From: Stenotrophomonas maltophilia
GTDB taxonomy: Bacteria; Pseudomonadota; Gammaproteobacteria; Xanthomonadales; Xanthomonadaceae
Direction: 5' to 3'
Assembly: GCF_006970445.1 (NCBI RefSeq)
Contig: NZ_CP033877.1
Location: 2,054,750-2,118,749, forward strand
Length of the DNA: 64,000 nt
The notes beneath the pieces were generated by a model that had not been told where the DNA came from, did no database searches, and saw only the letters and a list, made by a program, of their open reading frames with translations. The position numbers and the translations under genes were made by a program. This document shows positions 1-64,000 of this stretch, piece by piece (the stretch's first letter is position 1; every line of letters begins with the position of its first letter).

Positions 1-422
1 GTACGCCGCGCCTGGACACCCGCAGCATCGACCCGCGCCTGCTGCAGGCGATGCCGCTGGACCTGCGCGTGGTGCTGTCGTGGGATGCCGACAACAGCGA
101 CATGGACCTGTGGGTGACTGACCCGAACGGCGAGCGCGCGTACTACGGCAACCGCCAGACCTACCAGGGCGGGCGGATGTCGCAGGACTTCACCGGGGGC
201 TATGGTCCCGAGCAGTTCTCGCTGCGCAACGCCAAGCCGGGCAAGTACAAGGTCGAGGCGAACTATTTCGGCAGCCGCCAGCAGCTGGTGACCGGTGCGA
301 CGACCCTGATGCTGCGCCTGACCACGCACTGGGGCACGCCGAAGCAGAAGGACCAGATGGTCACGATGCGGTTGAAGGACCGCGCCGAGACTGTGCTGGT
401 GGGCGAGTTCGAGGTGAAATGA
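1..422 (+). CDS. DUF2135-like C-terminal fragment (5' end outside window)
   Basis: The frame is open from base 3 and the first ATG (51) is internal, so this is the 3' end of a longer gene. The visible ~140 residues form a beta-rich module: LRVVLSWDADNSDMDLWVTD near the start, then GGYGPEQF and GKYKVEANYFG. This pattern is typical of the DUF2135/YfaP-type domain at the C-terminus of large VIT/von Willebrand A proteins of proteobacteria. The D-x-D-x-D stretch (DADNSDMDLW) may bind metal, which is inference. Full architecture and localisation cannot be judged from the fragment. It stops at TGA 420-422 and is followed directly by a SMAG repeat cluster. Confidence 0.75.
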   Translation, partial: TPRLDTRSIDPRLLQAMPLDLRVVLSWDADNSDMDLWVTDPNGERAYYGNRQTYQGGRMSQDFTGGYGPEQFSLRNAKPGKYKVEANYFGSRQQLVTGATTLMLRLTTHWGTPKQKDQMVTMRLKDRAETVLVGEFEVK

Positions 423-438
423 CCGATCCCGGGCTTAT

Positions 439-528
439 GTAGCGTCGAGCTTGCTCGACTGCCTCGAGGTGGAGCCGAGCCCATGCTCGGCTCATGGCAG
501 AGGTAGCCGAGCACGGGCTCGGCGCTAC
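439..528. repeat. SMAG/REP palindrome cluster (three units)
   Basis: Three short palindromes: GTAGCGTCGAGCTTGCTCGA at 439-458, a GAGCCGAG..CTCGGCTC stem at 473-492, and GTAGCCGAGCACGGGCTCGG running to CTAC at 528. GTAG heads and GC-rich hairpins match the S. maltophilia SMAG family of REP elements. The last unit overlaps the stop codon of the convergent acyltransferase gene. The cluster sits between two convergent genes and may act as a transcript-end hairpin. Confidence 0.75.
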
Positions 529-1724
529 AAGGACACGGCGCGTGCGATCGTCGACGCTGGCGGATCGGCGCGCAGGCCGAACAGAGGTCGCAGCCAGCGC
601 GAGCGTCGGATCAGCAGCTCGTGGATCAGCAGGCAGCCGCCGACGGTACCGGTCAGCAGCAGGGCCGGTTCCATCCACGGGCCCAGCTGCAGTGGCTTGA
701 GCCAGAACAGCAGGGCGATGATCAGGCTCTGGTGCAGCATGTACCACGGATAGATGGCCTCGGTGCAGTACGGCAGCCAGCGGAACGGGCGATCAAGGAA
801 GACCTTTCCCCAGCCCAGGATGGCCAGCAGCGCGGTCCATACGTACAGCGACTGGGTGGTACGGACCTGCAGGTCCCAGAACGGTTCGGGCCATTGCCGC
901 AGGGGGGAATCGGCCGCCAGCACCTGGCCAAGGATGCGCAGGCCCAGGTACCAGCCGACCGCAGCCAGCGCCAACCACAGGGTGGTGCGGCGCAGGGCGA
1001 CCACCCGTTCCCAGAACAGTGGCTCGCGACCCAGCAGGTAGCCGGCCAGGAATACCGTGGCGTACTTCGCGTGCTGGTACCAGTCGCCGAGCAGGGCATT
1101 GGTGGACGGATAGATCGGCTCCAGCCAGACCACCCAGGCCAGCAGCAGGGCGAACGGAATGCCGATCAGCAGCGTGGGTGAGGCTGCAACGCGTGCCATC
1201 GCGCTGCGCACCCCTGTTGTTCCCAGCAATGGCATCAGCAGGGCCAGCGCCAGGGTGTAGTTCCACAGATAGGCCAGGTACCACAGGTGGTTCCAGGTGA
1301 TGCCGTACTGCCAGCCCGCGAAGCTGCCTTCCGGCCAGGGCCGCACCTGCCAGTAGCGCAGCAGGAAGTGGCCGAAGCCCGGCGCTACATGACCGTTGGC
1401 CACGCCTTCGCAGTAAGGCTGGATGGGTACGATCACGAACATGCCAAACAGCAGGGGCAGCAGCAGCTTCCAGGTGCGCAGGCCGGCGAAGCGCAGCAAG
1501 CTGCCTTCGGGTCGCATCAGTGCGATGGCGATGCCCGAGATCAGGAACAGCAGTGACATCCGCCAGCGATTGACGAACACCATCGGCCACTGCAGCCATT
1601 CGGCCGTGTGCACGCTCTTGAGGTGGAAGCCCCAGTCGTCCACATAGGCCATGCCGGTGTGGTAGAGGATCAGCAGGGCGAAGGCGAACACGCGCAGGGC
1701 GTCGATGTCGTGGCGTCGGGTCAT
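525..1724 (-). CDS. Membrane acyltransferase, acyltransferase-3 / OpgC-like
   Basis: A 399-residue integral membrane protein with about ten hydrophobic segments. It begins MTRRHDIDALRVFAFALLIL and soon has YHTGMAYV, the N-terminal signature region of acyltransferase family 3 / glucan-succinylation OpgC-type proteins (histidine in the first membrane segment, then SLLFLISGIAI). Such enzymes O-acylate periplasmic or surface glycans; the substrate here is unknown. ATG 1724 is chosen because family homology begins there and the open frame upstream looks non-coding. It diverges from the LytTR regulator gene across a 163-bp gap, so co-regulation is possible. The stop TAG lies inside a SMAG repeat. 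Confidence 0.8.
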   Translation of the reverse strand: MTRRHDIDALRVFAFALLILYHTGMAYVDDWGFHLKSVHTAEWLQWPMVFVNRWRMSLLFLISGIAIALMRPEGSLLRFAGLRTWKLLLPLLFGMFVIVPIQPYCEGVANGHVAPGFGHFLLRYWQVRPWPEGSFAGWQYGITWNHLWYLAYLWNYTLALALLMPLLGTTGVRSAMARVAASPTLLIGIPFALLLAWVVWLEPIYPSTNALLGDWYQHAKYATVFLAGYLLGREPLFWERVVALRRTTLWLALAAVGWYLGLRILGQVLAADSPLRQWPEPFWDLQVRTTQSLYVWTALLAILGWGKVFLDRPFRWLPYCTEAIYPWYMLHQSLIIALLFWLKPLQLGPWMEPALLLTGTVGGCLLIHELLIRRSRWLRPLFGLRADPPASTIARAVSL

Positions 1725-1887
1725 GGGGGTGGTGTGCCGGAGAGTCGAGCCAAGGTGACGCTGCCCGGTCCGTGCAGCGACCACCAAGGGGTGGCTGGAA
1801 CCCGCGCAGTGACCAATGGCGGGGGTGGTGGGACCAGTGGAGCCGCTACCCTCGGTCTCTTGAGGCAGGCTGGAGCACCGCAACGAC

Positions 1888-2760
1888 ATGGATGCAGCAA
1901 TGACCCAGGGCCGACCACCGCGCTGGCGCACGTCAACCCGGCTGCTGGTATGGGCGGCCGTCCTGTCGGCGTCGGCGGTGACCAATGCGCTGGTGGAAGT
2001 GATGGATGCGGGCCGACGCGGCGCCGACCTCGGCCTGTGGGAACCGATGATCTGGGAGTTCAGCAGCCTTTGCCTGGTCCTGATGACCCTGCCGTTGCTG
2101 TGGTGGGGCTGCGAGCGCTGGCCGCTGCATGCCGATACCTGGAAGCAGTGGTTGCCGCTGTATCTGCTGGCCAGCGTCGGCTGGTCGCTGCTGCACGTGG
2201 TGGGGATGATGCTGCTGCGGCACCTGGCGTATGGAGCGCTGGGTTATCGGTACCAGGATGATGCCGGCTGGCTGGAGCGTTTTGCGTACGAATACCTGAA
2301 AGATGTACGCACGTTTGCGATGTTCGTGGCACTGGAGCACTTTGCCAGCTGGTTCGGTCGGCGCCGGCAGGGTGAGGCGAGCCTGCTGGCCGAGCCCGAC
2401 GTCGGCCCGCCGGTGGAGCCGGTCGAGCGCCCCCAGCACTTCCTGGTGCGCAAACTGGGCAAGGAGTTCCTGGTCGCCACTGCGGACGTGGAGTACGCCC
2501 AGGCGGCGGGGAACTACGTGAACCTGCGGGTACGCGGCCACGACTACCCGCTGCGGATCACCATGGCGGTACTGGAGCAGCGGCTGGATCCGGGCGTGTT
2601 CCTGCGCCCGCACCGCAGCTGGCTGATCCATCGGGGCCAGTTGCGCTCGATCGAGCCGCTGGACGGTGGCGAGGCCCTGCTGCACATGGCCGACGGGGCC
2701 AAAGTGCCCTGCAGCCGGCGCCAGCTGCCGCTGCTGCGACAGGCGCTGGGGGCAGGGTGA
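1888..2760 (+). CDS. Membrane-bound LytTR-family DNA-binding regulator
   Basis: A 290-residue protein. Residues ~20-160 contain about four membrane segments (RLLVWAAVLSASAVTNALV; LCLVLMTLPLLWWG; WLPLYLLASVGWSLLHVVGM; a weaker fourth). The C-terminal ~100 residues form a LytTR domain (YAQAAGNYVNLRVRG; FLRPHRSWLIHR), which binds DNA through beta strands. There is no receiver domain or kinase, so this is a one-component, membrane-tethered regulator; the signal is unknown. It is divergent from the acyltransferase gene, a plausible target. ATG 1888 is preferred; ATG 1900 is an alternative. Confidence 0.82.
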   Translation: MDAAMTQGRPPRWRTSTRLLVWAAVLSASAVTNALVEVMDAGRRGADLGLWEPMIWEFSSLCLVLMTLPLLWWGCERWPLHADTWKQWLPLYLLASVGWSLLHVVGMMLLRHLAYGALGYRYQDDAGWLERFAYEYLKDVRTFAMFVALEHFASWFGRRRQGEASLLAEPDVGPPVEPVERPQHFLVRKLGKEFLVATADVEYAQAAGNYVNLRVRGHDYPLRITMAVLEQRLDPGVFLRPHRSWLIHRGQLRSIEPLDGGEALLHMADGAKVPCSRRQLPLLRQALGAG

Positions 2761-2830
2761 GGCCCTCATTCCGGGCGCCCCCGGCCTGCGGTATCATTAC
2801 CAGTCATCTTTTGAATGCATAACCGCCGAC

Positions 2831-3956
2831 ATGATCGAACTGAATCCTGTCCGCCAGCGCATCACCGATCTGACCGATCGCGTGCTGTCGCTCCGGGGGT
2901 ATCTTTGACTACGACGCCAAGAAAGAGCGTCTTGAAGAAGTAACGCGGGAGCTGGAAAGCCCCGACGTCTGGAACAACGCCGAGTACGCCCAGAACCTGG
3001 GCCGCGAGCGTTCCAGCCTGGAGAAAACCGTGGGCGGCATCGCCTCGGTGCTCGACGGCCTGAGCGACGCCACCGAACTGCTGGAGCTGGCTGAGTCCGA
3101 GCAGGACGAGGACACCGCATTGGCCGTGGTCGCCGACCTGGACAAGCACCAGGCACACGTGGAGAAGCTGGAATTCCAGCGCATGTTCTCCGGCGAGATG
3201 GACAATGCGGCCGCGTTCGTCGACATCCAGGCCGGTGCCGGTGGCACCGAAGCCCAGGACTGGGCCGAGATCCTGCTGCGCATGTACCTGCGCTGGTGTG
3301 AATCTCGCGGCTGGAAGACCGAGCTGATGGAAGTCTCCGGTGGTGACGTCGCGGGCATCAAGTCGGCCACGCTGCGCGTGGAAGGCGACTACGCCTACGG
3401 CTGGCTGAAGACCGAGACCGGCGTGCACCGTCTGGTGCGCAAGTCGCCGTTCGACTCGGACAACCGCCGCCACACCAGCTTCACTTCGGTGTTCGTGTCG
3501 CCGGAAATCGACGACAACATCGACATCACCATCAACCCGGCCGACCTGCGTACCGACGTGTACCGTTCGTCCGGTGCCGGTGGCCAGCACGTCAACAAGA
3601 CCGAGTCGGCGGTGCGTATCACCCACATCCCGACCAACATCGTCGTGGCCTGCCAGACCGGCCGCAGCCAGCACCAGAACCGCGACAACGCGATGAAGAT
3701 GCTGGCCGCCAAGCTGTACGAGCTGGAGATCCAGAAGCGCAACGCCGAGAAGGACGCGGTGGAAGCCACCAAGTCCGACATCGGCTGGGGCAGCCAGATC
3801 CGCAACTACGTGCTGGACCAGAGCCGTATCAAGGACCTGCGTACCGGCATCGAACGTTCGGATACGCAGAAGGTGCTGGACGGCGACCTGGACGAGTTCG
3901 TCGAGGCCAGCCTGAAGGCCGGCCTGGCCGTGGGCTCCAAGCGCGTCGATGCCTGA
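2831..3956 (+). CDS. prfB: Peptide chain release factor 2 (programmed +1 frameshift)
   Basis: RF2 recognises UGA/UAA and triggers peptidyl-tRNA hydrolysis. The frame opens at ATG 2831 and runs 25 codons to CTT TGA at 2903-2908. It resumes in the +1 frame at GAC 2907 (join 2831-2905, 2907-3956), giving 374 residues. The shift site has the classical layout: a Shine-Dalgarno-like GGGGG run at 2895-2899, then TATCTTTGAC. The anticodon-mimic SPF motif (RKSPFDSDN) and catalytic GGQ ([11 protein letters not shown]) are both present. The frameshift autoregulates RF2: low RF2 lets the ribosome pause at UGA and slip. Single-frame gene callers would mis-start this gene at 3030. Confidence 0.97.
2891..2909 (+). 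promoter_or_regulatory. RF2 programmed +1 frameshift site
   Basis: CTCCGGGGGTATCTTTGAC: a G-rich anti-SD-pairing run, then CTT with in-frame TGA (2906-2908). Slippage of tRNA-Leu from CTT to TTT puts GAC in frame. This is the conserved autoregulatory element of prfB. Confidence 0.96.
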
Positions 3957-4010
3957 TCGACGCGCCTGCGCGGGTATCGTCACCCTCGTGCGCAACGCCG
4001 AGGGTGGTTT

Positions 4011-4078
4011 GTAGAGCCGAGCCATGCTCGGCTGCTTTTCGCGAGCTGGCGGATGCGTCGAGCACGGCTCGACGCTAC
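4011..4078. repeat. SMAG/REP inverted pair
   Basis: GTAGAGCCGAGCCATGCTCG at 4011-4030 and GCGTCGAGCACGGCTCGACG ending in CTAC at 4078 form a head-to-head pair of GTAG-type palindromes. It lies downstream of prfB and just before the XRE regulator gene and may fold as a terminator-like structure. Confidence 0.75.
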
Positions 4079-4096
4079 AAAGGGTAGGACGGGCCG

Positions 4097-4879
4097 ATGA
4101 TGCGCAGCGAAAGTGAACGCAAGGAACTCGGCGGCTTCCTCAAGGCCTGCCGCGCCCGTGTCGACCCCGCCACGCTCGGCCTCCCGGCCGGACGCCGGCG
4201 TACCCCGGGCCTGAAGCGCGAGGAAGTCGCACTGGCGATCGGCGTCAGCGTCAGCTGGTACACCTGGATCGAGCAGGGCCGTGAAGTGCGCGCCTCGCCT
4301 GAAGTGCTGGAGCGGCTCGCACAGGTGCTGCGCATGAGCGACGACGAACGCGCCTATGCATTCGCGCTGTCCGGCTACGGCGTGCCGCTGGAATCGCCGG
4401 ACGAGAGCGTGACCGACGGCCTGCGACAGCTGGTCGAAGCGATGCAGCCGATCCCGGCCTATGTGCGCAACACCCGCTTCGACATCCTGGCCTGGAACCC
4501 GGCCATCGCCGATCTGTTCGTGGACTACAGCCAGCTGGCGCCGCATGAGCGCAACACGCTGCGGCTGATGTTCCTGTACCCGCCGTACCGCACGCTGATC
4601 CTCAACTGGGAAGAGATGACCCGCGGCCTGCTGGCAGGCTTCCGCGCGGCGATGGCGCAGGCGCCGGACAAGGCGCCGTTCCAGGCGCTGGCGGAGGACA
4701 TCGCCGCCCACAGCGAGGAGTTCCGCCAGTGGTGGCCGGAGCACGACGTGCGCCGGTTCGATGAAGGTGCGAAGAAGCTGAACCATCCCACGCGCGGGTT
4801 GCTGGACCTGCAGTACGTGGCGCTGGTGCCGGAGAGCCGGCATGACCTTTCCCTGGTGACCTACCTGCCGCGTAGGTAG
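4097..4879 (+). CDS. XRE-family regulator with MmyB-like ligand domain
   Basis: 260 residues. Residues ~8-85 form a helix-turn-helix (ELGGFLKACRARVDP; GLKREEVALAIGVSVSWYTW IEQG). Residues ~105-255 fit the MmyB-like PAS-type domain (AYVRNTRFDILAWNPAI, ALAEDIAAHSEEFRQWW, HPTRGLLDLQY). Members bind an unknown small molecule, possibly a fatty acid, and usually regulate a neighbouring dehydrogenase or reductase gene. No such gene is divergent here; the nearest downstream enzyme gene is the aldehyde dehydrogenase at 5543, beyond the composite repeat. ATG 4097 and ATG 4100 are both possible starts. Confidence 0.88.
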   Translation: MMRSESERKELGGFLKACRARVDPATLGLPAGRRRTPGLKREEVALAIGVSVSWYTWIEQGREVRASPEVLERLAQVLRMSDDERAYAFALSGYGVPLESPDESVTDGLRQLVEAMQPIPAYVRNTRFDILAWNPAIADLFVDYSQLAPHERNTLRLMFLYPPYRTLILNWEEMTRGLLAGFRAAMAQAPDKAPFQALAEDIAAHSEEFRQWWPEHDVRRFDEGAKKLNHPTRGLLDLQYVALVPESRHDLSLVTYLPRR

Positions 4880-4976
4880 GAGGTTGTTCGGCAGGGCTTG
4901 CAGCCCTGCACCTGCAGACGCCGAAGCGACAGCAACAGCAACAGCAACAGCAACAGCGGACTATCCGAGGGATGGC

Positions 4977-5074
4977 GGGGTGGTGTGGGTTGGCAGGACA
5001 CGCCGTAAACCCGTCCATGGGGGCTCGATGGCGCCATCCATGGCGCCAACGGTCCTGCCAACCCACACCACCCC
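4977..5074 (-). repeat. Long-stem hairpin, conserved-core family (copy 1)
   Basis: Perfect 23-bp arms: 4977-4999 begins GGGGTGGTGTGGGTTGGCAG and its complement is 5052-5074. The ~52-bp core between them contains GGCGCCATCCATGGCGCC. On the minus strand the core reads GCGCCATGGATGGCGCC then ATCGAG, CATGG and TTTACGGCGTGTCC, which aligns with the plus-strand cores of the copies at 5230 and 40247. Confidence 0.75.
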
Positions 5075-5101
5075 ACCTCAGACAGATTTCGCGCGGTTGT
5101 T

Positions 5102-5126
5102 GGTAGGTGTCGACCTTGGTCGACAC
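5102..5126. repeat. SMAG-like unit
   Basis: GGTAGGTGTCGACCTTGGTC then GACAC: a GTAG head and a TGTCGACC/GGTCGACA palindrome, identical to the first half of the pair at 8661-8685. Confidence 0.65.
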
Positions 5127-5152
5127 ATCTGTCAGATATCGAAAGAAATTCC

Positions 5153-5193
5153 GGGGTCAGATCCGTTTTCCTACGGAAAACGGATCTGACCCC
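5153..5193. repeat. GGGGTCAGATCC palindrome, copy 1
   Basis: A 41-bp perfect palindrome: 19-bp arms starting GGGGTCAGATCCGTTTTC around a 3-nt loop (TAC). It is nearly identical to the copy at 40134-40174 and related to those at 44183, 45158 and 47715. Confidence 0.85.
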
Positions 5194-5229
5194 AAGAGTA
5201 TTTCCGACAGATCGCAGGAAACCGTCGAA

Positions 5230-5331
5230 GGCGGGGTGGGTCCGGTTGCGGGGGCGTGAGCGCCATGGATGGCGCGACCGAGGCTACATGGATGTATTCA
5301 CGCCGTCCCCCGCAACCGGACCCACCCCGCC
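5230..5331 (+). repeat. Long-stem hairpin, conserved-core family (copy 2)
   Basis: Perfect 25-bp arms at 5230-5254 (GGCGGGGTGGGTCCGGTTGC then GGGGG) and 5307-5331. The core reads GTGAGCGCCATGGATGGCGC, then GACCGAGGCTACATGGATG and TATTCACG. The stem sequence is unrelated to copy 1, but the core is homologous to it in opposite orientation. Confidence 0.75.
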
Positions 5332-5542
5332 ATCTCATAGGAAACCAGCTCGTGCTGTTGCTTCGGCTGTTGCCGTTGCTTCGGCGGGTGCAGGGCGCAG
5401 CCCTGCCAGGACAAGCCACCCATTCAGGCAGGTAAGTGCAGGTCACAGGATAAGCAGACGCCTTGTTGCCTCCGCCAATCGGGTCCACATTCCTGTGCAG
5501 GAGACGGGCCACCGCCCGTTGTCGAGACAACAGGAGCCCTGC

Positions 5543-6928
5543 ATGTCCGCTGCCCCCACCACCGCCATTTCCCGCGATCCGGCCACCGGCCAGCAGATCG
5601 CCGGCCATCCCTTCGCCACCGATGCCGAGCTGGATGCGATCCTCGATCGCGGCCAGGCCGGCTTCGCTGCCTGGAGCGCCAGCAGCCTCGAACAGCGAGC
5701 GCAGGTGTTGCGCGCGATGGCGGGCGTACTGCGCCGTGACCGCGAAAAGCTGGCTGCGCTGGCCACCGCCGAGATGGGCAAGGTGCAGGCCGAATCGCTG
5801 GCCGAGATCGAGAAGTGTGCCGTGCTGTGCGAATGGTACGCCGACCACGGCGCGCAGTTCCTGCGCGACGAACCGACCCAGGTGCCCGACGACAAGGCCT
5901 ATGTGTCCTACCTGCCGCTGGGCGTGGTGCTGGGCATCATGCCGTGGAACTTCCCGTACTGGCAGGTGATGCGCGCGGCAGTGCCGATCCTGATGGGGGG
6001 CAACGGCTTCCTGCTGAAGCCGGCCGAGAACATTGTCGGTACCGCGCAGCTGCTTGATGCCGCCTGGCGTGATGCCGGGCTGCCGGAAGGCACCTTCATC
6101 GCCGCCAACATCAGCCGCGACGGCACCAGTCGCGCGATCGCCGATGACCGTATCGCGGCAGTGACCCTGACCGGCAGCGTGGCGGCCGGCCGCAGCATTG
6201 CCGCCCAGGCCGGGCAGGCGCTGAAGAAGGTGGTTCTGGAACTGGGTGGCTCGGATCCATTCATCGTGCTGGCCGACGCCGACCTCGATGCGGCCGTTGA
6301 TGCGGCCGTGGCCTCGCGCTTCCAGAACACCGGGCAGGTGTGCATCGCCGGCAAGCGCATCATTGTTGAAGACGCGGTGTACGACCGCTTCGTGGCGCAG
6401 TTCTGCCAGAAGGTGCAGGCGCTGACCATCGGCGATGGCCGCGAAGCGGGCAACCGGATCGGACCGATGGCGCGCCAGGACCTGCTGGAGCAGCTGGATG
6501 CGCAGGTGCGCGCGTCGGTGGAGGCCGGAGCGCAGCTGCTGGTTGGCGGTCACCAGCTGGATCGGCCGGGCGCGTTCTATGCACCCACCGTGCTGGCCGG
6601 CGTGGAGCCGGGCATGCAGGCCTTCGATACCGAGACCTTCGGGCCGGTGGCCTCGATCAGCCGCGCCCGTGATGCCGACCATGCGGTGGAACTGGCCAAC
6701 CAGAGCGAATTCGGCCTCAGCGGCAACCTGTGGAGCGGCGACCGCGCCCGTGCGATGCAGCTGGCGCGCCGGCTGCAGACCGGCGGCGTGTTCGTCAACG
6801 GCTTCTCCGCTTCGGACCCGCGCGTACCGATCGGCGGTGTGAAGAAGAGTGGCTTCGGCCGCGAGCTCTCGCACTTCGGCATCCGCGAGTTCGTCAACGC
6901 GCAGACGGTATGGTTCGACAAGCGTTGA
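5543..6928 (+). CDS. Succinate-semialdehyde-type aldehyde dehydrogenase
   Basis: A 461-residue NAD(P)-dependent aldehyde dehydrogenase matching the length of Sad/GabD-like enzymes. It shows the Rossmann-linked MPWNFPYWQ motif (~133-141), general base Glu in VLELGGSDPF (E233), nucleophilic Cys in QNTGQVCIAG (C267) and the C-terminal GVKKSGFGREL loop. These enzymes oxidise succinate semialdehyde or similar short aldehydes to the acid; substrate specificity cannot be fixed from sequence. The start is ATG 5543, with AGGAG at 5532-5536; the longer open frame to 5246 runs through the repeat locus and is rejected. The ThDP enzyme gene follows 63 bp downstream, probably in the same operon. Confidence 0.85.
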   Translation: MSAAPTTAISRDPATGQQIAGHPFATDAELDAILDRGQAGFAAWSASSLEQRAQVLRAMAGVLRRDREKLAALATAEMGKVQAESLAEIEKCAVLCEWYADHGAQFLRDEPTQVPDDKAYVSYLPLGVVLGIMPWNFPYWQVMRAAVPILMGGNGFLLKPAENIVGTAQLLDAAWRDAGLPEGTFIAANISRDGTSRAIADDRIAAVTLTGSVAAGRSIAAQAGQALKKVVLELGGSDPFIVLADADLDAAVDAAVASRFQNTGQVCIAGKRIIVEDAVYDRFVAQFCQKVQALTIGDGREAGNRIGPMARQDLLEQLDAQVRASVEAGAQLLVGGHQLDRPGAFYAPTVLAGVEPGMQAFDTETFGPVASISRARDADHAVELANQSEFGLSGNLWSGDRARAMQLARRLQTGGVFVNGFSASDPRVPIGGVKKSGFGRELSHFGIREFVNAQTVWFDKR

Positions 6929-6991
6929 CGCGCGGCTCTCATCCTTCCTGCAACGATCCACCATCAGTCCAGCGAAAAGGACGGCATTCCA

Positions 6992-8632
6992 ATGTCCAAG
7001 GGTTCAGATCTGCTTGTCGCCGCGCTTGAGAACGAAGGCGTTGAGCGCATTTTCGGTATTCCCGGCGAAGAAAACCTCGACGTGGTCGAGTCACTGCGCC
7101 ATTCCAGCATCGAGCTGGTCATCACCCGCCACGAGCAGGCAGCGGTGTTCATGGCAGCCACCTATGGGCGCCTGACCGGCAAGCCCGGCGTGTGCCTGGC
7201 CACGCTCGGCCCGGGTGCGCTCAACTTCACCACCGGCGCTGCTTACGCGCTGCTGGGTGCGTGGCCGGTGATCATGATCACCGGCCAGAAGGGCATCGTC
7301 GCCAGCAAGCAGGCGCGCTTCCAGATTGTCGACATCGTCGGCACGATGAAGCCGCTGACCAAGCAGGCGCGGCAGATCGTCTCGGCGCGCACCATCCCGA
7401 CCATCGTCCGCGAGGCGTTCCGTGTCGCCCAGGAAGAGCGCCCGGGCCCGGTGTTGCTGGAGCTGCCCGAAGACATCGCGGCCGATGAGGTCGATGGCGT
7501 GGCGCTGATCCCGCCGCACGCGGTGGACCGTCCCATTGCCAGCCCGGAGGCGCTGGACCGGGCGGCGGAGATCATCCGCAATGCCAAGCGGCCGTTGCTG
7601 ATGATCGCTTCAGCGGCGTCGCGACCGCAGTCCAGCGAAGCGCTGTCGGCCTTTGTGCTGCGCGCCGGCATCCCGTTCTTCACCACGCAGATGGGCAAGG
7701 GCGCGGTGGCCGGCGGTTCGGGCCTGTACATGGGCACCGCGGCGCTGACCGAGCGCGACTACGTGCACATGGCGATCGACCAGGCCGACGTGATCGTGAC
7801 CATCGGCCACGAGGTCACCGAGAAGCCGCCGTTCGTGATGCGCCCAGGCGGGCCGACCGTGATCCACATCGGCTACTCGCAGGCGGCCGTGGAGCAGGTG
7901 TACTTCCCGCAGGTGGAGGTGATCGGCGATATCGGCCGTTCGTTGACCCAGCTGGCCGACCGCATCGAGGGCGCGGTGGCGAATGCCGCTGCACTGCTGC
8001 CGCTGCGCGCGACCATCCTTGAGCATCTGGCCGACCGTGCCGAAGAGGCCGGGTTCACCCCGCAGCGGCTGGTGCACGACGTGCGCCAGGTGATGCCGCC
8101 GGACGGCATCGTGGCGCTGGACAACGGCATGTACAAGATCTGGTTTGCCCGCAACTACCGCACCCAGGTGGCCAATACACTGCTGCTGGACAACGCGCTG
8201 GCGACGATGGGCGCGGGCCTGCCGTCGGCGATCATGGCCTCGATCCTGTATCCGCAGCGGCGGGTGCTGGCGGTGTGCGGCGACGGTGGTTTCATGATGA
8301 ACAGCCAGGAGCTGGAGACCGCGCGCCGGCTGGGCCTGAACCTGGTGGTGCTGATCCTCAACGACGGTGCCTACGGCATGATCCGCTGGAAGCAGGCGGT
8401 GGATGGTTTCACCGATTACGGCATGACCTTCAGCAACCCCGATTTCGTCAAGTACGCCGAGGCCTACGGCTGCAGGGGGCACGAGGTGACGGCGATCGAG
8501 CAGTTCATCCCGACGCTGGAGGCGGCCTTCAACGAGGGCGGGGTGCACCTGGTGTCGGTACCGATCGATTACTCGGAGAACCAGCGGGTGCTGGTGGATG
8601 AGCTGCGGCAGGCGTTCCCCGGAACCCGGTAA
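6992..8632 (+). CDS. Acetolactate-synthase-like ThDP-dependent enzyme
   Basis: 546 residues with the three-domain layout of ThDP enzymes: an N-terminal Pyr domain (activating Glu in [12 protein letters not shown], then [18 protein letters not shown]), a central domain, and a C-terminal PP domain with the ThDP/Mg motif ([10 protein letters not shown] followed ~25 residues later by LND). It resembles catabolic-type acetolactate synthase large subunits (2 pyruvate to acetolactate plus CO2). No small regulatory subunit gene is adjacent, and pairing with an aldehyde dehydrogenase gene suggests a catabolic rather than branched-chain biosynthetic role. Other decarboxylases or carboligases of the family cannot be excluded. 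Confidence 0.8.
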
Positions 8633-8661
8633 GGCCGGAGCACGGCCGGCCGATCCGCCCG

Positions 8662-8715
8662 GTAGGTGTCGACCTTGGTCGACACGCAGAGCGCCAACCA
8701 AGGTTGGCGGCTACC
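8662..8715. repeat. SMAG/REP inverted pair
   Basis: GTAGGTGTCGACCTTGGTCG at 8662-8681 and GCCAACCAAGGTTGGCGGC ending in CTACC at 8715 form two GTAG-type palindromes facing each other, upstream of lysS. Confidence 0.72.
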
Positions 8716-8808
8716 GGGCCGGGGCCGGGGCAGGGCGGTTTTGGTATGCTGGGCAACCGGCTGTGCCGGGCGCAGCATCCCCCCTCACTACACGATTCCC
8801 GCAGATCC

Positions 8809-10320
8809 ATGAGCGAAGCTACCGATACCCCCCCCGTCGACGAAAACAAGTTGATCGCCGAGCGCCGTGAGAAACTCAAAGCGCTGCGTGGGCAGGGCAT
8901 CGCGTACCCGAACGACTTCCGTCGCGAGGACTTCGCCGGCCGCCTGCAGGAAGAATTCGCCGATGCCGAACAGTGGACCGCCGAGGCGCTGGAAGGCAAC
9001 GGCCGCCAGGTGAAGATGGCGGGCCGCCTGATGGCCAAGCGCATCATGGGCAAGGCCAGCTTCGCGCAGATCCAGGACGAGTCCGGCCGCATCCAGCTGT
9101 TCCTGCAGGGTGCCGTGCTGGGCGATGCCTACACCGCCTTCAAGGGCTGGGACGTGGGCGACATCATTGCCGTTGAAGGCGGCCTGACCCGAACCAAGAC
9201 CGGCGAGCTGTCGGTCAAGGCCGAATCGATCCGCCTGCTGACCAAGTCGCTGCGCCCGCTGCCGGACAAGTGGCATGGCCTGGCCGACGTCGAGCAGCGT
9301 TACCGCCAGCGTTACGTCGACCTGATCGTGACTCCGGAGTCGCGCGCGGTCTTCATCAAGCGCTCCAAGATCATCCGCGCCATGCGCGCGTGGCTGGACA
9401 ACCGCGACTTCCTGGAAGTCGAGACGCCGATGATGCATTACATCCCCGGCGGCGCGGCGGCCAAGCCGTTCACCACCCACCACAATGCGCTGGACCTGGA
9501 CCTGTACCTGCGCGTGGCGCCGGAGCTGTACCTCAAGCGCCTGACCGTGGGTGGCCTGGAGCGCGTGTACGAGATCAACCGCAACTTCCGCAATGAAGGC
9601 GTCAGCACCCGCCATAACCCGGAATTCACCATGATGGAGCTGTACGAGGCCTATGCCACGTACAACGAGATCATGGATCTGACCGAAGGCGTGATCCGTG
9701 ACGTGGCCAAGGCGGTCAACGGCGGCACCGAGGTGGAGTGGGACGGCGCGAAGATCGACCTGGGCCCGGCGTTCCGCCGCTGGCGCATGGACGAGGCGGT
9801 GCGCCACCACAACCCGGAAATCTCCGCAGCGGACTGCACCGACCGTGACGCGCTGCTGCGCCATTGCGAGCGCCTGAAGATCCGCGTCAAGCCGTCCTAC
9901 GGCTGGGGCAAGCTGCTGCTGGAGATCTTCGAGGCCACCGTCGAGCACACCCTCATCCAGCCGACCTTCATCACCGACCACCCGGTGGAGGTCTCGCCGC
10001 TGGCCCGTGCCAACGACAATGATCCGGGCTACACCGACCGCTTCGAGCTGTTCGTCAACGGCAAGGAGCTGGCCAATGGCTTCTCCGAGCTGAACGACCC
10101 GGAAGACCAGGCCCAGCGCTTCCAGGCCCAGGTGGCCGCGAAGGAGGGTGGCGACGACGAGGCCATGCACTACGACGCCGACTACATCCGTGCGCTGGAG
10201 TACGGCATGGCCCCGACCGGCGGCCTCGGCATCGGCGTCGATCGCCTGGTGATGCTGCTGACCGGCAGCAGCTCGATCCGTGACGTGCTGCTGTTCCCGT
10301 ACATGCGTCCGGAGCAGTAA
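8809..10320 (+). CDS. lysS: Lysyl-tRNA synthetase, class II
   Basis: 503 residues, the usual size. It ligates lysine to tRNA-Lys in the cytoplasm. An N-terminal OB-fold anticodon-binding domain (~60-160; [20 protein letters not shown]) is followed by the class II catalytic core: motif 1 region [16 protein letters not shown], motif 2 [19 protein letters not shown], motif 3 [17 protein letters not shown] 8809 is the start supported by family alignment ([14 protein letters not shown]); the frame upstream is open but overlaps the repeat region. It is followed by a GC-rich hairpin (10347-10371) and then rpfG. Confidence 0.97.
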
Positions 10321-10346
10321 GTCGTCTTTTTGACTCCTGATTGTGC

Positions 10347-10371
10347 GCGCCGTCGCGAAACGAGACGGCGC
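10347..10371. terminator. Possible hairpin after lysS
   Basis: GCGCCGTC / GACGGCGC inverted repeat around GCGAAACGA, 27 bp after the lysS stop. There is no strong T-run, so termination activity is uncertain. The rest of the 205-bp lysS-rpfG gap presumably holds the rpfG promoter; no clear consensus was seen. Confidence 0.4.
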
Positions 10372-10525
10372 GATTGACGCCTCCCGCACTCGGCGTATCG
10401 TTATTGCACTACCTTGACGCCTGTTATGGCTTGATCGGCGCCAAGGGGAGTGCACAGTGTGGAGAGCCCGCTTCACAATGTGATGACGATCATGAACCGG
10501 GACGCATGACACGGGAGTCAGGCCG

Positions 10526-11671
10526 ATGCAGGGTGCGAGCGTTCGCAGCGGCAGAGTATCCTCGCCTGCTGATGATCCAGCATGGTCGAAAAACCAGGCA
10601 GAGTACGCGTTGAACATCGTCATTGTTGACGACCAGACTTCCGCCCGGACGATGCTGCGTCACGTCATCGAGGACATCGCGCCGGAACTGAGCGTGTATG
10701 ACTTCGGCGATCCGCTGACCGCATTGGCGTGGTGCGAAGCGCATCCGGTCGACCTGCTGCTGCTCGATTACCGCATGCCGGAGATGGACGGGCTGGAATT
10801 CGCCCGCCGTTTCCGTCGCCTGCCCAAGCACCGCGACATTCCGGTGATCCTGATCACCGTGGTCGGCGACGAGCCGATCCGGCAGGCGGCGCTGGAAGCG
10901 GGTGTCATCGACTTCCTGGTCAAGCCGATCCGTCCGCGCGAACTGCGTGCGCGCTGCTACAACCTGTTGCAGCTGCGCCAGCAGACCGAGAACGTAAAGC
11001 AGCGGGCGTTGTCGCTGGAGCAGCGCCTGCTGGCCAGCATGCATGAAGTCGAAGAGCGGGAGCGCGAGACGCTGTCGCGGCTGGCGCGCGCGATCGAGTT
11101 CCGTGATGCCGGTACCAGCGCCTACCTGGAACGCATGGCGCGCGTGGCGGGCTTGATCGCCGACCAGCTCGGGCTGCCTGAAGAAGAGGTGCGCCTGATC
11201 GAGATGGCCGCGCCGCTGCACGACATGGGCAAGATCGCCATCCCCGATGCAGTGCTGCTCAAGCAGGGAAAGCTCAACGAGGAGGAGCTGGCGATCATGC
11301 GCCGGCACCCGCGCATTGGCCATGAACTGCTGAGTGGTAGCCAGAATCGCTTCATCCAGGTTGGCGCATTGATCGCACTGCGTCATCATGAACGCTACGA
11401 CGGCAGTGGCTATCCCGATGGGCTGGTCGGCGATGCAATTCCGCTGGAAGCGCGCATCGTGGCCGTCGCCGATGTCTTCGACGCCCTGATATCACCCCGT
11501 CCGTACAAGGAAGCATGGACCATGGAAGCCACCCTGGCTTATCTCTACGCCCAGCGTGGCCGTCTGTTCGATCCCCGATGCGTGGACGCGCTGCTGCGCG
11601 GCCGCGAACAGTTGGACCAGATCTGCGCCGAGCATTCGATGGCGTCCGCGCGCCCGGGGCTGGGCGCGTGA
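10526..11671 (+). CDS. rpfG: DSF response regulator, HD-GYP c-di-GMP phosphodiesterase
   Basis: 381 residues. The receiver domain (~28-150) has the phospho-acceptor Asp in DLLLLDYRMPEMDG and the conserved Lys in FLVKPI. The HD-GYP domain (~185-360) has the HD pair in LHDMGKIAIPD and HHERYDGSGYPDG. In Xanthomonas, RpfG degrades cyclic di-GMP when phosphorylated via RpfC in response to DSF, linking quorum sensing to motility, biofilm and virulence. The start is ATG 10526 with upstream GGGAG. Its TGA overlaps the rpfC GTG start (GTGA), indicating translational coupling. No rpfH gene lies between them. Confidence 0.95.
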   Translation: MQGASVRSGRVSSPADDPAWSKNQAEYALNIVIVDDQTSARTMLRHVIEDIAPELSVYDFGDPLTALAWCEAHPVDLLLLDYRMPEMDGLEFARRFRRLPKHRDIPVILITVVGDEPIRQAALEAGVIDFLVKPIRPRELRARCYNLLQLRQQTENVKQRALSLEQRLLASMHEVEERERETLSRLARAIEFRDAGTSAYLERMARVAGLIADQLGLPEEEVRLIEMAAPLHDMGKIAIPDAVLLKQGKLNEEELAIMRRHPRIGHELLSGSQNRFIQVGALIALRHHERYDGSGYPDGLVGDAIPLEARIVAVADVFDALISPRPYKEAWTMEATLAYLYAQRGRLFDPRCVDALLRGREQLDQICAEHSMASARPGLGA

Positions 11672-13842
11672 AACGGCTGTTGTCGCAGCTGCGGCTGCGC
11701 CTGTCCCAGCGCCAGGACAGTGAGCACGGCCAGCAGATCGTCCGCATTGTCCTGATCAGCCTGATCCTGGCCTACGTGCTGTTGCCGGCGCCGCGCCACG
11801 ATCTGCCGCACGCGCAGTACGTGGGCGTGCTGGCCATCGTACTGACCGGCCTGAGCCTGTCGCTGCTGCTGTTCGGTTGGCTGTTGTGGCGGCCGGCGCG
11901 TTCCGATCCACGTCGCGTGCTGGGCATGCTGGCCGACTACGGCCTGATCGCTGCCGGCATGGTGCAGATGGGTGAGCCGCTGGCGTGGGTCTACATCGTG
12001 GTGATGTGGGTGACGGTCGGCAACGGCATGCGCTTCGGCAACCACTACCTGTACGTGGCGGTGGCAATGGCGATGGCCAGTTTCGGTTGCACCGTGCTGC
12101 TGACCCCGTACTGGCAGCAGAATTTCCGCCTGGCCATCGGCCTCTGGCTCGGCCTGGCTGCGGTGCCGCTGTATTTCTCGACACTGCTGCGGCAGCTGAC
12201 CGAAGCGATGGCCGAGGCGCGTCGCGCCAGCGAGGCCAAGAGTCGTTTCCTGGCCAATATGAGCCACGAGTTCCGCACGCCGTTGAACGGCCTCAACGGC
12301 ATGACCGAAGTGCTGGCGACCACGCGCCTGGATGACGAGCAGCGCGAGTGCCTCAACACCATCCAGGCATCGTCGCGCAGCCTGCTGGCGCTGGTGGAGG
12401 AGGTGCTGGACATTTCGGCCATCGAGGCGGGCAAGCTGCGCGTGGTAGCCGAAGACTTCGCCGTGGCCGATGTGATCCAGGCGATCGGGCTGATCCTGTT
12501 GCCGCAGGCCAAGGCCAAGCGCCTGGATTACCGGGTGAAGGTGGCCGACGGCGTGCCGCCCCGCGTGCGCGGCGATGTCGGGCACCTGCGGCAGATCCTG
12601 CTGAACCTGGCCGGCAATGCGGTCAAGTTCACCGACCAGGGCCGGGTCGAAATCCGTGTCAGCGTGGTGCAGGCAGATACCAGTGGCGCGGTGCGGCTGC
12701 GCTTCGACATCCTCGACACCGGCATCGGCGTGGCCCCGGCCATGCGTGCTCGGCTGTTCGACGCCTTCGAGCAGGCTGACGTCAGCATGGCGCGCCGCCA
12801 CGAAGGCACCGGCCTGGGTACGACCATCGCCAAGGGCCTGGTCGAAGCCATGGATGGCGACATCGGCTATCTGGAAAACCCGCCGCGCGGCAGCCACTTC
12901 TGGGTCGAGTTGCCGTTCGCGCCACCGCAGCCGTTGGTGCCGGGCGCGGTGCCGAGCCTGACCGGCGACGAGGATGTGGGGCCTGGCGGCAACGTGATCG
13001 CCTTTGCCGATCCGTTCCTGCGCCATCGCGCCCGCGTGCGCAGCATGCAGATCCTGGTGGCCGATGACCACGAGGCCAACCGCATGGTCCTGCAGCGTCT
13101 GCTGCAGAAGGCTGGCCACCGCGTGCTGTGCGTGGATGGCGGTGAGGCGGTACTGGATGCGCTGGCCGACAGCGAATTCGACGCGGTCATCGTCGACCTG
13201 CACATGCCGGGCATGAGCGGGCTGGACATGCTCAAGGAGCTGCGGGTGATGCAGGCCGGTGGCGGGCCGCGCACGCCGGTGCTGGTGCTCAGCGCCGATG
13301 TCACGCCCGAGGCGATCCAGCGTTGTACCCAAGCCGGCGCGCATGCGTTCCTGGCCAAGCCCGTGGTGGCGGTGCGCCTGCTCGATACCCTGGCCGAGAT
13401 CGCCAGCAACGCCCAGTTGAAGACCATGGCCGCGCCGGTGGTGCGACCGATGGCGCTGCAGGATGGGGTGCTCGACAGCAGCGTGCTGGACGAGCTGGCC
13501 TCGCTGGGCATGGGGGAGGGCTTCGAACGTGAGTTCATCCGCCAGTGTCTGGAGGACGTGGCGAGCTGCATGGGCAAGGCCGAGCAGGCCGGCGAGGCCA
13601 CGCAGTGGGATGTGTTCCGCGAACAATCCCACGCGATCAAGGGCGTGGCCAGCAACCTCGGCCTGATGCGCGCGTCCAATCGTGCCGGCGAGCTGATGCG
13701 GATGGCCGACTGGCAGCTCAAGACCGAATGGCGTCCGCGCCTTGGCATCCTGCAGGAGGCGATCAAGGAAGGCCGGCGCGCGCTGGAGGCACGGGCCGAA
13801 CGCCGACTGCGCGGCACTGCTGATGATGGTGAGGCGCGCTAG
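11668..13842 (+). CDS. rpfC: DSF-sensing hybrid histidine kinase
   Basis: 724 residues from GTG 11668, close to the Xanthomonas protein length. The N-terminus has a short cytoplasmic leader and about five to six membrane segments (~24-40, 51-74, 86-122 as one or two, 127-146, 154-172). These are followed by HisKA (FLANMSHEFRTPLNG, His200), HATPase (NLAGNAVKFT, DTGIGV, GTGLGTTIAKGL), a receiver (VIVDLHMPGMSG) and a C-terminal Hpt (QSHAIKGVASNLG). It senses DSF, phosphorelays to RpfG, and in xanthomonads restrains RpfF by direct binding. The compact sensor resembles the shorter Xanthomonas-like RpfC type rather than the ten-segment type reported for other S. maltophilia strains. The stop TAG overlaps the convergent gene's stop at CTAG. 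Confidence 0.95.
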   Translation: MKRLLSQLRLRLSQRQDSEHGQQIVRIVLISLILAYVLLPAPRHDLPHAQYVGVLAIVLTGLSLSLLLFGWLLWRPARSDPRRVLGMLADYGLIAAGMVQMGEPLAWVYIVVMWVTVGNGMRFGNHYLYVAVAMAMASFGCTVLLTPYWQQNFRLAIGLWLGLAAVPLYFSTLLRQLTEAMAEARRASEAKSRFLANMSHEFRTPLNGLNGMTEVLATTRLDDEQRECLNTIQASSRSLLALVEEVLDISAIEAGKLRVVAEDFAVADVIQAIGLILLPQAKAKRLDYRVKVADGVPPRVRGDVGHLRQILLNLAGNAVKFTDQGRVEIRVSVVQADTSGAVRLRFDILDTGIGVAPAMRARLFDAFEQADVSMARRHEGTGLGTTIAKGLVEAMDGDIGYLENPPRGSHFWVELPFAPPQPLVPGAVPSLTGDEDVGPGGNVIAFADPFLRHRARVRSMQILVADDHEANRMVLQRLLQKAGHRVLCVDGGEAVLDALADSEFDAVIVDLHMPGMSGLDMLKELRVMQAGGGPRTPVLVLSADVTPEAIQRCTQAGAHAFLAKPVVAVRLLDTLAEIASNAQLKTMAAPVVRPMALQDGVLDSSVLDELASLGMGEGFEREFIRQCLEDVASCMGKAEQAGEATQWDVFREQSHAIKGVASNLGLMRASNRAGELMRMADWQLKTEWRPRLGILQEAIKEGRRALEARAERRLRGTADDGEAR

Positions 13843-15593
13843 GGTTTGATGGTTCGTCGCGCGAGTCCGAGAATCCGTTGTGCCGCTGATTTCGCTGTGC
13901 GCAGTATCCGGGCGAGGGCGTTTGACGCGCCCCTTGGCTTCTGATCGGAGTCGGACGGCTGACGTATCGATTCCCGATGTGTCAGCAGCAGGGTTTGCGG
14001 GTGCGGCTGGCGTTGGCCCCCCTCTACATACCAGCGGATCAAGGTGTGATTCGGCGCGTCGTACTCGATGCCTTCAACGAAGTACTCGGACATGCGTGGG
14101 TAGCGTTCCAGCAAGGGCCCGAGGTGGGTCTTCATCCATGCCAGGAGATCCATGTGAAAAGCACGCCAGGGCTCTCCATAAGGTGATTCGGCAGTGGTTG
14201 CCGAAAGGCCCAGAGCGTTGATGCAGAAGCTGAGCAGGTGGACAGCGTCCAGGCTGGGGCATTCACGGATGCTTGAGAGCATGCGTCCGGCGATGTGCTC
14301 CTGGAACTGCCTTCCTGCGGCCGACGCACGAATGGGGTGCGAGAACAGGTGTTCCCAGATGAGCGAGAACTGGATTTTTGTGGCCGAAGCCTGCGGGGCC
14401 TTCATCTCTGCGGCTGACTCGATCAATGAGAACGCCATGGCTTCGATATAGCTGATTGCCGGCTCCCCTCGTCCTGTCGATGGAAGCGGTGTCTCCGGAA
14501 GCTGGGCGATCAATCTGCCAATGAACTGCAGCTCCATTTCGACACGTTGGTAGGGCTCGCTCCGGAACGTTACAGGCTCCCTGATCTGTGCAAGGTCGGA
14601 GGTCTGGCGTTCAATGAAGAAGCGTGCCCAATGCAGTGCGTGGGGAGGTTTCGGCCACGGATTATCCATCCATGCTGCGTGCGCCAGGGATACCAGGCCG
14701 AGATAGGCGCGCCACTGGGGGAGGCTCAGTCTGACTGCAGACCCCTCGCGTGGAGCCAGCAGGTCTGAGGAGTAGTCGAGTAGCGCGCGGTTGCAGACGA
14801 GTGCGGAAGATGCCGGGTGAGGGGGCGCCTCATCATCGATGTCATTTGCGGGGAAGTAGTCCTCGTTGTAGAGGAACGATCCATCGAGTCTGATTGCTTC
14901 AGCAACCAGATTCTCTGCAAAACGGATGGCGGCGGGATGTGGCCGATCAGTGGATGGGATTTCCCTGAAGAATGCAGGAATGGCGGTCGGGCACTCAACT
15001 ACGATGGTGCGACAGAAGTTCCGATCCTTGAATCGATGGGCGATTCGCTCTGCGCATGCGTGCACGGATTTTTCGTTGCTGGGCGCTGTTTCCGGTGCAT
15101 GCAGGTGGCGAGCGATCGCTCCCATGGAGCGACCTAGTTCCTCGACCAGTACTGAAATTTCATCTGGCCGTCCGCGATCGATGATCTTCTGGACGGCCTC
15201 GGAAAAGCGGTTTGCGTTGGCGGCACTGAATCGATTCGATGATGAGAACGCCGCGATTGTCCAGGCGATCAATGTGGCGAAGAACACGGCAGCAAGAGCG
15301 GCCTGCCAGGTCTCGGGAGTGAGCAATGATCCGGCGATGACCGGCCGGGATGTGGCGCGCCACCAATCGGTGAGGAGAGTAAGGCAGCCCACCGAGATCA
15401 TCGCAATCATCGCGAACTTCTCGACGTGAATTCTCGCGGTTGCGACGCGGAATCGATACCTCACGTCGAATATGGTCCAGACCAGAAGGAGCAACGCCAA
15501 TCCCGAGAGAAACTCCGGGAAGCCGAAGAGGCGAGGGGCATCACTTCTGAGATGAATCCACTGGATTCCAGCACCGAACAAGCAACTGAACAT
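13839..15593 (-). CDS. Unrecognised membrane-anchored protein inside the rpf locus
   Basis: 584 residues; no family recognised. About three clear membrane segments lie at the N-terminus (~24-43, 58-76, 96-116; a weak one at 2-14), followed by a ~465-residue soluble region, probably cytoplasmic, with no obvious nucleotide-binding, kinase, GGDEF/EAL or protease motif, and a basic C-terminal tail (ARILRTAKSAAQRI). GC content and synonymous choices look lower and less uniform than in the flanking rpf genes (many AGA, TCA, ATT-type codons), suggesting acquisition. It converges on rpfC with stops sharing CTAG and lies downstream of rpfF beyond its terminator. The start at ATG 15593 has GAAGGG a few bases upstream. 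It is too long and differently built to be RpfH. Confidence 0.75.
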   Translation of the reverse strand: MFSCLFGAGIQWIHLRSDAPRLFGFPEFLSGLALLLLVWTIFDVRYRFRVATARIHVEKFAMIAMISVGCLTLLTDWWRATSRPVIAGSLLTPETWQAALAAVFFATLIAWTIAAFSSSNRFSAANANRFSEAVQKIIDRGRPDEISVLVEELGRSMGAIARHLHAPETAPSNEKSVHACAERIAHRFKDRNFCRTIVVECPTAIPAFFREIPSTDRPHPAAIRFAENLVAEAIRLDGSFLYNEDYFPANDIDDEAPPHPASSALVCNRALLDYSSDLLAPREGSAVRLSLPQWRAYLGLVSLAHAAWMDNPWPKPPHALHWARFFIERQTSDLAQIREPVTFRSEPYQRVEMELQFIGRLIAQLPETPLPSTGRGEPAISYIEAMAFSLIESAAEMKAPQASATKIQFSLIWEHLFSHPIRASAAGRQFQEHIAGRMLSSIRECPSLDAVHLLSFCINALGLSATTAESPYGEPWRAFHMDLLAWMKTHLGPLLERYPRMSEYFVEGIEYDAPNHTLIRWYVEGGQRQPHPQTLLLTHRESIRQPSDSDQKPRGASNALARILRTAKSAAQRILGLARRTIKP

Positions 15594-15721
15594 TGATCCC
15601 TTCTTGCAGCCTCGACGGCTCCATTGCCATCAGCGGGATTATCGGTGTTCATCTTGCGTGCTGGATAGGCCCGAGGTTCGTTGTTCTGCCGGCCGGTCCG
15701 GCTGAAGTTGTTGCACCCATA

Positions 15722-15750
15722 AAAAAAGCCCGGTGGCCAACCGGGCTTGA
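15722..15750 (-). terminator. rpfF Rho-independent terminator
   Basis: On the minus strand AAGCCCGGTTGGCCACCGGG then CTTTTTTT: a GC-rich hairpin with a T-run, 24 bases past the rpfF stop. It separates rpfF from the unknown membrane gene. Confidence 0.9.
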
Positions 15751-15773
15751 ACCCATCCTGGGGGAGGGATGAA

Positions 15774-16646
15774 TCAGGCCGCGTCGAGGCTGGCGCGACG
15801 GGTCTGGGCCTTGATCAGGCGATCCATGGTGCGCAGCGAGCGGTCGCCGAGAGCCAGGGCAGAATCGACCCATACCTTGGTGATCTCCAACAGTTCGTCG
15901 TAGCTGACAGGCTGGGCAATGCCGCGCGCGGCGTTCATCGCCAGATAGGACTGCGGGGTGCGCTGCTGTTGGCGGATCAGTTCCTCGACCGCCGCGCGGC
16001 CTTCACCCTTCTTTACCAGCACGTCGACCACGCCCATCGCATGCATTTCCTCGGCGCTGTAGACCCGGCCGTCGAGGATGATCTTCTCGGCCAGGTGCGG
16101 CGATACCCGGCGGCACAGGAAGGAGTAGGCGCCCATGCCCGGGAACAGGCCGAACAGAACCTCGGGCAGGCCGAGGCCGCTGCCTTCCTCGGCGACGATG
16201 GTGTGGCAGGCCAGGGCCATTTCCAGGCCACCACCGAGGGCGTCGCCCTGGATCAGGGCGATCGAACGGACATCGCCGCCGAACCCGGTATGCAGGTGGT
16301 GCACACCCTCCACGCAGCGCTGGGCGTAGTTCAGCAGGAGGTCGCGGTTGCCTTCGCGGATCAGGCGGGTGAACAGGTCCAGGTCACCGCCCAGGTTGTA
16401 GGCGACGGCGTCGGAGGCCAGCACGAAATGCCGCAGGGTGCCGCTGTGGCGCTCGGCAGGGCTGCGGGTGATGGCCGCCATGTAGCTCCACATCTCGTCG
16501 AGCATGTCCTTGCGGCAGCAGGGACGGATGCCGGTGGCGGCATCGGCATGCATGAACAGCCAGTGGGCAGCGCCGTCGGCACTGTCTTCGGTACGGATGG
16601 TGGCAAAAGGCGAGCCGCTTGAGGGCAGCTTTTCGATGGTACTCAT
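15774..16646 (-). CDS. rpfF: DSF synthase (enoyl-CoA hydratase fold)
   Basis: 290 residues, crotonase superfamily. RpfF makes the DSF family of cis-2-unsaturated fatty acids (cis-11-methyl-2-dodecenoic acid) from acyl-ACP by dehydration and thioester cleavage. The two catalytic glutamates of the family are present in GDALGGGLEMAL (Glu142) and GLGLPEVLFG (Glu162). The oxyanion-hole region is at SDAVAYNLGGDLDLF. It is transcribed on the minus strand, facing rpfC, with its own terminator and a separate terminator between it and upstream rpfB, so at least partly independent transcription is likely. S. maltophilia strains carry two divergent rpfF/rpfC types; assignment needs an alignment. Confidence 0.96.
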   Translation of the reverse strand: MSTIEKLPSSGSPFATIRTEDSADGAAHWLFMHADAATGIRPCCRKDMLDEMWSYMAAITRSPAERHSGTLRHFVLASDAVAYNLGGDLDLFTRLIREGNRDLLLNYAQRCVEGVHHLHTGFGGDVRSIALIQGDALGGGLEMALACHTIVAEEGSGLGLPEVLFGLFPGMGAYSFLCRRVSPHLAEKIILDGRVYSAEEMHAMGVVDVLVKKGEGRAAVEELIRQQQRTPQSYLAMNAARGIAQPVSYDELLEITKVWVDSALALGDRSLRTMDRLIKAQTRRASLDAA

Positions 16647-16751
16647 GGAAGGGTCCTCGGCATGCGGCCCGCAGTGTCAGGTGGGTGGCCGGCGGGCCGA
16701 ACGGTCCACACACGCGGCGATGCTACACCGGCTCAGGGGCGTCGCATGCGA

Positions 16752-16783
16752 AAGGGCCCGGGACGTTTCCGCCCCGGGCCCTG
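16752..16783 (-). terminator. rpfB Rho-independent terminator
   Basis: The minus strand folds AGGGCCCGGGGCG / CGTCCCGGGCCCT with a four-base loop, followed by a short TT tract, 25 bases after the rpfB stop. Confidence 0.75.
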
Positions 16784-16807
16784 TGCCGTTCAAATTGCCG
16801 GAAACCC

Positions 16808-18484
16808 TTACTGGGCGGGCGTATCGCGGAGTTCGCGACGGAGGATCTTGCCGACATTGGTCTTCGGCAGTTCCTTTCGGAATTCAACGATTTTGGGGTG
16901 CTTGTAGCCGGTCAGGTTGGCCCGGGCATGCTCCTTGACCATTTCGGCGGTCAGGTTCGGGTCCTTCTTCACGATGACTACCTTCACCACCTCACCGGAC
17001 TTCTCGTCCGGCACGCCGACCGCGGCCACTTCGAGCACGCCCGGCATCATCGCGATCACGTCCTCGACTTCATTCGGGTACACGTTGAAGCCGGACACCA
17101 GGATCATGTCCTTCTTGCGGTCGACGATGTAGAAGAAGCCCTGTTCATCCATCTTCGCCATGTCGCCGGTGTGCAGCCAGCCGTCGGCGTCGATGGTCTT
17201 GGCGGTTTCCTCCGGGCGCTGCCAGTAGCCCTTCATCACCTGGGGGCCCTTGATGCAGAGCTCACCGACCTCGCCCAGCGGCAGGATCGCGCTGTTGTCG
17301 TCCTTGATGCAGGCGTCGGTGGACGGAATCGGCAGACCGATCGAGCCGTTGTACTCGGTCAGGGTGAGCGGGTTGATGCAGGCCGCGGGCGAAGTCTCGG
17401 TCAGGCCATAGGCCTCGACCAGGGTCACGCCGGTGACCTTCTTCCAGCGCTCGGCCACGGCGCGCTGCACGGCCATGCCGCCGCCCAGGGTGACCTTCAG
17501 CGAGGAGAAGTCGACCGTGTCGAAGCCGGGGGTATTGAGCAGGCCGTTGAACAGCGTGTTGACGCCGGTGATGGCGGTGAAGCGCACCGACTTGAGCTCC
17601 TTGACGAAGCCCTTCATGTCGCGCGGGTTGGTGATCAGGTGGTTGCAGCCACCGAATTTCATGAAGACCAGCCCGTTCGCCGTCAGCGCGAAGATGTGGT
17701 ACAGCGGCAGGGCGGTGATGATCCACTCCTTGCCCATCTCGATGCCGGACGCACTGATCCAGGCCGAGGCCTGCTGCATGTTGGCGATCAGGTTGCGGTT
17801 GGTCAGCATCGCGCCCTTGGCGACGCCGGTGGTGCCGCCGGTGTATTGCAGGAACGCAATGTCGTCGTGGTCGATCTCGACCTTGGGCAGGCTGTGGCGG
17901 CTGCCGAGCTTGAGCGCCTGGCGGAAGCGCACCGCGCCCTTGAGATGGTAGTTGGGCACCATCTTCTTGATGTACTTCAGCACGAAGTTGACGATCACGC
18001 CCTTGGCACCGAGCAGGTCGCCCAGGCCAGTGGTGATCACGTGCTTGACCGGCGTATCGGCGATGACCTGCTCGACGGTGTCGCCGAAGTTGTCGACCAC
18101 CACCAGTGCGGTCACGCCGGCATCGACCAGCTGGTGCTTGAGCTCGCGGGCGGTGTACAGCGGGTTGACGTTGACCACGGTCAGGCCGGCGCGCAGCACG
18201 CCGAAGGTGGCCACCGGGTACTGCAGGCAGTTGGGCATCATCAGGGCGACGCGGTCACCCTTCTTGAGCTTGAGCTCACCCAGCAGGTAGGCCGCGAACT
18301 GTTCGACCAGCGCGTCGGTCTCGCCGTAGGTGAGGACCTTGCCGAAGCTGGAGTAGGCGGGACGGTCGCGGAATTTCGCGACGGAAGCGTCGAAGACCGA
18401 AGCTACCGAATGGAACTCGTTGACGTCGATCTCGGCGGGAACGCCTTTCGGATAGCTCTGCAGCCAGGGACGATCCAGACTCAT
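16808..18484 (-). CDS. rpfB: Long-chain fatty acyl-CoA ligase RpfB (FadD homologue)
   Basis: 558 residues, ANL (AMP-forming) superfamily. Phosphate-binding loop [12 protein letters not shown], the YGLTETSP motif and [16 protein letters not shown] are all present, and the catalytic C-terminal Lys lies in [13 protein letters not shown]. In xanthomonads RpfB activates free fatty acids and takes part in DSF turnover, pulling cells out of the quorum state. The start is ATG 18484, preceded by GGAGGGGG; the longer frame to 18550 has no supporting homology. It lies upstream of rpfF on the same strand. Confidence 0.93.
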
Positions 18485-18572
18485 ATTCCCCCTCCAGGAA
18501 TCGTGATGTATTAGGTTCCGGCCCTGAGCGTATCGACAATGGCCGGTCATTGCAGCATACCCCGCCGTAGGG

Positions 18573-18602
18573 AAAACGCGAAGAGGCCCCGAAGGGCCTC
18601 TT
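18573..18602 (-). terminator. bet operon terminator candidate
   Basis: On the minus strand GAGGCCC-TTCG-GGGCCTC is followed by TTCGCGTTTT: a stable UUCG-capped hairpin with a weak T tract, between betA and rpfB. Confidence 0.65.
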
Positions 18603-18608
18603 TGCCTG

Positions 18609-18680
18609 GTAGTGCCGGCCGCTGGCCGGCATCTGCAGCAACCGCGATGTCGGGCAATGCCGGCCAGCGGCCGGCACTAC
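18609..18680. repeat. SMAG/REP inverted pair
   Basis: GTAGTGCCGGCCGCTGGCCG at 18609-18628 faces its near-complement ending CGGCACTAC at 18680. The two palindromes can also pair with each other into one long hairpin. Confidence 0.8.
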
Positions 18681-18705
18681 CCTGGCCCGGGGCGGGCCGT
18701 CTGCG

Positions 18706-20388
18706 TCAACCCTGCTTGCGTACCGGTGCGCCGTTGGCCTTGTAGTACGGCGCGGTGCTGCGGGCCAGCGGGGTGCGGCCGCGGATCACGTCGGCCAGCT
18801 TCTCGGCCATCATGATGGTCGGCGCGTTGAGGTTGCCGGTCACCACCTGCGGCATGATCGAGGCATCGACGATGCGCAGGCCTTCCAGGCCGTGCACGCG
18901 ACCCTGGCCGTCGACCACTGCCATCGGGTCATCGGCATGGCCCATCTTGTTCGAGCACGACGGGTGGTAGGCGGTCTCGGCATGCTCGCGCACGAACGCA
19001 TCGATCTGCGCATCGGTCTGCAGCGCGCTGCCGGGGGAGATCTCGCGGCCGCTGTACGGTGCCAGCGCCGGCTGCGCGAAGATCTCGCGGGTGATGCGGA
19101 TCGCCGCACGGAACTCGCGCCAGTCCTGGTCGTGCGACATGTAGTTGAACAGGATGCTGGGATGTTCGCGCGGGTCCTTCGAGCGCACATGGATGCGACC
19201 GCGGCTGGGCGAGCGCATCGAACCGACGTGCATCTGGAAGCTGTGCGCCTTGATCGGGTTGGAGCCGTTGTAATTGATCGCCACCGGCAGGAAGTGGTAC
19301 TGCAGGTTCGGCCAATCGAACTCGGCGTCGCTGCGGATGAAGCCACCGGCCTCGAACTGGTTGCTGGCGCCGATGCCGGTGCCCAGGAACAGCCACTCGG
19401 CACCGATGGCCGGCTGGTTGTACAGCTTCAGTGCCGGCGCCAGCGACACCGGCTTCTTGCACTCGTACTGCAGGTACATTTCCAGGTGGTCCTGCAGGTT
19501 GGCGCCGACGCCCGGCAGGTGGTGCACCAGGTCGATGTCCAGGCTGCGCAGCAGGTCGGCCGGGCCGACACCGGAGCGCTGCAGGATCTGCGGCGAGGCG
19601 ATGGCGCCGCCACACAGCAGCACTTCGCGGCGGGCGGTGGCACGCTGCGGCTGCTCGTTGTGCAGCCACTGCACGCCCACGGCGCGCTTGCCCGAGAACA
19701 GGATGCGGTCGGTCAGCGCGTGGGTGACGATGGTCAGGTTCGGGCGCGGCTTGGCCAGGTCCAGGTAGCCGCGGGCGGTGCTGGAGCGACGGCCCTTCGG
19801 GGTCACCGTGCGGTCCATCGGGCCGAAACCTTCCTGCTGGTAGCCGTTGAGGTCGTCGGTGCGCGGGTAGCCGGCCTGCACGCCGGCTTCGACCATCGCA
19901 GCGAACAGTTCGTTGTTGCCGGCCTTCGGCGTGGTCACGCGCAGCGGGCCTTCGCCACCGTGATAGTCATTGGCGCCGATGTCGCGGGTTTCCGCCTTGC
20001 GGAAGTACGGCAGGCAGTCCAGGTAGGTCCAGTCTTCCAGGCCCGGCATGCTGGCCCAGTTGTCGTAGTCCATCGCGTTGCCGCGGATGTAGCACATGCC
20101 GTTGATCAGCGACGAGCCGCCCAGGCCCTTGCCGCGGCCGCAGTCCATGCGGCGGTTGTTCATGAAGGGCTCGGGATCGGTCTTGTACGCCCAGTTGTAG
20201 CGCTTGCCCTGCAGCGGGAAGGCCAGTGCCGCCGGCATCTGGGTACGGAAGTCGAGCCGGTAGTCCGGGCCACCGGCTTCCAGCAGCAGCACGCTGACAT
20301 CGGCATCTTCGGTGAGGCGGGTGGCCAGCACGTTGCCGGCCGAACCGGCGCCGATGATGATGTAGTCGTACTCGTTATGGGTGCTCAT
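18706..20388 (-). CDS. betA: Choline dehydrogenase
   Basis: 560 residues, GMC oxidoreductase family, membrane-associated flavoprotein oxidising choline to betaine aldehyde. The FAD-binding [16 protein letters not shown] is at the N-terminus. GMC signature 1 region is [18 protein letters not shown] and signature 2 is [16 protein letters not shown]. The C-terminal catalytic region is [11 protein letters not shown] and [16 protein letters not shown]. Last gene of betI-betB-betA; 101 bp separate it from betB. Start ATG 20388 with GGAGACACCC upstream. Confidence 0.96.
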
Positions 20389-20489
20389 GGGTGTCTCCTG
20401 CAGGCCGGGGCGCGCTGCATGCAGGCGTCCCGGCGGGATGTCGGATCGGCGCGGTGGCCGGACGAGGGGGCGTGCTCGCGGCGCGCCGG

Positions 20490-21962
<1,473 letters not shown>

Positions 21963-22000
21963 GGGGCGTACTCCTTGGAAGGGGGCGGGTGCTGAAGCGC

Positions 22001-22591
22001 TTATAGCGCGACAGCCTGCAACTGGAAGTCGATGTAGCCGTAAGCGATGCGCCGGGACTTCTCGGCGTTGAACTGGCCGCCGACCAGGCTGCCACGCAGC
22101 CACAGGCCGTCGATCATCGCGGCCAGGCCGCGGGCGGCCAGGCGGGCCTGCGGGTGGGGCAGCAGGCGGTTGAACTGGTGGCACAGGTTGGAGAACAGGC
22201 GCTGGTCGTTGGCGCGCTGCAGCCGGGCCAGTTCCGGCTGGTGCATGCTCGCGGCCCAGAAGGTGAGCCAGACGCGCATCGCGGTGCCGTTGATCTGGCT
22301 GTCGTCGAAGTTGCCATCGACGATGGCGCGCAGCTGGTCGCGCGGGTCGTCGCCGACGTCGGCGCGGTAGCGGGCAACGGCGTCCTTCAACTCGCGCAGG
22401 ATCTGCCGCATTGCAGCATTGAGCAGGCCGTCCTTGTCGCCGAAGTAGTGGGCGACGATGCCGCTGGACAGCCCTGCCTTCTTCGCGATGGTGGCGACGG
22501 TCGCATCGGCCATGCCGATCTCGTCGATGGTCTGGAAAGTGGCCCGGATCAGCTGTTCGCGCCGTACCGGTTCCACGCCTTTCTTCGGCAT
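22001..22591 (-). CDS. betI: TetR-family choline-responsive repressor
   Basis: 196 residues. The N-terminal helix-turn-helix ([40 protein letters not shown]) matches BetI. BetI represses the bet genes and is relieved by choline. The start is placed at ATG 22591 ([13 protein letters not shown]), which matches family N-termini; the alternative ATG 22663 would extend through the operator and is unlikely. First gene of betIBA, divergent from betT across the operator. Confidence 0.93.
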
Positions 22592-22644
22592 TGTCTCTCC
22601 ACGGATTGCGACCCGAAGGATCGGGCTGCCCGCCATTATGCTTT

Positions 22645-22670
22645 TTATTGATTGAACGTTCAATCAATAA
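22645..22670. promoter_or_regulatory. BetI operator palindrome
   Basis: A perfect 26-bp dyad centred at 22657/22658, with central 20 bp TTGATTGAACGTTCAATCAA. It sits between divergent betI and betT and overlaps the expected betI promoter, as known for BetI binding sites in other proteobacteria. Confidence 0.9.
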
Positions 22671-22761
22671 ACCCTAGGATGCGCTCGCGCCCCACGCCAT
22701 GGGCCCGGTTTACCGGTCCGGCCCCGCCCATGTGCTCCCTCGGACTTGATGAGACGACCCC

Positions 22762-24312
22762 ATGTCTTCCCTGGCTCATCCCAAGCGTTCGCCCCTGCGC
22801 TTGAACCGTTTTGTCTTCTTCAGCTCCTCGGTGTCGATCGGCATCCTCGGGCTGCTCACCGTTCTCTATCCCGAAGGCAGCGAGCACTGGCTGCAATGGG
22901 CGCAGGCCGAGGTGTCGGCTGCGTTCGGCTGGTGGTACATGCTGCTGATCGTGCTGTGCCTGGGCTTCGTGCTGTGGCTGGCGTTCTCGCCGTATGGCCG
23001 CATCCGCCTGGGCCACAACGAGGAATCACCGGCCTTCGGCTACGTCGCCTGGGTCTCGATGCTGTTCTCGGCCGGCATCGGCATCGCGCTGCTGTACTAC
23101 GGCGCCTACGAGCCGCTGGACCACTTCCTGCATCCGCCCGGGCAACCCGGCGGGACCGTGGCCGCCGGCCGCGAGGCGATGGTGCTGACCTTCCTGCACT
23201 GGGGCCTGCACGGTTGGGCGCTGTACGCGCTGGTCGGCGTGGCACTGGGCTACTTCGCCTACCGCCGCGACCTGCCGCTGGCGCTGCGCTCGGCGCTGTA
23301 CCCGATCTTCGGTGAGCGCATCCACGGCCGCATCGGCGACATGGTGGATGGCTTCGGCATCCTGGCCACGCTGATCTCGATGGTGACCAACCTCGGCATC
23401 GGTGCGCTGGTGGTGCAGTCCGGCCTGGTCTACCTGTTCCACATCCCGGATACGCCGCAGGTGCTGGTCGCGATCGTGCTGGTGATGATGGTGGTGGCCA
23501 CCATCGGCGTGGTCGCTGGTGTGGAAAAGGGCATTGCCTGGCTCTCCAACCTCAATGTGCGCCTGCTGTGTGGCCTGCTGCTGTTCGTGCTGATCACCGG
23601 CCCGACGCTGCACCTGTTCGACGGCCTGATCCAGAACACCGGAGATTATCTCGGCGCGTTCGTGCGCAAGAGCTTCGACATGTACCTCAACGACCCTAAG
23701 GGCCGTGAGTGGATGGGCTCGTGGACGCTGTTCTACTGGGCCTGGTGGATCGCCTGGGCGCCGTTCGTCGGTCTTTTCGTGGCGCGCATCTCGCGTGGCC
23801 GCACCATCCGCGAAGTGATCATGGGCGTGCTGCTGATCCCGCTCGGCTTCACCCTGGCGTGGCTGTCGATCTTCGGCAACACCGCCATCGACCTGGTGCT
23901 CAATCACGGCCAGGCGATCCTGGGTGACGTGGCCCAGCACGATGCGGCGATGACGCTGTTCAAGCTGCTGGAGTACCTGCCCGCCGCGCCCTACGTGGCC
24001 GGCGCCGCAGTGGTGATCGGCTTCGTGCTGTTCCTGACCCCGGTCGACTCGGGCACGCTGATGATCGCCAACCTGTGCACCCGTCGCGTTGATGATGGCG
24101 TCGAAGATGGCCATGACGCGCCGATCTGGCTGCGCGTGTTCTGGGCGGCCGGCATCACCGTGGCCAGCGTTGGCCTGCTGCTGGCCGGCAATTTCAGTGC
24201 GATGCAGACGGCGGTGGTGCTGTGCGGCCTGCCGTTCTCGTTCACCCTGGCGTTCTACATGTGGGGCCTGCTGAAGGCGCTGCGCACCGACCCGGACGCC
24301 CCGCGCCGCTGA
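22762..24312 (+). CDS. betT: BCCT-family choline transporter
   Basis: 516 residues with twelve predicted membrane segments. BCCT hallmarks are the glycine-rich SAGIGIALLYYGAYEP stretch, HWGLHGWALYALVG, and the signature FYWAWWIAWAPFVGLFVARI with SRGRTIRE. It imports choline, driven by cation symport, for the BetBA pathway. The protein ends soon after the last membrane segment (FYMWGLLKALRTDPDAPRR), so it lacks the long cytoplasmic C-terminal extension of E. coli-type BetT that confers osmotic activation. Divergent from betI over the shared operator. Confidence 0.93.
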   Translation: MSSLAHPKRSPLRLNRFVFFSSSVSIGILGLLTVLYPEGSEHWLQWAQAEVSAAFGWWYMLLIVLCLGFVLWLAFSPYGRIRLGHNEESPAFGYVAWVSMLFSAGIGIALLYYGAYEPLDHFLHPPGQPGGTVAAGREAMVLTFLHWGLHGWALYALVGVALGYFAYRRDLPLALRSALYPIFGERIHGRIGDMVDGFGILATLISMVTNLGIGALVVQSGLVYLFHIPDTPQVLVAIVLVMMVVATIGVVAGVEKGIAWLSNLNVRLLCGLLLFVLITGPTLHLFDGLIQNTGDYLGAFVRKSFDMYLNDPKGREWMGSWTLFYWAWWIAWAPFVGLFVARISRGRTIREVIMGVLLIPLGFTLAWLSIFGNTAIDLVLNHGQAILGDVAQHDAAMTLFKLLEYLPAAPYVAGAAVVIGFVLFLTPVDSGTLMIANLCTRRVDDGVEDGHDAPIWLRVFWAAGITVASVGLLLAGNFSAMQTAVVLCGLPFSFTLAFYMWGLLKALRTDPDAPRR

Positions 24313-24352
24313 TCGGGCACCCGGCATCTATCCCGATGCCGTCGGTGACGCA

Positions 24353-24379
24353 GTAGAGCCAGGCCATGCCTGGCTGTGG
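24353..24379. repeat. SMAG-like unit
   Basis: GTAGAGCCAGGCCATGCCTG then GCTGTGG: a GTAG head and an AGCCAGGC/GCCTGGCT palindrome, downstream of betT. Confidence 0.65.
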
Positions 24380-24388
24380 AGAAACAGG

Positions 24389-24421
24389 AAGGGCCGGATC
24401 CGCGAGGATCCGACCCTTTTG
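24389..24421. terminator. Terminator between convergent betT and acnA
   Basis: A hairpin AGGGCCGGATCC / GGATCCGACCCT around GCGA, followed by TTTTG on the plus strand. It lies between convergent genes and probably terminates betT, possibly acnA as well. Confidence 0.7.
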
Positions 24422-24425
24422 TTGG

Positions 24426-24450
24426 GTAGTCGACTAGCAGTCGACTCTAC
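24426..24450. repeat. SMAG-like unit
   Basis: GTAGTCGACTAGCAGTCGAC then TCTAC: a GTAG head with a GTCGACT/AGTCGAC palindrome, 14 bp beyond the acnA stop. Confidence 0.7.
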
Positions 24451-24463
24451 CGAGAGCGCAGCG

Positions 24464-27217
24464 TTACTTGCTGGCCAACTGGCGCAGCACGTACTGCAGC
24501 AGGCCGCCATGACGGAAGTACTCGACTTCCTTCGGGGTCAGCAGCATCACCGAGACCTCGAAGGTCTTCTTCGTGCCATCGGCCTTGGTCGCGGTGACCG
24601 TGGCACGCTTGCTGGCACCGTCCTGCAGGCCGGTGATGTCGATCGTTTCCGAGCCGTCCAGGCCCAGGCTCTGCGCGTTCTCGCCGTTGCGGAACTGCAG
24701 CGGCAGCACGCCCATGCCGACCAGGTTGGAGCGGTGGATGCGCTCGAAGCTCTCGGCGATGACGGCCTTCACCCCCAGCAGCAGGGTGCCCTTGGCCGCC
24801 CAGTCACGCGACGAGCCGGTGCCGTACTCCTTGCCGGCCAGCACCACCAGCGGCACCTTGTCGGCCTTGTACTTCATGGCCGCATCGTAGATCGCCAGTT
24901 TCTCCGGCTGGCCACCGCCGGCCGGGTAGTACAGGGTGTTGCCACCTTCCTCGCCACCGAACATCAGGTTCTTGATGCGGATGTTGGCGAAGGTGCCGCG
25001 GACCATGACGTCATCGTTGCCGCGGCGGCTGCCGTAGCTGTTGAAGTCGGCCGGCTGCACGCCGCGCTCCTGCAGGAAGCGGCCTGCCGGCGAGTCCTTC
25101 TTGATGTTGCCGGCCGGGGAGATGTGGTCGGTGGTGATCGAATCGCCGAACAGGCCCATCACGCGTGCGCCGTGCACGTCGTCGATGCTGCCGGTCTGCA
25201 TGGTCATGCCATCGAAGTACGGCGGATTCTTGATGTACGTGGAGGCATCGCTCCACTCGTACAGGTTGCCGTCCGGTGAGGCGATGGTGTTCCAGCGGGT
25301 GTCACCCTTGAACACGTCGGCGTAGTTCTGCTTGAACATCTCCGGGCCGATGGTGGCGGCGATGACATCGCCGATTTCCTTGTTGCTCGGCCAGATGTCG
25401 CGCAGGAACACCGGCTGGCCATCGCTGCCGGTGCCCAGCGGCTGGGTGGTCAGGTCGATGTCGGTGGTGCCGGCGATGGCGTAGGCCACCACCAGCGGCG
25501 GGCTGGCCAGGTAGTTCATTTTCACTTCGGGGTGCACGCGGCCCTCGAAGTTGCGGTTGCCGGACAGTACCGAGGTGACGACCAGGTCGCCGGTGGCGAT
25601 GCCGGCGCTGACTTCGGTCGGCAGCGGGCCGGAGTTGCCGATACAGGTGGTGCAGCCGTAGCCGACAACGTAGAAGCCGATCTTCTCCAGCTCCTTCAGC
25701 ACGCCGGCCTTTTCCAGGTAATCGGTGACCACGCGCGAGCCCGGCCCGAGCGAGGTCTTCACCCACGGCTGGCGGTTCAGGCCCTTGGCCGCCGCGTTGC
25801 GGGCCAGCAGGCCAGCACCGATCATCACCGCCGGGTTGGAGGTGTTGGTGCACGAGGTGATGGCAGCGATGACCACCGCACCGTCCTTCAGCCGCACCTT
25901 GCGGCCTTCGGTTTCGATATCGGCGTAGCCCTTGGCCAGCTGCTCATTGCCGACTGCTGCGCCGCCGCCTTCGTTGACGAACGAGGAGACGTCATCGCTG
26001 CGCTTGTCACGATTGGTGGTCAGGCCGACCAGTGCTTCGCGGTAGTTCTTCTGCACGTCTTCCAGAAGCACGCGGTCCTGCGGACGCTTGGGGCCGGCCA
26101 GCGAGGGCTTCACCGTGCCCATGTCCAGTTCCAGCGTGGTGCTGTACTGCGCGTGCGGGCTGTTGGCGTCGTGCCACAGGCCCTGTGCCTTGGCATAGGC
26201 CTCGACCAGATCGATCTGCTCTTCGCTGCGGCCGGACAGGCGCAGGTAGTTCAACGATTCGGCATCGATCGGGAAGATGCCGCAGGTGGCGCCGTATTCG
26301 GGGGCCATGTTGCCGATGGTGGCGCGGTCGGCCAGCGGCAGGTGCTGCAGGCCGTCACCGTAGAACTCGACGAACTTGCCGACCACGCCCAGCTTGCGCA
26401 GCATCTGGGTGACGGTCAGCACCAGGTCGGTGGCGGTGGCGCCCTCGGGCAGCTTGCCGGTCAGCTTGAAGCCGACCACCTGCGGGATCAGCATCGACGA
26501 CGGCTGGCCCAGCATGGCAGCTTCGGCTTCGATGCCGCCCACGCCCCAGCCGAGCACGCCGATGCCATTGATCATGGTGGTGTGGCTGTCGGTGCCGAAC
26601 ACGGTATCGGGGTAGGCCACCGCCTTGCCATCCTTGTCCGCGGTCATCACCACGCGGGCCAGGTTCTCCAGGTTCACCTGGTGGACGATGCCGGTGTTCG
26701 GCGGCACCACCTTGAAGTTGTCGAAGGCCTTCTGGCCCCAGCGCAGGAAGCCGTAGCGTTCCTGGTTGCGCTGGAATTCGATCTTGCCGTTGAGGTCCAG
26801 CGCGTCGGGCTTGCCGAACACATCGACCTGCACCGAGTGGTCGATGACCAGTTCGGAGGGGATCTGCGGGTTGATCTGCTCAGGCGAGCCGCCAAGCTTG
26901 ACCACCGCATCGCGCATCGCGGCCAGGTCGACCACGCAGGGCACGCCGGTGAAGTCCTGCAGGACCACGCGCGCCGGCATGAAGGCGATCTCGGTGTCCG
27001 GCTCGGCCGCCGGGTTCCAGCGGGCCACGGCTTCGATGTGGTCCTTGCCGACGGTGATGCCGCCATCCTCGTGCCGGAGCAGGTTCTCCAGCAGGATCTT
27101 CATCGAGTAGGGCAGGTGGGAGATATCGAAGCGCTGGCCCAGCGTGGGCAGGCTGAAGTAGTCGTAGGTCTTGCCGCCGACGTTCAGCTGGCTGCGGGTG
27201 GAGAACGAATCGCTCAT
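24464..27217 (-). CDS. acnA: Aconitate hydratase A
   Basis: 917 residues, the IRP/AcnA-type aconitase interconverting citrate and isocitrate in the TCA cycle. The 4Fe-4S cysteines are in [14 protein letters not shown] and [11 protein letters not shown]; substrate-binding [12 protein letters not shown] is in the C-terminal swivelling domain. ATG 27217 ([15 protein letters not shown]) is preceded by AAGGAG; the frame upstream to 27340 is a proline/glycine-rich artefact. AcnA enzymes are usually the more stable, stress-associated isozyme. acnB is 970 bp away, divergent, with a toxin-antitoxin pair between. Confidence 0.96.
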
Positions 27218-27464
27218 GCGGGGTAACTCCTTCTTGCGGATGGCTTGCTCTGGCCCGTGCGTTGACGGGCCTGCTTGCGGTCGCCGCGGACCTGGCGGCC
27301 CCGGTGGTCCCAGTATGAACCCCAGACTGAATGGATTCATCCGGGCCGGGTTCCGGCCTGCGGCATCGGTTCCAGACTACAGGGGAAGGTGTATGGCGTA
27401 TGTCACGTTTGTGGCCGATCCTTTGCGAGGCAAGGGCTGGCGGGTTGCCGGTCCTGTTCAGGGT

Positions 27465-27504
27465 GGAAGTATGCCCGGGGAAGTATGTATAATTTGTGCA
27501 TACT
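27465..27504 (+). promoter_or_regulatory. Antitoxin promoter/operator region
   Basis: Direct repeats GGAAGTATG at 27465-27473 and 27479-27487 are followed by the inverted CATACT at 27499-27504. A TATAAT -10-like box at 27488-27493 sits between the last two arms (GTATG..CATAC imperfect palindrome 27483-27503). This arrangement suits autorepression by the AbrB-type antitoxin. The rest of the 302-bp acnA-antitoxin gap shows no other clear signal. Confidence 0.6.
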
Positions 27505-27519
27505 CTGGAGGGCCTACCG

Positions 27520-27744
27520 ATGGAAGCCACTGTTGCAGAACGCGGACAGATCACCCTGCCCAAGGCGGTGCGTGATGCCCTCGGCCTGACCAAGGGCACG
27601 CTGCTGAAGGTCGAGCTGGACGGCAGCCGCATCATCCTGCGCAAGAGTGTTGACGATGCCATTTCACGGGCGCGCGGCAAGTTCGCGCTGGACGGCTTCG
27701 AATCGTCCGACGCGGCGGTACGCGCGGTGCGTGACGAGGAATAA
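27520..27744 (+). CDS. AbrB/MazE-type antitoxin
   Basis: 74 residues. The N-terminal swapped-hairpin DNA-binding domain has the typical sequence ATVAERGQITLPKAVRDALG, followed by GTLLKVELDGSRIIL. The C-terminal tail (~45-74; FALDGFESSDAAVRAVRDEE) is acidic and would wrap the toxin. ATG 27520 is preceded by GGAGGG; an upstream in-frame ATG (27496) overlaps the operator. The PIN toxin gene follows within 7 bp. Antitoxins of this type neutralise the toxin and repress their own promoter. Confidence 0.85.
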   Translation: MEATVAERGQITLPKAVRDALGLTKGTLLKVELDGSRIILRKSVDDAISRARGKFALDGFESSDAAVRAVRDEE

Positions 27745-27750
27745 GCCGTG

Positions 27751-28149
27751 ATGATCGCCGTCGATTCACCGGTGCTGGTCGAGCTGCTCAGCAATGGTCC
27801 GCAGGCCGATGCAGTCGAAGCCATCCTCAGGCAGAGCCTGGTCGGTGGCCGCGTGGTGGTCTGCGGCGCGACCCTGGCCGAGGTCTGCGCATCGCTGCGC
27901 GGCGGCGCCGAGGTGCTCGAAGCGCTGGAAGAAATGGGCGTGCACTTCAACCCGATGGAAGCCAAGTCGGCGTTGCGCGCCGGCGAGATGCACCGCCGCC
28001 ACCGCCAGCGCAGCGGCAGCCGCCGCAGCCTGGACGAATTCATGGTCGGCGCCCACGCACTGTTGCAGTGCGACGGCCTGATCACCTGGAACGACACGTT
28101 TTACCGCGACTACTTCAAGGGCCTGAAGCTGATCGTGCCGCAAGCCTGA
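27751..28149 (+). CDS. VapC-like PIN-domain toxin
   Basis: 132 residues. PIN-domain acidic residues are visible: Asp in [13 protein letters not shown], Glu in [11 protein letters not shown], Asp/Glu in [12 protein letters not shown] and Asp in [13 protein letters not shown]. VapC toxins are Mg-dependent ribonucleases, often cutting tRNA or rRNA; the target here is unknown. GTG 27748 could also serve as start and has better spacing from AGGA. It pairs with the AbrB-type antitoxin gene upstream and lies 40 bp before acnB, so read-through into acnB is possible. Confidence 0.83.
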
Positions 28150-28189
28150 GCCCACTTTTTTTCAACCTACGCATTACCCGGGAGTTGTC

Positions 28190-30781
28190 ATGTTGGAAGC
28201 CTACCGCCACCACGTCGCCGAGCGCGCTGCGCTTGGCATCCCGCCGCTGCCGCTGAGCGCGCAGCAGACGGCCGATGTCATCGAACTGCTGAAGAACCCG
28301 CCGCAGGGCGAGGCCGAGTTCCTGCTCGACCTGCTGACCCACCGCGTGCCGGCCGGCGTCGATGACGCGGCCAAGGTCAAGGCCTCGTACCTGGCGGCGA
28401 TCGCCCTGGGCAGCGAGCAGAACCCGCTGATCAGCCGCGAGCGCGCCACCGAACTGCTGGGCACCATGCTTGGCGGCTACAACGTCGCACCGCTGGTGCA
28501 GCTGCTGGACGACGCCAGCGTCGGCACCATCGCCGCCAACGGTCTGAAGAAGACCCTGCTGGTGTTCGATGCCTTCCATGACGTGCAGGAAAAGGCCAAG
28601 GCGGGCAACGCCAACGCCCAGTCCGTGCTGCAGAGCTGGGCCGATGCCGAGTGGTTCACCAGCAACCCGGAAGTGCCGCAGAGCCTGACCGTCACCGTGT
28701 TCAAGGTGCCGGGCGAGACCAACACCGACGACCTGTCGCCGGCGCCGGACGCGACCACCCGCCCGGACATCCCGATGCACGCCCTGGCGATGCTGAAGAA
28801 CAAGCGCGACGATGCGCCGTTCACCCCGGAAGAAGACGGCAAGCGCGGCCCGATCCAGCAGATCCTGTCGCTGAAGGACAAGGGCCACCTGGTGGCCTAC
28901 GTCGGCGACGTGGTCGGCACCGGTTCCTCGCGCAAGTCGGCGACCAACAGCGTACTGTGGTGGACCGGCGATGACATTCCGTTCATCCCGAACAAGCGCG
29001 CTGGCGGCGTCTGCCTGGGTTCGAAGATCGCCCCGATCTTCTACAACACCATGGAAGATGCCGGTGCGCTGCCGATCGAGCTGGATGTGTCGAAGATGGA
29101 GCACGGCGATGTGGTCGAGCTGCGTCCGTACGAAGGCAAGGCGCTGAAGAACGGTGAAGTGATCGCCGAGTTCCAGGTCAAGTCCGAAGTGCTGTTCGAC
29201 GAAGTGCGCGCCGGTGGCCGCATTCCGCTGATCATCGGCCGTGGCCTGACCGGCAAGGCGCGCGAAGCGCTGGGCCTGGCCCCGACCGATCTGTTCCGCC
29301 TGCCGGTGCAGCCGGTCGATACCGGCAAGGGCTTCTCGCTGGCGCAGAAGATGGTCGGCCGCGCCTGTGGCCTGCCGGAAGGCCAGGGCATGCGCCCGGG
29401 CACCTACTGCGAACCGAAGATGACCTCGGTCGGCTCGCAGGACACCACCGGCCCGATGACCCGTGACGAGCTGAAGGACCTGGCCTGCCTGGGCTTCTCG
29501 GCCGACCTGGTGATGCAGTCGTTCTGCCACACCGCCGCTTACCCGAAGCCGGTGGACGTGAAGACCCACCACACCCTGCCGGAGTTCATCTCCACCCGTG
29601 GCGGCGTTTCGCTGCGCCCGGGCGACGGCGTGATCCACAGCTGGCTCAACCGCATGCTGCTGCCGGACACCGTCGGCACCGGCGGTGACTCGCACACCCG
29701 TTTCCCGGTGGGCATTTCGTTCCCGGCCGGTTCGGGCCTGGTCGCCTTCGCTGCTGCCACCGGCGTCATGCCGCTGGACATGCCGGAGTCGGTGCTGGTG
29801 CGCTTCAAGGGCAAGATGCAGCCGGGCGTGACCCTGCGTGACCTGGTCAACGCGATCCCGCTGTACGCGATCAAGTCGGGCCTGCTGACCGTGGCCAAGG
29901 CTGGCAAGAAGAACATCTTCTCCGGCCGCATCCTGGAAATCGAAGGCCTGCCGGAGCTGAAGGTCGAACAGGCGTTCGAACTGTCCGACGCCTCGGCCGA
30001 GCGTTCGGCCGCCGGTTGCTCGGTGCGCCTGAACAAGGAACCGATCATCGAGTACCTGACCAGCAACATCACCCTGCTGAAGTGGATGATTGCCGAGGGT
30101 TACCAGGATCCGCGTTCGCTGCAGCGCCGTATCGAGAAGATGGAAGCCTGGCTGGCCAACCCGGAGCTGCTGGAGCCGGATGCCGACGCCGAGTACGCCG
30201 CCGTCATCGAGATCGACCTGGCCGACATCCACGAGCCGATCGTGGCCTGCCCGAACGATCCGGACGACGTGAAGACCCTGTCCGAAGTGGCCGGCGCCAA
30301 GATCGACGAAGTGTTCATCGGTTCGTGCATGACCAACATCGGTCACTTCCGTGCGGCGGCCAAGCTGCTGGAAGGCAAGCGTGACCTGCCGACCCGCCTG
30401 TGGGTGGCCCCGCCGACCAAGATGGACGCCTCGGAGCTGACCAAGGAAGGCGTGTACGGCACCTTCGGCGCCACCGGCGCCCGCATGGAAATGCCGGGCT
30501 GCTCGCTGTGCATGGGCAACCAGGCGCAGATCCGCGAAGGCTCCACCGCGATGTCGACCTCGACCCGCAACTTCCCGAACCGCCTGGGCCGCAACACCAA
30601 CGTGTACCTGGGTTCGGCCGAACTGGCCGCGATCTGCTCGCGTCTGGGCCGCATCCCGACCAAGGAAGAGTACATGGCCGATGTGGGCGTGATCGCTGCC
30701 AGCGGCGCGGAGATCTACCGCTACATGAACTTCGACCAGATCGAGGAATACCAGGACGTGGCCAAGACGGTCGCTGCCTGA
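28190..30781 (+). CDS. acnB: Aconitate hydratase B
   Basis: 863 residues, the expected size. An N-terminal HEAT-like domain (~1-160) precedes the swivel domain, in AcnB order. Fe-S ligands include [11 protein letters not shown] near the C-terminus and [11 protein letters not shown]. Substrate residues are in [16 protein letters not shown] and GGDSHTRFP. AcnB is usually the main TCA-cycle aconitase and an iron-responsive RNA-binding regulator in other proteobacteria. Start ATG 28190 follows GGGAG. A strong terminator follows at 30823-30852. Confidence 0.97.
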
Positions 30782-30785
30782 TGCG

Positions 30786-30811
30786 GTAACGCCGGCCACT
30801 GGCCGGCATCC
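30786..30811. repeat. SMAG-like palindrome
   Basis: GTAACGCCGGCCACTGGCCG then GCATCC: a GCCGGCC/GGCCGGC hairpin immediately after acnB with a degenerate GTAA head. Confidence 0.55.
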
Positions 30812-30822
30812 CGTTCAAACGA

Positions 30823-30852
30823 AGAGCCCCCGGTGAAAGCCGGGGGTTTTTT
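30823..30852 (+). terminator. acnB Rho-independent terminator
   Basis: GCCCCCGG-TGAAAG-CCGGGGG followed by a nine-base T run. Confidence 0.95.
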
Positions 30853-30897
30853 TTTGCGCCGCGCTAGACTTGCCGCTTCGTTCGTTGGAGTACACGG

Positions 30898-31326
30898 ATG
30901 TCGCAGGATCGATTGAGAGGGAGCCGCCCCCGCTGCTGGCGCTGCGTTGGCAGTGCGGTGGTACTGGCCACGCTGATGATGGCCCACGGCGCCATGGCGC
31001 AGCAGGAGACGCAGCAATCGGTTGTCGAGAACGTTCGCCGTGCACACGTGCCTGCGTCGATCGTGTTGGAGACCAAGCACAATAACCCGCCGCGCTATCC
31101 GTCGCAGGCCTTTCGCGAGGAGAAACAGGGCGAAACGATGCTGATGGTGAAGGTGGCTGCCGATGGACAGTGGCTCGACGCGATCGTTCTGGAGAGCAGC
31201 GGCTGGCCGGAGCTGGACGAGGCCGCGCAGGCGGCGACTCGCAAGTGGCAATATCTGCCGGCGAGCGAAGACGGCGTGCCGGTGCCCGGAGAGATCCGCG
31301 TGCCGGTGTCGTTCAAATTGTGGTGA
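30898..31326 (+). CDS. Secreted TonB C-terminal-domain protein
   Basis: 142 residues. A signal peptide with twin-cysteine leader (RPRCWRCVGSAVVLATLMMA) is likely cleaved after AMA at ~34. The rest is a TonB C-terminal fold (NPPRYPSQAFREEKQGETM; VVKVAADGQ-like MLMVKVAADGQWLDAIV; LDEAAQAATRKWQYLP). Unlike true TonB it has no proline-rich linker or retained anchor, so it is a small periplasmic TonB-box-family protein of unknown partner, common in xanthomonads. RBS GGAG is placed 7 bp before ATG 30898. Confidence 0.8.
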   Translation: MSQDRLRGSRPRCWRCVGSAVVLATLMMAHGAMAQQETQQSVVENVRRAHVPASIVLETKHNNPPRYPSQAFREEKQGETMLMVKVAADGQWLDAIVLESSGWPELDEAAQAATRKWQYLPASEDGVPVPGEIRVPVSFKLW

Positions 31327-31387
31327 TGCTGCGGGCTTCGGCGCAGGCCTGAGCGGGGTGATGGCTGGGCCAAGCGTTCGCGGTGGC

Positions 31388-32863
31388 CTAGCCCATGCGC
31401 ATCGCGGTGAGAGACTGCTCCTGGGCGTAGTCTTGCTGGGCAACCTGCTGTGCCTGCGACATCTGTTCGACCTTGGCGAACGACTGCTCCACGGGCGTAC
31501 TGATTGCCTCGCTGATCGCTACCGACGCCCGCAGATGTGCCGGATTGTCGAGCGCTCCCTGCACAACGAACATGCGAGGGCCGGAGCCGTCGCTGGGTGG
31601 ATTGCCCAGGACCACGTGATCGACGCGTTCCAGGCCACTGCTCTTGGCCGCCGCAAGCAGGCTGGCCGCCATCCGCTCACTGGTTTCATCGAAGCTGCGC
31701 CCGTGCCTGGCATCCACAGCGGATACACCGTCGCGAATCTGCCGGTAGAGAGGTTGGTCTGGGTGGCCTTCCTTCCTGGGGTCCGGGCCTGCCTTGTCCA
31801 GGGTGGATTCGATGCTCTGCTGCAATGGGTTCCTGGGAGAGAAGCCGGGATTGCCGAGGGAGGGCGAGCCCTGGTCGGTTGCATTCTGGATCAGTTGCTC
31901 CCCAGGCTTGAGCGCAGTGTGGGCCCGCTGCTCCGTTTCAGCTTCGTTGCGGGCGTACGCACCGGCTTCCTCGGTACCGCGCAGGTAATTAGCCCCGTCG
32001 CGCAACAGACCAGGTCCGCCGCCGACAAGCACGGTCGCCGCCGCGCGCAGTTGATGAACATCGTTGCGGTAGTCGGCAATCCGGCGCAGGTCTTCAGGAT
32101 CCGTGATCCGGGCCTGGGGATTGTCCAGTACAGACTGCACGGGACCCTTGTCGGTCATGCGATCAAGGAAATGAACCAATCGATGGGAGTCACCCAATTG
32201 GACCGCGACGGCGGCGGACATGACATGGCCGCTTTTCATCCCGAGCGTTCCGAGCGAGGCGATGCGCTGGCCATGCTCGGCGTTGCGTAGAACCTCCAGT
32301 TCCCTGGGCAGCGCATACATCTCGACCTTGCCGTAATGAGGGCCGCCCGCGCTGACCAGGTCGCCTGCCATCACATGGTTGGTGAAGGGCGCCGCATTGG
32401 CCGGCTGGCCCTCAGGGAGGCGATACGCCAGCCCCGCGGCACCGTAAGGATTGAAGGCGTCGCCGGGGAGGTTGTAGTGATGGGCGGTGATCTGTGCGAG
32501 GGCACCGCCGAGGGAGTGGCCGGTAACATATACAGACCCGGATCCCCTTTCATCAGCTAATTTGATGGCTTGCTTTGTGAGCGAGAGGGCGTCGCCGATT
32601 TGCGCGTTGACTCTGGCGGTGACCATTGCGGCGTCGATGCCGCCATCAAGCATGGGCTGACGATCAAATTCGGTGCCGCGGTGGGCGACGATGACTTCCT
32701 TTGTATTGATGTTGAGGTAGGCAATGCCCTGATATCCGCTCCCGGAGTCACGACAGGCTAGGACCTCGTACTTTGTTCCGCCGATGGTGATGTCGGAATT
32801 GGCGGGCGGAAGCGGGTCATTATAGACACTGTCCGAGAGCGTCGCGCTTTCTCTAGGATTCAT
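31388..32863 (-). CDS. Putative T4SS antibacterial effector: lipase with XVIPCD-like tail
   Basis: 491 residues. The N-terminal half is a class-3-lipase-like alpha/beta hydrolase: VIVAHRGTEF (~58), nucleophile elbow VTGHSLGGALAQ (Ser117), candidate Asp168 (NHVMAGDLVS) and a His around 227-231 (GDSHRLVHF). Residues ~345-470 (NPLQQSIESTLDK, ERVDHVVLG, MFVVQGALDNPAHLRA, STPVEQSF) match the pattern of the XVIPCD domain that targets Xanthomonadales effectors to VirD4 of the bacteria-killing T4SS. A Gln-rich tail follows (QAQQVAQQ), also typical. There is no signal peptide. It overlaps the upstream lipoprotein gene by ATGA. The T4SS apparatus is not in this window. Confidence 0.82.
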   Translation of the reverse strand: MNPRESATLSDSVYNDPLPPANSDITIGGTKYEVLACRDSGSGYQGIAYLNINTKEVIVAHRGTEFDRQPMLDGGIDAAMVTARVNAQIGDALSLTKQAIKLADERGSGSVYVTGHSLGGALAQITAHHYNLPGDAFNPYGAAGLAYRLPEGQPANAAPFTNHVMAGDLVSAGGPHYGKVEMYALPRELEVLRNAEHGQRIASLGTLGMKSGHVMSAAVAVQLGDSHRLVHFLDRMTDKGPVQSVLDNPQARITDPEDLRRIADYRNDVHQLRAAATVLVGGGPGLLRDGANYLRGTEEAGAYARNEAETEQRAHTALKPGEQLIQNATDQGSPSLGNPGFSPRNPLQQSIESTLDKAGPDPRKEGHPDQPLYRQIRDGVSAVDARHGRSFDETSERMAASLLAAAKSSGLERVDHVVLGNPPSDGSGPRMFVVQGALDNPAHLRASVAISEAISTPVEQSFAKVEQMSQAQQVAQQDYAQEQSLTAMRMG

Positions 32864-33498
32864 TGCGATGCTCCTTCAATCCGTGTGGAGACTTCGATTG
32901 GAAAGTATTCCTTGCGCTTTTCTGGCGGCATCTTCTCGTACCAACTTGAAGGCTCCGTTGGAGTCCGCTCCGGCGATTGTCCTGTGGTCAAGGGCGGCAA
33001 TGCCCGCTTTATGTAGGCAGTGAAGGTTCTCCCGCCCTCAATCTCGGTGAATAGTGCTGCGACGGACGCGCGGATTGGGCGATCATCAGTGATGAAGGAA
33101 AACGAAGCTTCTACGAGGGCAGGTGTCCAAGTGCACGGACCCCGACCGTAATAGTCGGCAACTTCCATGCCGTCGTTGAATACAACACTGCTGAATTCAG
33201 TAGCACTGAGGCGCTGTGCCTGAAGCTCAACCTTGTGCTGATTCGGCTCGTACTGAACCCCCTCCCAATTGTTGACCGGAGGGAGACAGAGTGGGTCTAT
33301 CTCGTACGTGACGAAGACCGAAGGAATGGGGACATCCACGGGTGCATCGTGGACCCGAACCACAATCGGCAGCGCATCCTTGGGCGCAGGATTCTCGCGA
33401 TAGACCGGGAACGAGCGTTCCTTGTTGCAGCCCGGAACGGCCAGTGTGATCAAGGCGATCAACGCAACATGAGCAAGGCTGGGGACGGGTTTCAGCAT
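32860..33498 (-). CDS. Putative lipoprotein immunity protein for the lipase effector
   Basis: 212 residues. A signal peptide ends in lipobox AVPGC (Cys24), predicting periplasmic lipid anchoring. The mature part has no recognised fold. It is encoded immediately upstream of the effector gene with a 4-bp ATGA overlap. In the known Xanthomonas/Stenotrophomonas systems, periplasm-acting T4SS effectors are encoded next to lipoprotein or periplasmic immunity proteins. An immunity role against the lipase is therefore inferred from position and localisation, not from sequence similarity. GC is visibly lower than in flanking housekeeping genes. Confidence 0.75.
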   Translation of the reverse strand: MLKPVPSLAHVALIALITLAVPGCNKERSFPVYRENPAPKDALPIVVRVHDAPVDVPIPSVFVTYEIDPLCLPPVNNWEGVQYEPNQHKVELQAQRLSATEFSSVVFNDGMEVADYYGRGPCTWTPALVEASFSFITDDRPIRASVAALFTEIEGGRTFTAYIKRALPPLTTGQSPERTPTEPSSWYEKMPPEKRKEYFPIEVSTRIEGASQ

Positions 33499-33656
33499 GA
33501 GCGGTCCATGTCGCTGATCAAGGTTTTGCGGGGTGCGGCGACACCATGAAGGGCATCTCGGGGCAGATGCGACGGATTGCGCATTTCATGCTGGGGGCAC
33601 GCCGGCACTTCATCCTTATGTGCCGGTGCCTCGGGGCGTTGCGACGTATCGTTCAT
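33492..33656 (-). CDS. Possible 54-aa leader ORF of the effector operon
   Basis: ATG 33656 (MNDTSQRPEAPAHKDEVP) opens a 54-codon frame ending in ATGCTGA, whose ATG is the lipoprotein start, so translation would be coupled. GGAA lies about 5 bases upstream of its ATG. It is hydrophilic with no recognised domain. The 273-bp gap between the hydrolase and lipoprotein genes contains nothing else convincing. Could be spurious. Confidence 0.3.
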   Translation of the reverse strand: MNDTSQRPEAPAHKDEVPACPQHEMRNPSHLPRDALHGVAAPRKTLISDMDRSC

Positions 33657-33771
33657 CGGCGTTCCATTGCTCTGCGACGTCTGACTATACGACCCGGTGC
33701 AGCTGTGCTCCAAGGCCGAAGTACAGCGCCGGTGGCGTCCACTGGGACGCCGCCCGGCATTCAGCCGCTTG

Positions 33772-34575
33772 CTAGCAGGCGACGTGCAGCGACTGCCGCA
33801 ACCATGCATCCAGCTGCACGCTGGTGAAGGCGGGATTCTCCAGGGTCGAGATATGCCCCGCGCCGGGTATCGATTGCAGGCGGCAACCGATCACCCTGGC
33901 CATCTGCTGCGCTTCGGTCAGCGGGCGTGGCAGGTCCTGTTCGCCGCTCAGGATCAGCGTTGTTTCCCGGTCCAGATCCTTCAATGCGCCCAGCCGGTCC
34001 GGGCGACCGAAGATCAGGCGACCCAGCGGAACCACCGCGTTCAGCAGGCGCTCGCGAGGCCAGGACAGCAGCCGTTGCAGGAACAGCAACCGGATCGGAT
34101 CGTCGGTGGCGATGCCCGGGCGGAAGAACAGCGGCACGATCTGGTCGGCCATGGCTTCGGGGATGCAGCCCAGCTGTTCGATCATGTCGAGCATGCCGAA
34201 GTAGCGTTGCCGGGAGGCCTCCGGTTCCGCACCGAGGTAGGTGTCCATCAGGATCAGCGAGCGGACCTGCTCGGGGCGCTGCAGCGTCAGTTCCGCCGCC
34301 CACATGCCGCCGACCGACAAGCCAGCCACCGCGTACTGCCGGATGCCCAACGCATCCAGCAAACGGCCGACTTCGCGTGCGAGGCACGCCGGTGAGGTGA
34401 AGGCGGCTGACAGCGGCAGATCGTTGTCGTGGCCGGGCAGCTCCGGAAGGATCAGGCGGTAGCGCCGCGACAACAGCTCGACCTGCGGCGCCCACATGTC
34501 GCGGCCCCAGAGATAGCTGCCGCCAAGGACGATGGGAAAGCCGGTGCCGATATCGTGATGGGTGAGTAGGGGCAA
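33772..34575 (-). CDS. Alpha/beta-fold hydrolase
   Basis: 267 residues. Nucleophile elbow VAGLSVGGMWAAEL (Ser87), oxyanion region LGGSYLWGRDMW, an Asp candidate in ILSGEQDLP and His in IPGAGHISTLENP. No signal peptide, so it is probably cytoplasmic; the substrate is unknown. The frame has no ATG at the expected N-terminus and most likely starts at TTG 34575, with GGAG 7 bases upstream. The gene is isolated: cheB on the same strand lies upstream (lost beyond 320 bp), and the effector operon lies downstream. Confidence 0.8.
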   Translation of the reverse strand: MPLLTHHDIGTGFPIVLGGSYLWGRDMWAPQVELLSRRYRLILPELPGHDNDLPLSAAFTSPACLAREVGRLLDALGIRQYAVAGLSVGGMWAAELTLQRPEQVRSLILMDTYLGAEPEASRQRYFGMLDMIEQLGCIPEAMADQIVPLFFRPGIATDDPIRLLFLQRLLSWPRERLLNAVVPLGRLIFGRPDRLGALKDLDRETTLILSGEQDLPRPLTEAQQMARVIGCRLQSIPGAGHISTLENPAFTSVQLDAWLRQSLHVAC

Positions 34576-34785
34576 GGGGAGGCTCCATGGAAGGGAGCCT
34601 CACGCTGCGTGGGGTAGGGGAAGCACGTCCAATGTGGAGGATCGACGAGGGGCCATCCCTGGGTGCAAATGAGGTGATTGCGACGCCGATGTGCGCAAGT
34701 CGCACTGTTGAAGCGCCGCTGTCCGACGTTGCTGGAAGCACAAACGGGTTGAATGCGACGTCTGGCCGGTCTGTCTTGCCGATGC
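34576..34785. other. Intergenic stretch upstream of the hydrolase
   Basis: 210 bp with no credible ORF or recognisable promoter consensus; somewhat lower GC. It presumably carries the hydrolase promoter. The remaining part of the gap is the multi-hairpin repeat at 34786-34883. Confidence 0.5.
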
Positions 34786-34883
34786 GGAGCCGAGCATGGG
34801 CTATGCCGGGCGTCCTTGCCCGGCCCCCTGCGGGCCGTCGCAAGCGACGTTGGCAACGGCTCCTGCCGTTGCCTTCGGCTCTA
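34786..34883 (-). repeat. Multi-hairpin SMAG-derived element
   Basis: Outer arms GAGCCGA (34787) and TCGGCTCTAC (to 34883) pair as in a SMAG unit with its GTAG head on the minus strand. Between them are four successive small hairpins: GCCGGGCGTCCTTGCCCGGC, GGCCCCCTGCGGGCC, CGTCGCAAGCGACG and GGCAACGGCTCCTGCCGTTG(CC). It could fold into a branched, cloverleaf-like structure 12 bp past the cheB stop. Confidence 0.6.
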
Positions 34884-34894
34884 CAGTCGTCCCA

Positions 34895-35968
34895 TCAGCC
34901 GCGCGCCAGCGCCAGCAACCGCTCGGCAATCCGTTCCAGCGGCACCTGTTCCTCGGCGGCGCCGAGCTTGAACGCTGCACCCGGCATGCCCCAGACCACG
35001 CTGGTGGCCTCGTCCTGCACCAGTGTCGGCGCGCCGGCCTGGCGCATCTCCAGCAGGCCACGTGCGCCGTCATCGCCCATGCCGGTGAGGATGGCGCCGA
35101 TGGCGTTGCCGCCGGCGTTCTGCGCGACCGAGCGGAACAGCACGTCCACTGCGGGCTTGTGCCGGTTCACTGCCGGGCCGTCGTCGACGCGGCAACGCCA
35201 GCGCGCACCGTCACGGATGATCCGCAGGTGCTTGCCGCCTGGCGGCAGGTAGGCATGGCCGGGCAGCACCGCTTCGCCGTCGCTGGCCTCGCGCACGGCC
35301 ATCGCCGAGTGCCGGTCCAGGCGTTCGGCGAAGGCGCTGCTGAAGCTGGCCGGCAGGTGCTGGGTCATCACCACGGCGGGCGCGTCGGCAGGCATGCCTT
35401 CCAGCACCACGCGCAGCGCTTCGGTACCGCCGGCCGATGAGCCGATTGCGATCAGCCGGTCGGTGGTACGGAACTGCGGCGCAGCGGGACGCATCGCAGG
35501 CGCGGCGTCCAGCAGGAGCTTCGGCGCGGCAGCGCGCACCAGCGGGCGGACCCGCGAGCGCGCCGCCATCTTGACCTTGGCGATGATCTCGTCGGCGTAG
35601 GCCTGCAAGCCGCGCGCCACGTCCAGCTTCGGCTTGGAGACGAAATCCACCGCACCCAAGGCCAGCGCCTGCAGCGTGGTGTCGGCGCCGCGCTCGGTCA
35701 ACGAGGAGATCATCACCACCGGCAGCGGGTGCAGGCGCATCAGGTTTTCCAGGAACGCCAGCCCGTCCATGCGCGGCATTTCCACATCCAGCGTGATCAC
35801 GTCCGGGGCCAGGCGCTTGATCTTCTCGCGCGCCAGCAGCGGGTCGGCGGCGGTGCCGACCACGTCGATGGACGGATCGCTGGACAGGATTTCGGTGAGC
35901 ATCTGGCGCACGACGGCGGAGTCGTCGACGATCAGGACCCGGCAGGGGGCGTTGCCGGTCAGGGTCAT
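34895..35968 (-). CDS. cheB: Protein-glutamate methylesterase
   Basis: 357 residues: receiver (~9-125; [14 protein letters not shown], phospho-Asp in [13 protein letters not shown], Lys in DFVSKP), linker, and methylesterase domain (~165-355) with catalytic Ser in [11 protein letters not shown], His in [12 protein letters not shown] and Asp in [12 protein letters not shown]. It demethylates or deamidates chemoreceptors to reset adaptation; CheA phosphorylation activates it. It overlaps cheD by ATGA (35965-35968) and is the last gene of the MCP-cheR-cheD-cheB run. Confidence 0.97.
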
Positions 35969-36561
35969 TCGAACAGCTCCACGCCGCCGGTGACCGGGGC
36001 CTTGGACAGGCGCGCACGCACCGCCGATTCGGTCGCGGCCACTTCGGCCTCATGGGCATGCGGCAGGCGCTGCACCACCACGCGGCCGGTATCGGCGAAG
36101 AACCAGATCTTGCGCGGATGGATGCCGCACAGGTCCTCGGCAATGATCGGGATGTGTTCGGCCTGCAGGTACTGGCGCACGAACTCGGCGTTGCGGGTGC
36201 CGACCGGGTTGCTGGTGAAACCCTTCAGCACGTTGGCACCGCCGAACACCTTGGCTTCGATGCGCTTGCGGTGGGCGCCACGCTTGAGCATGTCGTTGAT
36301 CAGCAGTTCCATCGCATAGCTGCCGTAGCGTGCGGGCGCACCGTCGCCAGCATTGCCTTCAGGCAGCAGGAAGTGGTTCATGCCACCGATCTTCAGCACC
36401 GGGTCGCGCAGGCAGGCGGCCACGCAGGAACCCAGGGTGGTGGTCAGCGCGGTGGTGTCATCGACCACCAGGTATTGGGTCGGCAACAGCTTGGCGGCGA
36501 TGGTCTTGAAGCGTGCGTCCTGATAGCGCATCACATCGTCGGTACGCAGCGAGGCGTTCAT
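35965..36561 (-). CDS. cheD: Chemoreceptor glutamine deamidase
   Basis: 198 residues. Catalytic Cys in [10 protein letters not shown] and His in [11 protein letters not shown] fit CheD, which deamidates receptor glutamines. The body contains [14 protein letters not shown] and NAEFVRQYL, typical of the family. The start ATG 36561 overlaps the cheR stop (ATGA) and its own stop overlaps the cheB start, so the three are translationally coupled. Confidence 0.95.
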
Positions 36562-37427
36562 GCGCCGGCCTTTGCCGCACGGCGGTACAGGGTGCGGCCG
36601 CAGGGCTGGATCAGGTCGGCGGCGTGCAGATAGTTTTCCGAGTGACCGGTGTAGAGCAGGCCATCGTCGGACAGGTGCTGCACCAGGCGGCCGAGGATGG
36701 CGCGCTGGGTCGGCTTGTCGAAGTAGATCATCACGTTGCGGCAGAACAGCGCGTCGAACGGGCCGCCGACGTCGTAGCGCGGGGCGAGCAGGTTCAGCGG
36801 GCGGAACTCGATCAACTCGCGCAACGCCGGCAACACGCGACACTGGCCCTCGTTGGGGCCGCTGCCGCGCTGGAAGTAGCGGCGGCGCAGGTCCGGATCC
36901 AGGCTGGTGACGCGATCGATGTTGTAGACACCGCGGCCGGCGGTGGCCAGCACCTGGGTATCGACGTCGGTGGCAATGATGCGTACCGGCGGCTTCAGGG
37001 TGCCGAAGGCCTCGCAGGCGGTGATCGCCATCGAGTAGGGCTCTTCGCCGGTGGACGCCGCGCACGACCACAGCAGCAACGGCGTGCGGCTGGAGCGCTG
37101 CTGCAGCTCCTCGCGCAGCTTGTCGAAGTGGTGCGGTTCGCGGAAGAACGAGGTCAGGTTGGTGGTCAGCGCGTTGGTGAACGCCTGCCACTCGTCACCG
37201 TCCTCCTGCTCCAGGTGGTCCAGGTACTGCTGGAAGCTGCGCATGCCCAGCGTACGCAGGCGGCGCGACAGGCGGCCATAGACCATGTCGCGCTTTGCCG
37301 GCGCAAGGGCGATGCCCACGCGCTGGTAGATCAGGTCGCAGACGCGGCGGAAATCACGGTCGGCGAACTCGAATTCGCGCGGGCCGGTGACGATGGGAGT
37401 GGGACTTTGCACGGGGGACATGTCCAT
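36558..37427 (-). CDS. cheR: Chemoreceptor methyltransferase
   Basis: 289 residues. CheR_N helical domain ([32 protein letters not shown]) and SAM-dependent catalytic domain ([43 protein letters not shown]). It methylates receptor glutamates using SAM. ATG 37427 or ATG 37421 may start it. It lies 37 bp downstream of MCP1, and that receptor ends in a DWQEF pentapeptide, a likely CheR/CheB docking tail. Confidence 0.96.
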
Positions 37428-37464
37428 CGGCAGAGGCGGCGGCCGAAGCCGCCGCGGGTGGGTC

Positions 37465-39753
37465 TCAGAATTCCTGCCAGTCGCTGTCGCTGTCGCTGGC
37501 GGCGAAGGTGCTGGCGTTGCTGCTACGGCGTGCCGGTATCGGTGCCGGTGCGGGCGTGCGGCTCGGCTGGGGGCGTGCCACGGCGGCGACGCGCACCGGC
37601 TCGACATGCGCGGCCACGGCCTGCATCGCGGCCGAGACCTGGTTGTCGAGGCGGAAGATCGCCACGGCGTCGGCCAGCTCGCCGGCCTGGTCTTCCATCG
37701 CGCGTGCGGCGGCGGTGGCTTCTTCCACCAGCGCGGCATTCTGCTGGGTGGTTTCGTCCATCTGCACCACGGTCTGGTTGACCTGCTCGATGCCAGCCGA
37801 CTGTTCCTGCGAGGCAGCGGAAATCTCGGCCATGATGTCGGTCACGCGCTGCACCGAGGCGACGATCTCGCCCATGGTGCTGCCGGCCTGGTGGACCAGG
37901 CTGGAACCTTCGGCGACCTTGCCGACCGAGTCGTCGATCAGGCCCTTGATCTCCTTGGCGGCGGCGGCCGAGCGCTGGGCGAGAGTACGCACCTCGCTGG
38001 CGACCACGGCGAAACCGCGGCCCTGTTCACCGGCACGCGCGGCTTCCACCGCGGCGTTCAGCGCCAGAATGTTGGTCTGGAAGGCGATGCCGTCGATGAC
38101 GCTGATGATCTCGGCGATCTTCTTTGACGAGGCTTCGATGGCCGACATGGTGGTGACCACCTGGCCGACCACATCGCCGCCCTGCGATGCGACGCCGTGT
38201 GCGCCGATGGCGAGCTGGTTGGCCTGGCGGGCGTGCTCGGCGTTCTGGCGCACGGTGGAGGTCAATTCCTCCATCGAGGCAGCGGTTTCTTCCAGATTCG
38301 CGGCCTGCTGCTCGGTGCGGCGCGACAGGTCGCTGTTGCCGGAGGCGATCTCGCCGGCGGCCAGGGTGATGCTGGAAGCACTGGCCTGGATCTGGCCGAC
38401 GATCTGGGTCAGCTGCGAGACCGTGGTGTTGGCATCGTCACGCATGCGTGCGAACACGCCCTGGTAGTCGCCGTGCATGCGCGCGGTCAGGTCGCCTTCG
38501 GCGATGGCCGACAGCAGCTGCGAGAGCTTGCCGAGGTTGTCATCGCTGACCGCCATCATCGCGTTGAGGTTTTCCAGCATCAGGCGGAAATCGTGATCGA
38601 AACGCTGGGCGTCGCCACGGCGGCTGAAGTCGCCCGCAGCGGCGGCGCTGGCCAGCTGCTTGATCTCGGCGTTGATGCGGCCGAGGTTGGCCTTGACCGT
38701 GTCGACGGTGGTGGTCATCGCCGCCTTTTCGCCGGGATAGCGCGCGATGTCGCGGCTGAGATCACCGACCGCGTACTGCTGTACCACGTCCAGCACATCG
38801 TGCAGGGTCTGTACGTGGCCGCCGACCAGCGCGTTGGTTTCCTGCACCATCAGCCCGTACTCGCCGGGGAAGGCGCTGGCGTCGATGCGGTAGCTGAGTT
38901 CGCCACCGTCGTGGCGGCGGGCCATTTCGCGCTGGCCCGTGATGACCGCATGCAGCTGCTGCTGCATGCCGGCCATGGCGTGCAGCAGGCGACCGGTCTC
39001 GTCGTGCGGCTGCGCGCCGATGTGGCTGTCGAGCTTGCCGGCGGCGATGCCTTCGGCGACGGCCGTGGCCTGCTTCAACGGCACGGCGATGCGGTTGCCG
39101 ATGACCCAGCTCAGGGCCAGCACGATCAGTACCAGCACACCACCGGAGAGGGCCATGATGGCGGTGAACACGAGGGCCTGTTTCTGCACATCGTCCATGT
39201 AGACGCCACTGCTGATCACCCAGTTCCAGGGGGCGAACAGGCCGGCGTAGGCGACCTTCTCGACGTCGCCCTTGCTGCCGGGCTTGGCCCAGCGGTAATT
39301 GACGAAGCCACCGCCGGCCTTCGCCGCTTCGACCTGGTCGTAGTAGATGCGCACACCGTCGTCGGTGCGGAAGTCCTTCATGTCCTTGCCGACCAGGTCC
39401 TTGCGGAACGGGTGCATCAGCAGCTGGTAGCCGGTGTCGTAGACGTTGAAGTAGTAGGTATCGTTCTCGGCACGCATCACTTCCAGCGCCTGCAGCGCGG
39501 CGCTCTTGGCAGCCTCTTCGCTGAGTTCGCCGGTACCGGCCAGGCGGTGGTAGTGCTGCAGGATGCCGTAGCTCAGTTCGACCTGGGTCTTCAGCGCGGT
39601 CTTGCGGGTCTCGGTGAGATCCAGGTACTGCATGCGGGCGGCGATCACCGAGAGCGCGATCACGCCGAGCGCGATGAGCAGCGTCAGCAGGTTGAGCTTG
39701 CGCCGGACGGAAAGATTGCTGAAGTAGTGTTGCCAGCGATGCAGGAGATTCAT
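37465..39753 (-). CDS. Methyl-accepting chemotaxis protein 1 (Cache sensor)
   Basis: 762 residues. TM1 at ~20-40, a periplasmic single-Cache-like sensor (~45-190; [29 protein letters not shown]), TM2 ~195-218, and HAMP segments ([19 protein letters not shown] and a second near [15 protein letters not shown]). The cytoplasmic signalling hairpin tip is [20 protein letters not shown]. It ends in an Ala/Pro linker and DWQEF. The Cache type suggests sensing small organic acids, as inference. A sigma-28-type promoter lies 73 bp upstream (39826-39852). The signalling half is nearly identical to MCP2 and MCP3. Confidence 0.93.
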
Positions 39754-39825
39754 CGAGCAGGACCAGGTCGAAGCGGGCGGGCGGCGCCGAGCCGGTCAGC
39801 GGCGGGATACGCCGTGACAACCCCG

Positions 39826-39852
39826 TTATCGGCCGCGCGGGCGGGGGATTGA
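39826..39852 (-). promoter_or_regulatory. Sigma-28 (FliA) promoter for MCP1
   Basis: Minus strand TCAA-N15-GCCGATAA: a perfect -10 and a Pseudomonas/Xanthomonas-like -35. Confidence 0.85.
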
Positions 39853-39972
39853 GGAGCGGTGTCCGAACGTATTCAGGTTTCCTTGCAGCGGCGGCTGCGG
39901 CGCTGCCTGCGGCAGGCTTTTGAAGCAACAGCAGCGGCAACGGCAGGTCATGGCGATGGGTTGCTACGGATT

Positions 39973-40078
39973 GGCCGGGTCGGGGTGGGCAGGCAGGACA
40001 CGCCGTGAACCCATCCATGGGGGCTCGATGGCGCCATCCATGGCGCCAACGGTCCTGCCTACCCACCCCGACCCGGCC
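39973..40078 (-). repeat. Long-stem hairpin, conserved-core family (copy 3)
   Basis: 27-bp arms (39973-39999, 40052-40078; one mismatch) starting GGCCGGGTCGGGGTGGGCAG. The core is almost identical to copy 1 at 4977 (ACACGCCGTGAACCCATCCA; GGGGGCTCGATGGCGCCATC), but the stem is completely different. It opens composite locus 2, which fills most of the 810-bp gap between MCP1 and MCP2; no credible gene is present there. Confidence 0.75.
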
Positions 40079-40133
40079 CGCCAAGGCTTCACTTCGGCGG
40101 ACGGCAAGAGCGTTGGGTTTCCAAGTGGAAAGA

Positions 40134-40174
40134 GGGGTCAGATCCGTTTTCCTGCGGAAAACGGATCTGACCCC
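40134..40174. repeat. GGGGTCAGATCC palindrome, copy 2
   Basis: A 41-bp perfect palindrome with 19-bp arms (GGGGTCAGATCCGTTTTCC) around TGC. It differs from the copy at 5153 only in the loop. Confidence 0.85.
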
Positions 40175-40246
40175 GGAAGCGACCAGGCTTTTGCTTTTCG
40201 CTCTTTTCTTTTCAATCCGGGGTGGACGTGCACGGAAACTGTCCGT

Positions 40247-40428
40247 GGCCGGGAGGGTGGGTTGCGCAGGGGTGTAAGCGCCATGGGCCCGAGGCATGCC
40301 TCGGGCGGGTTGGCAGGACGCCCAACCCCGGTCTTGCCGTGTGCGCAGGACAGCGCACACGAGCAAGGCGCGCCCGAGCCTACAAGGACGTATTCACGGC
40401 GGCCCCTGCGCAATCCACCCTCCCGGCC
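40247..40428 (+). repeat. Long-stem hairpin with expanded core (copy 4)
   Basis: 26-bp arms at 40247-40272 (GGCCGGGAGGGTGGGTTGCG then CAGGGG) and 40403-40428 (one G-T wobble). The core starts TGTAAGCGCCATGG and ends CGAGCCTACAAGGACGTATTCACGG, as in copy 2. The middle is expanded by three small palindromes: GCCCGAGGCATGCCTCGGGC (from 40288), GGTTGGC..GCCCAACC, and CTTGCCGTGTGCGC..GCGCACACGAGCAAG. Confidence 0.7.
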
Positions 40429-40562
40429 AACCCTCAGCAGCCCAGCTTTTCAAGCGACCCACCCCGAGGGGCTTCGCCGTTGGCTGGACATCCGGATACC
40501 CCGTAAACGAACACGCCCCGGCGCAGGGCCAGGGCGTGTTCGTGGATCAGGTCAGGCAGGCG

Positions 40563-42941
40563 TCAGAACTCCTGCCAGTCTCCGTCGGCCAGTTCGGTGG
40601 CCATCGGGCGACCGCCAGCGGTGCGGCGGGCCGGCGGTGCCACCGGTGCCGGGGCGACCGGCGCAGTGGCTCGCGGGGCCGGGGCGGCGGCGACGCGCGG
40701 GGCGGTGACGACCTCGGCTTCGTCGACCACGAAGATCGACACCGCTTCGCTGAGATGGCCGGCCTGTTCTTCCATTGCACGTGCGGCGGCGGTGGCTTCC
40801 TCCACCAGCGCGGCATTCTGCTGGGTGGTCTCGTCCATCTGCACCACGGTCTGGTTGACCTGCTCGATGCCAGCCGACTGTTCCTGCGAGGCAGCGGAAA
40901 TCTCGGCCATGATGTCGGTCACGCGCTGCACCGAGGCGACGATCTCACCCATGGTCGCGCCGGCCTTGTGCACCAGTGCCGAGCCATCGTTGACCTTGCC
41001 GACCGAGTCGTCGATCAGGCCCTTGATCTCCTTGGCGGCGGCGGCCGAGCGCTGGGCGAGGGTACGCACTTCGCTGGCGACCACGGCGAAACCACGGCCC
41101 TGTTCACCGGCACGCGCGGCTTCCACTGCGGCGTTCAGCGCCAGGATGTTGGTCTGGAAGGCGATGCCGTCGATGACCGAGATGATCTCGGCGATCTTCT
41201 TCGACGAGGCTTCGATGGCCGACATGGTGGTGACCACCTGGCCGACCACGCTGCCGCCCTGCGAGGCGACGCCGTGTGCGCCGATGGCGAGCTGGTTGGC
41301 CTGGCGGGCGTGCTCGGCGTTCTGGCGCACGGTGGAGGTCAGTTCCTCCATCGAAGCAGCGGTTTCTTCCAGGTTGGCGGCCTGCTGCTCGGTGCGGCGC
41401 GACAGGTCGCTGTTGCCCGAGGCGATCTCGCCGGCGGCCGAGCTGATCGCGCGGCTGGACTGCTTGATGCGGGTGACGATCTCGCTCAGCTGCGCGGCGG
41501 TGGCGTTGGCATCGTCACGCATGCGGGCGAACACGCCCTGGTAGTCGCCGTGCATGCGCACGGTCAGGTCGCCCTGCGACAGCGCGGCAAGCAGTCCGGA
41601 GATCTGTTCGATGCTGCCAGCGTTGGCGTCCAGCAGGCCGTTGATCTGCTGGGCCAGCTGCAGGAAGAAGCCTTCCTTGTCGGTGGCGTCGATGCGGCCG
41701 GACAGGTCACCAGCGGCGGCCTGGGCGATCACGCGTGCCACTTCGGCTTCGACCTGCGCTTCCTGGGTGCGGTCGCGCCATTCCACCACGTAGCCGACGG
41801 TGTCGCCGCCTTCGTTGCGGATGGTCGAGACCACCTGGGCGAACTGGGCATCGCCATACTGCATCGGGCGACGGGCGACGCCGTGTGCCTTCAGGTTGCC
41901 CAGCAGGGTCTGGTCCATCTCGCCGCGGTGTTCAAGCACGGTGACCGGCTTGCCGATCAGCGAGGCCTGCGCATCGAAGTCCGGCAGGTCGCGGCGCACG
42001 TCGTCCTGGTACTGGCTCAGGGTCTGCTGCAGGGCGCGGTTGCTGTAGACGATGGTGTTGCTGGTGTCGGTCAGGTACACGCCGGTCGAGCTGTAATCCA
42101 GCGCGGTACGGATGCGCAGGTTCTCGCGGGCGATGGCCTGGTCGGTCTCGATGCGCTCGCGCAGGTCGCGCTGCATGCGCTGCATGGACTGCATCAGTTC
42201 GCCCACTTCGTCCTGGCGGCTGACGTCGATGTGGCCATCGAGCTTGCCGCCGGCGACGTCGTTGGCGACCGAGACGGCGCCACGCACGCTGCCGACCAGG
42301 GCGCGGGCAAACAGCCACACCAGCACCAGGCCGAGCGCGGCGCCGCCCAGTAGGGCGATCACGGTCAGCACGGCCGAGGCGGAGTAAGTGGATTCGGCCT
42401 CTTCGCGCGAGGCGCGGGCGAGGCGGTTGTCTTCGGCGATCAGCGCTTCCAGCGCCGAGGCGGCCTTGCGGTGCTTGGTGCGGGTTTCGCCGACGAAGGT
42501 ATCGATGGCGTCGTCCGGCAGGTCCAGTTCCAGCATCTCGGTGACGCTGTCATAGGAAGCCAGGGCGTCCTTCCATTCCTTGGCGAAGGTGTCGAACAGC
42601 TTCTTCTGCTGCGGGTTGTCGACCAGTGCCGGATAGCCCTTGATCGACTTGTCCATGCTCTCGCGCAGTTCGACGGCCTGCTTGCGTGCATCGGACTTGA
42701 CGTCGTCGCTGGCGCGGATCAACTGCTGGTAGGCGGCATTGCGGTATTCGCCCAGCATGCCGCGCATCTCGCCGGCCATGCGGATGCTCTCCATGCGCGA
42801 ACCGGCCAGTTCGGTGGTGACGTTGTTCAGCGAATGCAGGCCACGATAGGCGACGATGCCCTGCAGCAGCATCACCAGCAGGATGACGCCGAAGGTCAGC
42901 ATCAGCTTCGGCATCAGTTTCAGGTTGTTGATCCACGGCAT
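40563..42941 (-). CDS. Methyl-accepting chemotaxis protein 2 (4HB sensor plus PAS)
   Basis: 792 residues. TM1 ~12-32, a helical periplasmic 4HB-type sensor (~35-185; [16 protein letters not shown]), TM2 ~188-212, HAMP, then a cytoplasmic PAS-like domain (~280-400; [31 protein letters not shown]), a further HAMP-like region and the signalling hairpin [21 protein letters not shown]-terminal DGDWQEF follows an Ala/Pro linker. The intracellular PAS suggests dual input; no heme- or FAD-ligand residue can be assigned by eye. No sigma-28 box was found in the 101 bp upstream, so it may be co-transcribed with the small periplasmic gene. Confidence 0.92.
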
Positions 42942-43042
42942 GGGCGTTGCAGGCTCCTAAGGCAGACGCGCCCGGGCATCGGGCCCGGTTGCAGCAGGAA
43001 CCACGCCGGCACCAGGTCCGGCGTGGCTCGACGAACAGCGGA

Positions 43043-43426
43043 TTACTTGATGTTGGCCAGCTTCAGTGCCGACGGCGAGCTGACTTCGATTTCCGCACGC
43101 GAAGCGTCGCGCTGGATCTTGCCGATCACGCAGACGGTCTTGCCTTCCAGGGTTTCCAGCGGGAAGGAGAACTTGCCGCGGTTCTCACCGGCGATGCGGG
43201 CCGAGAAGGTGTGGCGCGGGAAGGCGCCGCCCATGTACAGGAAGGTCGGCTGGCCTTCGGAACCTTCTGCGTAGCGGGCCTTCTCGACCTTGCCACAGAC
43301 CATGCCGTCCTTGCCGACCGAACGCGGTGCCAGTTCCGGCGGGATCATGTCGGCCGACTGGGCGAAAGCGGAGGCGGCGGTGGTGGCCAGGACAGCGGCC
43401 GAAACGAACGCAAGCAGGGACTTCAT
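43043..43426 (-). CDS. Small periplasmic protein of the chemotaxis cluster
   Basis: 127 residues, family not recognised. The signal peptide ends ASAFA (~22). The mature ~105 residues are beta-rich and resemble an OB-like fold (GMVCGKVEKARYAEG, GKTVCVIGKIQR), with two cysteines that could form a disulfide. It has its own sigma-28-like promoter (43499-43524) and sits between cheW and MCP2. A role at the chemoreceptor periplasmic face or motor is inference only. Confidence 0.72.
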   Translation of the reverse strand: MKSLLAFVSAAVLATTAASAFAQSADMIPPELAPRSVGKDGMVCGKVEKARYAEGSEGQPTFLYMGGAFPRHTFSARIAGENRGKFSFPLETLEGKTVCVIGKIQRDASRAEIEVSSPSALKLANIK

Positions 43427-43498
43427 CGAGGGGTATCTCCGGGGATGGTAACGGTCGGGCCGGTCCTGCGCGCTCCTGCGCGGCCGGCTTCTGTCCCC

Positions 43499-43524
43499 CT
43501 ATCGGCATCGCCGGGGGGAACTGA
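43499..43524 (-). promoter_or_regulatory. Sigma-28-type promoter for the periplasmic protein gene
   Basis: Minus strand TCAG-N14-GCCGATAG, 73 bp before the start codon. The spacer is one base shorter than in the other six sites. Confidence 0.6.
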
Positions 43525-43562
43525 AGGGTCTTGTGACTGGAACGTGAAGCAGTTCCGTTTAC

Positions 43563-44054
43563 TCAGGCGGCGACGTCTTCGGCGAGGCTGGCCTGGCCCA
43601 TGTCGGCGCTGTCGAGCAGGGTCTCGATGTCCAGCAGGATCAGCATGCGATCGTCGTGGGTACCGATGCCGGAGATGAAGCGGGTATCGACGGCGGCACC
43701 GAATTCCGGGGTCGGGCGGATCTGCTCGGCCGACAGCGGGATCACGTCGGAGACGCTGTCGACGACGATGCCGACCACGCGGTCTTCCACGTTCAGCACG
43801 ATCATCACGGTGAAGGCGTCGTAGCGGGCGTTGTCCAGGCGCAGCTTCAGGCGCAGGTCGATGACCGGGACGATGGTGCCGCGCAGGTTGATCACGCCCT
43901 TGATGTAGTCCGGCGCATCCGGCACGCGGGTGACGGCGTCGTAGCCACGGATTTCCTGCACCTTGAGGATGTCCACGCCGTAGTGTTCGTCACCAAGGGT
44001 GAAGCTGAGGAATTCGCCACCGGCGCTGGCGGCGGAGCTGGTCTTGTCGTTCAT
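43563..44054 (-). CDS. cheW: Chemotaxis coupling protein
   Basis: 163 residues. The CheW fold contains [40 protein letters not shown] and [11 protein letters not shown]. It bridges chemoreceptors and CheA. It is monocistronic or first of a short unit, with a strong sigma-28 promoter 43 bp upstream of its start. Confidence 0.96.
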
Positions 44055-44096
44055 CGAGGGGTCCTGGTTCTGCCGGAAGTCCCGGTGTCAGGCTCG

Positions 44097-44123
44097 ATAT
44101 CGGCCCCGTTGGAGGGGACTTTA
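44097..44123 (-). promoter_or_regulatory. Sigma-28 promoter for cheW
   Basis: Minus strand TAAA-N15-GCCGATAT, with TAAAGTCC matching the extended -35. Confidence 0.88.
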
Positions 44124-44140
44124 GGAGCCGGGGGGAGGGC

Positions 44141-44163
44141 ATCCACGCATGGCGTGGATCTAC
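44141..44163 (-). repeat. SMAG-like unit
   Basis: Minus strand GTAGATCCACGCCATGCGTG then GAT: a GTAG head and an ATCCACGC/GCGTGGAT palindrome. Confidence 0.65.
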
Positions 44164-44182
44164 CGGGGAGCGTGCGTGGATG

Positions 44183-44219
44183 GGGTCAGATCCCTTTTCA
44201 GGGAAAAGGGATCTGACCC
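44183..44219. repeat. GGGTCAGATCC palindrome, copy 3
   Basis: Arms GGGTCAGATCCCTTTTC and its complement around a 3-base loop, between the PilZ gene stop and the cheW promoter. Confidence 0.8.
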
Positions 44220-44272
44220 GGCATGCGTTCCAGGGTTGCCGGCCAGCGACCGGCACGACCGGTCGGACGGCC

Positions 44273-45046
44273 TCAGAGCTCGCCGTTGCGGCGCGCCTTG
44301 CGTTGGCGGTCGATGCGGAAGATGTAGCGCTGGATGGCGCTGTCGGCGCCGCGCGGCAGGCTTTCGAAGCGCATGCCCACGCGCTTGACCTCGATGCCGT
44401 TGGGCTGGCGCTGCGGCAGCAGATTGCAGACCACCAGTTCGATGTCGAGGTCGGGGCCATCGGGCAGCGACAGCTGCGCCGGATAGCGCTTCTGCAGGCC
44501 GAACACTGCACAGTCACTGGGAACCACCACGGCCAGGCCGCCGCCGCTGATGTCCACCACCCGCATCGACAGCGCTTCGGCACGCGCTTCGCCGGGTGGC
44601 AGCAGCAGCTGCGGCGAGTCGGTGACGGGGGTTTCCAGCCGGTACAGCTCGCGGCGCTGCAGGTGCACCAGTTCGTCCGGCAGCGGGGCGCGGAAGGCCA
44701 CGTGGCCGTCGTTGTCCACGCGCTGCAGTTCGTGCAGGCGGAAGCGCACCAGGACCCGTTCGAGCTGTGCGAAGCACAGCAGGTGATCGGCCTGCTCGGC
44801 GGCGCGGTTGGCGGCTTCCTGCGGGCTGCCATCGAGCAGCAGAAAGTCCTCGTCCTCGTCGAGGTCGAGCAGGGCGGTCGGGAAGGAACGGTCGCGGCCG
44901 TCGATATGGGCGTTGATCAGCGATCGCTGGTCGATCAGCGAGCGCAGCAGCTGGCGCAGCTGACGCGGGTTGCGGACCAGGAAACGCTCGTCAGCGGCGT
45001 CAGCCGCGTGGACATCATGCACTGCAGTGTCGTTGCCGTCGGACAT
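44273..45046 (-). CDS. YcgR-like PilZ-domain flagellar brake
   Basis: 257 residues. The N-terminal YcgR-type domain (~20-130) is followed by PilZ with the c-di-GMP-binding RxxxR ([12 protein letters not shown]) and D-x-S-x-x-G ([11 protein letters not shown]). YcgR proteins bind the flagellar motor when c-di-GMP is high and slow swimming. Its place in the chemotaxis cluster and a sigma-28-type promoter support that role, and the nearby rpfG product lowers c-di-GMP. Start ATG 45046. Confidence 0.88.
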
Positions 45047-45101
45047 GGAATCTACGGTCAGGGGCGGGCGCCAGCACGCGTTGGTGCGAGGCTCGATGGG
45101 G

Positions 45102-45128
45102 ATATCGGCCTCTGCACCGGATTATGAA
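45102..45128 (-). promoter_or_regulatory. Sigma-28-type promoter for the PilZ gene
   Basis: Minus strand TTCA-N15-GCCGATAT: strong -10, weaker -35, 56 bp upstream of the start codon. Confidence 0.65.
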
Positions 45129-45157
45129 GTGAGATTTGCATCACTTTCCATGCGTGA

Positions 45158-45197
45158 GGGGTCAGATCCCTTTCCCGCGAGGAAGGGATCTGACCCC
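45158..45197. repeat. GGGGTCAGATCC palindrome, copy 4
   Basis: Arms GGGGTCAGATCCCTTTCC and GGAAGGGATCTGACCCC around CGCGA, starting 7 bp beyond the MCP3 stop. Confidence 0.82.
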
Positions 45198-45204
45198 GGG
45201 TGCA

Positions 45205-47454
45205 TCAGAACTCCTGCCAGTCGCCGTCCGCGGCCAGCGCCGGCTGGGCCGTCGCCGTACGTAGCGCACGCGCCGGGGCCGGCTTTGCGGCCGGTGCGGC
45301 GGCTGCGACCTGGCGCGGTACCGGCGCCGCCAGCGGGCGTGCCGGGATGGCCGTCGTGCCCTGCGATGCCAGCCGGAAGCGGGCCACGGCTTCACCCAGC
45401 TGCATGGCCTGGTCTTCCATTGCGCGTGCGGCGGCGGTGGCTTCCTCCACCAGCGCGGCATTCTGCTGGGTGGTCTCGTCCATCTGCACCACGGTCTGGT
45501 TGACCTGCTCGATGCCGGCCGACTGTTCCTGCGAGGCGGCGGAGATCTCGGCCATGATGTCGGTCACGCGCTGCACCGAGGCGACGATCTCGCCCATGGT
45601 GCTGCCGGCCTGGTGGACCAGGCTGGAACCTTCGGCGACCTTGCCGACCGAGTCGTCGATCAGGCCCTTGATCTCCTTGGCGGCGGCGGCCGAGCGCTGG
45701 GCGAGGGTGCGCACTTCGCTGGCGACCACGGCGAAACCACGGCCCTGTTCACCGGCACGCGCGGCTTCCACCGCGGCGTTCAGCGCCAGGATGTTGGTCT
45801 GGAAGGCGATGCCGTCGATGACGCTGATGATCTCGGCGATCTTCTTTGACGAGGCTTCGATGGCCGACATGGTGGTGACCACCTGGCCGACCACATCGCC
45901 GCCCTGCGAGGCGACGCCGTGTGCGCCGATGGCGAGCTGGTTGGCCTGGCGGGCGTGCTCGGCGTTCTGGCGCACGGTGGAGGTCAATTCCTCCATCGAG
46001 GCAGCGGTTTCTTCCAGGTTGGCGGCCTGCTGCTCGGTGCGGCGCGACAGGTCACTGTTGCCCGAAGCAATCTCACCGGCGGCCAGGGTGATGCTGCCGG
46101 CGCTGGCCTGGATCTGGCCGACGATCTGGGTCAGCTGTGCAACGGTGGTATTGGCATCGTCGCGCATGCGTGCGAACACGCCGTTGAACTGGCCGTCCAT
46201 GCGTGCGGTCAGGTCGCCGGCGGCGATCGACTGCAGCAGCTGCGAGAGCTGGCCGAGGTTGCCGTCGGCCACCTGCATCATGGTGTTGAGGTGCTCGATC
46301 ATCAGCTTGAAGTCGTGCTGGAAACGCTGGGCGTCGCCGCGCTGGCTGAAGTCACCGGCGGCGGCCGCCGCGGCCAACTGCTGGATCTGCGAATTGATTG
46401 CCAGCAGGCTGGCCTTGGCTGCATCCATGGATTCGTGCAGGATCGCGCGGCTGCCGGGCAGGCGGCGTGCATCCGGGGTGAGGTTGCCGATGGCGTACTG
46501 GTTGAGCACGTCGATGGCATCGCGGATCGAGTCGAGATGTTCGAAGATGACCGTGTTGATACCGCCGGCCAGCTGGCCGTAGACGCCCGGGAAGTCTTCC
46601 GGGATACGGTGGCTGATGTCCGGTCCGGCATGCATCTGCGCCATCAGCTGGGTCTGTTCGCTGAAGCGGCGCAGCATCGCGGTCATCTCGGCAGTGGCGG
46701 CCAGCATCTTGCCGGCTTCGTCCTTGCTGGTGGCCTGGGTGCTGACGCTCAGGTCGCCGCGGGCGACGGCCTGGATGGCATGCACGGCCTTGCCGAGCGG
46801 ACCGGTAACGGCGCGCGAGATGACTGTGGCCAGCGCGGCGGCCACCAGCGACAGCAGCACGATGCAGCTGACGATGGCGATCATGCTGGTGCGATGGGTG
46901 GCGTTGGCATCGGCGATCTTGCCGTCCATCAGACCGGCGATGTGGGCGCCCAGGGTCTTCATTGCGGCGAACAGGTCGCGGCGCGCCGGACGCGACTGCT
47001 CATCGGAGATCTGCTGTGCGAGGGCGCCATCACCTGCGGCTACGGCTTCGCGCATGGCTTTGTTGGCGGCGAAGTAGCGATCCAGCTGCGCGCTGGCGGC
47101 ACGATACAGCTCACGTTCCTTGGCCAGTGCCGGCAGTGCCGAATAGGCGGCCAGTTCCTCATGCACGGTCCTGGCGGTGTCGTCCATGCGCTTGTTGTAG
47201 TCGGTCACTTTGTCCGGCTGGTCGAGCATGCTCAGCAGGGCCAGTTCGTAGGTGCGGAACTCCCCCAGCTGTGAGCGCGCCTCGCCCAGGTGCTGGACCG
47301 ACGGAATATCGTTGCTGGCCATCTCGCCGAGCTGCTTGTTGGCCTCGCTCAGGCGCAGCAGGGCGAAGGCGCCGAGGACCAGGGTCATCAGCGTGGTAAG
47401 CGTGAACCCCACGGCCAGCTTGCGGGCGATGGGCAGATCTTGGAACCACTTCAT
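45205..47454 (-). CDS. Methyl-accepting chemotaxis protein 3 (4HB sensor)
   Basis: 749 residues from ATG 47454 ([17 protein letters not shown]). TM1 ~12-32, a helical 4HB_MCP sensor (~35-185; [20 protein letters not shown]), TM2 ~188-212, HAMP ([19 protein letters not shown]), further HAMP-like repeats ([32 protein letters not shown]), signalling hairpin and C-terminal DGDWQEF. The ligand is unknown. Residues upstream in the frame (proline-rich, from 47514) are rejected. A sigma-28 promoter lies 110 bp upstream. Confidence 0.92.
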
Positions 47455-47563
47455 GCGGGGTGCTCCAGGTGGGCAGGGTGCCGGCGGCGGTGCGCCGGCT
47501 GGGGGTGGTTGCATCGCGAACGGTGGTGCCCGGTGGGGGTTCGGTGACGGCCGTCAAAGCGAA

Positions 47564-47590
47564 ATAGCGGCGCAGTTCGGATGGACTTTA
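47564..47590 (-). promoter_or_regulatory. Sigma-28-type promoter for MCP3
   Basis: Minus strand TAAA-N15-GCCGCTAT; -35 extended TAAAGTCC. The 382-bp gap between MCP3 and cheA2 holds this promoter, the palindrome at 47715 and the cheA2 terminator, and no gene. Confidence 0.78.
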
Positions 47591-47714
47591 TGGACGCAGA
47601 TCACATTCGGTTGCGTAGGGATGACAGTGCGAAAGTGCTGCAGTGGCGGGGCTTTCGCTTGCGTGAGGTGGTTGCATGCGCAAGCGCTGCAACGACAGAG
47701 TTCACAGAAGGGAT

Positions 47715-47752
47715 GGGTCAGATCCCTTCTCCTTGAAAAGGGATCTGACCCC
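47715..47752. repeat. GGGTCAGATCC palindrome, copy 5
   Basis: Arms GGGTCAGATCCCTTCTC and AAAAGGGATCTGACCCC (one or two mismatches in the inner stem) around CTTG. Confidence 0.8.
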
Positions 47753-47784
47753 GGGGTGGGACCTCTTGGCAGAGCGCGCACAAA

Positions 47785-47813
47785 CAAAAACCGCCGCCCC
47801 GAAGGGCGGCGGT
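47785..47813 (-). terminator. cheA2 Rho-independent terminator
   Basis: Minus strand CCGCCGCCC-TTCG-GGGCGGCGG followed by TTTTTG. Confidence 0.9.
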
Positions 47814-47836
47814 CCAGTGCACGCATGCAGCGTGGG

Positions 47837-49825
47837 TCAGGCGGCCTGCGGCATCCGCAGCGAGCGCACCAGCCCGCCGATATCGACGATCAACGCGACG
47901 CGGCCGTCGCCGAGGATGGTGGCACCGGACACCCCGCCGATGCGGCGGTAGTTGTTCTCGATGTTCTTCACCACCACCTGCTGCTGGCCGACGAGCTCGT
48001 CTACTTCCAGCGCGATCTTCTGGCCATCGCCTTCAACCACCACCACCAGCGATTCGCTGCCCGGTGCGCGGTTGCCGTAGCCGTAGTACTCGCTCAACGA
48101 CAGGATCGGCAGGTACTCGCCACGCACGCGCAGTACGCGGCCTTCGCCGGCCATGCTGCGGATGTCCTCGGCCTGCGGCTGCAATGCCTCAAGCACATAG
48201 GCCAGCGGCAGGATCAGGGTTTCACCGGCCACCGCCACGGTCATGCCATCGAGGATGGCCAGGGTCAGCGGCAGGCGGATCAGCGTGCGGGTGCCGGCGC
48301 CGAGGCTGCTTTCGATCTGCACCTCGCCCCCGAGCGCCTGGATGTTGCGGCGGACCACATCCATGCCGACGCCACGCCCGGACAGGTCGGTGACCGCATC
48401 GGCAGTGGAGAAGCCGGGCTGGAAGATCAGGTCCCAGACCTGCGAATCGGTCGGGTTGTCCGGCACCGCCAGGCCACGTTCGTGAGCCTTGGCCAGGATC
48501 TTGGCGCGGTCGAGGCCGCGACCGTCGTCGCTGACTTCGATGACGATATGGCCGCCCTGATGCGAGGCCGCCAGCGTGATCGTGCCGGTCTCGTCCTTGC
48601 CCGCGCCGCGACGCACGTCGGGCATTTCCAGGCCGTGGTCGATCGAGTTGCGCACCAGGTGCACCAGCGGATCGGCGATCTTCTCGATCAGTCCCTTGTC
48701 CAGCTCGGTGCCTTCGCCGACGGTGCGCAGGCGCACCTGCTTGCCCAGGCGGCTGGACAGATCGCGGACCAGGCGCGGGAAGCGGCGGAACACCGCATCG
48801 ACCGGCAGCATGCGCACGCCGATCACCGCTTCCTGCAGGTCGCGGGTGTTGCGTTCGAGCTGGTCCAGGCCGGCGAACAGGCTCTCGGCGTGGACCGGGT
48901 CCAGCGCATGCGAGACCTGCTTGAGCATGGCCTGGGTGATGACCAGTTCGCCGACCAGGTTGATCAGCGCATCGACCTTGTCGACGCTGACGCGGATCGA
49001 GGTTTCCGCTTCCTGGCTGGCACTACCGCTGGCGGCAGGCGCGGCAGGTGCCGACGGCGCCGCTGCGACCGGAGCGGGAGCCGCTGCGGCCGGGGCCTGG
49101 GTGGCCAGGCTCGGCGGCGCGGCCGGACGGATGTCCAGCTCGCAATCGTCCAGCACCCAGGCGAAGGTGTCTTCGATCTTGCTGCGTGGCACCTTGCCGA
49201 CCAGGCCCAGATCCCACGCCAGGTGGGCTTCGAGCGGATCGAGCTGGGCGAAGCCCGGCAGGCGGTCCATGCGCGCGGCGACCTGCAGCGAGCCAAGGTG
49301 TTCCAGTTCGCGGATGATGCGCAGCGGATCGTTGCCGCTCATGAACAGCGACGGCGCCGGGGTGAAGCCGATCTGCCAGGCTTCCGGCGTATCGTCCACC
49401 TTGGCTGCGGCGGCAGCCGGGGCGCTCGCTGCGGCCTGGCCGGAAAGAACCGCTTCCAGGCGTGCCTTCACCGCAGCGACCGCAGCCGGATCGGCGGCCT
49501 GGCCGTGTTCGGCTTCGCGCAGCAGGGCGCGCAGCACGTCCACCGAGGACAGCATGGCGTCGACGGCGTGGCCTTCCAGTGCCCGCTTGCCGGCGCGCAG
49601 CTCATCGAGCAGCGTCTCCAGCACGTGGGTCAGGCCGGCGATCGCCTCGAAGCCGAAGGTGCCGGCGCCGCCCTTGATCGAGTGGGCGGCGCGGAACACC
49701 GAATTGATGATCTCCGCGTCCTGCTGCCCCGATTCCAGGGCCAGCAGGCCAGCCTCCATCGCGTCGAGGCCTTCGCGGCTCTCCTCGAAGAAGGTGGCGT
49801 GGAAGCGTTGCAGGTCCATGCTCAT
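47837..49825 (-). CDS. cheA: Chemotaxis histidine kinase CheA (second copy, P2-containing)
   Basis: 662 residues with all five CheA domains: P1 (phospho-His48 in FRAAHSIKGGAGTFG), a folded P2-type CheY-binding region (~150-235; WQIGFTPAPSLFMSGNDPLR, FAWVLDDCELDI), P3 dimerisation, P4 ATPase (HLVRNSIDHGLE, VSDDGRGLD, DLSGRGVGMDVVR) and P5 CheW-like. The layout resembles enterobacterial CheA. It is transcribed from an STAS-cheY2-cheA2 unit. Its presence beside a separate cheY-cheZ-cheA set means two kinases in one cluster; whether both join one array is unknown. Confidence 0.95.
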   Translation of the reverse strand: MSMDLQRFHATFFEESREGLDAMEAGLLALESGQQDAEIINSVFRAAHSIKGGAGTFGFEAIAGLTHVLETLLDELRAGKRALEGHAVDAMLSSVDVLRALLREAEHGQAADPAAVAAVKARLEAVLSGQAAASAPAAAAAKVDDTPEAWQIGFTPAPSLFMSGNDPLRIIRELEHLGSLQVAARMDRLPGFAQLDPLEAHLAWDLGLVGKVPRSKIEDTFAWVLDDCELDIRPAAPPSLATQAPAAAAPAPVAAAPSAPAAPAASGSASQEAETSIRVSVDKVDALINLVGELVITQAMLKQVSHALDPVHAESLFAGLDQLERNTRDLQEAVIGVRMLPVDAVFRRFPRLVRDLSSRLGKQVRLRTVGEGTELDKGLIEKIADPLVHLVRNSIDHGLEMPDVRRGAGKDETGTITLAASHQGGHIVIEVSDDGRGLDRAKILAKAHERGLAVPDNPTDSQVWDLIFQPGFSTADAVTDLSGRGVGMDVVRRNIQALGGEVQIESSLGAGTRTLIRLPLTLAILDGMTVAVAGETLILPLAYVLEALQPQAEDIRSMAGEGRVLRVRGEYLPILSLSEYYGYGNRAPGSESLVVVVEGDGQKIALEVDELVGQQQVVVKNIENNYRRIGGVSGATILGDGRVALIVDIGGLVRSLRMPQAA

Positions 49826-49870
49826 GGCAGTGGTGGTCCGGAAGCGAAGAGGGGGAGCGGTGCGGGGCGA

Positions 49871-50236
49871 TCAGCCCAGCACTTTCTGCACGGTGGCGAC
49901 CAGCTGTTCGGGATTGAACGGCTTGACCAGCCAACCGGTGGCACCGGCGGCCTTGCCTTCGGACTTCTTGTCGGCGGCAGATTCGGTGGTCAGCATCAGC
50001 AGCGGGGTGAACTTGTAGTCCGGCAGCTGGCGCAGTTCGCGGATCAGCGCGATGCCGTCCATGTTGGGCATGTTGACGTCGGTGACCACCGCATTGAAGC
50101 GCTGGCCCTTGGCACGACCGAGCGCGACCGCGCCGTCTTCAGCTTCTTCGACGGTAAAACCGGCCGAGGTGAGGGCGAAGGACACCATCTGGCGCATCGA
50201 CGCCGAATCGTCCACCACCAAGATACGTGCGCTCAT
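49871..50236 (-). CDS. CheY-like response regulator (second copy)
   Basis: 121 residues, single receiver: ILVVDDSASMRQMV, phospho-Asp in AVVTDVNMPNMDG, Thr in MLTTES, Lys in WLVKPFNP. The overlap with the STAS gene (ATGA) and closeness to cheA2 (45 bp) imply it is phosphorylated by CheA2. It may act as a phosphate sink or a signalling CheY; sequence alone does not decide. Confidence 0.92.
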   Translation of the reverse strand: MSARILVVDDSASMRQMVSFALTSAGFTVEEAEDGAVALGRAKGQRFNAVVTDVNMPNMDGIALIRELRQLPDYKFTPLLMLTTESAADKKSEGKAAGATGWLVKPFNPEQLVATVQKVLG

Positions 50237-50541
50237 GCAGCGTTCTCCACAGATTTCAGGTTGTCATGGGTTACGTCCAGGCCCAGGGCCTGGGTGACGC
50301 CCAGCAGGCGCGCGGCGTCACGGAAGGTTGCGGTGCAACCGTGGAAGCCGGTGCCCAGGCCTGCCTCGCGGCGGGCCTGCACGAACGCACACAGCACCTG
50401 CACGGCGGCCGTGTGGATGCGGGCGACCTGGCTGGCATCCAGGGTCAGCTCGCCTGCCTGCTCCACCAGTGGGGCGAGGCGGTTCTTGAGCTCGGTAGTG
50501 CTCTCGATGCCGAGATCCCCACCCAGTTCGACAGTGCTCAT
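50233..50541 (-). CDS. STAS-domain protein of the chemotaxis cluster
   Basis: 102 residues, a single STAS fold: LGGDLGIESTTELKNRLAPL, LTLDASQVARIHTAAVQVL (Thr in place of the usual phospho-Ser context) and a C-terminal helix. STAS proteins act as anti-anti-sigma or partner-binding switches. Comparable small STAS proteins are found with cheY-cheA sets in other gammaproteobacteria, role unproven. ATG 50541 has CCGGAG five bases upstream; ATG 50556 is less likely. First gene of the STAS-cheY2-cheA2 unit with a sigma-28 promoter. Confidence 0.83.
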   Translation of the reverse strand: MSTVELGGDLGIESTTELKNRLAPLVEQAGELTLDASQVARIHTAAVQVLCAFVQARREAGLGTGFHGCTATFRDAARLLGVTQALGLDVTHDNLKSVENAA

Positions 50542-50571
50542 CGTTGCTCCGGACAAACGGTTCCGTGATCC

Positions 50572-50598
50572 ATAACGGCAACCCGGTGGGGTTCTTTA
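50572..50598 (-). promoter_or_regulatory. Sigma-28-type promoter for STAS-cheY2-cheA2
   Basis: Minus strand TAAA-N15-GCCGTTAT, 31 bp upstream of the STAS start codon. Confidence 0.78.
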
Positions 50599-50635
50599 GG
50601 GGAATCGACGCGGTGCGTCGATGCGGTCGCTGTTG

Positions 50636-50770
50636 AAAAGGGGACGGAGGGGATTAAGTCGCAATCGACCTGGCTCTACTGCAGTCCCCTCGGCAACGGC
50701 GTCCCCGACAGGCACCGCTTCGGCGCAAAGCGCCGAGCCACTTGCGACTTAATCCCCTCCGTCCCCTTTT
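50636..50770. repeat. 29-bp-stem hairpin with A/T-run ends
   Basis: Perfect 29-bp arms (50636-50664 and 50742-50770) starting AAAAGGGGACGGAGGGGATT, separated by 77 bp that contain smaller hairpins (CTTCGGCGC..GCGCCGAG-type). The T-rich end on each strand would make it a bidirectional terminator-like structure between the parP-like gene's stop and the STAS promoter. Confidence 0.75.
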
Positions 50771-50780
50771 TCTTTTTGGT

Positions 50781-52046
50781 TCAGCTCAGCAGCCGGGTGG
50801 CGTCGAGCAGGATCATCGGGCGCTGGCTGACCCGGGCCACGCCGCGGAACAGGTCGTTTGAGATCTGGCAGATGCGCGCGGTATCGGGCGGTTCAATCTG
50901 CGAATCGGTGAGGTTGGCGACATCTTCCACCGCGGACACGCGCAGGCCGATGGTTTCGCCGTCTTCCTCCAGCACCACGATGCGGGTCTGTGCGTCGTCC
51001 TCGGCGGCGGCCGCGCCCAGGTGCAGGCCCAGATCCATCACCGGAACCACCTGGCCGCGCAGGTTCATGATGCCCAGCATTGCTGCAGCGGTGCCGCGCA
51101 ACGGCAGCAGCGGTACCGGCAGCACGACCTCCTGAACCTTCAGCAGTTCCAGGGCATAGGCCTGGGTGCCGCAGCGCAGGCGCAGCCAGCGCGAGGTGCG
51201 TTCGCCGGCGCGACGGTTCTGCGGATGCGGGCTGCGGGCCGGTTGGTGGGCCTGCGCCTGCAGTTCCTGCCAGGTGCCGGGGCGGTTGCCTGCGGGGGCA
51301 TCGACGGCGACGCGTGGCGGCGGTGTGGCGGCGCGTGCGGCCGGGGCCGGGGCCGGTGCAGGACGTGCCGCCGACGGTGCCACCGCTGCTGCAACAACGG
51401 CGGGTGGCGGCGTGGGCACGTCTTCGCCACCGGCGGCCGCTTCGAAGGCGGCCTGCAGGCCGGGGCTGTCGGTGTGGGCGAGGCGATGGCTGTCCGCCGG
51501 GTCGGTCTCGTAGATCACTTCGTCCGGAAGATCGTCCCAAGTGGGTTCCGGACCCGTTTTGGCAGCGGCCGCAGCCGGTGCCGGCGCGGTTTCGTGGATG
51601 ACTTCGTCGGGAAGGTCATCCCAGGTCGGCTCGCGTTCCGTGATCGCGGTGCTGGCCGGTGCGGCGGCGGCCTCGAAGGCCGCCTCCAGTGCAGCCTCAT
51701 CCTCGGACGGGGCCGCAACGACGGCATCCGTTTCGTAGATCACTTCGGCCGGCAGATCGTCCCAGGTGGGTTCGCGTTCTGCATCGATCACGCTGACGGG
51801 CGCGGAGGCGGCATCGAAGGCAGCTTCCAGCGCGGGGTTGTCCTCGCTCGGCATGGCGGCGACGGATTCCGTTTCGTAGATCACTTCGGCCGGCAGGTCA
51901 TCCCAGGTCGGCTCGCGCTCGGCGACCGCTTCGACCGCCGGGCCCGGCCCGGCGCTGGCGGGCGACAGCACGGCAGGCGGCGGCGCGACAATCGCTTCGC
52001 CCAACAGTTCGTCCAGGTAATCGTCGAGGATGCCGGTGCTGTTCAT
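50781..52046 (-). CDS. ParP-type CheW-like protein with repeated N-terminal motif
   Basis: 421 residues. The last ~135 (CGTQAYALELLKVQEVV, AAMLGIMNLRGQVVPVMDLG, GLRVSAVEDVANLT) form a CheW/AIF-like domain. The first ~210 carry a tandem motif EPTWDDLPxEVIYET at 45-59, 92-106, 139-153 and 167-181, the first three exactly 47 residues apart with an ALEAAFxAA helix after each; an Ala/Pro linker joins the halves. Position next to a ParA-like ATPase gene (ATGA overlap) matches ParP, which tethers chemosensory arrays to the flagellated pole via ParC. The repeats may be the ParC- or array-binding part (inference). Confidence 0.83.
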   Translation of the reverse strand: MNSTGILDDYLDELLGEAIVAPPPAVLSPASAGPGPAVEAVAEREPTWDDLPAEVIYETESVAAMPSEDNPALEAAFDAASAPVSVIDAEREPTWDDLPAEVIYETDAVVAAPSEDEAALEAAFEAAAAPASTAITEREPTWDDLPDEVIHETAPAPAAAAAKTGPEPTWDDLPDEVIYETDPADSHRLAHTDSPGLQAAFEAAAGGEDVPTPPPAVVAAAVAPSAARPAPAPAPAARAATPPPRVAVDAPAGNRPGTWQELQAQAHQPARSPHPQNRRAGERTSRWLRLRCGTQAYALELLKVQEVVLPVPLLPLRGTAAAMLGIMNLRGQVVPVMDLGLHLGAAAAEDDAQTRIVVLEEDGETIGLRVSAVEDVANLTDSQIEPPDTARICQISNDLFRGVARVSQRPMILLDATRLLS

Positions 52047-52825
52047 GCGGCCTGCTCCAGGGCGCGGGCATCCTCGCCCAGGATCCAGTTCAGCGCACGG
52101 CGGTAGGCGGCCAGGCCGCGGCCCGGGTAGTCCTCGCCAACGCTCGGCAGGGTCAGGCCGGCGGCATTGCTGATGCGGGTGTCGATCGGAATCGCGTCTT
52201 CCCACACGCGGCTGCCATGACGGTCCTGCATGGTGCGCAGCGACTCGTTGCCGGCGCGGGTGCGGCGGTCGAACAGGGTCGGCAGGATCGAGATCGGCAG
52301 CGGGCGGCGGCGCGAACGTTCGACCATCTCGCCGGTGCGGACCATGCCATCCAGGCCGTGCAGGGCCAGCGGCTCGGCCTGGGTCGGGATGATCAGGCGA
52401 TCGGCTGCGGCCAGCGCGTTGATCATCAGCAGGCCGAGGGTCGGTGCGCAATCCAGCAGGATGTAGTCGTGCTGGCCCTGGTGGCGCGACAGGGCGTTCT
52501 GCAGGGCCAGGCCGAGACCGGGTTGGTTGGCGCTGCGGCGTTCCAGCGTGGCCAACGCCGACTGTGCGCAGACGTAGTCCAGGCCATGGATGCTGCTGGC
52601 ATGGCACAGGCCGGACAGGTCCGCTGGCGGTGCGCCGAACAGTTCCAGTACGCCGGCCGGCGGCGGGTCCACCGGCACGCCGAAGGCGCGGCTGAGCGAG
52701 GCATGCGGATCGAGGTCGATCAGCAGCACGCGATGGCCGAGCGCGGCCAGGCCGCGGCCGAGGGCGAGGGTGGTGGTGGTCTTGCCGACTCCGCCCTTCT
52801 GGTTGGCGACTGCCCAGATGCGCAT
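52043..52825 (-). CDS. ParA/ParC-type ATPase for polar chemotaxis arrays
   Basis: 260 residues. Deviant Walker A NQKGGVGKTTTTLALGRGL, Walker A' VLLIDLDPHASLS and Walker B YILLDCAPTLGL place it in the ParA/MinD class. No parB gene is adjacent. Encoded between motD and a CheW/ParP-like protein, it matches ParC, which positions chemosensory clusters at the cell pole in polar-flagellate gammaproteobacteria. The start ATG 52825 lies 4 bp from the motD stop; the 3' end overlaps the ParP-like start (ATGA). Confidence 0.9.
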   Translation of the reverse strand: MRIWAVANQKGGVGKTTTTLALGRGLAALGHRVLLIDLDPHASLSRAFGVPVDPPPAGVLELFGAPPADLSGLCHASSIHGLDYVCAQSALATLERRSANQPGLGLALQNALSRHQGQHDYILLDCAPTLGLLMINALAAADRLIIPTQAEPLALHGLDGMVRTGEMVERSRRRPLPISILPTLFDRRTRAGNESLRTMQDRHGSRVWEDAIPIDTRISNAAGLTLPSVGEDYPGRGLAAYRRALNWILGEDARALEQAA

Positions 52826-52829
52826 CGGA

Positions 52830-53846
52830 TTACTCCTTCATTGCCGGGGGAACGGCGGCGCCGACGCGGCTGCCAGCCGGCACCGGCGGCAACTTCACCG
52901 GTGCGATGGGGGAGGTGGGGGCGCTGGCCGGAGTTGCGGCGGCCTGTTCGTTAGCGGTGCTGTCGGTGGCGCCGGTGGCTGCGTTCAGGCGCTGGCCGAG
53001 CGGGTCCACCGAGTGCGACGTGTCGGCCAGGATGATGACCATCACCCGGCGGTTACGGTTGCGGCCCTGCGCGCTGTCATTCTCTTCGCGCGGGCGGAAC
53101 TGGCCATAGCCGACCATCGCCAGCCGCGACGGCTGCACGGCCTGGTCGGCGAACAGATGCACCACGCTGGCGGCGCGTCCGGCTGACAGCTCCCAGTTCG
53201 ACGGGAAGGTGGCGGTGGCGATCGGCACGTTGTCGGTGTGGCCTTCCACGCGCACGCTGTTGGGTACGTCGCGCAGCACCTCGGCCAGGCTGGCCAGGGT
53301 CTGCCGCGCATGCACGTCCAGCGCGGCCGAGCCGGTGGGGAACAGGATGTCGCTGTTGATCTCGACCTCGATCCACAGTTCCGTGCGGCGCACGCTGATC
53401 ATGCCGCGGTCGATCAGCGGCGCCAGCGCGGCGGTGAGGCGGTCGGCGATGCTGTTGAGCTGGCGCTCGGCACGCGCGATCTGCTCCTGGTTGTGCACCG
53501 AGACCGGCATGCGCATCTGCGAGGCCATCGACGGCAGCAGGGTCGGGTCGTGCGAGGGTGCCGGTGCGGAGGGGCCGACCTTGGTGCCGGACTTGATCAC
53601 CGAGGGGCTGTCCCAGCCGCCGCCCTGCACCTGCTTGTTGCCGACCTGCACCGGGTTGATCGTGCGCGGTGCGCCACCGAAGGCATCGGTGAGCGCGTCG
53701 GCCATGATCCGGTACTTGCCCTCGTTGACCGAGGAGATCGCGTACATGACCACGAAGAAGGCGAGCAGCAGCGTCATCAGGTCGGCATAGGGGATCGCCC
53801 ATGCTTCGTGGTTGGCGTGCTCTTCGTGGTGCTTGCGGCGGGCCAT
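52830..53846 (-). CDS. motD: Flagellar stator protein MotD (MotB-type)
   Basis: 338 residues. A basic N-terminus (MARRKHHEEHANHEAW) is followed by the single membrane segment with the proton-carrying Asp (IPYADLMTLLLAFFVVMYAI). The C-terminal OmpA-like peptidoglycan-binding domain (~190-300) contains VEGHTDNVPI, NWELSAGRAASVV and GYGQFRP. An Ala/Pro-rich tail follows. It pairs with the MotC gene upstream. The start is ATG 53846, 1 base before the motC stop; the upstream part of the frame (to 53906) overlaps motC and is rejected. Confidence 0.93.
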   Translation of the reverse strand: MARRKHHEEHANHEAWAIPYADLMTLLLAFFVVMYAISSVNEGKYRIMADALTDAFGGAPRTINPVQVGNKQVQGGGWDSPSVIKSGTKVGPSAPAPSHDPTLLPSMASQMRMPVSVHNQEQIARAERQLNSIADRLTAALAPLIDRGMISVRRTELWIEVEINSDILFPTGSAALDVHARQTLASLAEVLRDVPNSVRVEGHTDNVPIATATFPSNWELSAGRAASVVHLFADQAVQPSRLAMVGYGQFRPREENDSAQGRNRNRRVMVIILADTSHSVDPLGQRLNAATGATDSTANEQAAATPASAPTSPIAPVKLPPVPAGSRVGAAVPPAMKE

Positions 53847-53847
53847 G

Positions 53848-54588
53848 TCAGTGCAGGAAGCCGGAGAGGTTGGTTTCGATGTTGCGCGGGTTCTCGCCCT
53901 GGGCAATCGAGATCAGGCCTTCGATGACCATCTCGCGGTCGCGCGTGTTGTGCGAGATCACACTCTTGAGCTTGGCCGAGATCGGCAGGAACAGCAGATT
54001 GGCCGAGGCAATGCCGTAGATCGTTGCGGTGAACGCGGCGGCGATGCCGTGGCCGAGCTTGCTGGGGTCGGCCAGGTTCTTCATCACCGCGATCAGGCCC
54101 AGCACGGCACCGATGATGCCGAGCGTCGGTGCGTAGATGCCCATCGCTTCGAACACCTTGGCGCCGGCCTGGTCCTGGTGTTCCTGGCTGCCCAGTTCGA
54201 TTTCCAGCATGTGCCGCATCGATTCGGGTTCGACACCGTCCACCAGCAGCTGCAGGCCCTTGCGCAGGAACGGGTCCTGCTGCGCTTCCACCTGCGATTC
54301 CAGGCCCAGCAGGCCCTGGCGGCGGGCGATGTTGCTCCACTCGACGATCTGCTGGATCAGCTCGCGGCGATCGCTGTGTGGCGGGCGCACGACCCAGCGC
54401 ACGATCTTGAAGGCGTGCTTGAACACTGCCGGCGAGGTGTGCAGCAGGATCGCGGCCACGGTGCCGACGATGACGATCACGAACGCCGCAGGCGACCACA
54501 ACGACGCCAGGCCGGCGCCCTTGAGGATGCTGCCACCGACCAGCGAGGCCAGGGCGAGAAAGAGTCCAATGAGGCTGAGTCTATCCAT
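53848..54588 (-). CDS. motC: Flagellar stator protein MotC (MotA-type)
   Basis: 246 residues with four membrane segments (~4-22, 31-50, 147-168, 182-202). The cytoplasmic loop has the rotor-interacting charged region RKGLQLLVDGVEPESMRHML, and the proton-channel segment is IYGIASANLLFLPI. It forms the proton-driven stator with MotD. ATG 54588 is chosen; the in-frame ATG 54627 lies upstream of the sigma-28 box and is therefore excluded. First gene of motC-motD-parC-parP. Confidence 0.94.
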   Translation of the reverse strand: MDRLSLIGLFLALASLVGGSILKGAGLASLWSPAAFVIVIVGTVAAILLHTSPAVFKHAFKIVRWVVRPPHSDRRELIQQIVEWSNIARRQGLLGLESQVEAQQDPFLRKGLQLLVDGVEPESMRHMLEIELGSQEHQDQAGAKVFEAMGIYAPTLGIIGAVLGLIAVMKNLADPSKLGHGIAAAFTATIYGIASANLLFLPISAKLKSVISHNTRDREMVIEGLISIAQGENPRNIETNLSGFLH

Positions 54589-54595
54589 GGATCCG

Positions 54596-54622
54596 GTATC
54601 GGCTTGTATGAATGGGACTTGA
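54596..54622 (-). promoter_or_regulatory. Sigma-28 promoter for motC-motD-parC-parP
   Basis: Minus strand TCAA-N15-GCCGATAC; -35 extended TCAAGTCC. It lies 7 bp from the start codon at its -10 edge, so the leader is very short, or ATG 54588 is reached with a minimal 5' UTR. Confidence 0.72.
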
Positions 54623-54678
54623 GACACCGGTACGGTCTACTGGTGCGACTTCACAGTTTTACGGGTTCAGCAAGTGGG

Positions 54679-56523
54679 TCAGTCGTGCGGGCTGCGCAGG
54701 CCGTCCACATCCAGGATCAGCGCCATGCGACCATCGCCGATCAAGGTTGCACCGGCGTAACCACGCAGGCCGCGCAGGGCTTTCGGCAGCGGCTTGATGA
54801 CCACTTCCTCGCGCCCGCGCACCTGGTCCACGACCAGGCCGAAGCGCGCTTCACCGGCCTGCAGCACCACGATGGTCAGCAGGGTCGACGCAGCGGGCGT
54901 CACATCCAGCCACTGGCGCAGATCGACCAGTGGCAGCGTGTGCGAACGGCGGTCGAGCACGGCGCGGCCATCGAACCAGCCCAGCGAGGTGCGCGGTGCG
55001 TGCAGCACTTCCATCACGCGCGCCAGCGGCAGCGCATAGACGTCCTCGCCGGCCTGCACCAGCAGGGTCGGCAGGATCGCCAGGGTGAGCGGCACGCGGA
55101 TCAGGAAGCGGCTGCCGCGACCCAGCTCCGACTGGATCTGGATCTGGCCACTCAGTTCGCGGATGCGTGACTGCACCACGTCCATGCCAACGCCACGGCC
55201 GGAGATATCCGTGACCTGCTGCTTGGTCGAGAAGCCGGGCAGGAACACCAGGTGCAGGCACTCCTCGCTGCTCAGGCGGGCGGCGGCTTCCGGATCGATC
55301 AGGCCCTTCTCGCGCGCCTTCGCGCGCAGCTTTTCCGGGTCGATGCCGGCGCCATCATCCTGCACCTCGATGCTGACGTAGTCGCCTTCCTGCTGCGCCG
55401 ACAGGCGCACATGGCCCATCCGCGGCTTGCCCTGTGCTTCGCGCAGGTCGGGCATTTCCACGCCATGGTCGATGGCGTTGCGGACCAGGTGCACCAGCGG
55501 GTCGGCCAGCGCTTCGACCAGGTTGCGGTCGAGCTCGGTCTCGGCGCCGATCAGCTCCAGGTCCACTTCCTTCTTCAGCGAGCGGGCGACATCGCGGGCG
55601 ACCTTGGGGAAGCGCGAGAACACCTTGCCCACCGGCTGCATGCGGGTGCGCATCACCGCCGACTGCAGGCGCGCGGTCGCGATGTCCAGGGTGGAGACGG
55701 CGCGATCCAGTTCCTCGTCGCGCAGGCGCGCACGCAGGGTCTTGAGCCGGTTGCGCGACAGCACCAGTTCGCCGATCAGGTTGACGATCGCGTCCAGGCG
55801 TTTGGTGTCCACGCGCACGGTGTGTTCGGCTTCGGCCAGCGGCTTGGCGGCTGGCTTGGCCGCCGGTGCCGGTGCGGCCGCCGGGCGCGGGGCAGCGATC
55901 GGTGCCGGTGCCACCACGGCAGCGGGCTTGGCGCCGGGTGCGGCGCCACCGTGCAGCTGGTCGAGCAGGGCTTCGAACTCGTCTTCGCTGATCAGTCCGT
56001 CGTCGGCCTTCGTTGCCGGCGCCACCGCAGTCGGTGCGTTGCCGCCGTGCAGCTGGTCGAGCAGGGCCTCGAATTCGTCGTCGGTGATCAGGTCGCCAGC
56101 ACCGGCCGCCGGTGCGGCGGCAGCGGCGGCGGGCGCGGCGGCGCCGCCATGCACATCGAACTGGGCGATCAGGTCCGGCGGTGCGTAGCCCGGCTCGGTT
56201 CCGGAAGACACGGCGTCCAGCATCGACTGCAGGTAATCCAGCGATTGCTGGGCAGCGTCGAAGTGATGGGCCTGCAGCACGGCCTGGCCGGCGCGTGCGG
56301 CGCCCAACGCTTCTTCAGCGGCGTGGCACAGCTCGACCATGGCGGTGACGCCAAGGAAGCCGGCGCCGCCCTTGAGCGTGTGGTAGCCCCGGAACACCGC
56401 GTTGAGCTGTTCGGTGTCCTGCGGTGCCTGCTCCAGCGACACCAGCTGTTCGCCGAGGCGATCCAGGATTTCCTGTGCCTCGATGATGAAATCGGCAGTG
56501 ATGTCGTCGGATACCGCGCTCAT
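54679..56523 (-). CDS. cheA: Chemotaxis histidine kinase CheA (flagellar core copy)
   Basis: 614 residues. P1 (phospho-His48 in FRGYHTLKGGAGFLG), no folded P2; instead an Ala/Pro-rich linker (~125-235) carrying two copies of DEFEALLDQLHGG (149-161 and 181-193). P3, P4 ATPase (HLVRNAIDHGVEMPD, VQDDGAGIDPEKL, DISGRGVGMDVVQ) and P5 follow. This is the Pseudomonas-like F6 CheA that phosphorylates CheY for the flagellar motor. The duplicated motif probably replaces P2 as a partner-binding element (inference). It lies between cheZ (2-bp gap) and motC. Confidence 0.95.
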   Translation of the reverse strand: MSAVSDDITADFIIEAQEILDRLGEQLVSLEQAPQDTEQLNAVFRGYHTLKGGAGFLGVTAMVELCHAAEEALGAARAGQAVLQAHHFDAAQQSLDYLQSMLDAVSSGTEPGYAPPDLIAQFDVHGGAAAPAAAAAAPAAGAGDLITDDEFEALLDQLHGGNAPTAVAPATKADDGLISEDEFEALLDQLHGGAAPGAKPAAVVAPAPIAAPRPAAAPAPAAKPAAKPLAEAEHTVRVDTKRLDAIVNLIGELVLSRNRLKTLRARLRDEELDRAVSTLDIATARLQSAVMRTRMQPVGKVFSRFPKVARDVARSLKKEVDLELIGAETELDRNLVEALADPLVHLVRNAIDHGVEMPDLREAQGKPRMGHVRLSAQQEGDYVSIEVQDDGAGIDPEKLRAKAREKGLIDPEAAARLSSEECLHLVFLPGFSTKQQVTDISGRGVGMDVVQSRIRELSGQIQIQSELGRGSRFLIRVPLTLAILPTLLVQAGEDVYALPLARVMEVLHAPRTSLGWFDGRAVLDRRSHTLPLVDLRQWLDVTPAASTLLTIVVLQAGEARFGLVVDQVRGREEVVIKPLPKALRGLRGYAGATLIGDGRMALILDVDGLRSPHD

Positions 56524-56525
56524 GC

Positions 56526-57131
56526 TTACAGCCCCAGATCCGACAACAGGTCGTCGGCGTCGTTCTGCGAGACCGCGTGGCGGTCCAGTCCTTTCAGTGC
56601 CGGCCCGGCCAGTTCCGGGTCGGTGCGATGCTGTTCCGGCGGCAGGCCGAGCGCGCCGAAGCCTTCGTGCACGCGGCGGACGATGCCGACCACGCGACGG
56701 ATGATCTGCCCGGTCAGGTCCTGGTAGCTCTGGGTCAGGGCGATCTCGGTCAGGTTGTGGCGGATGCGCTCGAGTTGCGCGTCCTGGCCTGGCTGCAGGC
56801 CTTCGGCGCGCAGCTGTTCGGTCAGGCTGCGGCATTCCTCGGCCAGGTCCAGGGTACGGTGGGTGGCCTGTTCGGTCATCGCCACCACGTGGTCCAGGCG
56901 CGCGCAGGCATCGTCCAGTTCACCGGCTTCGCTGGGCACGGTCGGCAGTTCACCCAGCGCCTGTCCCAGCTCGCGGGCCAGCCGCGAGAGACCGCTCATC
57001 ATCGGCTGCGTACGCAGCGCGACCAGTCCGTCGATGCGTTGCCGCCACGCGGCTTCGTCACCGGACTCCAGTGCGTCCAGGGCTTCCTGCAGGCGCAGGG
57101 CGAGGGCGTTCTTGTCGACCGTGGTATCCAT
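56526..57131 (-). CDS. cheZ: CheY-P phosphatase
   Basis: 201 residues, mostly helical. The catalytic region LTQSYQDLTGQIIRRVV carries the conserved Asp and Gln of CheZ; the C-terminal amphipathic tail NDADDLLSDLGL is the CheY-binding peptide. It dephosphorylates CheY-P to end tumbling or reversal signals. The start overlaps the cheY stop by one base (TGATG), so the two are coupled. Confidence 0.95.
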   Translation of the reverse strand: MDTTVDKNALALRLQEALDALESGDEAAWRQRIDGLVALRTQPMMSGLSRLARELGQALGELPTVPSEAGELDDACARLDHVVAMTEQATHRTLDLAEECRSLTEQLRAEGLQPGQDAQLERIRHNLTEIALTQSYQDLTGQIIRRVVGIVRRVHEGFGALGLPPEQHRTDPELAGPALKGLDRHAVSQNDADDLLSDLGL

Positions 57132-57523
57132 CAGGCGCTGGCCGCCAGGCGTTCGAAGATCTTGCCCAGCTTCTCTTCCAGCGTCTGTGCGGTGAACGGC
57201 TTGATGATGTAGCCGTTCACGCCGTTCTGGGCCGCTTCGATGATCTGCTCGCGCTTGGCTTCAGCGGTGACCATCAGCACCGGCAGGGTCTTCAGCTTGG
57301 CGTCGGCACGGATCGCCTTGAGCAGCTCGATGCCGGTCATCACCGGCATGTTCCAGTCGGTGACCACGAAGTCGAACGGCTGGCTCTGCAGCAGCGACAG
57401 TGCGGCATGCCCGTCCTCGGCTTCGGCGGTGTTGGTGAAGCCCAGATCGCCCAGCAGGTTCTTGACGATTCGACGCATGGTCGAGAAGTCGTCGACGATC
57501 AGGATGCGCATGTTCTTGTTCAA
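57131..57523 (-). CDS. cheY: Chemotaxis response regulator
   Basis: 130 residues with [20 protein letters not shown] at the N-terminus, phospho-Asp in [13 protein letters not shown], Thr/Ala switch region MVTAEAK and Lys in YIIKPFTA: canonical flagellar CheY. Phosphorylated by CheA, it binds FliM/FliN at the motor. First of cheY-cheZ-cheA, 57 bp after fliA. Confidence 0.96.
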
Positions 57524-57580
57524 AGCAGAGTTCCTTTGTTGTTCATTCCGGGCGGCCGGGGGCAGCCGCCTCGGGGATGT

Positions 57581-58324
57581 TCATTCTTCGAGGCCAGCGT
57601 CGACGGCTTCGAATATCTTCAGCCGGCCGCGCAGGCGCAGCACGGCCTGGCCATGGATCTGGCAGACCCGCGACTCGCTCACGCCGAGCACCGCGCCGAT
57701 CTCCTTCAGGTTCAGTTCCTGCTCGTAGTAGAGCGAGAGCACCAGCTGTTCGCGCTCGGGCAGGTGGCCGATGGCCTTGCCCAGCTCGCGGCCGAATTCG
57801 CCGCGCTCCAGCACCTGCTGCGGGGTCGGGCCACCCTGGGCGACCGTGTCCAGCTCGCCCTGGTCTTCGATGCGCGATTCCAGGCTCAGCACCTGGCCGC
57901 GCGCGGCGTCTTCCATCAGGCGCAGGTACTCGGGCAGCGGCATCTCCATCGCGGCGGCGACTTCGGTGGCGCTGGCGGCACGGCCGCTGCTCTGTTCCAG
58001 GCGGCGGATGGTGGCGGCGGCATCGCGGGCACGGCGGTGCACCGAGCGCGGTACCCAGTCGCCACGGCGAATCTCGTCGATCATCGAGCCGCGGATGCGG
58101 ATCGAGGCATAGGTCTCGAACGAGGCGCCCTGGTCGGCGTCGTAGCTGCGCGAGGCTTCGATCAGGCCCATCATGCCGGCCTGGATCAGGTCGTCGACTT
58201 CGACGCTGGCCGGCAGGCGCGCGGCCAGGTGGTGGGCGATGCGCCGCACCAGGTCCGAATGCTGGGCGATGACGTCGTTGGCCGCCGAGCGCTGGACTTC
58301 CCTGTACTGGGCCGCGCCTTTCAT
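57581..58324 (-). CDS. fliA: Flagellar sigma factor 28
   Basis: 247 residues, with regions 2 (DLIQAGMMGLIEASRSYD; YASIRIRGSMIDEIR), 3 and 4 (LPEREQLVLSLYYEQELNLK; GVSESRVCQIHGQAVL). It directs RNA polymerase to late flagellar, motor and chemotaxis promoters. Seven sites in this window fit its consensus. The start overlaps the fleN stop (ATGA). It is normally held by FlgM until hook completion; flgM is not in this window. Confidence 0.97.
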   Translation of the reverse strand: MKGAAQYREVQRSAANDVIAQHSDLVRRIAHHLAARLPASVEVDDLIQAGMMGLIEASRSYDADQGASFETYASIRIRGSMIDEIRRGDWVPRSVHRRARDAAATIRRLEQSSGRAASATEVAAAMEMPLPEYLRLMEDAARGQVLSLESRIEDQGELDTVAQGGPTPQQVLERGEFGRELGKAIGHLPEREQLVLSLYYEQELNLKEIGAVLGVSESRVCQIHGQAVLRLRGRLKIFEAVDAGLEE

Positions 58325-59208
58325 GCTGCCACCCCGCGCTGCTTGAGGATGCGTTCGAGGAAGAACTCGACGCCACCACGTGGTTCGGTCGGCGCCTGCC
58401 AGCGGGCGGTGCGGCGCGCGATCTCGGTGATCGCCAGCGCCGCCGGGCTGGACGGATAGGCCTTCACCACCGGCTGCTGGCGCTGCACCGACAGGCGCAG
58501 CCAGTCATCCTGCGGCACGCAGCCCAGGTAGTTCAGCGAGACATCGGCGAGGAATTTTTCGCAGACGCGGGTCAGCTTCTCGTACAGCACGCGGCCCTCG
58601 TTGGGGTCACGCACCATGTTGGCCACCACCTGGATGCGGTCCACGCCACGTTCGCGCGACAGCACCTTGATCAGCGCGTAGGCATCGGTGATCGAGGCCG
58701 GCTCGTCACAGACCACCACCACGGTGTCCTGTGCGGCCTGGCAGAAGGTCAGTACGCCATCGGTGATGCCGGCGGCGGTGTCCACCACCATGATGTCGAG
58801 TTCGCGTTCCAGTTCGGAGAACACGTTGACCAGGCCGACGTGCTCGGCCGGGGCCAGCTCGGCCATGTGCCGGCGGCCGGATGCCGCCGGGACCACCAGC
58901 ACGCCGTTCGGGCCTTCGACGATGACGTCGTCCAGCGTGCAGCGGCCGGCGACCAGGTCGGCCAGGGTAAAGGTGGGATTCAGCCCCAGGATCACGTCGA
59001 TGTTGGCCAGGCCGAGGTCGGCGTCCAGCAGCAGCGTGCGCTTGCCCATGCCGGCCAGCGCCACGGCCAGGTTGGCCGACACGTTGGTCTTGCCCACGCC
59101 GCCCTTGCCGCCGGTCACGGCAATGGTGCGCACAGGGCCGAGCGGCTCGCTGCGGGTGGCCGACAGCGGGAAGGTCTTGGTCAGCTTGGCGTACTCACGC
59201 GACGGCAT
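58321..59208 (-). CDS. flhG: Flagellar number regulator, MinD-like ATPase
   Basis: 295 residues (FleN/FlhG). Deviant Walker A AVTGGKGGVGKTNVSANLA, LLLDADLGLANIDVILG and MVVDTAAGI place it in the MinD/ParA class. It restricts polar flagella to one, antagonising FlhF and, in pseudomonads, the master regulator FleQ. It overlaps flhF by 14 bp at its 5' end and fliA by 4 bp at its 3' end. Confidence 0.95.
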   Translation of the reverse strand: MPSREYAKLTKTFPLSATRSEPLGPVRTIAVTGGKGGVGKTNVSANLAVALAGMGKRTLLLDADLGLANIDVILGLNPTFTLADLVAGRCTLDDVIVEGPNGVLVVPAASGRRHMAELAPAEHVGLVNVFSELERELDIMVVDTAAGITDGVLTFCQAAQDTVVVVCDEPASITDAYALIKVLSRERGVDRIQVVANMVRDPNEGRVLYEKLTRVCEKFLADVSLNYLGCVPQDDWLRLSVQRQQPVVKAYPSSPAALAITEIARRTARWQAPTEPRGGVEFFLERILKQRGVAA

Positions 59209-60817
59209 GGTTCAACTCCGGGTTGCAGGGCATATCGGCCGCTCGGCGCAAATCTTCAAGGCGAAGTACGAGATTGGCCGCACTGGCCCGGTGCAGGTCC
59301 TCCGGAACGTCCTGGCCATCGGTCACCCAGGTGATCGGCAGGGCGTGGTCCACGGCCACCGACAGGGCGTTGCCGAAGCGGCCGGTCTCGTCCAGCTTGC
59401 TCAGCACCAGGCCCTGCAGGTTGGCCGCACCGAAGCGGCGGACCACCTCGTCCATGTCGCCGAAACTGGTATTGGCCGGCAGCACCAGCAGGGTGCGCAC
59501 CTGGCGCGCGGCCCGCAGCCACTGCAGCTGGGCGGCCAGCGCACGGTCGCGCGGCCCCAGGCCGGCGGTGTCGATCAGCACCAGCTTGTAGTCCTTCAGG
59601 CGTTCCAGCAGCTGGTCCAGGTCGGTGCCGCTGTTGGCCTCGTGCACGGCGATGCCGAGCTGGCGGCCGTAGCCATACAGCTGCTCGCGGGCGCCGATGC
59701 GGGTGGTGTCGGTGGTGACCAGGGCGACGTCACGCGGCGCGTGCTTCTCGGCGAAGCGCGAGGCCAGCTTGGCGATGGTGGTGGTCTTGCCGGCACCGGT
59801 CGGGCCCACCAGCGCGATCACGCCGCCTTCCTCCAGCGGGTCGACCGGGGCGATCGGCAGCTTGCGCGAGATCAGCCCCAGCATCAGGCCGCGGCCGCGA
59901 TGGGCTTCGGTCTCCAGCGGGATCTGCATGGCCACGTCGCGGGCCAGGCCGGCATCGAAGCCGTATTCGTCCATCAGGTCCAGAGCGGTGGCGCGCACCG
60001 GGCAGCCGCGCAGGCGTTCGTCGGTGAAGCGGTTCATCTCGCGCTCGATCACCTGGCGCATGCCGGCCACTTCCTGGCGCAGCTGGCGGATCTCGGCGTC
60101 GTCCTGGGCGACCACAGTCAGCACCGGGGCCGGGGCGAGGGTGGGCTCCGGCGCGGTTTCGACGCCGGCATCGGCCAACGCCGGTTCGCTGGCGGCAGTG
60201 GCCGGCTGTACGTCGGCGAGGGTAGCGGTCGGCAGCGGCGGCGGCTGCAGTGCCGGCGCCGGCGCCGCGCTTTCGTGATGCGCCTCGTGCGGCGGATCGA
60301 TCTGGAAGCGGGCGCGGTTGGCCGGCACGGCGGCGGCCGGAGCGACGATCGCTTCGGCGAACGGGGCGAAGATCTGTTCCGGCAGTGCCGGTTCGTTGAC
60401 GGCAGCACGTGCCAGGGTGGCGGCGAAGCCGGTGCTGCCGCGGGTCGGCACGATCTCGTCGGCGCTGTCCAGGGTGCGGCCGGTGGCACCGACGGCGGCG
60501 CGGGCGAGGGCGGCCACCGCCGAGGTGGTGGCGGCGACCGGTTCCGGCGCCGGGGTGCTGCTGCGGCGGCGGGTGACGGCGGCGATCACCGCGTCGGCGG
60601 CGGTGCGCGGCTTGGGTGCCGGCGGCGGTGAAACGTCACGGCGCGAGGCTTCCAGTGCACGCTGCACGGCGCTCTCGTCGTAGTTGGCGGCGGCGACGAT
60701 CTCGATGCCTTCCTCGATCCGGCGGTTGGACAGGATCACGGCGTCAGGACCATGTTCCTTGCGCACCAGGTTCATGGCCGAGCGCATGTCGGCGGCGACG
60801 AATCGTTTGATTTTCAT
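59195..60817 (-). CDS. flhF: SRP-type GTPase FlhF, polar flagellum placement
   Basis: 540 residues from ATG 60817 (MKIKRFVAADMRSAMNLV). The B domain (~1-85) is followed by a long Ala/Pro-rich linker (~86-270) and the NG GTPase domain: P-loop ALVGPTGAGKTTTIAKLA, VTTDTTRIGAREQL, LIDTAGLGPRDRAL, LSKLDETGRFG. It recruits early flagellar components to the pole. The linker is longer than in many homologues. Upstream residues in the frame (to 60883) are not family-like. Confidence 0.95.
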   Translation of the reverse strand: MKIKRFVAADMRSAMNLVRKEHGPDAVILSNRRIEEGIEIVAAANYDESAVQRALEASRRDVSPPPAPKPRTAADAVIAAVTRRRSSTPAPEPVAATTSAVAALARAAVGATGRTLDSADEIVPTRGSTGFAATLARAAVNEPALPEQIFAPFAEAIVAPAAAVPANRARFQIDPPHEAHHESAAPAPALQPPPLPTATLADVQPATAASEPALADAGVETAPEPTLAPAPVLTVVAQDDAEIRQLRQEVAGMRQVIEREMNRFTDERLRGCPVRATALDLMDEYGFDAGLARDVAMQIPLETEAHRGRGLMLGLISRKLPIAPVDPLEEGGVIALVGPTGAGKTTTIAKLASRFAEKHAPRDVALVTTDTTRIGAREQLYGYGRQLGIAVHEANSGTDLDQLLERLKDYKLVLIDTAGLGPRDRALAAQLQWLRAARQVRTLLVLPANTSFGDMDEVVRRFGAANLQGLVLSKLDETGRFGNALSVAVDHALPITWVTDGQDVPEDLHRASAANLVLRLEDLRRAADMPCNPELNHAVA

Positions 60818-60962
60818 GCTGTGGTCACGGGACGAAGACGGCGGGGTGGCGGTCGGAGAACTCGGGTGGTCGGTGGTCTGCACGGTGCGGGTTCCCCTTG
60901 GTATCTGTCTGTTGCGTTGGTTCGAAAGTGGTGTCTGTTTTCTGGCGCATCGGAGGGCGGCG

Positions 60963-63071
60963 TCAGCTGATCGTTCCGACCAGCTTCAGTCGCTTGTCCT
61001 CCGGCACCTCGCTGTAGGCCAGGACCGACAGCGACGGAACGCTGTGGCGGACCAGGCGGGCCAGCGCGGCGCGCACCGGGCCAGGTACCAGCACGACCGC
61101 GGGCTCGTTGCGGGCTTCCTGCTTGCTGACACATTCGGCCAGGCTCTGGTGCAGTCGCTCAGCGAGTCCGGGTTCCAGCGCGGCGCCGTTGCCCTGCGTG
61201 GACTCCTGCAAGACACGTTCCAATTGCGGGTTGAGGGTGAACACCGGCAGCTCCGCCGACATTCCGGCGATCTCCTGCACGATGAAGCGGCCCAGTGCGG
61301 TGCGCACGGCGGCGGTCAGCACGGCCGGGTCCTGGCTGCTGGGCGCGTGTTCAACCAGTGCCTCGGCGATCTTGCGCAGCTGGCGGATCGGAATGCGCTC
61401 AACCAGCAGGTTCTGCAGCACGCGCACCACCGCCGACAGCGGCAGCGCCTTCGGCGTCAGATCTTCGACGAGCTTGGGCGCGCTCTTGGCCAGGTTGGCC
61501 AGCAGGTGCTGCACTTCTTCGTGGCCGAGCAGCTCGGGCGCGTGTTCGCGGATCAGGTGCGACAGATGGGTGGCGACCACGGTGGCCGGGTCGACCACGG
61601 TGTAGCCCAGCGTTTCGGCCTGGGCACGCTGGTGCGGCTGGATCCAGGTGGCATCCAGGCCGAACGCGGGGTCCTTGCCGGCGATGCCTTCCAGCGCGCC
61701 GAGCGCACTGCCCGGGTCCAGCGCCAGTTCGCGATCAGGATGGATCTCGGCGGTGGCCACCGGCACGCCGTGCACCAGCACGCGGTAGCCGTTGGCGGGC
61801 AGTTCCAGGTTGTCGCGGATGTGCACCGACGGGATCAGGAAGCCGACATCCTGGGTCAGCTTGCGGCGCACGCCCTTGATGCGTGCCATCAGTTCGCCGC
61901 CCTGGTTGCTGTCCACCAGCGGAATCAGCCGGTAGCCGACCTCCAGGCCCAGCGGATCGACCGGGCGCAGTTCGTCCCAGCTCAGTTCGGCGGTGGGTGC
62001 CGGCGCGGCCGGGCGGCCGAGTGCATTGAGCGCCGCGGCGTCAGTGCCTGCGGCTGCTGGATCGGTGGCTGCGGCCTTGCCCTTGCGGTACACCTTCCAG
62101 GCGATGAAACCGAGGATCGCGGCCAGCGTCAGGAAAGCGACGTTGGGCATGCCCGGTACCAGGCCGACCACGCCGATGATGCCGGCGGTGATCGCCAGCG
62201 CGCGGTACTGGCCGAATACCTGGCCGGTCATGGCCTGGGCCATGTCCTGCGAACGCGAGGCGCGGGTGACCAGCATGGCCACGGCGCTGGAGACCAGCAG
62301 GGCCGGCAGCTGCGCCACCAGGCCGTCACCGATCGACAGGAGGGTGTAGGTAGCCGCCGCGTCGCCGAACGGCATGCCATGCTGCAGTACGCCCACGGCC
62401 AGGCCGCCGAGCATGTTGATGAACAGGATCAGGATGCCGGCGATGGCGTCGCCGCGGATGAATTTGCTGGCACCGTCCATCGCACCGTAGAAGTCGGCTT
62501 CCTCGCGGACTTCCTCGCGGCGCAGCTTGGCTTCTTCACGCGTCAGCAAACCGGCGTTGAGGTCGGCGTCGATCGCCATCTGCTTGCCGGGCATCGCGTC
62601 CAGGATGAAGCGCGCGGTCACTTCCGAGACGCGGCCGGCGCCCTTGGTGATCACCACGAAGTTGATGATGGTGAGGATCGCGAACACCACGATACCCACC
62701 GCGTAGTTGCCGCCGATCACGAATTCGCCGAAGGCGGCAATGACCTTGCCCGCGGCGTCGTGGCCGTTCTGGCCGTTGAGCAGGATGACGCGGGTGGAGG
62801 CCACGTTCAGCGCCAGCCGCAGCATGGTGGTGATCAGCAGCACGATCGGGAAGATGGTGAAATCCAGCGGGCGCTTCACGTAGACCACCGCCAGCAGCAC
62901 CATCAGCGAGATGGCGATGTTGAAGGTGAACAACGCATCGAGCACCGGCGCGGCCAGCGGCACCACGACCATCGCCAGCAGGGCCAGCACGATCAGCGGT
63001 GCGCCAAGGCCCTGGCGGATCATTTCCAGGGCGCGGCGGGTGTTGAAACCGGTCGAGGGCTGGGCGCTCAC
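60963..63071 (-). CDS. flhA: Flagellar type III export gate protein FlhA
   Basis: 702 residues. Eight membrane segments lie in the first ~330 residues, with the family signature region RVSEVTARFILDAMPGKQMA and GDAIAGILILFINMLGG. The cytoplasmic C-terminal domain (~360-702) docks chaperone-substrate complexes. The start is GTG 63071, overlapping the flhB stop (GTGA), so the two are coupled. Confidence 0.96.
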   Translation of the reverse strand: MSAQPSTGFNTRRALEMIRQGLGAPLIVLALLAMVVVPLAAPVLDALFTFNIAISLMVLLAVVYVKRPLDFTIFPIVLLITTMLRLALNVASTRVILLNGQNGHDAAGKVIAAFGEFVIGGNYAVGIVVFAILTIINFVVITKGAGRVSEVTARFILDAMPGKQMAIDADLNAGLLTREEAKLRREEVREEADFYGAMDGASKFIRGDAIAGILILFINMLGGLAVGVLQHGMPFGDAAATYTLLSIGDGLVAQLPALLVSSAVAMLVTRASRSQDMAQAMTGQVFGQYRALAITAGIIGVVGLVPGMPNVAFLTLAAILGFIAWKVYRKGKAAATDPAAAGTDAAALNALGRPAAPAPTAELSWDELRPVDPLGLEVGYRLIPLVDSNQGGELMARIKGVRRKLTQDVGFLIPSVHIRDNLELPANGYRVLVHGVPVATAEIHPDRELALDPGSALGALEGIAGKDPAFGLDATWIQPHQRAQAETLGYTVVDPATVVATHLSHLIREHAPELLGHEEVQHLLANLAKSAPKLVEDLTPKALPLSAVVRVLQNLLVERIPIRQLRKIAEALVEHAPSSQDPAVLTAAVRTALGRFIVQEIAGMSAELPVFTLNPQLERVLQESTQGNGAALEPGLAERLHQSLAECVSKQEARNEPAVVLVPGPVRAALARLVRHSVPSLSVLAYSEVPEDKRLKLVGTIS

Positions 63072-64000
63072 GGGCGGCCTCCCTTGCCGAATTCATCCAC
63101 CTGGATGTGCGGGGCGTCCGGCATCGGACCAGTGCGCCAGGCGCGCAGCTGGTAGACGTAGGACAGGACCTGGGCGACGGCCGAATACAGTCTCACGGGG
63201 ATTTCCTTTCCGAGTTGGCCTTCCCGATACAAGGCGCGTGCCAAAGGCGGGGCGGAGACGATCGCCACCTTGTTGCCGTCGGCTACTTCACGGATGCGCA
63301 GGGCGGTCTCGTCCACGCCCAGCGCGACCACGGTGGGGGCGTTCATGGCGCCGCCCTCGTACTTCAGCGCCACCGCGTAGTGGGTGGGGTTGACCACCAC
63401 TACGTCGGCAGTGGGCACCGCTTCCATCATCCGGCGGTTGGCCATCTGCTGCTGCAGCTGGCGGATGCGGCCCTTCACCTCGGGGCTGCCCTCGCTTTCC
63501 TTCATTTCCCGGCGCAGCTCTTCACGGGTCATCTTCAGCTTGCGCATCCAGTTCCAGCGCTGGTACGGGGCATCGATCGCGGCCAGCACCAGCATGGCGC
63601 CGGCGGTGGCCAGCAGCAGGCGCAGGGTGAAGCCGAGCCCGTCGGTGATGGCGGTCTCCAGCGGGTGGTGGATCAGCCCGCGCAGGGTGTCGAAGCCGGT
63701 CCAGACCACCAGCCCGGCGGCCACACCGACGAAGGCCACGCGCAGCAGCGATTTGGTGAACTCGGCAATGGCCTCGGGGCCATACAGGCGCTTGAGCCCG
63801 CTCATCGGGTTCATGCGGTTGATATCGGGCAGCAGCGCCTTCTGCGACCAGCGCAGGCCCCCCATCACCAGCGGGGCGACGAAGCTGGCCAGCAGGCAGA
63901 CCAGCACCAGCGGTGCGATCACCAGCATGAACTGCAGCAGCAGGTCGCCGAAGTGGCCGAACAGTTCCTTCGGGTTCTGTCGCAGGCTCTGTTCCGGGCT
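63068..64000 (-). CDS. flhB: Flagellar export switch protein FlhB (5' end outside window)
   Basis: About 310 codons are visible; the frame is open to the window edge and the ATG at 63928 is internal. Membrane segments are followed by the cytoplasmic autocleavage domain with VVVNPTHYAVALKYE (Asn-Pro cleavage). Cleavage switches export from rod/hook to filament substrates. The C-terminus ends ...IQVDEFGKGGRP and overlaps the flhA GTG start. Confidence 0.95.
   Translation of the reverse strand, partial: SPEQSLRQNPKELFGHFGDLLLQFMLVIAPLVLVCLLASFVAPLVMGGLRWSQKALLPDINRMNPMSGLKRLYGPEAIAEFTKSLLRVAFVGVAAGLVVWTGFDTLRGLIHHPLETAITDGLGFTLRLLLATAGAMLVLAAIDAPYQRWNWMRKLKMTREELRREMKESEGSPEVKGRIRQLQQQMANRRMMEAVPTADVVVVNPTHYAVALKYEGGAMNAPTVVALGVDETALRIREVADGNKVAIVSAPPLARALYREGQLGKEIPVRLYSAVAQVLSYVYQLRAWRTGPMPDAPHIQVDEFGKGGRP

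Follow-up and report, generated by a model that had tools for sequence, protein, structure and literature searches.

Two hairpin loci in the window

The window, that is the whole stretch of 64,000 nucleotides that was analysed, contains two loci of a common layout, in which a hairpin in minus orientation is followed by a 41-bp palindrome and then by a hairpin in plus orientation. Locus 1 lies downstream of a plus-strand gene at 4097-4879, and its second hairpin is the sense form for read-through from this gene, while the first hairpin of locus 2 is the sense form for read-through from a minus-strand gene ending at 40563 (both genes from our own gene-calling script). The shared architecture had been proposed in a sequence-only reading of the window and was borne out by an arm search at both loci. 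The features are as follows.

4903..4951 with 5348..5396, no strand: imperfect outer arms of locus 1, 73% complementary
4974..5077, minus (sense strand): first hairpin of locus 1, a 26-bp outer stem around a 52-nt two-loop core
5012..5019, minus: CANGGANG loop 2 of the first hairpin of locus 1, reading CATGGACG
5035..5042, minus: CANGGANG loop 1 of the first hairpin of locus 1, reading CATGGATG
5153..5193, no strand: GGGGTCAGATCCG palindrome of 41 bp between the hairpins of locus 1, with 19-nt arms (100%)
5227..5334, plus: second hairpin of locus 1, a 28-bp outer stem around the two-loop core
5264..5271, plus: CANGGANG loop 1 of the second hairpin of locus 1, reading CATGGATG
5287..5294, plus: CANGGANG loop 2 of the second hairpin of locus 1, reading CATGGATG
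39973..40078, minus: first hairpin of locus 2, a 27-bp outer stem around the two-loop core
40012..40019, minus: CANGGANG loop 2 of the first hairpin of locus 2, reading CATGGATG
40035..40042, minus: CANGGANG loop 1 of the first hairpin of locus 2, reading CATGGATG
40134..40174, no strand: second copy of the 41-bp GGGGTCAGATCCG palindrome, at locus 2, arms 100%
40246..40429, plus: second hairpin of locus 2, with a 27-bp stem (40246-40272/40403-40429)
40287..40367, plus: insert Y in loop 1 of the second hairpin of locus 2, made of three palindromes (boundaries and hairpins by eye)
40383..40390, plus: CANGGANG loop 2 of this expanded copy, reading CAAGGACG

The arms of the first and second hairpins of locus 1 (4974-4999/5052-5077 and 5227-5254/5307-5334) and of the first hairpin of locus 2 (39973-39999/40052-40078) were each found to be 96% complementary with 52 nt between them, and these hairpins matched our structure model with 125.7, 111.2 and 117.5 bits, respectively. 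The arms of the second hairpin of locus 2 are also 96% complementary and enclose 130 nt; its loop 2 is intact, an insert of ~81 nt stands in place of loop 1, and the model match (L108:2774-2959) amounts to 74.6 bits. The expansion of this core (40247) by three palindromes had been claimed earlier and was recovered by eye. Similarly, the outer pair of arms claimed for locus 1 was found in an imperfect form, and consists of a GCAGGGC..GCCCTGC repeat and AGCAAC-type tandem repeats, both of which are common in the flanks of copies.

Copies across the genome

The genome of the window (own genome) is a single contig of 4.55 Mb. The structure model (A2), built from 26 copies, gave at least 147 matches in it at E <= 0.01 among 150 candidates scored, in 96 loci; copy counts throughout are lower bounds, and some match-free genomes may hold weak copies. 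The loci comprise 51 pairs, 24 single minus and 21 single plus copies. Every one of the 51 pairs is arranged minus then plus, with gaps of 74-265 nt in 50 of them and of 867 nt in one. Due to this constant order, read-through from either side would carry one sense hairpin. The element is ~106-108 nt long, and a CTGTC box is present at most ~31 nt from the 5' end of the stem in 111/144 copies.

The aligned set (A3) used for the following comparisons holds the best 150 of 239 matches at E <= 0.001, many of the 239 being antisense duplicates, and it omits some truncated sense copies that rank below antisense rows. Among the 150 there are 146 distinct rows, and removal of two antisense rows left 144 sense copies for analysis.

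A two-loop core with the CsrA consensus

The core forms a three-way junction and both of its inner hairpins end in C-ANGGAN-G, the CsrA/RsmA consensus, which is given as A/UCANGGANGU/A in PMC5864733. In PMC7652899 the CsrA consensus is described as RUACARGGAUGU, located mostly in loops of six nt, with dimer bridging at distances of 10-63 nt. The copies analysed here carry CANGGANG in hairpin loops, with two sites lying within the same range of 10-63 nt. At least one such motif is present in 144 of the 146 distinct rows and two in 123, and among the 122 two-motif copies the two GGA are 23 nt apart (start to start) in 119 and 22 nt apart in the other 3.

The 52-nt form of the core is found in 119/144 own-genome copies. 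Loop 2 of these copies reads C117 A119 N G118 G119 A118 N G119 (numbers of copies after each base) and its N positions are free (T70 G36 A13 at the first, C75 T42 G2 at the second); the stem bases flanking it covary, and loop 1 is nearly invariant CATGGATG. In an alignment of 48 own-genome cores, 94.8% of the cells are paired and changes on both sides were observed in 20/23 pairs. Covariation in these cores amounts to 0.539 in comparison to 0.168 +/- 0.011 after shuffling (0/500 shuffles), and to at most 0.104 with the partners slid. A tandem G-A pair takes the place of two Watson-Crick pairs in 20/48 cores, and inner hairpin 1 has 5-7 bp.

The retention of the core is explained by its conserved CANGGANG loops and the RNA family described below, both of which the sequence-only reading had overlooked. 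The motif alone is common, with 61 occurrences on both strands of the window, 7 of them within the two loci. One csrA gene is present in the own genome, and csrA was found in 39/40 of the element-positive genomes searched and in 33/40 genomes without a match; this co-occurrence is weak evidence, since CsrA is nearly universal. Counting against the CsrA reading, very stable hairpins may disfavour CsrA binding according to PMC7652899. PMC4679880 deals with other intergenic repeats, for which CsrA binding is judged unlikely. The papers listed for the letters of the core appear unrelated, as judged by title, and no CsrA-binding dispersed repeats are described among the literature matches listed for CsrA/RsmA with repeats or Stenotrophomonas, which does not prove their absence.

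Palindromes and loop inserts

The 41-bp palindrome is a separate repeat and a module exchangeable between loci. It had been taken as part of the architecture, which holds for both window loci; as a fixed part of the unit it was rejected, since only 18/51 pair gaps contain one (17 as GGGGTCAGATCC and one as a GGCTCTGACCCC variant). Arms of the palindrome were matched 10 times in the window, a number reached in 0/100 shuffles. Palindromes of the GGGGTCAGATCC type were also seen standing alone in the window, away from the hairpins, at 44182-44220, 45158-45197 and 47714-47752, and the pair gaps of L079, L121 and L145 hold other REP-like palindromes too, as exchangeable modules.

By string matches, insert X is present in loop 2 of 9/144 copies and insert Y in loop 1 of 3/144, and insert Y also occurs at loop 1 of copies in other species. 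Both inserts (~80 nt for Y) were observed in several species, sometimes together in one hairpin; the insert-bearing loci are L108:2774-2959 (window 40287-40367), L238, L241, L262, L188 and L194. They look like cassettes aimed at the loops. In the window copy, two of the three palindromes of insert Y end in CAGGA-containing loops (CAGGA at 40314 and 40346), so that this expanded copy may keep or gain candidate CsrA sites.

Distribution and relation to known RNA families

With the full model the element was found in 75/91 genomes of the own genus (a lower bound, with 42 candidates scored per genome), and the absence of a match to this model in the other 16/91, which counts against the CsrA reading, suggests that it is dispensable. 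With the core model at E <= 1e-4 it was found in 68/369 genomes of the class and in 59/271 genera, the own genus included and often with several copies per genome, both numbers being lower bounds with 13 candidates scored per genome. We compared 29 copies from 28 other genomes, which are best-scoring loci and so a sample biased towards the model. Both of their loops are of the CANGGANG type, each fixed position showing no more than one exception, and the N positions read T13 G13 A2 C1 and T22 C6 A1 in loop 1, and G18 T10 C1 and T14 C9 G4 A2 in loop 2. Covariation in these copies, in an alignment fitted to the model, is 0.722 in comparison to 0.184 after shuffling (0/500 shuffles). A minus-then-plus pair is also present at L222, from another family.

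The closest described RNA is TwoAYGGAY (RF01731, in clan CL00106 with rsmX), a family without an assigned function that likewise combines two such loops with tandem G-A pairs and is predicted in PMC4333381 to bind CsrA. At gathering score, no Rfam family matches the window. In the own genome, 8 matches to RF01731 were obtained at E <= 1, the best with 33.3 bits and so below the cut-off of 43, and all 8 coincide with model copies on the same strand. Among 40 element-positive genomes (own included), RF01731 matched at E <= 1 in 14 and over the cut-off in 5, in comparison to 0/14 control genomes. Locus L219, with a score of 44 against the cut-off of 43, has the only TwoAYGGAY match at E <= 0.01 among the 20 loci scanned. 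The element is homologous to TwoAYGGAY and shares with it an outer stem that holds two hairpins with AYGGAY-type loops, a short AG-containing linker and the tandem G-A pairs that PMC4333381 notes for that family. It differs in that T, G or A, and not only Y, occur at the second position of the loop, and in its ~150 dispersed copies, strict minus-then-plus pairing, loop inserts and site-to-site differences in its long stems. As the own-genome scores remain below the gathering cut-off, the element is called a relative and not a member. On sequence and predicted fold, it is a long-stem, dispersed relative of TwoAYGGAY, and for the most part it escapes the Rfam model when the cut-off of that family is applied.

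By E-value, the best Rfam match of the window is to Ysr224 (RF02770) at 4946-5055, with E = 9e-7 and 36.5 bits against a cut-off of 70; the others are mostly weak microRNA matches. Ysr224 is a Yersinia sRNA, listed among the most prevalent sRNA families in PMC9029176. The core shows homology to it in the window and at L225 and L227, but in all three the match lies on the strand opposite to the GGA loops. Ysr224 appears to represent this very core with the other strand taken as sense; the strand of that family may have been assigned wrongly, or antisense transcripts may exist. Should Ysr224 transcripts really come from the modelled strand, their loops would read UCC, and this counts against the CsrA reading.

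The hairpin loops with GGA in CsrA/RsmA consensus context are also a feature of CsrB/CsrC and RsmX/Y/Z. These are sRNA genes with several sites each, whereas the element has two sites per hairpin, spread over ~100 intergenic loci that are often near gene 3' ends.

Stems within and between copies

The long stems were found to be paired within copies and different between them. At least 20 Watson-Crick pairs are formed in 142/144 own-genome sense copies. Within these 142 copies a mean of 1.18 out of 24 positions is unpaired, whereas the left arms of different copies differ at 10.1 out of 24 and 99 distinct left-arm 24-mers are present. The mean stem score is 47 when both arms come from one copy and 17 when left and right arms of different copies are combined at random (n=1500). 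Hence the copies do not have one common stem, and arms pair far better within copies. Either opposite result would, by the criterion of the sequence-only reading, have refuted in-place arm generation, so its proposal withstood this check. The sequence-only reading had described the stems as unrelated yet self-complementary; the self-pairing is confirmed, but unrelatedness is not the rule, as single-linkage clustering placed 124/144 copies in three clusters (59, 48 and 17 copies, followed by two clusters of 2 and sixteen singletons).

A genome of the same class, G397, has 13 copies with a mean core identity of 96%. Between these copies the stems agree at positions 1-4, show weak similarity at 5-20 and approach the chance level at 21-26; stem identity outward from the core is 1.0, 0.55, 0.54, 0.43 and 0.32, in comparison to expected values of 0.62, 0.37, 0.31, 0.34 and 0.29 in the same bins. 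Beyond position 8 these stems retain 96-97% internal pairing. The G397 copies (L323-L334), with near-identical cores and divergent self-paired stems, form a good system for the study of stem divergence. By eye, the stems of different copies in G173 (L335-L342) look related, with paired changes, and four copies in G316 (L313-L316) have one common stem; these two genomes look like states between full stem sharing and the divergence in G397.

Stem turnover at orthologous sites

At the position of window locus 1, hairpins are present in 18/20 other species, with differing stem and core classes and with loop inserts. At two further sites (30 loci each, own genome included), the stems found at one position are discrete alleles. 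Pairs of alleles differ either at few or at 5-17 positions, with gaps in the distribution between, and the differences are mostly compensated; the exception among six site sides is L127 left, where in many pairs compensation covers only about half of the large differences. The allele stems were compared without gaps, and the L107 values include a one-base register shift between stem classes. Inversions were also observed at orthologous sites. They affect the left hairpin in L286, the right hairpin in L277, and the core in L344 relative to L343, where the neighbouring protein is 95% identical. Such flips, seen at three loci, could be assembly errors at palindromes.

Due to the compensated alleles and the flips, we interpret the stems as being under selection for structure, with template switching and conversion maintaining their pairing. 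For inverted repeats, template switching is described as giving arm homogenisation and spacer inversion (PMC8604942) and as able to create and maintain RNA hairpins (PMC8794818). The element resembles such quasipalindrome correction in both arm homogenisation and spacer inversion, with template switching as the putative agent; unlike the known cases, its target here would be a bacterial RNA element dispersed over a large number of sites. Of the earlier proposal that arms are generated or homogenised in place, the homogenisation is thus supported by stem alleles that differ in both arms and by flipped cores, while de novo generation of arms is not.

The stem alleles may alternatively be other family members, brought in by ectopic conversion or strain transfer with no special process acting on the arms. 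The difference between species in stem and core class at window locus 1 is in agreement with such copying, as is the bimodal distribution of between-species stem differences, which whole-allele replacement would give. However, the L127/L144 alleles are at least 4/24 positions away from the stems at other sites of the own genome, the comparison being made against the own genome only. The flipped cores need an inversion and not plain copying, and ~52/170 of the one-difference pairs are already compensated (from rounded means of pairs that are not independent). Copying of whole alleles as the sole process is possible but rather unlikely.

It is less probable that the arms are made at insertion, by foldback copying of the flank, or that the core inserts into ready-made palindromes. 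The 13 G397 copies, which share their cores and not their distal stems and yet pair well beyond position 8, are what this would give, but their stem similarity fades with distance from the core, which suits common descent and core-centred conversion, and the three large stem clusters of the own genome also speak against it. No clean empty site close enough for comparison was found among the orthologues examined, such as would show the precise insertion with target duplication expected of a MITE. The neighbour-gene loci of one G397 copy (n=4) comprised the same record, one ending inside the right arm and two that were too distant; the latter, distant relatives of the site, have short intergenic gaps in which neither an arm nor a palindrome could be seen (by eye), which is a further point against arms made at insertion.

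Which strand folds

Correction of the stems as double-stranded DNA only would give equal numbers of G-T and A-C mismatches on the sense strand. In the first 24 stem positions, 89 G-U and 14 A-C mismatches were counted by copy (p = 2e-14; second alignment, these positions only). As 18 of the G-U come from one stem position common to related copies, the counts collapsed by stem cluster are also given (48 vs 13, p = 8e-6). Whole-alignment counts depend on the mismatch score and are 95 vs 16 or 111 vs 38. The same excess of G-U over A-C was observed in other genomes of the class (28 vs 6) and at orthologous sites within the genus (53 vs 10, or 35 vs 10 when collapsed). Further, the fold of the sense strand is the more stable one in 106/133 copies, with 3 equal, and for the stem alone, where the difference exceeds 0.5 kcal/mol, the sense strand is better in 73 and the antisense strand in 12 among 142 copies. 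The excess of G-U points to a fold formed by one particular strand, for which RNA is the simplest reading; a strand-specific single-stranded DNA intermediate would give the same bias.

This bias could accordingly be read as a strand-specific hairpin of a DNA-level element, whose folded single strands or cruciforms are handled by an HuH/RAYT-like protein with the loops as protein contacts on DNA. Like REPs, REPINs and BIMEs, including the Stenotrophomonas SMAG repeats (GTAG), the element has many intergenic palindromic copies in inverted pairs; its strict minus-then-plus arrangement resembles REPIN-type units, and its loci are embedded among other REP-like palindromes, in which they are rich. 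It differs from these repeats in its two-loop core and ~26-bp site-specific stems, and a REP with a RAYT carries a GTAG or CGTC tag on a palindrome of 20-40 bp, which an element of ~106-108 nt does not fit. GTAG (or CTAC on the 3' side) was found within ~25-30 nt of the stem in only 9/144 copies. An associated RAYT-type transposase, the search for which the sequence-only reading had suggested, was not found: the own genome has only two Y1_Tnp genes, located 11.7 and 51 kb from the nearest listed copies, and neither is flanked by the element. A RAYT/REPIN origin was rejected on this ground. Orthologues without the hairpin keep part of an arm, so that losses look like imprecise deletions (by eye). 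Both loops fit an RNA-protein consensus including its free positions, and the related copy L219 passes the threshold of an Rfam RNA family. Taken together, a DNA-level element appears improbable.

Gene context

The loci lie at a median of 92 nt from a gene 3' end and 166 nt from a gene start, and 32 convergent, 10 divergent and 54 tandem contexts were observed among the 96 loci, in comparison to 14, 42 and 74 among 130 control gaps longer than 100 nt; for the convergent and divergent counts the difference from the controls has p = 6e-7 (all with our own gene caller). Plain 3'-end hairpins, i.e. REP-like mRNA stabilisers or terminators with GGA loops that have no partner, would account for the enriched convergent gaps, the nearby 3' ends, the very stable long stems and a TTTT within 25 nt after the stem in 32/144 copies, but they have little to commend them, as a stabiliser needs no invariant loops, the loops are among the most conserved positions while the stems drift, and TTTTT follows within 25 nt of the stem in 0/144 copies. 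On this last count a Rho-independent terminator was rejected (both counts are of strings and not from a terminator model).

Proposed role of the element

Our analysis suggests that both loci belong to a dispersed structured-RNA element related to TwoAYGGAY, whose hairpins probably bind CsrA when present in read-through transcripts and whose stems are probably kept by selection together with template switching or conversion. On the sense strand, the outer stem of ~26 bp would hold two small hairpins with six-base ANGGAN loops closed by C-G, and two loops 20 nt apart would suit one CsrA dimer bridging both. Read-through transcripts would carry these hairpins in their 3' parts and bind CsrA there. 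Selection at the RNA level, along with template switching or conversion between the arms, would keep the stem paired, so that changes appear in both of its arms, with an occasional flip of the core. The copies together (~270 loops in those analysed) may act as a distributed CsrA sink, and single copies may locally protect or mark a transcript end. Transcription, CsrA binding, an effect on CsrA or on mRNA and the agency of template switching are the predicted parts of this scheme.

More tentatively, a CsrA-titrating RNA may have spread as a genome-wide repeat (~150 copies, ~270 loops), frequently located behind genes and in divergent pairs, with template-switched stems letting each copy evolve its own stem; we consider this conceivable and the less likely outcome. 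The level of free CsrA is set by its titrating RNAs. If the proposal is true, total read-through transcription would set free CsrA, and the copies would document compensatory double changes and spacer inversions as they occur naturally in bacteria. Orthologous compensated alleles and flipped cores make the relative roles of selection, template switching and conversion measurable, and with the element the old question of how long RNA stems remain paired during sequence turnover becomes open to testing. If dispersed copies of the two-site hairpin are present in dozens of genera, free CsrA may depend on a distributed pool that is absent from present models.
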